DNA of 25,666 nucleotides from Hyphomicrobiales bacterium (GTDB taxonomy: Bacteria > Pseudomonadota > Alphaproteobacteria > Rhizobiales > Xanthobacteraceae): assembly GCA_016201085.1 (NCBI GenBank), contig JACQDO010000163.1, positions 1-25,666 on the forward strand. The letters are read 5' to 3'. Every line of letters begins with the position of its first letter. Positions within the stretch are counted from its first letter, which is position 1. Below are positions 1 to 25,666 of the stretch, in pieces. The translations under genes and the position numbers were made by a program. The notes below the pieces were generated by a model. That model saw only the letters and a program-made list of their open reading frames with translations, searched no databases and was not told the origin of the DNA.

Positions 1-323
1 TGAGCCTGTATGGCTACACCACGCAGCGCGATCTATCGCCGATCGGCTCGTTCCTGATCATGGGCCTGTTCGGGCTCATCCTGGCGATGATCGTCAACAT
101 GTTCCTGAAGAGCTCGGGCCTCGACTTCGCCATCTCGGCGATCGGCGTGCTGATCTTCGCCGGGCTTACCGCCTGGGATACCCAGAAGATCAAGGAGATG
201 TATGACGCCAACGACGACGGCACCGTCTCCGGCCGCAAGACGGTGATGGGCGCGCTGACGCTCTATCTCGACTTCATCAACCTGTTCCTGTTCATGCTGC
301 GCTTCTTGGGCGATCGGCGCTAA
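1..323 (+). CDS. Bax inhibitor-1 / YccA-like multi-pass membrane protein, 3' part only
   Basis: The reading frame is open from base 3 to the TAA at 321-323, giving 107 C-terminal residues; the start lies before the window. The visible part has hydrophobic segments around LFGLILAMIVNMF, AISAIGVLIFAGLTAW and LTLYLDFINLFLFML. It also has the family-typical DTQKIKEMYD and LTLYLDFINLF blocks of the Bax inhibitor-1 (TMBIM/YbhL/YccA) family. Members are inner-membrane proteins; in bacteria they have been linked to calcium or proton leak and to interaction with the FtsH protease, but the role of this copy cannot be told from sequence. A strong intrinsic terminator follows about 50 bases downstream, so this gene ends its transcription unit. 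Family assignment is confident; physiological function is not. Confidence 0.88.
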   Translation, partial: SLYGYTTQRDLSPIGSFLIMGLFGLILAMIVNMFLKSSGLDFAISAIGVLIFAGLTAWDTQKIKEMYDANDDGTVSGRKTVMGALTLYLDFINLFLFMLRFLGDRR

Positions 324-374
324 CGCGCCGGTGGGCGACCGCCGCTAAACCGCTGCAAGAGCAGACCTGCTCAG

Positions 375-405
375 CGCCCGGGCCTCGTGCCCGGGCGTTT
401 TGTTT
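375..405 (+). terminator. Intrinsic terminator after the BI-1-like gene
   Basis: A perfect 9-bp GC stem (375-383 with 389-397) closes a 5-base loop and is followed directly by a T-rich run (TTTTGTTTTT). It lies between the BI-1-like stop and the GNAT start at 424, so it probably separates the two transcription units. Confidence 0.85.
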
Positions 406-423
406 TTGCTAGTTTGGCGTCAA

Positions 424-945
424 ATGACCGTCACCATCCGCCCCGCCCAAACCGCCGATATTCCGGCCATCACCCGCATCTACGCGCACGCCGTCGAACG
501 CGGCACCGCCTCGTTCGAGCTGACGCCGCCGGACGAGACCGAGATGGCGCGGCGCATGCGGCATCTGCTCGACAACAATTTCCCTTATCTCGCCGCTGAG
601 GTCGACGGCGCGCTCGCCGGTTACGCCTATGCCTCGCTTTACCGCACGCGGCCGGCCTATCGCTTCACGGTCGAGGATTCGGTTTATGTGGCGCCGGACA
701 TGCACCGCCGCGGCATCGGTAAGATGCTGCTGGAAAAGCTGATCGAGGACTGCACGGCGTTGGGTTTCCGCCAGATGATCGCGGTGATCGGCGATTCAGA
801 TCAGGCCGCGTCCATCGGCGTGCACAAAGCCTGCGGCTTCGAGCCGGCCGGCAATCTCCAGAACGTCGGCTACAAGTTCGACCGCTGGCTCGACACGCCG
901 CTGATGCAGCGGGCGCTGGGCCGCGGCTCGAGCACGCAGCCTTAG
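424..945 (+). CDS. GNAT N-acetyltransferase, phosphinothricin/methionine sulfoximine acetyltransferase-like
   Basis: A 173-residue protein of the GNAT fold, closest in pattern to the PAT/YncA/MddA-type acetyltransferases, which acetylate methionine sulfone, methionine sulfoximine or phosphinothricin using acetyl-CoA. The N-terminus (MTVTIRPAQTADIPAI) and IYAHAV region are typical. The acetyl-CoA binding loop is HRRGIGKMLL at about residues 94-103, and the later IGVHKACGFEPAG block is characteristic of this subfamily. ATG 424 is chosen because the family begins at this point; an in-frame upstream codon at 400 would add only eight atypical residues lying in the terminator T-run. The Shine-Dalgarno is weak. 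The TAG at 943-945 overlaps the stop of the convergent DUF2794 gene. The exact substrate is unknown. Confidence 0.88.
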   Translation: MTVTIRPAQTADIPAITRIYAHAVERGTASFELTPPDETEMARRMRHLLDNNFPYLAAEVDGALAGYAYASLYRTRPAYRFTVEDSVYVAPDMHRRGIGKMLLEKLIEDCTALGFRQMIAVIGDSDQAASIGVHKACGFEPAGNLQNVGYKFDRWLDTPLMQRALGRGSSTQP

Positions 946-1358
946 TTGACCACCAGCGACAACGAGACGTCGATCGAGCGCAGCACGCGATCGAGCTCGT
1001 GACCGCGCCGCACGATCAGCCCGGTCGCCGAGATCACGCTATAGGCGCCCTGGCGGCGCTCCAGCTTCGGGTTTTTTTCGATGCGGTAGATCGGCACTTC
1101 CGAGGCGCGGCGGAACACCGAGAACACCGCGCGGTCCTTGAGAAAATCGATGGCGTAATCGCGCCATTCGCCGGCGGCGACCTTGCGGCCATAAAGATCG
1201 AGAATGCGCTTGAGCTCGCGGTGGCTGAAGGTGACTTGAGCGGTGACTTGAGCGGTGACTTGGGCAGCGACTTGGCTTCCGGGGGCGGTGCTGGCGCGGG
1301 CCGCGGATCCGCCCCCGAGGGACTGGCTGGGATCGATTTCGCCGGAAACGTAGGTCAT
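942..1358 (-). CDS. DUF2794 family protein
   Basis: A 138-residue protein of the DUF2794 family, conserved in Alphaproteobacteria and without assigned function. The conserved core runs from about residue 43 to the C-terminus (FSHRELKRILDLYGRKVAAG..., DRAVFSVFRRASEVPIYRIEK, LERRQGAYSVI). The N-terminal 40 residues are low-complexity, rich in Ser, Ala and Gln, and include three consecutive AQVT units encoded by a short tandem DNA repeat. No signal peptide or membrane segment is visible, so it is probably cytoplasmic. GGAGG-like sequence just upstream of the ATG (AGGAGGCGCC on the coding strand) supports the start. It converges on the GNAT gene with a 4-base overlap of the two stop regions. Confidence 0.8.
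   Translation of the reverse strand: MTYVSGEIDPSQSLGGGSAARASTAPGSQVAAQVTAQVTAQVTFSHRELKRILDLYGRKVAAGEWRDYAIDFLKDRAVFSVFRRASEVPIYRIEKNPKLERRQGAYSVISATGLIVRRGHELDRVLRSIDVSLSLVVN
1231..1275 (-). repeat. 12-bp tandem repeat coding the AQVT array of DUF2794
   Basis: Units starting at 1231, 1243, 1255 and 1267 (the last partial) share GTGACTTG on the plus strand. They encode consecutive Ala-Gln-Val-Thr units in the N-terminal tail of the DUF2794 protein. The period is a multiple of three, so copy-number change would preserve the reading frame. Confidence 0.85.
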
Positions 1359-1569
1359 ACGGCGCCTCCTTTTTTCGTGCTGTGAAACATCGCCAAAGGA
1401 CGATGATCGCGCCGGGACGGGCCGACGGCAAGTGCTACCTCGATACGGCGGATGCCTGGGAAACGGGCAAAATCGCCCGGCCGGCGATCACGAAGACGTT
1501 AAAAGCCCCCACAATAACGCCCTATTTCGGTCAATCGCCGGTCACGCTGGCTTGCGATATCGGCATCGT

Positions 1570-1717
1570 TGCCTCAAGGCCCGGTCCGGTTCGAGTTCCG
1601 GATTCCTCAGCCCCCCAGCCCCCCGGGGCTCAGCTGACCGGGCCAGTTGAGTTCCGCGTACGGTTCAATCCCCTAATCAGCCTTCGGGCCGGCTCCAGAG
1701 CCGGCCCGATTTTTTTG
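1570..1717 (+). ncRNA. Possible structured RNA ending in an intrinsic terminator
   Basis: The 388-base gap between the DUF2794 and DUF1223 genes has no convincing coding sequence. On the plus strand a 9-bp perfect stem (1578-1586 with 1636-1644) encloses at least two smaller potential hairpins, one with the loop TTCGAGTT and one with arms AGCCCC/GGGGCT. This is followed about 40 bases later by a strong plus-strand terminator. No protein gene upstream on this strand needs that terminator, because the nearest upstream plus-strand gene ends at 945 facing a convergent gene. A short independent transcript is therefore plausible. No clear -35/-10 pair was found, and the sequence does not match tRNA, tmRNA, SRP RNA or RNase P RNA features that I can recognise. 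The 5' boundary is arbitrary. Confidence 0.3.
1685..1716 (+). terminator. Strong intrinsic terminator on the plus strand
   Basis: A 10-bp stem (1685-1694 with 1699-1708) with a 4-base CCAG loop is followed by A and seven T residues at 1710-1716. The T-run lies on the plus-strand 3' side only, so it terminates rightward transcription arriving from the gap at 1359-1684. Confidence 0.85.
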
Positions 1718-1746
1718 TGCACAAAGCACAAGGCAGCGACGATGGA

Positions 1747-2505
1747 TTAGCGCAAGCTGGCCGTGGCGGCGCCGAGCATCAGGCCGGGCTTGGCGGCAAC
1801 GCCGCTTTGCACGACCACCGCCAGATGGTCGATGTCGCGCAGCGAATAATCGCCATTGGACAGATCGGCCAAGGGCACGCTGAAACTTGCCGCCTGGCCG
1901 CGCCAGTCCCCGAGCTTCACCCAGCGGCGCACGACGTTGTGATAGGTCAGCGTGCGGTCGTGGTTCTCGCCGCGTCCGATCGTGACTGGTGCCTTGCTGG
2001 TGATCGGACAGAGCCAGACTTCGCCGTCGCGGTGTTCGTCCTTGGCGGCCGGCACAGCCACGGTCACTTTTCCATTCGCGACGATCATCGTCACCGGCAA
2101 GGTCAGCGGGGCGGCGGAAGCCCTGGTCTTCGCGATCGCGGCTTCGATCGCCGCCTTGTCGCTGCCATTGACAGCGATGAGACCGTTGATCACGGCTTGC
2201 GGCGTCGCTACGCCGCTTTCACCGCGCGCAATTGCATAGGCGCGTTGTCGGACAGAATGGCCGTGCAGCGCAAACGTGTCCTTCCAGCCGAGATAGTCCC
2301 AATAATCGACCGCCAGACTCATCGTCAGCAGCGACGGGTCCCGCCCCAGCTCGCCGAGCAGCTTGTCGGCGGGCGGACAGGACGAACAGCCCTGGCTGGT
2401 GAACAGCTCGATGACGGCGCGCTGCTCGCCGGCGGATGCCACCGTCAACGCGGCCGGCGACGTAAATATCAATGCGACCGCAAAGGCGATGTGGCGATAG
2501 TTCAT
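1747..2505 (-). CDS. DUF1223 family exported thioredoxin-like protein
   Basis: A 252-residue protein of the DUF1223 family. Residues 1-26 look like a signal peptide (hydrophobic AFAVALIFTSPAALTVASA, cleavage probably after ASA or ASAG), so it should act in the periplasm. The mature N-terminus carries the family signature VIELFTSQGCSSCPPADKLL with a CxxC pair at residues 40 and 43 in a thioredoxin-like context. This suggests a redox role, though none is proven for the family. The start at 2505 was preferred to an in-frame ATG seven codons upstream because it sits directly before the signal peptide and has a GGGACC-like element upstream. The stop lies 30 bases beyond the plus-strand terminator. 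A perfect palindrome lies just upstream of the start. Confidence 0.82.
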   Translation of the reverse strand: MNYRHIAFAVALIFTSPAALTVASAGEQRAVIELFTSQGCSSCPPADKLLGELGRDPSLLTMSLAVDYWDYLGWKDTFALHGHSVRQRAYAIARGESGVATPQAVINGLIAVNGSDKAAIEAAIAKTRASAAPLTLPVTMIVANGKVTVAVPAAKDEHRDGEVWLCPITSKAPVTIGRGENHDRTLTYHNVVRRWVKLGDWRGQAASFSVPLADLSNGDYSLRDIDHLAVVVQSGVAAKPGLMLGAATASLR

Positions 2506-2534
2506 GCCGGTCCCACGATCCCCCAACCGTACAA

Positions 2535-2552
2535 GACGCTTTATAAAGCGTC
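2535..2552. promoter_or_regulatory. 18-bp perfect palindrome upstream of DUF1223
   Basis: GACGCTTTATAAAGCGTC reads identically on both strands. It is centred about 38 bases upstream of the DUF1223 start and contains TATAAA in its core, which could act as a -10 box for leftward transcription. No good -35 box is seen at 17 bases. It could be an operator for a dimeric regulator, a promoter element, or simply an RNA hairpin. Confidence 0.35.
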
Positions 2553-2566
2553 CCGTCGATCACCCG

Positions 2567-2588
2567 CCACTCACTTCGCGGTGAGTGG
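2567..2588. other. Inverted repeat between acnA and DUF1223
   Basis: An 8-bp perfect stem (2567-2574 with 2581-2588) surrounds a 6-base loop, between the acnA stop at 2627 and the DUF1223 start. On the acnA strand it is about 40 bases past the stop but lacks a following T-run. It might stabilise the acnA mRNA 3' end rather than terminate in the classical way. Confidence 0.4.
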
Positions 2589-2626
2589 GCCCAATTTGCG
2601 TGGTGGGACGCGGATTCCGGTTCCGG

Positions 2627-5332
2627 TCAGCCCGCCAATTGGCGCAGCACGTATTGCAGGATTCCGCCGTTCTTGAAGTAGTCGAGTTCATCGAGCGTAT
2701 CGATGCGGCAGATCAGCGGCACCCGCTGGAGAGTGCCATTGCCGGCGACGATCTCGGCGATCAGCCGCTGACGCGGCTTGAGTTCGCCGTGCAGGCCGCG
2801 AATCGTGACCTGCTCGTCGCCCTTCATGCCCAGCGACTGCCAGGAGGTGCCTTCCTCGAATACCAGCGGCATCACGCCCATGCCCACCAGGTTGGAGCGA
2901 TGGATGCGTTCGAACGACTGCGCGATCACCGCGCGGACGCCGAGCAGCACGGAACCCTTGGCCGCCCAGTCGCGCGACGAGCCGCTGCCATATTCCTTGC
3001 CGGCGAATACCACCAGCGGAATGCGGTCGGCCTTGTATTTCATGGCCGCGTCGTAGATCGGCATGCGCTGCTTCGAGGGATAGTGGACGGTGACGCCGCC
3101 TTCCACGCCCGGCACCATCTGGTTCTTGATGCGGATATTGGCGAAGGTGCCGCGCATCATCACTTCGTGATTGCCGCGGCGCGTGCCGTACTGATTGAAG
3201 TCGGCGGGCTTCACCTTGTGATCGGTGAGATATTTTCCGGCCGGCGAGTCGGGCTTGATCGAACCGGCCGGCGAGATGTGGTCGGTGGTGATCGAGTCGA
3301 GCAGCAGCGCCAGCACGCGCGCGTCGACGATGTCTTCGAGCGGCTTCGGCGCCTTCTTCATGCCGGTGAAATACGGCGGGTTCTGCACGTAGGTCGATTT
3401 CTTGTCCCAGCCGTAGGTCATGCCGCCCTTGATGCTGATCTTGCGCCAGTTGGCATCGCCCTTGAACACATCGGCGTATTTCTTGGTGAAAATCTGCTTG
3501 GTGACGTTCTTGCCGATGAACTCGCCGACTTCCTTGTTCGACGGCCAGATGTCTTTCAGAAAAACCTTCTTGCCCTTCTGATCGGTGCCGAGCGCATCTT
3601 TCAGCAAGTCGACATTCATCGAGCCGGCGATGGAATAGGCAACCACCAGCGGCGGCGAAGCGAGATAGTTGGCGCGCACGTCGGCGTTGACGCGGCCTTC
3701 GAAGTTGCGGTTGCCGGAGAGCACCGCGGCAGCCACCAGATCGCCCTCGTTGATCGCCTTGGAATTTTGCGGCGGCAGCGGGCCGGAATTGCCGATGCAG
3801 GTGGTGCAGCCGTAACCGACCAGATTAAACCCGAGCTTGTCGAGATCCTTCTGCAGGCCGGACTTGTCGAGATATTCGCCGACCACCTGCGAGCCGGGCG
3901 CCAGCGAGGTCTTCACCCACGGCTTGACGGTGAGCCCCTTGGCCGCGGCCTTGCGCGCCAGCAAGCCGGCGGCGAGCATCACGCCCGGATTGGATGTATT
4001 GGTGCAGGAGGTGATCGCCGCGATCACCACGTCGCCATGACCGATGTCGTAGTTATGCCCGGCGACCGGCACGCGCTTCTTCATCTCGGCGCTCTTGCCG
4101 AATTCCTTGTCCATGGAGTTGGCGAAGCCCGTCTTCACTTCCTTGAGCGCGACGCGATCCTGCGGCCGCTTGGGACCGGCGAGCGAAGGCTCGACCGATC
4201 CGAGCTCGAGCTTGAGGATGTCGGTGAACATCGGGTCGGGCGTCGTCTTGATGCGGAACATGCCCTGCGCCTTGGCATAGGCCGCCACCAGCGCGACCAG
4301 TTCGGCCGGCCGGCCGGTATTCTTCAGGAAGGCAATGGTGTCGTCGTCGATCGGCGAGAAGCCGCAGGTCGCGCCGTATTCCGGCGCCATGTTGCCGAGC
4401 GTGGCGCGGTCGGCGATGGTGAGATGGGTGAGACCCGGTCCGAAGAATTCGACGAACTTTCCGACCACGCCGCGGGCGCGCAGCATCTGGGTCACGGTCA
4501 GCACCAAATCGGTGGCGGTGACGCCTTCCTTGAGCTTGCCGGCCAATTTGAAGCCGATCACCTCGGGCAAGGTCATCGACATCGGCTGGCCGAGCATGGC
4601 GGATTCCGCCTCGATGCCGCCGACGCCCCAGCCGAGCACCGACAGGCCGTTGACCATGGTCGTGTGCGAGTCGGTGCCGACCACCGTGTCCGGATAGGCG
4701 ACTTCCATGGTCGCGTTCTTGCCGTCGACCTTTACCTTTTCTTTGCGCGTCCACACCACGCGCGACAGATATTCGAGATTGACCTGGTGGCAGATGCCGG
4801 TGCCGGGCGGCACCACGCTGAAATTATCGAACGACCGCTGCGCCCATTTGAGGAATTTGTAGCGCTCCTGGTTCTGCCGGTATTCCTCGTCGACGTTTTT
4901 CTTGAACGCCTGATTGTTGCCGAAGAAGGCCACCGACACGGAATGATCGATGACCAGATCGACCGGAACCTGCGGATTGATTTTCTTGGGGTCGCCGCCG
5001 AGCAACTTCATGGCATCGCGCATGGCGGCGAGATCGACCACCGCCGGCACGCCGGTGAAGTCCTGCATCAGCACGCGCGCCGGACGGAAGGCGAATTCGC
5101 GATCCGAGCTCTTGGTCTTGAGCCATTCGGCGACCGCCTTGATGTCGTCCTTGGTCACCGTGCGCCCATCTTCGTTGCGCAACAGGTTTTCCAATAGGAC
5201 TTTCATCGAGAACGGCAGGCGTGAAATACCTTTGAGGCCGTTTTTCTCGGCGACGGGCAGGCTGAAATAGGCGTACGCCTTGCTACCAACCTGGAGGGTC
5301 TTGCAACATCTAAAGCTGTCGAGCGAAGTCAT
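2627..5332 (-). CDS. acnA: Aconitate hydratase AcnA
   Basis: A 901-residue aconitase of the AcnA/IRP1 type, interconverting citrate and isocitrate in the TCA cycle in the cytoplasm. All domains are present. The N-terminal part has VDLVIDHSVSVAFFG and TVVGTDSHTTMVNGL. The [4Fe-4S] ligands are the Cys of AITSCTNTSNP and the two Cys of YGCTTCIGNSGP. The C-terminal swivel domain has YGSGSSRDWAAKG. Length is normal for the family. I chose the ATG at 5332 (MTSLDSFRCCKTL) because orthologues begin with MTSLDSF; an in-frame ATG at 5347 would add five residues. It is transcribed away from ccmA with a 255-base shared upstream region, and acnA next to ccmABCDG is a common Hyphomicrobiales arrangement. 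Confidence 0.97.
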   Translation of the reverse strand: MTSLDSFRCCKTLQVGSKAYAYFSLPVAEKNGLKGISRLPFSMKVLLENLLRNEDGRTVTKDDIKAVAEWLKTKSSDREFAFRPARVLMQDFTGVPAVVDLAAMRDAMKLLGGDPKKINPQVPVDLVIDHSVSVAFFGNNQAFKKNVDEEYRQNQERYKFLKWAQRSFDNFSVVPPGTGICHQVNLEYLSRVVWTRKEKVKVDGKNATMEVAYPDTVVGTDSHTTMVNGLSVLGWGVGGIEAESAMLGQPMSMTLPEVIGFKLAGKLKEGVTATDLVLTVTQMLRARGVVGKFVEFFGPGLTHLTIADRATLGNMAPEYGATCGFSPIDDDTIAFLKNTGRPAELVALVAAYAKAQGMFRIKTTPDPMFTDILKLELGSVEPSLAGPKRPQDRVALKEVKTGFANSMDKEFGKSAEMKKRVPVAGHNYDIGHGDVVIAAITSCTNTSNPGVMLAAGLLARKAAAKGLTVKPWVKTSLAPGSQVVGEYLDKSGLQKDLDKLGFNLVGYGCTTCIGNSGPLPPQNSKAINEGDLVAAAVLSGNRNFEGRVNADVRANYLASPPLVVAYSIAGSMNVDLLKDALGTDQKGKKVFLKDIWPSNKEVGEFIGKNVTKQIFTKKYADVFKGDANWRKISIKGGMTYGWDKKSTYVQNPPYFTGMKKAPKPLEDIVDARVLALLLDSITTDHISPAGSIKPDSPAGKYLTDHKVKPADFNQYGTRRGNHEVMMRGTFANIRIKNQMVPGVEGGVTVHYPSKQRMPIYDAAMKYKADRIPLVVFAGKEYGSGSSRDWAAKGSVLLGVRAVIAQSFERIHRSNLVGMGVMPLVFEEGTSWQSLGMKGDEQVTIRGLHGELKPRQRLIAEIVAGNGTLQRVPLICRIDTLDELDYFKNGGILQYVLRQLAG

Positions 5333-5587
5333 GTCGGCTGTTTCCATTCCCGGCGCGGGATATCGGCGGTGGATCGGTCTAAGTTACTAGCAAGTCAGGG
5401 ATAATCTCGCTGGTCAAACTTGCGCCCGAAATTCGTGAACGTAGCGCCGCAAGTGCGGGGCTTATAAGGTCTTTTCGCGCTGGACGCCATATTTACCGGG
5501 AATGACGTAAAAGATGCGCAAAATATCGATGTTTTCCGCAATAAGTGCTACTGGCCTCTGCGCCGCAGCGCGACCACAGCAGGCCTG

Positions 5588-6190
5588 ATGCAACTCACCG
5601 GCGACAATCTGACCTGCCAACGTGGCGGCCGTACCGTGTTTTCCGGGCTTTATTTCAGCCTGTCCGGCGGCGAAGCCATGATGGTCGTTGGCCGCAATGG
5701 CGCCGGTAAATCCTCGCTGCTGCGCATGATTGCCGGGCTGATATGCATATCCGCCGGGCGTCTCGATCTGTCGGGCGGCGAGGCAGACGCCACGCTGGCC
5801 GAGCAGGCACACTATCTCGGCCATCAGGACGCGCTGAAACCGTCGCTGTCGGTCATCGAAAATCTGCGGTTTTGGGCCGATTTTCTGGGCGCGGCGGGCG
5901 CCACGCTGGAGCCGGCGCTGGCGGCGGTCGACCTTACCCCGCTCGCCTACATGCCGGCCGCCTATCTGTCGGCCGGACAAAAGCGCCGCTTGTCGATAGC
6001 CCGCCTGATTGCAGCGAAACGCCCACTCTGGCTGCTCGACGAGCCGACCTCGGCGTTGGACGTGCAGTCGCAGGACCGGCTGGCCGGATTGATGCGCAGC
6101 CACCTCGCCGGCGGCGGCATGATCATGGCCGCCACCCATGGACCGATCGGGCTGGAAAATGCCCGCGAACTGAGGGTGGGCCCGGAATGA
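5588..6190 (+). CDS. ccmA: Cytochrome c biogenesis ABC transporter ATP-binding protein CcmA
   Basis: A 200-residue ATPase of the CcmABCD complex, which releases haem-loaded CcmE during c-type cytochrome maturation (System I) at the inner membrane. Walker A is GRNGAGKS at residues 35-42, the ABC signature is LSAGQ at 127-131, and Walker B with the following D-loop is [10 protein letters not shown] at 149-158; TH near residue 180 is the H-loop. Length matches the short CcmA family. It is the first gene of the ccmABCDG run, and its stop overlaps the ccmB start as ATGA, indicating translational coupling. Confidence 0.95.
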
Positions 6191-6855
6191 GCGCCTTCAC
6201 CTCCCTTCTGCTGCGCGACATGCGCATCGCGGTTCGCGTCGGCGGCGGCGCCCTGATGGGCGCTCTATTCTTCCTCATCGTGGTCACCATGATGCCGTTT
6301 GCGATCGGCCCCGATCTCGGTCTGCTGGCGCGCATCGGCCCGGCAATCCTGTGGCTGGGCGCACTGCTGGCGAGCCTGCTGGCGCTCGACCGCCTGTTCG
6401 CCAACGATCTCGACGACGGCTCGCTCGATCTGCTGATGATGGGCAGCATGCCGCTGGAATTGGCGGTGGCGGCGAAGGCCATCGCGCATTGGTTGACCAC
6501 CTGTCTGCCGCTGGTCGTGATCACGCCGGTGCTCGGCCTGATGCTTAACGTCGAGATGCACGCCATGGGCTGGGTCTCGCTGACATTGCTCGCCGGCACG
6601 CCCGCGCTCACCTTTATCGGGCTGATCGGCGCCGCGCTGTCGGTGACGTTGCGGCGCGGCGGGCTGTTGCTGGCGGTGTTGGTGTTGCCGTTGACGGTGC
6701 CGGTGCTGATTTTCGGCGTCGCCGCGGCCAATGCCGCCATCGTCGGGCCTGCGCCATTTGGCCCACCTTTCACCATTCTTTGCGCCCTATCCTTGGCCAG
6801 TTTCGTGCTGGGGCCCGTTGCGGCCGCCGCGGCGCTGCGCCACGGACTGGAGTGA
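6187..6855 (+). CDS. ccmB: Haem exporter membrane subunit CcmB
   Basis: A 222-residue polytopic membrane protein with about six hydrophobic segments. It begins [20 protein letters not shown] and contains the conserved block [20 protein letters not shown] (about residues 67-86) that identifies CcmB. It is the membrane partner of CcmA in the CcmABCD release complex. The start overlaps the ccmA stop by four bases. A 63-base gap precedes ccmC, with no terminator seen. Confidence 0.95.
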
Positions 6856-6918
6856 CGGTAGCCGCCTACGCAATTGCCCGGCATTGCCCGGACCCCTGCT
6901 GGATATTAAAAGGCGGCC

Positions 6919-7650
6919 ATGCCGATCATCGATCTTGCCAATCCGACCCGGTTTCTGAATATCGTCAACCGCGTACTGCCATGGCTCGCGGCCGCGACCG
7001 TCCTGGTCTTCGCCTTCGGGCTCGCCCGCATCATGGGCGCACCCGACGACTATCAGCAGGGCGCCACCGTCAAGATCATGTACCTGCATGTGCCGGCGGC
7101 CTGGCTCAGCATGATGTGCTGGGGCGTGATGACCGTCGCGGCGCTCGGCACCCTGGTCTGGCGGCATCCGCTGTCGGACGTCGCCGGCAAGGCGGCAGCG
7201 CCCATCGGCACCGCCTTCACCTTTATTTGCCTGATCACCGGCTCGCTCTGGGGCCGCCCCACCTGGGGCACCTATTGGGTGTGGGACGCCAGGCTCACCT
7301 CAATGCTGGTGCTGTTCCTGCTCTATCTCGGCGTGCTGGCGCTCTATTGGACCGCGGAAGATCCCGGCCGCGGTTCGCGCGCCGCAGCCGTGCTTGCGCT
7401 GGTCGGCGCCATCAATATTCCGATCATCAAGTTTTCCGTGGAATATTGGAACACGCTGCATCAGCCGGCCTCGCTGTTCCGCAAGGGCGGCTCGGCCATC
7501 GATCCCGCGATCCTCACTCCGCTGCTGGTCATGGCCGGTGGTTTCACGCTGCTGTTTTTCACGTTGCACTTCGCCGCCATGCGCAACGAGATTCTGCGCC
7601 GGCGCGTGCGCAGCATGCGGCTGATCCAGGCGCAGGAGTTGCACGCATGA
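6919..7650 (+). CDS. ccmC: Haem-handling protein CcmC
   Basis: A 243-residue membrane protein that passes haem to the chaperone CcmE. The periplasmic tryptophan-rich motif is WGTYWVWDARLTS (about residues 115-127). The two histidines expected as haem ligands are present in MYLHVPAAW and in YWNTLHQPASL. Six hydrophobic segments fit the family. An AAGGCGG sequence just upstream of ATG 6919 serves as ribosome binding site. The gene is followed by ccmD after 28 bases. Confidence 0.95.
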   Translation: MPIIDLANPTRFLNIVNRVLPWLAAATVLVFAFGLARIMGAPDDYQQGATVKIMYLHVPAAWLSMMCWGVMTVAALGTLVWRHPLSDVAGKAAAPIGTAFTFICLITGSLWGRPTWGTYWVWDARLTSMLVLFLLYLGVLALYWTAEDPGRGSRAAAVLALVGAINIPIIKFSVEYWNTLHQPASLFRKGGSAIDPAILTPLLVMAGGFTLLFFTLHFAAMRNEILRRRVRSMRLIQAQELHA

Positions 7651-7678
7651 TGCGCCATCAAAAATATTGGGCGCGGTC

Positions 7679-7858
7679 ATGAACCTGGGTCCGCATGCCG
7701 ACTTCATCATCGCAGCCTATGCGGTGACCGTGTTCGTGATCGGCTCGCTGATTGCGTGGATCGCGCTCGATTATTCGGCGCAGCGGCGCATCCTCGGCGA
7801 TCTGGAGGAGCAAGGCGTGACGCGGCGGTCGCTGCGGACGAGCAAGGACAAGCCATGA
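7679..7858 (+). CDS. ccmD: Haem exporter small subunit CcmD
   Basis: A 59-residue protein with one transmembrane helix (about residues 9-30) followed by a basic cytoplasmic tail, as expected for CcmD, which bridges CcmABC and CcmE. The N-terminus (MNLGPHADFIIAAYAVT) closely fits alphaproteobacterial CcmD. ATG 7679 is preferred over an in-frame TTG at 7667 because orthologues start at or near this Met. The stop overlaps the ccmG start as ATGA. Confidence 0.92.
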   Translation: MNLGPHADFIIAAYAVTVFVIGSLIAWIALDYSAQRRILGDLEEQGVTRRSLRTSKDKP

Positions 7859-8448
7859 GCGCGGAAACGAGCGAAAGCTCCGTCCCCAAGCGGAGAAACA
7901 TTCTGGTGCTGCTGCCGCTGCTGGCCTTTCTCGCGCTGGCGGCGCTGTTCTATTTCCGGCTCGGCGCCGGCGATACCTCGCTTATTCCTTCCGCGCTGAT
8001 CGGACATTCGGCGCCCAAGACCGATCTGCCGCCGCTGGCCGGATTGGAGCGCGACGGCAAGGCGGTACCCGGCCTGAGCAATGCGACCTTCACGGGCGCG
8101 GTGACGCTGGTCAATGTCTGGGCGTCGTGGTGCATTCCTTGCCGCGACGAAGTGGTGTTTCTGGAGCAGTTATCCAAGGACAAGCGCATCCAGATCGTCG
8201 GTATTAATTACAAGGACGCCGCCGCCGATGCGCGGCGCTTCATCGGCCGCTATGGCAATCCATACGTCGCCAATGGCGTCGACGTCAACGGCCGCACCTC
8301 GATCGACTGGGGCGTCTACGGCGTGCCGGAGAATCTCCTGATCGGCCGCGACGGCCGCATCGCCTACAAGCTGGTCGGTCCGGTCACCGCCGATAATCTC
8401 GAGCGCGTGCTGCGTCCGGAAATCGAGAAGGCGCTGGCAAAGAACTAG
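7855..8448 (+). CDS. ccmG: Thiol:disulfide oxidoreductase CcmG (DsbE)
   Basis: A 197-residue membrane-anchored periplasmic thioredoxin that reduces apocytochrome c before haem attachment. It has one N-terminal anchor helix (about residues 16-34), then a thioredoxin fold with the active site VWASWCIPCRDE, placing the redox cysteines at 93 and 96, and the cis-proline loop at VYGVPENLL. Orthologues more often have WCVPC and PET; the differences here are conservative. It closes the ccmABCDG operon; ccmE, ccmF and ccmH are not in the window. The stop lies 6 bases from the stop of the convergent yciB gene. Confidence 0.94.
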   Translation: MSAETSESSVPKRRNILVLLPLLAFLALAALFYFRLGAGDTSLIPSALIGHSAPKTDLPPLAGLERDGKAVPGLSNATFTGAVTLVNVWASWCIPCRDEVVFLEQLSKDKRIQIVGINYKDAAADARRFIGRYGNPYVANGVDVNGRTSIDWGVYGVPENLLIGRDGRIAYKLVGPVTADNLERVLRPEIEKALAKN

Positions 8449-8454
8449 CCGAGG

Positions 8455-9018
8455 TCAGGACTTCTTCTCCACGCTGTATTTATTGATCAGCGGCATTTGC
8501 AGCACGCCGAACACCAGCGTCAGCGGCACCGCGCCGAACAGCTTGCAGCTCACCCAGAAATCGGTCGATGCGTTGCGCCAGACGATTTCGTTCAGCACCG
8601 CCATGGCGAAAAAGAACAGCGACCAGCGCAGCGTGAGCTTGCGCCAGCCTTCCTCGCTCAACTGGAACATCTGTTCGAACAGGATGCCGAGCAGCGCCTT
8701 GCCGAACAGCAGTCCCACCGCCAGCGTGCCGCCGAACAGAGTGTAGATGATGGTCGGCTTGAGCTTGATGAAAGTTTCGTCGTGCAGGATCAGCGTCAGT
8801 CCGCCGAATACCAGCACGATCGCGGCGGTGACCAGCGGCATCATCGCGATAGGCCGCGTCAGCGCGTAGGACACGGCCAGCGCGATCAACACCGCCAGCA
8901 TGAACGAGCCGGTGGCCGCGAAGATGCCAAACTTGGCGTTGGCGGCGAAGAACAGCACCAGCGGCCCGACATCGAGCGCGAGCTTGAGGAGGGGATTGAG
9001 CTGATTCTTTTCGGTCAT
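8455..9018 (-). CDS. yciB: Septation protein A / inner-membrane protein YciB
   Basis: A 187-residue polytopic inner-membrane protein of the YciB/IspZ family, implicated in septation and envelope synthesis. About five hydrophobic segments are present, with the conserved [17 protein letters not shown] region near the N-terminus, [11 protein letters not shown] in the middle, and [25 protein letters not shown] towards the C-terminus. Length is standard. In related genomes it often neighbours ftsY; here a plus-strand metallo-hydrolase gene separates the two. Confidence 0.93.
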
Positions 9019-9127
9019 AGGCGGCTTCTAGCGTGCGGATGCCGATTTGTCATGCATTCCCGGTTGTTCGCGGGCGAGCCAGGATGCTAGCCTTGGACAA
9101 ATATAAAATCGTCGGGGAGGCGAATTC

Positions 9128-10075
9128 ATGTTCCGGGGCGTCGTCGTCGTTTGTGCGCTGTTTTTGTCGGCCGTGCAGGCTTATGCCGAGAGCGACTTCA
9201 AAGTAACTTTATTGGGCACCGCCACGCCGGCACCGCGTCCGAACCGTTTCGGTCCCAGCACGCTGGTCGAGGTCGGCGGGCAGGTGCTGCTGTTCGACGC
9301 CGGGCGTGGCGTGCCGATCCGCATGGGGCAGATCAAGGTGCCGGTCGGCAAGATCGACGTCCTGTTCATCACGCATTACCACTCCGATCATGTTGCCGGC
9401 ATTCCCGATGTCTGGCTGACCGGCTGGCTCGGACCGGTGTTCGGCCGCCGCAAGACGCCGTTTCACGTCATCGGCCCGACCGGCGCGAAGAACCTGATGA
9501 CCAATCTGGAAAAGGCTTACGCGCTCGATATCGGCATCCGTGAGGTAGACGAGAAGCTGCCGCCGCAGGGTATTGCGATCAACGTCGAAGAATTCGACAA
9601 GGACGGCACGGTCTATGAGAAGAATGGGGTGAAAGTGATTGCTTTCGAAGTCGATCATGGCGCGGCGATCAAACCGGCCTATGGCTACCGTATCGAATAT
9701 AAAGGCCATGCCGCGCTGATCTCCGGCGACACGCGCTATAATCAGAACGTCATCAAATACGGCACCGGCGTCGACCTGCTGATCCACGAGACGGCGATCG
9801 CGCGGCCCGAGTTGATGTCAAACCTGTTCGCGCAGGCGATCATCGCGCACCATACCAGCCCGCATGACGTCGGCCGCGTGTTCGCGCAGGCCAAGCCTAA
9901 GCTTGGCGCCTATACGCACATGTCGTTTCTCAGCAGCGAGAAAGTGCCGGAACCGACGTTGGACGATCTCGTCGCGCAGACGCGCGAGACCTATAACGGA
10001 CCGCTGGAAGTCGGCGAGGATTTGATGTCGTTCGAAATAGGCAACACGGTGACCGTGCATCGCTGGAAACAGTGA
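9128..10075 (+). CDS. Exported metallo-beta-lactamase-fold hydrolase, RNase Z-like subfamily
   Basis: A 315-residue protein. Residues 1-20 form a signal peptide ending VQAYA, so it is predicted to be periplasmic. The mature part starts with the TLLGTATPAP strand typical of RNase Z/arylsulfatase-like members. Its metal-binding motif is HYHSDH at 83-88 (H83, H85, D87, H88), followed by LISGDTRY, LLIHETA and a C-terminal AYTHMS supplying further expected ligands. All metal residues appear intact. The signal peptide argues against a tRNA-processing role; the substrate is unknown. A GGGGAGG ribosome binding site lies 9 bases before ATG 9128. It ends 6 bases from the convergent ftsY stop. Confidence 0.85.
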   Translation: MFRGVVVVCALFLSAVQAYAESDFKVTLLGTATPAPRPNRFGPSTLVEVGGQVLLFDAGRGVPIRMGQIKVPVGKIDVLFITHYHSDHVAGIPDVWLTGWLGPVFGRRKTPFHVIGPTGAKNLMTNLEKAYALDIGIREVDEKLPPQGIAINVEEFDKDGTVYEKNGVKVIAFEVDHGAAIKPAYGYRIEYKGHAALISGDTRYNQNVIKYGTGVDLLIHETAIARPELMSNLFAQAIIAHHTSPHDVGRVFAQAKPKLGAYTHMSFLSSEKVPEPTLDDLVAQTRETYNGPLEVGEDLMSFEIGNTVTVHRWKQ

Positions 10076-10081
10076 GCGGAG

Positions 10082-11011
10082 TCAGTCCAGCCCAACGATG
10101 GCGCGGGCGAAATCGCGCGCGGTGAACGGCGCCAAGTCCTCGACGCCCTCGCCGACGCCGATGAAATGCACCGGCAGGCCGAAGCGGGCGGCGATCGCCA
10201 CCAGGATGCCGCCACGCGCGGTGCCATCGAGCTTGGTCATGACCAGCCCGGTGACGCCCGCGACCTTCTGGAAAATCTCGACCTGACTGAGCGCGTTCTG
10301 CCCGACGGTGGCATCGAGCACGAGCAGCACCGCGTGCGGCGCGCTTGGCTCGACCTTGCGCATGACGCGCACCATCTTTTCCAGCTCGCTCATCAGCTCG
10401 GCGCGGTTTTGCAGGCGGCCAGCGGTGTCGACCAGCACCACGTCGACGCCTTCCGCCTTGGCGGCGGCGAGCGCGTCGAACGTGAGGCCCGCGGCGTCGG
10501 CGCCCGGCGTGCTGGCCTTGATGGAAGCGTTGGTGCGAGTCGCCCAGATCTTGAGTTGGTCGATGGCGGCGGCGCGGAAGGTGTCGCCGGCCACCAGCAT
10601 CACGTTCTTGCCCTCGCCACGGAATTTGGCGGCGAGCTTGCCGATGGTGGTGGTCTTGCCGGAGCCATTGACGCCGGCGACCAGAATGACGAAGGGCTTC
10701 GCCGTCAGCTCGAGCGGCTTGGCGACGGCGCCGAGCACCTTCTCGATTTCGCCGGCCAGCACCGCCTTCACCTCGTCCGGCGCGATCGCCTTGTCGAAGC
10801 GGCCCTCGCTCAGCACCGCGGCGATGCGGCCGGCAAAGTCGGGTCCCAGATCGGCGCGGATCAGCTCGTGTTCCAGCTCTTCGACCGCGGCAGCGTCGAG
10901 CTTGCGCTTCGACACCAGGTCGGCGATGGCCGTGCCAAGCGAGGACGAGGTGCGCTTGAGCCCGCCGCTCAAGCGTTTCCACCAGCTCTGGCCTTGCGTG
11001 CTGTCGTTCAT
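10082..11011 (-). CDS. ftsY: Signal recognition particle receptor FtsY
   Basis: A 309-residue SRP-receptor GTPase that docks Ffh-bound ribosomes at the membrane. The N-terminal helical bundle covers about residues 20-95. The G domain has G1 GVNGSGKT at 113-120, the DTFRAAAIDQL insertion motif at 143-153, DTAGR at 195-199 and TKLDG at 259-263, with the C-terminal GVGEGVEDLAPF closing motif. The acidic A domain found in Escherichia coli FtsY is essentially absent, as is common in Alphaproteobacteria. In many relatives ftsY directly follows mtaB; here two other genes intervene. It is divergent from the pseudouridine synthase gene, with 26 bases between starts. Confidence 0.97.
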   Translation of the reverse strand: MNDSTQGQSWWKRLSGGLKRTSSSLGTAIADLVSKRKLDAAAVEELEHELIRADLGPDFAGRIAAVLSEGRFDKAIAPDEVKAVLAGEIEKVLGAVAKPLELTAKPFVILVAGVNGSGKTTTIGKLAAKFRGEGKNVMLVAGDTFRAAAIDQLKIWATRTNASIKASTPGADAAGLTFDALAAAKAEGVDVVLVDTAGRLQNRAELMSELEKMVRVMRKVEPSAPHAVLLVLDATVGQNALSQVEIFQKVAGVTGLVMTKLDGTARGGILVAIAARFGLPVHFIGVGEGVEDLAPFTARDFARAIVGLD

Positions 11012-11037
11012 GCCGCGCCCGTGATAGCCGTTTCGTC

Positions 11038-11727
11038 ATGACACCGGAAGAGATACTCGCCCACCTGCTCTACCGTGACGGGCTGATGCTGGTGATCGAC
11101 AAGCCGGCCGGCGTCGCGGTGCATCGCGGGCCGAAGGGCGGGTCGAGCCTGGAGGACGACTTCGACGCGCTGCGCTTCGGCCTGCCGCGCGCGCCCGCGC
11201 TGGCGCATCGGCTCGACAAGGACACCTCCGGCTGCCTGGTGCTCGGCCGCCATCGCAAGGCGCTGGCGCTGCTCGGCAAGCTGTTCAAGCAGGGCAAGGT
11301 CGGCAAGACCTATTGGGCGGTGGTGGAAGGCACGCCGGACGCCGACGAGGGCCGCATCGATATTCCGCTCGGCAAGCTCGACGAGACGCGCGGCTGGTGG
11401 ATGAAGCCCGACCCGCACGGCCAGCCGGCGGCGACCACCTGGAAGGTGATGGGGCGCGGGTCGGGCCATAGCTGGCTGGCGCTCGAGCCGCTGACCGGCC
11501 GTACGCATCAGCTGCGCGTGCATTGCGCCGAGATGGGCTGGCCCATCGTCGGCGACAACATCTATGGCAGCGCACCGCGTCAGGGCGGTCCCACACTGCA
11601 TCTGCATTCGCGCCAGGTGGTGGTGCCTATCTTCAAGAACAAGCCGCCGGTCAAGATCACAGCGCCGGTGCCGGCGCATATGCGCGAGCTGTTGGGCAAG
11701 TGTGGATGGCCGGGTGAAGCTCAGTAA
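11038..11727 (+). CDS. RluA-family pseudouridine synthase, single catalytic domain
   Basis: A 229-residue RNA pseudouridine synthase. The catalytic motif HRLDKDTSG (about residues 57-65) contains the invariant Asp, and LEPLTGRTHQLRVHCAEMGWPIVGD is the second conserved block. The initial LLYRDGLMLVIDKPAGVAVH segment is typical. There is no N-terminal S4 domain, so it resembles the short RluA/TruC-like members that modify rRNA or tRNA; the target uridine cannot be assigned. Its start faces the ftsY start across 26 bases, and its stop overlaps the convergent PPOX gene by 7 bases, so it looks inserted into the mtaB-ftsY neighbourhood. Confidence 0.88.
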   Translation: MTPEEILAHLLYRDGLMLVIDKPAGVAVHRGPKGGSSLEDDFDALRFGLPRAPALAHRLDKDTSGCLVLGRHRKALALLGKLFKQGKVGKTYWAVVEGTPDADEGRIDIPLGKLDETRGWWMKPDPHGQPAATTWKVMGRGSGHSWLALEPLTGRTHQLRVHCAEMGWPIVGDNIYGSAPRQGGPTLHLHSRQVVVPIFKNKPPVKITAPVPAHMRELLGKCGWPGEAQ

Positions 11728-12344
11728 AGCTGCGCCTTGATGCGCTCGGGCGCCGCCTTGTCGTAGTCGGCGCCGCCGAGGCGGCCCTGGCTGAGCTCGG
11801 CGATGATGGTGCCGGTCGAGGGCAGGCAGGCGCGGTCGATCTTGGTCTTCTCGTCCCACAGCTTGGAGCGCACGATCGCCTTCGAGCAGTGGAAGTAGAT
11901 GCTGTCGATGTGCACGATCAGCACGCAGCGCGGCAGCTTGCCGTTGACCGCGAAGCTCTGCATCAGCTCCGGATCGATGGAGATTGCGGCGCGGCCGTTG
12001 ACGCGCAGCGTCTCGCCGACGCCGGGTATGAGAAACAGCAGCGCGATACGCGGATCGCGCATGATGTTGCGGAAGCCGTCGATGCGGTTGTTGCCCGGCC
12101 GGTCGGGAACCGCCAGCGTCTTGTCGTCGAGGACGCGCACGAAGCCGGCCGCATCGCCCTTGGGCGAGCAGTCGAGCCCTTCCGGGCCCGAGGTCGCCAC
12201 CGCCACGAACGGCGCCGCCTCGATCAGCTTGCGATAGCCGCCGTTGATGTGGTCGATTTCCTTGACCACCGCGGCTGGCATTTTCTCGCCGTAGAGCGCC
12301 TGCAACTGCTCCATGGTGGTGATCAGATGCTCCTTGGCGATCAT
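11721..12344 (-). CDS. PPOX-type FMN-binding flavoprotein (MSMEG_1061-like)
   Basis: A 207-residue protein with the split beta-barrel of pyridoxamine 5'-phosphate oxidase-like FMN proteins. It resembles the MSMEG_1061-type family: a helical N-terminus, then FVAVATSGPEGLDCSPKGDAAGFV, LAVPDRPGNNRIDGFRNIMRDPRIALLFLIPG and the late HCSKAIVRSKLWDE block. The true reaction is unknown; members are proposed oxidoreductases acting on small molecules, and PdxH activity should not be assumed. ATG 12344 is chosen because GGGGAGGACG lies just upstream; longer in-frame extensions run into mtaB. It is 19 bases downstream of mtaB on the same strand, so probably in the dapF-mtaB transcription unit. Confidence 0.85.
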   Translation of the reverse strand: MIAKEHLITTMEQLQALYGEKMPAAVVKEIDHINGGYRKLIEAAPFVAVATSGPEGLDCSPKGDAAGFVRVLDDKTLAVPDRPGNNRIDGFRNIMRDPRIALLFLIPGVGETLRVNGRAAISIDPELMQSFAVNGKLPRCVLIVHIDSIYFHCSKAIVRSKLWDEKTKIDRACLPSTGTIIAELSQGRLGGADYDKAAPERIKAQLY

Positions 12345-12363
12345 TGCGTCCTCCCCGAATTTT

Positions 12364-13330
12364 CTATGCCGCCAGCAATTGCCGTCCGTCGTGTGCGGCC
12401 ATCGTGAGGTCGAGAATGCGGCCGGGCTCGATGGGCGAGGCAAGCCGCACGGGCATGAACTGTTCGGTATGACCCACGCCGCCGCGCTCGGTCAGCACCG
12501 CGCGGCGCGCACCGATTTCGCGGTCGAGATGGCGCGCAAGCGCTGCCTCGCCTTTCTCGCGCAGACGTTGCGCGCGCTCTTTGACGATGACGCGATCGAG
12601 CTGCGGCATGCGCGCCGCCGGCGTGCCAGGCCGCGCCGAGAACGGAAATACGTGCAGCTGCGTGAGCGCACATTCGTCGACGAGGTCAAGCGAGCGCGCA
12701 AACATATCTTCGGTTTCGGTCGGAAAGCCGGCGATGAAATCGGCGCCGAAGGCGACATCGGGCCGCAAGCGGCGAACCTGCGCGCAGAAGGTGATGGCGG
12801 AGGCCGCGGTGTGGCGCCGCTTCATGCGCTTGAGGATCAGGTCGTCGCCATGTTGCAGCGACAGATGCAGATGCGGCATCAGCCGCGGCTCATTGGCCAG
12901 CGCGTCGAGCAGATCGCGGTCGGCTTCCACCGAATCGATCGAGGAGAGGCGCAGCCGCGCCAGCGCCGGAATTTCCTTGAGCAAGTGCTTTACCAGCGCG
13001 CCTAGCCGCAGATCGCCGCTCGCGTAGCCGGTGATGTCGACGCCGGTGAGCACGATCTCGCGATAGCCACGCGCGACCAGACGCCGTGCCTGCGCGATCA
13101 CATCATCGGCCGGCAGCGAGCGCGAATTGCCGCGCCCGAACGGAATGACGCAGAAGGTGCAGCGATGGTCGCAGCCGTTTCTGCCGCGCCTGGCGCACCG
13201 CTTCGCCGGTCACGTTGCATGTGTTGACTATCACGGCGTCGGCGAGGCCGGCCTTGGCAGCCTCGCGCCGGATCACCTCCGATTCGGTGGTGTTGAGCCG
13301 GCAGCCGAAGGTGACGATGTCGACGCTCAT
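12364..13330 (-). pseudogene. mtaB: tRNA methylthiotransferase MtaB, internal deletion with frameshift
   Basis: MtaB is a radical-SAM enzyme that adds a methylthio group to N6-threonylcarbamoyladenosine 37 in tRNA. ATG 13330 gives a good MtaB N-terminus ([20 protein letters not shown], including the first cluster cysteines) up to residue 50, GEAVRQARQ, then turns to nonsense and stops. In another frame, from about 13179, the protein resumes at NGCDHRCTFCVIPFGRGNSRS (radical-SAM CxxxCxxC) and continues normally to the stop at 12364. From family knowledge roughly 90 residues that normally lie between these points, including the third N-terminal cluster cysteine, are absent. The joined length is 967 bases, not a multiple of three. 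The start overlaps the dapF stop as ATGA. As written it cannot make functional MtaB; assembly error is a serious alternative. Confidence 0.8.
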
Positions 13331-14199
13331 GGCACCGCCACCTTGAACAGCGCCGGATCGAACCTGCCGGTAAATTCGAACTCGACGGGCCCGGTCATCA
13401 GCACATGATCGTCGCGCTCGCGCCAATCGATGGTCAATTCGCCGCCCGGCAGCGTCACCTTCACCTTGCGCTCAGTGCGCTTGAGTCGCGCGGCAGCGAC
13501 CGCGGCGGCGCAGGCCGCCGAGCCGCAGGCCTTGGTGAGGCCGGCGCCGCGTTCCCAGGTGCGGATGACGATGTGCTCGCGCGAGACGATATGCGCGAGC
13601 GTGATGTTGGCGCGCTCGGGAAAAATCGGATGGTTCTCCAGCAACGGCCCGAACTTGGCGAGATCGTACGCATTCACATCGTCGACCCAGAAAATGGCGT
13701 GCGGATTGCCCATGTTCACCACCGCCGGCGAATGCAGGACCGGCTTGTCGATCGGCCCGATCTGCAATTCGATGGCGCGGGTGTCGCGGAATTCCTCCGC
13801 CAGCGGGATCTCGTTCCACTTGAAGCGCGGCGGCCCCATGTCGACGGTGAACAAGCCGTCGGCGTCCTTCCAGCAGTTCAGAATGCCGGCGGTCGTTTCA
13901 AAAGTGAGCGCACTCTTGCCGGTCTCTTTCGCCATCAGATCGGCGACGCAACGCATGCCGTTGCCGCAGGCGCCGGCTTCCGAACCGTCATTGTTGTAAA
14001 TGCGTACAAAGGCATCGGTGCCCGGCGTGCGCGGCGGATAGAGCGCCATCAGTTGGTCGTAGGGTGCGCCTTGCGGCCGGGCGGCCGCGCGCGCCTCCTC
14101 GGGCTCGATCTTGCCCGCACGCGCACGCAGGTCGACCACGACGATCTCGTTGCCGATGCCGTTCATCTTCACGAATGACTGATTGGCGAGCGCGCCCAT
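13327..14199 (-). CDS. dapF: Diaminopimelate epimerase DapF
   Basis: A 290-residue cofactor-independent epimerase converting LL- to meso-diaminopimelate for lysine and peptidoglycan synthesis. Both catalytic cysteines are present: C78 in [11 protein letters not shown] and C225 in TKACGSAAC, and the N-terminal [15 protein letters not shown] strand is typical. Length is slightly above the E. coli enzyme but usual for the group. It heads the minus-strand unit dapF-mtaB-PPOX gene and overlaps the mtaB start by four bases. Confidence 0.96.
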
Positions 14200-14325
14200 C
14201 GATTTGCCCGGGTTTCGCCCGGTTTATATGGCGAATAAAGCCAGGAAGGCTAGTAGCGCGTGATAGAATGCCCGCCGATGCTGCGAATCGCCGGGATCGC
14301 CGCGCCCTACCGACGGAGACACCTG

Positions 14326-14925
14326 ATGCCGTGCACACGCCTTGCGGTGTCGATTTTCGTGGCACTCGCCTGCACCGCGGGCCCAGCCGTGGCGCAACCC
14401 GCAATTCCCCCGGCCCAATCCCAGCCGGCATTACCGGCCTCGCCGTCGCCGCTGCAACCGGGCGACGTCTTTGGCGAACCGGTCGAAATGGCGCCGCGCA
14501 CCATCATCTTCATGACGGGGCACACCAACTGGGACGCCGCCTTCGATACGCTGGTCGACACCTTCAAGTCGCTCAACGAATACCTGGTCAAGCATGGCAT
14601 CAAGCCGAACGGTCCGGCCATGACGATCTACACCGAGACCGACGACACCGGCTTCCAGTTCAAGGCCGCGATGCCGATCGCGGCGGCGCCGACCGTTTTG
14701 CCCAAGGGCGATATCGCGGTTGGGCAAGCGCCGTCCGGCAAGGCGCTCAAATTCGTGCATCGCGGTTCTTATGACGCCATGGATTCGACCTACGAGGCGA
14801 TCACCAATTATCTCGAAGAAAAGGGACTGGATGCCAAGGAGCTGTTCATCGAGGAATATGCCAGCGACCCGGTGAAGTCCGATCCAAACAAGCTGGTGGT
14901 CAATGTGTTTGTGCCGGTGAAATGA
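14326..14925 (+). CDS. Exported GyrI-like small-molecule-binding domain protein
   Basis: A 199-residue protein. A signal peptide (about residues 1-23, ending GPAVA) is followed by a Pro/Ala/Gln-rich linker to about residue 45. A GyrI-like/AraC effector-binding domain then includes GKALKFVHRGSYDAMDSTYE, NYLEEKGLDA and IEEYASDP, ending VNVFVPVK. Such domains bind small hydrophobic ligands; export to the periplasm is unusual compared with the transcription-factor-linked members and suggests a ligand-binding or sequestration role, which is inference. ATG 14326 is supported by GGAG about 10 bases upstream and the signal peptide beginning there. The stop overlaps the next gene as ATGA. Confidence 0.82.
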   Translation: MPCTRLAVSIFVALACTAGPAVAQPAIPPAQSQPALPASPSPLQPGDVFGEPVEMAPRTIIFMTGHTNWDAAFDTLVDTFKSLNEYLVKHGIKPNGPAMTIYTETDDTGFQFKAAMPIAAAPTVLPKGDIAVGQAPSGKALKFVHRGSYDAMDSTYEAITNYLEEKGLDAKELFIEEYASDPVKSDPNKLVVNVFVPVK

Positions 14926-15611
14926 TCATGACGATGTCGCGCAGCCTGCTGTCCGCTCTCGTTCTTGCTTTCGCTCTTGCATTGCCGGCGCAGGCCGCCG
15001 AGCGGCTGGTGACGGTCACCGGCGAGGCCACGGTCTCGGTCGCGCCCGACATGGCCGTGATCCGCATCGGCGTGGCCAGCCAAGGCAAGACCGCGCGCGA
15101 AGCGAGCGACGCCAATGCCAGGCAGATGACCGCCGTGCTGGCGGCCATCAAGGGCGCCGGCATCGCCGAACGCGACGTGCAGACTTCGCGGCTGTCGCTG
15201 CAACCGCAATACGATTCCAACAGGAATGCCCCCGTCCGCCTGCTCGGCTTCCAGGCCAACAACCAGCTCACCGTCAATATCCGCGACATTGCGCAGCTGC
15301 CCGCCATTCTCGACCGCGCCATCGGCGCCGGCGCCAACGAGATGTCGGGCATCGAGTTCGTCGTGTCGGAGCAGTCCAAACTTCTTGTCCGGGCGCGCGG
15401 CGAGGCCCTCGCCGACGCCCATCGACAGGCCGAGCTCTATGCGCGCGCCGCCGGCGCCAAGGTCGGCCAGGTCGTGGCGATCGCGGAAGAGGGTTCCGCC
15501 CCACCATCCTTCCCGATGAAGGCCATGCGGGCGGGCGCGGCGGTTCCGGTCGCCCCCGGCGAGCAGACGCTGCGGGTGGTGGTAACGGTGAGTTACGAGC
15601 TGACGCCGTAG
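14922..15611 (+). CDS. SIMPL-domain (DUF541) exported protein
   Basis: A 229-residue periplasmic protein of the SIMPL/DUF541 family (related to BP26/OMP28 and E. coli YggE, linked to oxidative stress defence). A signal peptide covers about residues 1-26, ending in AQAAE. The core begins LVTVTGEATVSVAPDMAVIRIGV, with VQTSRLSLQPQYD, GFQANNQLTVNIRDIAQLPAILD and a C-terminal LRVVVTVSYELTP strand. It is translationally coupled to the GyrI-like gene by a 4-base ATGA overlap, so the two exported proteins are co-produced. Met codons at 14928 and 14934 are alternative starts. The gene ends 10 bases before an inverted palindrome doublet. Confidence 0.88.
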   Translation: MIMTMSRSLLSALVLAFALALPAQAAERLVTVTGEATVSVAPDMAVIRIGVASQGKTAREASDANARQMTAVLAAIKGAGIAERDVQTSRLSLQPQYDSNRNAPVRLLGFQANNQLTVNIRDIAQLPAILDRAIGAGANEMSGIEFVVSEQSKLLVRARGEALADAHRQAELYARAAGAKVGQVVAIAEEGSAPPSFPMKAMRAGAAVPVAPGEQTLRVVVTVSYELTP

Positions 15612-15621
15612 CCTTAATCGG

Positions 15622-15718
15622 CCTCATCCTGAGGAGCGCTCCAAAGGAGCGCGTCTCGAAGGATGGGGCCGCCCTCGTCCTTCGAGACGGGCGCTTCGCG
15701 CCCTCCTCGGGATGAGGG
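15622..15718. repeat. Head-to-head doublet of the CCTCATCC palindrome family (REPIN-like)
   Basis: Two palindromic units lie in opposite orientation. The left unit (15622-15668) reads CCTCATCC TGAGGAG, a GCGCTCC/GGAGCGC stem, TCTCGAA GGATGG. The right unit (15672-15718) reads CCTCGTCC TTCGAGA, a GGGCGC/GCGCCC stem, then TCCTC GGGATGAGG. Each unit is an imperfect hairpin with an asymmetric internal bulge (TGAGGAG opposite TCTCGAA), which gives it direction. The pair as a whole can also fold into one long hairpin. No gene lies between the units. Confidence 0.85.
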
Positions 15719-15733
15719 CGGAGATAGGTCGCC

Positions 15734-15762
15734 TTGACTTGGCCCTGGGTCGCCCCTAGGTT
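15734..15762 (+). promoter_or_regulatory. Candidate sigma-70-type promoter for ffh
   Basis: TTGACT at 15734-15739 and TAGGTT at 15757-15762 are separated by exactly 17 bases, fitting alphaproteobacterial housekeeping promoters. Transcription from here would give ffh a leader of about 370 bases containing the second repeat family. No other plus-strand gene uses it. Confidence 0.45.
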
Positions 15763-15885
15763 CCGCCCACTTCTCACGAAGAGACGTGAAATCCAGCTTT
15801 GCCGCCCGGCCCTAGAGAGGCCGGAGGCCCCCGCCCGACAGCGCAATGCGCCCTCGGGCGTTGAAGCGTTTGAGGCCCTTTCTTT

Positions 15886-16120
15886 ACCTCTCCCCTGTGG
15901 GGAGAGGTCGATCCGAAGGCGAAGCCTGAGGATCGGGTGAGGGGGTAACTGAAATCGAGAGGGCGTAACCCCTCACCCGCCCGCGCGGAGCCTGTCATCG
16001 GGCCGCGCTTCGCGCGGACCCGTTGGCGCGGTCGACCTCTCCCACCGAACTCGGGCTTGCCCGAGTTCGGCATTAAAAGGTGGTCGAAGTCGGAAACATC
16101 CGACTTCGACTGGGAGAGGT
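15886..16120. repeat. Long inverted doublet of a second palindromic family (CCTCTCCC...GGGAGAGG)
   Basis: The left unit runs from ACCTCTCCC through GGGGAGAGGTCGA to GGGTGAGGGGGT (15886-15946). The right unit is the same element in inverse orientation, starting ACCCCTCACCC at about 15968 and ending TGGGAGAGGT at 16120. It is longer because it carries two extra inner hairpins, one with arms CCGAACTCGGG/CCCGAGTTCGG and one with arms GTCGAAGTCGG/CCGACTTCGAC. It fills most of the gap before ffh and ends 14 bases before the ffh ATG. With the doublet at 15622-15718 and the candidate promoter, it accounts for nearly all of the 523-base gap 15612-16134; the remainder (about 15763-15885) shows nothing I can name. 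Confidence 0.75.
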
Positions 16121-16134
16121 GAAGGAAGAAGCGA

Positions 16135-17685
16135 ATGTTCGACTCACTGTCGGAAAAACTCGGCGGCATTCTCGACCGCCTCACCCGCCGCGGCGCGCTC
16201 AGCGAATCCGACGTCGACGCCGCGTTGCGCGAGGTGCGCCGCGCGCTGCTGGAGGCCGATGTCGCGCTCGACGTGGCGCGCGCCTTCACCGACGGCGTCA
16301 AGAAGCAGTCGGTCGGCGTCGAGGTGGTGAAGTCGGTCACGCCCGGCCAGATGGTCGTCAAGATCGTGCACGATCAGCTGGTGGCGACGCTCGGCACCGA
16401 CAGCCAGGCCATCGATCTCAACGCCGCGCCGCCGGTCGCCATCATGATGGTCGGCTTGCAAGGCTCCGGCAAAACCACCACCACCGCCAAGCTCGCCCGG
16501 CGCCTCGCCGACCGGCAGAAGAAAAAAGTGCTGATGGCCTCGCTCGATGTGCGCCGTCCGGCCGCCATGGAACAATTGGCCGTGCTCGGCCGCGAGGCGC
16601 AGATCGACACGCTGCCCGTCGTCGCGGGCCAGTTGCCGCCGCAGATCGCCAAGCGCGCGCTCGAAGCGGCAAAGCTCGGCGGCTACGACGTGGTGCTGCT
16701 CGACACCGCCGGCCGCACCACGCTCGACGACGAGATGATGAACGAGGCGGCGGAGGTCAAGCGCGCCGCCAGTCCGCACGAAGTGCTGCTGGTCGCCGAC
16801 AGCCTCACCGGCCAGGACGCGGTCAACCTCGCGCGCAATTTCGACCAGCGCCTCGGCCTCACCGGCATTGTACTCACCCGCGTCGACGGCGACGGCCGCG
16901 GCGGCGCTGCGCTGTCGATGCGCGCCGTCACCAACAAGCCGATCAAGCTGATCTGCACCGGCGAAAAGCTCGACGCGATCGAGGAATTCGACCCCGCCCG
17001 CATCGCCGGCCGCATCCTCGGCATGGGCGACATCGTCGCGCTGGTGGAGAAGGCCGCCGCCAATATCGACGCCGAAAAGGCCATACGCGCGGCGGAGAAA
17101 ATGCGCAAAGGTCAGTTCGACCTTTCCGACCTGCGCGAACAGCTCACGCAAATGCAGTCGATGGGCGGGCTCGGCGGCCTGCTCGGCATGATGCCCGGCG
17201 TGGCGAAAATGAAAAACCAGATCGCCGCCGCCGGCCTCGACGACAAGTTGCTCAAGCGGCACATGGCGATCATCGACTCGATGACGCCGAAGGAGCGCCG
17301 CAACCCCGACATCCTCAAGGCCAGCCGCAAGAAGCGCATCGCCGCCGGTTCCGGCACCACGCCGGAGGCGATCAACAAGCTGCTGAAAATGCATCGCGGC
17401 ATGGCCGACATGATGAAGGCCATGGGCAGCGGCAAGCGCGGCCCGCTCGCCGGTATTGGACAGATGATGGGCTTCGGCTCGGCCATGCCGACGCCGGAAC
17501 AGATGGCCGAGATGGCGAAAAAAATGCCGCCCGGCGCGCAGTTGCCGCCCGGCATGCCCGGGCTGCCGCCGACCATGCCGAAATTGCCGCCGAATATTCC
17601 CGGCCTGCCCGGGCTCGGCGGCGGAAAGTTTCCTGGATTGCCGGACAAATTTCCAGACTTGCCCGGTTTCGGAAAAAAGAAGTGA
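16135..17685 (+). CDS. ffh: Signal recognition particle protein Ffh
   Basis: A 516-residue SRP54 homologue that binds signal sequences and 4.5S RNA and delivers ribosomes to FtsY. The N domain starts MFDSLSEKLGGILDRL. The G domain carries G1 GLQGSGKT at 107-114, the LDVRRPAAMEQL motif at about 137-148, DTAGR at 190-194 and TRVDGD in the 260s. The Met-rich M domain includes LLGMMPGVAKMKNQI and the RNA-binding MTPKERRNPDILKASRKKRIAAGSG. The protein ends in a Pro/Gly/Leu-rich tail of about 50 residues beyond the M domain. The ribosome binding site is the GAAGGAAG run just before the ATG, directly against the end of a repeat. It begins the ffh-rpsP-(GIY-YIG)-rimM-trmD cluster; rpsP follows after 24 bases. 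Confidence 0.97.
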   Translation: MFDSLSEKLGGILDRLTRRGALSESDVDAALREVRRALLEADVALDVARAFTDGVKKQSVGVEVVKSVTPGQMVVKIVHDQLVATLGTDSQAIDLNAAPPVAIMMVGLQGSGKTTTTAKLARRLADRQKKKVLMASLDVRRPAAMEQLAVLGREAQIDTLPVVAGQLPPQIAKRALEAAKLGGYDVVLLDTAGRTTLDDEMMNEAAEVKRAASPHEVLLVADSLTGQDAVNLARNFDQRLGLTGIVLTRVDGDGRGGAALSMRAVTNKPIKLICTGEKLDAIEEFDPARIAGRILGMGDIVALVEKAAANIDAEKAIRAAEKMRKGQFDLSDLREQLTQMQSMGGLGGLLGMMPGVAKMKNQIAAAGLDDKLLKRHMAIIDSMTPKERRNPDILKASRKKRIAAGSGTTPEAINKLLKMHRGMADMMKAMGSGKRGPLAGIGQMMGFGSAMPTPEQMAEMAKKMPPGAQLPPGMPGLPPTMPKLPPNIPGLPGLGGGKFPGLPDKFPDLPGFGKKK

Positions 17686-17709
17686 TCAACACGTAGGAAA
17701 GGAATTCAA

Positions 17710-18205
17710 ATGTCTCTCGTCATCCGCATGGCCCGCGCCGGAACCAAGAAGCGGCCGGTCTATCACATCGTCGTCGCCGACTCGCGCTCGCCGCGCGACG
17801 GCCGCTTCATCTAGCGGCTCGGCTATTTCAATCCGCTGATGCCGAAGGAAAAGACCGAGCGGCTCAAGTTCGATATCGAAAAGGCACAGGCCTGGATGAA
17901 GAATTGGTCATTTCAATCCGCTGCTGCCGAAGGAAAAGACCGAGCGGCTCAAGCTCGATCTCGAGAAAGTGCAGGCCTGGATGAAGAAGGGCGCGCAGCC
18001 GTCCGACCGCGTCATGCGCTTCCTCGATGCCGCCGGCATCGCCAAGCGCGAGAAGCGCAACAATCCGACCAAGGCGATCCCGCGCAAGGAGCGCAAGGCC
18101 GCGGCCGAAGAAGCCACCAAGGCCAAGGAAGCCAGCGCCGCCGCCGCCAAGGCCAAGGCCACCGAGAAGGCCGCCGCCGACAAGGCTGCTGCGGCCGCGA
18201 GCTGA
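17710..18205 (+). pseudogene. rpsP: 30S ribosomal protein S16, disrupted by a stop codon and an 85-bp duplication
   Basis: ATG 17710 begins a normal S16 ([20 protein letters not shown]), which is part of the 30S body and normally essential. Codon 35, a Glu (GAG) in relatives, is TAG at 17812-17814. The sequence then continues in frame as [20 protein letters not shown] to an 85-bp divergent repeat that shifts frame by one; the second copy restarts at [19 protein letters not shown] and runs to the stop at 18205. Removing 85 bases gives a 137-codon frame, 136 residues with the TAG as its only defect. The C-terminus has an Ala/Lys-rich tail longer than in most S16. Position after ffh is canonical. 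As written only a 34-residue fragment is made. I think sequencing or assembly error is more likely than true loss, unless another copy exists. Confidence 0.85.
17825..17994 (+). repeat. 85-bp divergent tandem duplication inside rpsP
   Basis: Copies 17825-17909 and 17910-17994 align without gaps and show 7 mismatches in the first 79 bases; the last 6 bases differ. Both copies translate, each in its own frame, to credible S16 sequence (FNPLMPKEK versus [22 protein letters not shown] versus [13 protein letters not shown]). The changes are mostly conservative, as between alleles of related strains. Confidence 0.9.
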
Positions 18206-18216
18206 TCGTTATGATA

Positions 18217-18265
18217 GCCTCGTCCTGAGGAGGCCGGCGCTGCCGGCCGTCTCGAAGGACGAGGC
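18217..18265. repeat. Palindromic repeat, left boundary of the GIY-YIG gene
   Basis: Outer arms GCCTCGTCC (18217-18225) and GGACGAGGC (18257-18265) are perfectly complementary. Inside lies a 7-bp stem GGCCGGC/GCCGGCC with a 3-base loop, separated from the outer arms by the asymmetric elements TGAGGA and TCTCGAA. The right arm carries AAGGA and GAGG 7-16 bases before the nuclease ATG, so it probably acts as its ribosome binding site. It starts 11 bases after the rpsP stop. Confidence 0.88.
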
Positions 18266-18271
18266 GTTCAC

Positions 18272-18607
18272 ATGGGCGCTTGGCTTTACATTCTTCGCTG
18301 CGCCGATGGCGCATATTATACGGGTACGACGCGCGCCGAACTTGAACAGCGTGTCGCCGAGCATCAATCTGGGCATTTTTCCGGATTCACATCAAACCGA
18401 CGGCCCGTTGTGCTCGTATTCAGCGAGTTCTTCGACCGGATTGTCGACGCTATTGCCGCAGAACGTCAAATCAAAGGCTGGTCCCGCGCCAAGAAGGAAG
18501 CGCTGATGGCGGGCGATTTTCAGCGTATAGGGCAGTTATCGAAACGACATACGCCCATCCGACCTCATGGTTCGAGACGCGTCGCTGCGCGACGCTCCTC
18601 ACCATGA
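18272..18607 (+). CDS. Small GIY-YIG nuclease (UPF0213-like)
   Basis: A 111-residue single-domain GIY-YIG protein. The signature tyrosines are in [15 protein letters not shown] (Y6 and Y15/Y16, with G18). The expected catalytic Arg is R27 in [13 protein letters not shown], with H31 nearby. The metal-binding Glu is E64 in [19 protein letters not shown], so the nuclease centre looks intact. There are no extra DNA-binding domains. Residues 98-111 and the TGA are encoded by the right-hand palindrome, and the protein would naturally end near residue 95. The gene sits between rpsP and rimM, which are normally adjacent, bracketed by inverted copies of one repeat family. Its stop overlaps the rimM start as ATGA. 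Members of this family have no firmly known role; involvement with the flanking repeats is my inference. Confidence 0.85.
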
Positions 18608-18610
18608 GGT
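18562..18610. repeat. Palindromic repeat, right boundary of the GIY-YIG gene, contains the rimM start codon
   Basis: Outer arms ACCTCATGG (18562-18570) and CCATGAGGT (18602-18610) are perfectly complementary. The inner stem is GCGTCGC/GCGACGC with a TGC loop, and the asymmetric elements are TTCGAGA on the left and CTCCTCA on the right. It is thus the same family as 18217-18265 but in inverse orientation. It encodes the last 14 residues and the stop codon of the GIY-YIG protein and the first two codons of rimM. Confidence 0.88.
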
Positions 18611-19134
18611 CTACCGCGGGAAACAAGATCCGCGTCGCCCGCATCGGGGCGGCGCATGGCGTTCGCGGCGAGGTGAGACTGTGGTCGTTCACCGCGGAGC
18701 CGCTGGCCGTCGCCGATTACGGCCCCTTGGAAACCGCAGACGGCAAACGGCGTTTCGAGATCGTGACGCTGCGGCCGGCCAAGGACCATCTGGTGGCGCG
18801 GCTCAAGGGCATCGACGACCGCAACGCGGCCGAGCGGCTCACCAATCTCGATCTGTTCGTGCCGCGCGAACGGCTGCCGGCGATCGAGGAAGCCGACACG
18901 TTCTATTATGCCGATCTGATCGGCCTGGCGGCGGTGAACGAAACGGGCGCCGCGCTCGGCATCGTTGCCGCGGTACATAATTTCGGCGCCGGCGATCTGA
19001 TCGAGATCGCACTCGCCGGCGGCGGCGAACCGTTGCTGCTGCCGTTCACCGACACGGTGGTGCCGAAGATCGATCTTAAGGCGAAGCAGATCGTCGTGGT
19101 GCGGCCGTTCGAGATCGAAGCGCGGGACGAGTAG
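18604..19134 (+). CDS. rimM: Ribosome maturation factor RimM
   Basis: A 176-residue 16S rRNA processing factor that binds S19 and helps mature the 30S head. The N-terminal RimM domain has [22 protein letters not shown]; the C-terminal PRC-barrel region has [31 protein letters not shown] and [15 protein letters not shown]. The only plausible start is ATG 18604, because the conserved [11 protein letters not shown] begins nine codons later and no earlier in-frame start exists without crossing the hairpin. That ATG lies in the 3' arm of a palindrome and lacks a Shine-Dalgarno, so initiation probably depends on coupling from the overlapping GIY-YIG stop. trmD starts two bases after its TAG. Confidence 0.94.
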
Positions 19135-19136
19135 TC

Positions 19137-19847
19137 ATGTGGCGCGCCAGCATCCTGACGATTTTCCCCGAGATGTTTCCCGGACCGCTCGGTATCAGCC
19201 TCGCCGGCAAGGCGCTGCACGCCGCCATCTGGTCGCTCGACGTCCACGACATCCGCAATTCGGCCACCGACAAGCACCGCACCGTCGACGACACGCCAGC
19301 CGGCGGCGGGCCCGGCATGGTGATGAAGTCCGACGTGCTGGCAAAATCTCTCGATAGTCTTGCGCTCGACACCGTGCCGCACGACAAACGTCCGCGCCTG
19401 CTGATGAGCCCGCGCGGCGCGCCGCTGACGCAAGCGCGGGCCGCCGAACTCGCCGCAGGCCAGGGCATCGTCATCGTCTGCGCCCGCTTCGAAGGCGTCG
19501 ACGAGCGCCTGATTGCCGCGCGTCACCTGGAGGAGGTCTCGCTTGGCGATTTCGTGCTCTCGGGCGGCGAGATCGCGGCGCTCGCACTGCTCGATGCCTG
19601 CGTGCGGCTGCTGCCCGGGGTCATGGGCAAGGAGGCCTCGGCGGCCGAGGAAAGCTTCGCCGACGGGCTCTTGGAATACCCGCAATACACTCGCCCGCCG
19701 GTCTGGGAGGGGCAGCCGATCCCGGAGGTGCTCACTTCCGGCGACCACGCCAAAGTCGCGGCCTGGCGGCGGGCGGAGGCCGAACGGCTGACCAAAGAGC
19801 GCCGGCCGGACCTGTGGGCGGCCTATCTGGCCCGCAAAAAGCCCTAA
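19137..19847 (+). CDS. trmD: tRNA (guanine-37-N1)-methyltransferase TrmD
   Basis: A 236-residue SPOUT-class methyltransferase that makes m1G37 in tRNAs with G36, preventing frameshifting. It starts with [19 protein letters not shown], followed by [26 protein letters not shown]. The trefoil-knot S-adenosylmethionine site is around [26 protein letters not shown]. The C-terminal region has [25 protein letters not shown], which contains the catalytic Asp of the knot partner. Length is normal and all blocks are intact. It lies in the canonical rimM-trmD-rplS order. Confidence 0.97.
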
Positions 19848-19964
19848 AACGGGCCATAAACCGAGGGTGACAAGGCATTAGCTTTGTAATACAAGCTCGC
19901 CAACCCATTCAGACCCGACAACGACCGCGCGCCGGTTGCTGGCGCTGCCGACGGAGAATTCGCC

Positions 19965-20366
19965 ATGAACCTGATCCAACAGCTCAATAAAGAGCAGGTC
20001 GAAAAGCTTTCGGCCGGCAAGACCATCCCCGATTTCGGGCCGGGCGATACCGTGCTGGTCAACGTCAAGGTGGTCGAGGGCGACAAGAGCCGCATCCAGG
20101 CCTACGAGGGCGTCTGCATCGGCCGCGCCGGCGCCGGGCTGAACCAGAACTTCACCGTGCGCAAGATTTCCTACGGCGAGGGCGTCGAGCGCGTGTTCCC
20201 GCTCTATGCGCCGATGATCGACTCGATCACGGTCGTGCGCCGCGGCAAGGTGCGCCGCGCCAAGCTGTATTACCTGCGCGGCCTGCGCGGCAAGAAGGCG
20301 CGCATCTCGGAGGCGACCAGCGCCGCCGCCGGAGCGGAAACGGCCGAGGCTTCGGCTAAAGAATAG
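19965..20366 (+). CDS. rplS: 50S ribosomal protein L19
   Basis: A 133-residue L19, located at the 30S-50S interface. Diagnostic segments are [63 protein letters not shown] and [17 protein letters not shown], followed by a short Ala/Glu-rich tail. GGAGAATTCGCC precedes the ATG as ribosome binding site. A 117-base leader separates it from trmD and contains a small TTGTA-A-TACAA inverted repeat (19884-19894), possibly a promoter element. A clear terminator follows, closing the cluster. Confidence 0.97.
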
Positions 20367-20390
20367 GATTTTACTATTCTTGCACGCATG

Positions 20391-20415
20391 AAGGGGCCGG
20401 TGTTCGGCCCCTTTT
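20391..20415 (+). terminator. Intrinsic terminator after rplS
   Basis: The stem AAGGGGCCG/CGGCCCCTT with a GTGTT loop is followed by TTGC. It lies 25 bases after the rplS stop and ends the ffh-rplS cluster. Confidence 0.85.
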
Positions 20416-20450
20416 GCTTGAGTGAGATGGGGGCTAGATAAAGGCTAAAT

Positions 20451-20495
20451 CCGTCGCCCTTCGAGGCTCGCTTCGCTCGCACCTCAGGATGACGG
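20451..20495. repeat. Singlet copy of the palindromic repeat family upstream of leuC
   Basis: Outer arms CCGTCGCCCT (20451-20460) and AGGATGACGG (20486-20495) pair with two mismatches. The asymmetric elements TTCGAG and CCTCA are recognisable, and the inner stem is GCTCGC-type around TTCG. Orientation is the same as the copy at 18562-18610. It lies 23 bases before the leuC ATG. Confidence 0.75.
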
Positions 20496-20518
20496 AGTAA
20501 GGATCGGAGACTTTGACG

Positions 20519-21925
20519 ATGGCCAAGCCGCGTACGCTGTACGACAAGATCTGGGACGACCATCTGGTGGACGAGCAGCCGGACGGAACCGCGCTCATCT
20601 ACATCGACCGCCATCTGGTGCACGAAGTCACGAGCCCACAGGCGTTCGAGGGTCTGCGCACGGCCGGGCGCAAGGTGCATGCGCCGGACAAGACGCTCGC
20701 GGTCGTCGACCATAACGTGCCGACCTCCGACCGCAGCAAACCCAATCCCGATCCGGAAAGCGCCGAGCAGATCGCCACGCTGGCGCAGAACGCCAAGGAT
20801 TTCGGCATCCAGTATTTCAACGAGTTCGACAAGCGCCAGGGCATCGTCCACATCATCGGCCCCGAGCAGGGCTTCACGCTGCCCGGCACCACCATCGTGT
20901 GCGGCGACAGCCACACCGCGACGCACGGCGCGTTCGGCGCGCTCGCCTACGGCATCGGCACCTCGGAAGTCGAGCACGTGCTGGCGACGCAGACGCTGAT
21001 CCAGACCAAGTCCAAGAACATGCGCGCGGTGATCGACAACAAGTTGCCGCCGGGCGTCACCGCCAAGGACATCATCCTCGCCATCATCGGCGAGATCGGC
21101 ACCGCCGGCGGCACCGGCTATGCGCTGGAATATGCCGGCGAGGCGATCCGCGATATCTCGATCGAAGGCCGCATGACCGTCTGCAACATGTCGGTGGAAG
21201 GCGGCGCCAAGGCCGGTTTCATTGCGCCGGACGAGAAGGTGTTCAATTATCTCAAGGGCCGGCCGATGGCGCCCAAGGGCAAGGTCTGGGACGAGGCCAT
21301 GCGCTACTGGGAAAATCTGCGCTCCGACGACGGCGCGCATTTCGACCGCGAAATTCATCTCGATGCCGCCAAGCTGCCGCCGATCGTAACCTGGGGCACC
21401 AGCCCGGAGCAGGTGGTGTCGATCACCGGCCGCGTGCCGGTGCCGGCCGAAATTCTAGACGAGAAGAAGCGCGTCGCCGCCGAACGCTCGCTCGGATACA
21501 TGGGGCTCGCCGGCGGCGAGAAGATCACCGACATCAAGCTCGACCGCGTGTTCATCGGCTCCTGCACCAACGGGCGCATCGAGGACCTGCGCGCGGCGGC
21601 GATTGTCGCCGCAGGCAAGACGGTCAACGCCAATGTCTACGCCATGATCGTGCCGGGCTCCGGCCTGGTGAAGGAGCAGGCGGAAGCCGAAGGCCTCGAC
21701 AAGATTTTCAAGGCCGCCGGTTTCGACTGGCGCGAGCCGGGCTGCTCGATGTGCCTGGCCATGAACCCGGACAAGCTCAAGCCGGGCGAGCGCTGCGCCT
21801 CGACCTCGAACCGCAACTTCGAGGGCCGGCAGGGCTACAAGGGCCGCACCCACCTGGTATCGCCGGCCATGGCGGCGGCGGCGGCGATCGCCGGGCATTT
21901 CGTCGACGTAAGGGAGTGGAAATAG
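20519..21925 (+). CDS. leuC: 3-isopropylmalate dehydratase large subunit LeuC
   Basis: A 468-residue aconitase-superfamily protein that, with LeuD, isomerises 2- and 3-isopropylmalate in leucine synthesis. Active-site blocks are [36 protein letters not shown] with the first cluster Cys, and [11 protein letters not shown] with the other two, so the [4Fe-4S] site is complete. The start at ATG 20519 ([15 protein letters not shown]) is preferred over a TTG two codons upstream; GGAG lies about 10 bases before it. leuD is about 1.8 kb downstream rather than adjacent, with genes on both strands between. A bidirectional terminator follows. Confidence 0.97.
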
Positions 21926-21948
21926 CGCGGAGCGCCGCGACCGAAACA

Positions 21949-21975
21949 AAAGGCCCGCCGGATTGGCGGGCCTTT
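21949..21975. terminator. Bidirectional intrinsic terminator between leuC and the Tyr-rich gene
   Basis: A perfect 11-bp stem, AAAGGCCCGCC with GGCGGGCCTTT, surrounds a GGATT loop. T-rich sequence follows on both strands, so it can end both leuC and the convergent gene at 21999-22283. Confidence 0.85.
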
Positions 21976-21998
21976 CGTTATTCACTCTGCGCGGCCGA

Positions 21999-22283
21999 TC
22001 ACCACAAGAACGGCCAGAACGGGAATGGGGCCGGCGGCCCGTAATAATAGCGCGGCCCGTAGTAATACGGCGCCGGCTCATAGGCGTAGTACGGCGCACC
22101 GTAATAGCCGCGATAGCCGTAAGACCTATAGTGGCGATGGCGCCGCCGCGCGCTGAAGTCCTGCGATGAAGCCTGGGCGTGTTCATAGCCCGCGCTCAAC
22201 GGCGTCACCGCGGTGGCAGGCGTCGCTATCGCCCATAGGGCGAGTATTGCGCTCGCGGAGCAGACAGCAAGAATTTTACGCAT
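21999..22283 (-). CDS. Small exported Tyr/Pro-rich protein
   Basis: A 94-residue protein with a signal peptide (MRKILAVCSASAILALWAIATPATA, cleavage after about residue 25) and a low-complexity C-terminal half rich in Tyr, Pro, Gly and Arg (HYRSYGYRGYYGAPYYAYE, YYYGPRYYYGPP). It ends in an aromatic WPFLW. ATG 22283 has AGGAGGCACCC directly upstream, an excellent ribosome binding site; longer in-frame extension is not needed. Similar short Tyr-rich exported proteins of unknown role are common in Bradyrhizobium-like genomes. It lies between two nearly identical terminators. No function can be assigned. Confidence 0.75.
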   Translation of the reverse strand: MRKILAVCSASAILALWAIATPATAVTPLSAGYEHAQASSQDFSARRRHRHYRSYGYRGYYGAPYYAYEPAPYYYGPRYYYGPPAPFPFWPFLW

Positions 22284-22387
22284 GGGTGCCTCCTCGTTGT
22301 TTCCTCTTGGGGAATCAACGGAAACCCAGGCCTTCGGGTTCCGCGCGGCCGCACCTGAACAATCGGCAAAGTTCCCATCGCGTTGCA

Positions 22388-22421
22388 ACAAAAAGGCCCG
22401 TCGGATTGGCGGGCTTTTTGT
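22388..22421. terminator. Bidirectional-type terminator between two small exported-protein genes
   Basis: The sequence ACAAAAAGGCCCG-TCGGATT-GGCGGGCTTTTTGT forms a GC stem flanked by A and T runs. Leftward transcription from the gene at 22453-22698 would end here. The core CGGATTGGCGGGC is shared with the terminator at 21949-21975. Confidence 0.75.
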
Positions 22422-22452
22422 TTCTGTCCGGCGGGCTTTTTCGGATCGCGCG

Positions 22453-22698
22453 CTACTGCCACCGGCAGCGCTGGCGCGGCACGATCACCGTGCCGCTGAC
22501 GCGATACTCCTGCGCCAGCCAGAAGCGGCAATGGCGCTTGGCGTTGGGGCCAAGTTTTCGATGGCGCGGATAGATGGTGACGCGCGGCCGCGACTGTGCG
22601 GATAGCTCCTGGCGCTGGTCGCCCGGGGCGGCCGCGGCCGGCTGAATGGCGACAAAACCAAGCGCGAGCGCCGTCAGCACCATGGCGATCTTCAGCAT
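22453..22698 (-). CDS. Small exported basic protein of unknown function
   Basis: An 81-residue protein: signal peptide at residues 1-23 (MLKIAMVLTALALGFVAIQPAAA), then a basic, Arg-rich mature part with two cysteines in CRFWLAQEYRVSGTVIVPRQRCRW, which could form a disulfide. This C-terminal pattern recurs in small exported hypothetical proteins of Bradyrhizobium-like bacteria, but no role is known. GGAGGGAG lies just upstream of the ATG. It is divergent from the metallopeptidase gene, with 89 bases between the starts. Confidence 0.72.
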   Translation of the reverse strand: MLKIAMVLTALALGFVAIQPAAAAPGDQRQELSAQSRPRVTIYPRHRKLGPNAKRHCRFWLAQEYRVSGTVIVPRQRCRWQ

Positions 22699-22787
22699 CG
22701 CGGACTCCCTCCGCCGGCAACGGTCGTCGATCTGGCCGTTTCCGTCAACCGCTTGGTGAATACGCCAACCTCCCCTAAAACACCGGC

Positions 22788-23213
22788 ATGAAACGCCAAT
22801 TCGACGGTCCGCAGGCTTGGCGGGGAGTGGCGGCGCCCTCTCTGGCCGATATCGAGGTCATGGCGGCCGAAGCCTATGGCCGGCTGCCGGAGCGCTTCCG
22901 CGGCCTGTGCGAGGGCCTGATCATCCGGGTCGAGGATTTCCCCACCGATGAGGTGCTGGAATCCATGAAGCTCGAGAGCGAGTTCGACCTGCTCGGCCTG
23001 TTCCAGGGGGTCGGGTTGCCGTTCCGCTCGGAATCGGCGCCCGAACTCATGCCCAATATGATCTGGCTTTATCGCCGCCCGATCCTCGATTACTGGGCCG
23101 AGCACGAGGAGACGCTGGGCGCCATCGTCACGCATGTGCTGGTGCACGAGATCGGCCACCATTTTGGGTTGAGCGACGACGACATGGAAGCGATCGAGGC
23201 GAGCGTCGACTAG
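22788..23213 (+). CDS. Zincin-like metallopeptidase family protein (DUF1025-type)
   Basis: A 141-residue protein of the short bacterial zincin-like family (Pfam Zincin_1). The HExxH zinc motif is HEIGHHFG at about residues 120-127, followed by SDDDMEAIE. Other family features are the N-terminal LADIEVMAAEAYGRLPERF, EDFPTDEVLESM and IWLYRRPILDYW. The zinc site appears intact, but proteolysis has not been shown for most members. No signal peptide, so cytoplasmic. No strong Shine-Dalgarno is seen before the ATG (a CACCGGC context), which leaves the start slightly uncertain. A start is otherwise supported by family length. Confidence 0.87.
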   Translation: MKRQFDGPQAWRGVAAPSLADIEVMAAEAYGRLPERFRGLCEGLIIRVEDFPTDEVLESMKLESEFDLLGLFQGVGLPFRSESAPELMPNMIWLYRRPILDYWAEHEETLGAIVTHVLVHEIGHHFGLSDDDMEAIEASVD

Positions 23214-23262
23214 GCGGAATGATCGTTTCGCGCGATGGCCTGTATTTATAACTTGCATTGGA

Positions 23263-23291
23263 TTGAACGGCGCGAAGCACACCAATATAGG
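23263..23291 (+). promoter_or_regulatory. Candidate sigma-70-type promoter for the monooxygenase-fold gene
   Basis: TTGAAC (23263-23268) and TATAGG (23286-23291) are separated by exactly 17 bases. They lie just ahead of an AAAGGA ribosome binding site and the ATG at 23313, giving a short leader of about 15 bases. Confidence 0.5.
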
Positions 23292-23312
23292 GTCAACGAA
23301 AGGATTTGATCT

Positions 23313-23636
23313 ATGATCGTCACCGTCTTCCGCTCTCGCCTGATGCCCGACGTGCGCGACGACTATCTCGCCTTGGCCGCGCGCATGAACGAGCTGGCCA
23401 AGACCATGCCGGGCTACATTTCGCACAAGGGCTTTTTCGCCGACGACGGCGAGCGCGTCACCGTGGTCGAGTTCGAATCCGAGGAAGGCATGCGCGCCTG
23501 GCGGATGCATCCCGAACATCGCGCGGCGCAGAAGAAAGCGCGCGAAACCTACTATGCCTCCTACAGCGCGCAGATTTGCGATGTGAAGCGTGAAGCGAAA
23601 TTCGACCGTAATGCCAAGGGCCAGGCTGCCGAATAG
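23313..23636 (+). CDS. Antibiotic biosynthesis monooxygenase-fold (ABM) protein
   Basis: A 107-residue ferredoxin-like alpha/beta-barrel protein of the ABM superfamily. It shows [67 protein letters not shown] and the terminal [10 protein letters not shown], all typical of this fold. Many members are small cytoplasmic oxygenases or haem/quinol-related enzymes; here no substrate is evident. It has its own candidate promoter and AAAGGA ribosome binding site, so it is probably a single-gene unit. Confidence 0.85.
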
Positions 23637-23758
23637 CACGCCGAAACGGCCGGGTTTCAGTTAGAGCCGCCGCTCATGGCGGCCATAACTTGACCCGCGC
23701 GTCCCAAGCCGTCATGAAATACCACCGATTTCCGGACGGGATCACGAAAGAAGCCGCG

Positions 23759-24364
23759 ATGGAAAAATTCACCACTTTGGAAGGCGTCGCCGCGCCCTTG
23801 AAGATCATCAATGTCGACACCGACATGGTGATCCCCAAGCAATACCTGAAGACGATCAAGCGCACCGGGCTTGGCAAGGGCCTGTTCTCCGAGATGCGCT
23901 ACAAGGACGACGGCAGCGAGAACCCCGACTTCGTGCTCAACAAGCCGGCCTATCGCAAAGCCAAGATCCTGGTGGCCGGCGACAATTTCGGCTGCGGCTC
24001 GAGCCGCGAGCACGCGCCCTGGGCATTGATGGATTTCGGCATCCGCTGCGTGATCTCGACCTCGTTCGGCGACATTTTTTACAACAACTGTTTCAAGAAC
24101 GGCGTGCTGCCGATCCGCGTCAGCCCTGAGGACCTGGAAAAGTTGTTCGACGATGCCGAGCGCGGCTCCAATGCCACACTCAGCATCAACCTGGAGAAAC
24201 AGGAAATCCGCGGCCCCGACGGCGGCATGGTCAAGTTCGAGATCGACGCGCACCGCAAGCACTGCATGCTCAACGGGCTCGACGATATCGGGCTGACGCA
24301 GCAAAAGCAGAGCAAGATCGTCAGCTACGAGCAGAAGGCGGCGGCGGCAAGACCGTGGGCGTGA
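23759..24364 (+). CDS. leuD: 3-isopropylmalate dehydratase small subunit LeuD
   Basis: A 201-residue swivel-domain partner of LeuC. It has [28 protein letters not shown] at the N-terminus, [17 protein letters not shown] as the substrate-binding loop, and [18 protein letters not shown]. The start MEKFTTLEG at 23759 follows an AAAGAAG stretch and matches the family; in-frame starts at 23690 and 23714 would add unusual residues. A TTGACC at 23690-23695 may be a -35 box but the matching -10 is poor. All parts are intact. Confidence 0.97.
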
Positions 24365-24443
24365 CAGACATCGTTGATGTTATCGGCATGAAACAATAAC
24401 GCGTCTGCCGGTGCCGCGAGCCTGTAGCCCTCAATGCTGTCGG

Positions 24444-25175
24444 TCAACCCGACTTGCGCCACGGGATCAGCATCGATACCCGCTCCTTGTAACGGCGATA
24501 GTCGTCGCCAAAGAGTTCGACCAGGTCGCGCTCTTCCAGGAAAATACCGACGAAAATATACGCCGTGGTCACCGCTGCGAATAGCAGGTGTCCCATCGTC
24601 ATCGTCGGCGCCGCCCAGAACGCAATAATGAAGCCAAGATAGATCGGGTGCCGCACCGCTTTGTACAGCCCTGGTGTCTTGAACTGCGGCTTGGTTAACT
24701 TGCGGCCAGCCAGATTGGTGACGACTTGATGCAACCCAAACAACTCGAAATGGTTGATCATGAACGTGCTGAGCAGTACGAGTAACCAGCCGAACAATGA
24801 TAGACCAATTACCGCCATCGCCGCATTTGGATTGGTAACCTGCCAGACCATCGCCGGCATCGGACGCCACTGCCAGAACAGCAGGATAAGCACGAGGCTG
24901 GCGAACAGCACATAGGTGCTGCGCTCGACCGGGGCCGGCACGTATTTCCACCACCACTTCTTGAACTGATAGCGCGCCATCACGCTGTGCTGCACGGCGA
25001 AAAGCGACATCAGCAACAGATTGATAATAACCGCTTCAGTCAATGAGACGACTGGCCCGGTATCGATGGTCTTCGGCACCACCAGACCGCTGACGAAGCC
25101 GATGGCGTAGAGGAAGGCGATCAAAAAGACGAGATAGGCTACGAGCCCGTAGAGGAAGGCGATGTACTTGCCCAT
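24444..25175 (-). CDS. mddA: Methanethiol S-methyltransferase-like membrane protein (MddA, NnrU/ICMT superfamily)
   Basis: A 243-residue integral membrane protein with about five hydrophobic segments (roughly residues 7-32, 48-65, 87-104, 118-140 and 179-213). It has the C-terminal methyltransferase signature of the isoprenylcysteine methyltransferase/NnrU superfamily: TPGLYKAVRHPIYLGFIIAFWAAP (about 167-190), then GIFLEERDLVELFGDDYRRYKERV. The arrangement and the WAAPTMTMGHLLFA stretch most resemble MddA, which makes dimethyl sulfide from methanethiol and S-adenosylmethionine and has been described in Pseudomonas and in Bradyrhizobium. AGGGG lies upstream of the ATG. Another membrane methyltransferase of the family is the alternative. 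No operon partner is seen. Confidence 0.7.
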   Translation of the reverse strand: MGKYIAFLYGLVAYLVFLIAFLYAIGFVSGLVVPKTIDTGPVVSLTEAVIINLLLMSLFAVQHSVMARYQFKKWWWKYVPAPVERSTYVLFASLVLILLFWQWRPMPAMVWQVTNPNAAMAVIGLSLFGWLLVLLSTFMINHFELFGLHQVVTNLAGRKLTKPQFKTPGLYKAVRHPIYLGFIIAFWAAPTMTMGHLLFAAVTTAYIFVGIFLEERDLVELFGDDYRRYKERVSMLIPWRKSG

Positions 25176-25459
25176 TGGATGCCCCTGTGTGAATCGATCG
25201 AGGAGTTACCTCCGCTACAAAAGCGGCGGCAAAATCTGCGCAACATGAATGAATATTGGCTGCGTCAAAAAGGAAGACGCTTATCGAGACTGCAATGCCT
25301 GCCGACGGCATTGTCGCTGCCCGTTTCCCGATACGGAGACGTCGGCGCGTCCCGTGTCCAAGGGCAACTGATGACAGGATACGCGATTTCTAGTGGCCGA
25401 GAAAAGAGGGCCTAATGGCCGCAGGTTCGGTGTTTTGGGAGGGCAAAAGCAAGGCCACG

Positions 25460-25621
25460 GCCGCGCGCCCATGGGCGTGAGGGTTGCGGCTGTCATGCCC
25501 GCGAAAGCGGGCATCCGGTAATCGCGAGGCTCGCGGCCGATCGCTGACTCCGGTGACTACTGGATCATCCGCTTTTGCGGATGATGACGGCAGAATGTTC
25601 GCCGCGCGCCCGTGGGCATAA
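25460..25621. repeat. Inverted palindrome doublet of a third family, bracketed by an imperfect direct repeat
   Basis: At 25492-25588 two hairpin units face each other. The left is GTCATGCCCGCGAAAGCGGG CATCCGGTA and the right, read on the minus strand, is GTCATCATCCGCAAAAGCGG ATGATCCAGTA. About 37 bases separate them. The doublet is flanked by near-identical sequences at 25460-25480 (GCCGCGCGCCCATGGGCGTGA) less one base, and 25601-25620 (GCCGCGCGCC CGTGGGCATA). Together with this element, the 458-base gap 25176-25633 holds only the upstream region of mddA and unassigned sequence. Confidence 0.7.
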
Positions 25622-25633
25622 GACACAGTCTGC

Positions 25634-25666
25634 TTACTCCGGCTGCAGGCCGATCTCGCGCACCAC
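25634..25666 (-). CDS. C-terminal end of a truncated gene running off the window
   Basis: Ten codons and a TAA (25634-25636) remain open to the window edge on the minus strand, reading VVREIGLQPE. Such endings occur in tripartite tricarboxylate transporter substrate-binding (Bug-type) proteins, but ten residues are too few for an assignment. The clean palindrome doublet just downstream fits a gene end here. Confidence 0.35.
   Translation of the reverse strand: MVREIGLQPE

Follow-up and report, generated by a model that had tools for sequence, protein, structure and literature searches.

In a window of 25,666 nucleotides (the whole stretch of DNA analysed here, contig JACQDO010000163.1 of a Hyphomicrobiales bacterium, GenBank assembly GCA_016201085.1), a small GIY-YIG nuclease gene is flanked by two palindromic hairpins. 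The unit and its hairpins recur in further copies, the association of enzyme and hairpin extends through the enzyme's clade, the type of repeat is specific to the enzyme, and a single genomic site is found both with and without a unit. This layout is far from chance. We consider it likely that the hairpins form a REP-like repeat system mobilised by the GIY-YIG nuclease, an analogue of REP-RAYT systems that relies on an unrelated class of enzyme.

Structure of the gene-bearing unit

Direct reading of the window confirms that the GIY-YIG gene lies between two hairpins. The left hairpin (18217–18265, plus strand, orientation '>') has the form CCTCGTCC TGAGGAG-stem-TCTCGAA GGACGAGG and folds with −41.6 kcal/mol; the right hairpin (18561–18611, minus strand, orientation '<') folds with −35.5 kcal/mol, RNA parameters being used for both. 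They have TGAGGAG...TCTCGAA in common and are oppositely oriented, and their stems are different. The nuclease gene (18272–18607, plus strand) runs from an ATG at 18272 through 111 codons to a TGA ending at 18607. Its left neighbour is rpsP. Its right neighbour is rimM (18604–19134, plus strand), whose present start codon is situated within the right hairpin, the ATG being contained in the CCATGAGG arm; the nuclease and rimM genes overlap in the sequence ATGA at 18604–18607. The original prediction of a nuclease gene inserted between rpsP and rimM and bounded by palindromes of opposite orientation is borne out by this reading, with the qualification that rpsP is broken. The right hairpin does not lie outside the gene, however: it encodes the C-terminus of the nuclease, roughly its final 14 residues, together with the stop codon.

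In the assembly, codon 35 of rpsP (17710–18205) is an in-frame TAG, and a near-tandem repeat of 79 nt (91%, with a spacing of 85 nt, 17825–17988) shifts the frame. Matches to rpsP in the genome are confined to this locus, and the broken gene represents either a misassembly or a real lesion. Two Rfam matches above the gathering score were also noted in the window, one to the BjrC174 sRNA (1487–1713, 67.7 bits) and one to the ffh sRNA family (15817–15868, 49.6 bits).

Judged by its domain and active-site residues, the sequence of the window enzyme fits a GIY-YIG nuclease. Its Pfam match to PF01541 scores 55.4 bits against a cut-off of 22.6, and Tyr6, Tyr16, Gly18, Arg27 and Glu64 are invariant in 14 kin sequences; Tyr6, Tyr16, Arg27 and Glu64 are presumably the GIY-YIG active-site residues. 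The dN/dS ratio is 0.05–0.18 where computable (dS is saturated in several pairs), which indicates purifying selection on the gene. The predicted model is GIY-YIG-like with a mean pLDDT of 80.7, the hairpin-encoded tail being of low confidence, and is nearest to UPF0213 proteins and then to the branched-DNA nuclease Slx1, with weak E-values of about 0.01–0.1. One search gave 3032 homologues, the names seen among the best 120 being only GIY-YIG nuclease or putative endonuclease, and NCBIfam gave no match for any of four proteins. An anti-phage defence reading was set aside, since no PADLOC defence family matched the one protein searched at E ≤ 0.001.

The hairpin family in the genome

The genome is a draft of 526 contigs and is 88.6% complete. 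The unit of hairpin, gene and hairpin measures 395 bp, and a second full copy is found at C380:2704–3098, with an EamA-like gene on one side and priA on the other (identified by reading the translations). This copy matches query bases 16–410 with 80% identity (E = 1.7e-97), and the ends of the unit therefore coincide with the hairpins.

At E-values of up to 10, the unit or its hairpins have 84 matches in the genome. The pattern TGAGGAG-N(8–38)-TCTCGAA occurs in 68 copies and its reversed control pattern in none. Most copies form inverted dimers that have the order and orientation of the unit and carry no gene. Dimer order was read in 33 stretches, namely the window, C380 and a further 31 places. 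Among pairs no more than 60 nt apart, 24 show the order > <, with 16–32 nt between motifs; the order < > is found at two places in the genome. One of these gene-less, REPIN-like dimers of the unit's hairpin family lies in the window itself, upstream of the SRP54 (ffh) gene (15622–15717, no strand assigned), and has a cruciform-like fold of −83.7 kcal/mol (RNA parameters). The same preference is seen in relative G033, where doublets with starts within 70 bp, counted by hand among 66 listed of its 80 places, comprise 22 of the type +−, two of the type −+ and none with both hairpins in the same orientation; its gene-bearing unit is also +−, with 311 nt in between.

The inner stem reaches 5 bp or more in 77% of 65 hairpin units (63 distinct), compared with 2.7% after shuffling. 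These units contain 26 different 5-nt arms, and their outer arm alternates between CC/GG and GG/CC (37 and 21 of the 65, respectively). Since the stems vary while stem pairing and motif are retained, it is structure and motif that are conserved, and the stem sequence is free.

Microhomology deletion was considered as the source of the gene-less dimers and dropped; their spacers are palindromic and not clearly remnants of the gene. Elsewhere in the genome, a partial relative of the nuclease gene at G000:C212:6193–6369 (L011, L138; query residues 42–98, 67% identity) adjoins hairpins of the TGAGGTGC...CCTCGAA form and is a decayed copy.

Association of the enzyme with motif hairpins

Clade A comprises 15 places in 13 genomes with a protein match of E < 1e-27, in a search of this genome together with 59 relatives; below it follow a partial copy at 7.7e-18 and then the next match at 1.5e-11. 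A motif hairpin is present on both sides in 12 of the 14 clade A loci from relatives (window excluded). For named genomes, the best 80 of 332 confirmed loci were analysed, which include Rhizobium, Bradyrhizobium, Methylobacterium, Microvirga, Reyranella and others, and the motif was searched within 250 bp in the form of the window genome and its nearest variant. Both sides carry the motif in 34 of these best 80 of 332 loci versus 3 of 7306 control positions; for at least one side, the counts are 58/80 and 122/7306. The p-values for this contrast are not exact, since the controls, taken from the same 80 loci, overlap one another and orthologues occur among the loci. Palindromes therefore flank these genes more often than random positions, as had been predicted, and the clade usually carries them.

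The nearest left and right motifs of the 34 loci are arranged >< in 16, <> in nine, << in five and >> in four cases; at some loci of the clade, just one flank carries hairpins. Thus, the terminal-inverted-repeat layout proposed from the window is real there but does not hold as a universal rule (>< in just 16 of 34); the association of hairpin and enzyme is general, and the strict inverted-terminal layout is not. In several Bradyrhizobium loci, the hairpin is placed at an identical distance from the gene.

The motif-aware test was added alongside a plain alignment of left and right flanks, which gives an inverted match in 69 and a direct match in 55 of the best 80 of 332 loci at p ≤ 0.05, against a null of at most about 60 positions each. 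This plain score passes just five of the 14 clade A loci from relatives; it misses most of clade A because the two hairpins there differ in stem. Cross-locus pairs were too conservative as a null because relatives share repeats.

Clade A is patchy, being found in 9 of 35 other genomes of the same genus. This distribution bears on the idea that the enzyme merely resolves cruciforms or hairpins of the repeats during replication while the repeats themselves move otherwise. Such a role would suit the purifying selection on the gene and a predicted fold resembling Slx1, albeit with weak E-values. Nevertheless, we judge it distinctly improbable: an enzyme acting in trans has no need to be flanked on both sides by its substrate, and the gene's patchiness also speaks against it.

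Sibling enzymes and their palindromes

A bracket test was applied to 60 of about 105 listed places (14 clade A and 46 others), hand-picked mostly from the top of the list; among the others, most flanks of the 17 non-clade loci L031–L047 had already been viewed. Against a null drawn from elsewhere in each stretch (up to 20 kb), an inverted bracket is found in 37 of the 46 sibling loci at p ≤ 0.05 and in 30 at p ≤ 0.01, and a direct one in 15. On a fixed score, 36 of the 46 siblings are bracketed and 10 are not, versus 0/30 cold-shock genes from the same genome pool and 0/20 UvrC genes (1/20 UvrC genes at p ≤ 0.05). Examples of sibling palindromes are CGTCATGGCCGGGCTTGTCCCGGCCATCCACG, CGTCATTCCGGCGAAAGCCGGAATCCAG and CGTCATCGTCCGCGAAGGCGGACGATCCAG. 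In a phylum sample of 120 genomes, 15 of 50 small GIY-YIG genes are bracketed according to the inverted score (row L249 is misplaced). Eight of nine plasmid loci, including those of Planktothrix (Cyanobacteriota) and Spirosoma (Bacteroidota), score above the highest of 65 control positions; the Rhizobium tumorigenes locus does not.

In a tree of 132 domains and 74 columns, in which many forks are open and the bracket label (inverted or direct) is crude, all 80 bracketed rows fall within one set of 99, while 0/28 of the other small GIY-YIG rows, which we take to include YhbQ-like ones, are bracketed. The SH-aLRT support of the set is 92, below the tool's star. Its 19 unlabelled rows include the window enzyme and five close relatives, in which the motif is visible and the stems differ.

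These controls also bear on a more ordinary explanation, namely that the hairpins are terminators or mRNA ends located near a small stand-alone gene by chance or for regulation. The hairpins do adjoin gene ends and could terminate transcription, and at the A1 loci they overlap the nuclease stop codon and the rimM start. However, no such bracket surrounds any of the 30 cold-shock or 20 UvrC genes on the fixed score or any of the 28 other small GIY-YIG rows of the tree, control positions of the same stretches give the 3/7306 cited above, the repeat type is enzyme-specific (see below), and the whole unit has a second copy. Control genes and positions largely refute this explanation, to which we assign only a very slight chance.

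Many of the sibling palindromes resemble CGTC-tagged REPs, which were defined by Di Nocera et al. 2013 (PMC3733652). According to that paper, these repeats occur mostly in alphaproteobacteria and mostly as head-to-head dimers, apparently without a dedicated transposase; they are defined by a CGTC/TGTC/CCTC tag, AT first stem pairs and a CCA-like tail, and consist of an 8–9 bp stem, a 4–5 base loop and a short unpaired tail. The carriers named there include Azospirillum lipoferum, Sinorhizobium meliloti and Neisseriae (dRS3). The likeness covers several features: CGTCAT...ATCCA is present in many sibling-enzyme palindromes, head-to-head dimers and alphaproteobacterial hosts are shared, and A. 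lipoferum, S. meliloti and Neisseria have GIY-YIG genes beside such palindromes. In A. lipoferum the gene is situated between sufB and sufC; by eye, CGTC-like palindromes adjoin the GIY-YIG gene in Sinorhizobium and in Neisseria (CGTCATTCCCGC...GCGGGAATCC). Also by eye, the sibling palindromes fit the definition in many but not all cases; CTTGTCCCGGGCGC..., for example, falls outside it. The window family (CCTCATCC-TGAGGAG...) possesses the tag (CCTC/CGTC) plus AT but differs from the repeats described there by its longer stem and internal asymmetric motif, and it has no clear tail.

Repeat type and copy number

Repeat types were compared across 34 loci, which remained of 42 bracketed ones once probable duplicates of the same site had been taken out. 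Between genomes, repeat similarity rises with protein similarity (rho 0.47, p = 0.0005, 538 pairs, 34 loci; rho 0.51 without duplicate removal). Repeats at the nearest enzyme in another genome are more similar than those at another GIY-YIG gene of the same genome, with medians of 36.5 versus 14.75 (p = 7e-5, n = 20). The type of repeat tracks the enzyme more than it does the genome.

The number of motif copies is higher where clade A is present, in a test that pools two motif forms and whose statistics ignore kinship: within the genus, nine genomes with clade A contain 21–115 copies and 26 without it 0–104 (p = 0.0016), and in other families, three with clade A contain 14, 50 and 63 copies versus 0–5, and in one case 45, in 21 without it (p = 0.0037). 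Four genomes of the genus (G016, G013, G001 and G032) have 70–104 copies and no clade A gene at E ≤ 1e-5. The repeats therefore persist or spread without the gene, and these four genomes may have lost the enzyme recently or may possess a different carrier.

Sites with and without the unit

Including the own genome, 6 of 30 rpsP–rimM junctions in the genus contain the unit and 24 do not. Both palindromes accompany the gene in 6/6 cases; a gene at this junction devoid of palindromes, the pattern named as contrary to the original prediction, was not found. The six filled junctions probably represent one inherited insertion. In these, the ATG of rimM is supplied by the hairpin arm; some unfilled junctions (G018 and G020, for example) read by eye as giving rimM a GTG start. 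The comparison had been expected to yield the exact ends of the insert, but it did not, because the flanks are too diverged. By eye, the junctions of G002, G008, G013 and G026 (L306, L324, L303, L327) carry unrelated repeats, a CGTC-type dimer in the case of G002, and the junction looks like a favoured site.

At an fnrL/response regulator site on Sphingobium plasmids, a sibling unit is present in seven records and absent from four. In an alignment of four filled and four unfilled records, the filled ones read GTCACCCCGGGCTTGACCCGGGGTCCCGC-gene-GCGGGACCCCGGGTCAAGCCCGGGGTGAC, with a different loop base in TomTYG46, and group together by flank identities. Unfilled TomTYG64 has GTCACCCCGGGTCAAGCCCGGGGTGAC, in which the left hairpin's left half is fused to the right hairpin's right half; TomTYG74 has a mutated form of this single palindrome, and TomTYG72 and TomTYG65 have unrelated sequence. 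Both insertion into a palindrome and collapse between 8-bp direct repeats (ACCCCGGG) fit these alleles.

The gene might accordingly be a passenger, a homing-type nuclease gene that inserts into palindromes as its own cutting sites while the repeats spread by other means. Homing by small GIY-YIG nucleases is known, the two unfilled alleles with a single palindrome look as if the gene had split it, and repeat-rich genomes without a clade A gene exist. We regard this as unlikely, though worth keeping in mind: a passenger need not make the repeat type follow the enzyme or the copy number rise with the gene, collapse between the direct repeats explains the Sphingobium pattern equally well, and according to PMC3733652 no other carrier is known for CGTC REPs.

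Searches among close relatives of Rhizobium gave no usable empty site, and in three other Shinella records the element is absent at the site, without exact ends. No target-site duplication was seen at the compared sites, which offered no exact strain-level empty site, and the sequences compared gave no excision, insertion or cutting, exact ends or target-site rule.

Proposed mechanism and comparison with known systems

By analogy with REP-RAYT systems, we infer as the most likely mechanism that the enzyme recognises, cuts, copies and moves the hairpins. The basic form of the family is an inverted dimer of two hairpins, the spacer of which is here occupied by the nuclease gene. The enzyme would recognise the hairpin by its constant asymmetric motif, the stem being free, once it is extruded as a single strand or cruciform, and might cut it near the base or the loop. 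Cutting would then initiate copying into new sites, both of gene-bearing and of gene-less dimers. Because the activity of a GIY-YIG domain is confined to DNA hydrolysis, the joining step would fall to the replication and repair machinery of the host. Gene-bearing units would be the autonomous form and gene-less dimers would move in trans, and sibling enzymes may serve other palindromes, CGTC-tagged REPs among them.

A wider proposal, to which we give about an even chance, is that a GIY-YIG clade distinct from the other small GIY-YIG proteins is the missing mobiliser of CGTC-type REPs and related palindromes in several phyla: each subclade would recognise its own hairpin, insert into palindromes and, by a hydrolytic mechanism that resembles homing and needs no transposase, copy both itself and the gene-less dimers. 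CGTC-type REPs are widespread in alphaproteobacteria, and the paper in which they were defined (PMC3733652) left them without an enzyme. If it is small GIY-YIG nucleases that move them, an issue pending since 2013 can be tested directly, and many genes named just GIY-YIG nuclease or putative endonuclease gain a role. Transposase-free, nuclease-driven spread of repeats would mean that the problem solved by RAYTs has been solved a second time, independently.

The REP-RAYT analogy with a different enzyme class, drawn in the original prediction, holds and reaches beyond the window to the sibling enzymes. Both systems have short tagged palindromes in many copies and inverted dimers, one to few enzyme genes flanked by repeats in varied arrangement, and a repeat type specific to the enzyme. 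The arrangement at clade loci is varied, and PMC3733652 says likewise of the REPs flanking RAYT genes. RAYTs, however, are IS200/IS605-like HUH/Y1 tyrosine transposases, whereas Pfam finds only GIY-YIG in the window enzyme, and their REPs bear a GTAG tag, whereas the window family starts with CCTC/CGTC and has no basal GTAG in the copies read. The window system is thus not a RAYT by its defining features but is RAYT-like in layout.

Other systems are similar in part. A gene-bearing unit with many gene-less relatives and shared ends recalls MITEs with their autonomous transposon, but here there is no transposase, the ends are hairpins, and no target-site duplication was found. Comparison with a classical TIR transposon shows inverted hairpin ends in the window, a varied arrangement elsewhere and no duplication at the compared sites. 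Small GIY-YIG nucleases occur in homing, I-TevI being an example, and share with the present enzyme the tie to a mobile unit and possibly, at the Sphingobium site, insertion inside a palindrome; the difference is that no intron or intein is involved here and that the companion is a dispersed hairpin family. UPF0213/YhbQ-type proteins (1zg2, 1ywl) agree in size and domain and are the nearest solved structures, but the 28 tree rows outside the bracketed set are without a bracket. Among the papers listed by searches of open-access PMC, judged by those listings, none joins bacterial GIY-YIG genes to REP, REPIN, RAYT, dRS3 or MITE repeats, and a word search of the 2025 RepRanger paper (PMC12306157) gave no match for GIY.

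Finally, some gene-less dimers show additional features. The outside flanks of L111, L124 and L125 look complementary by eye, without statistics (e.g., TCTAATCCG ... CCGATTAGGA), as if these dimers had landed centrally in a palindrome or terminator that was already there. In L128 (about 642–777) and L132 (about 9–151), the spacer contains ∼80 nt of other palindromic sequence, as if another repeat were nested there.
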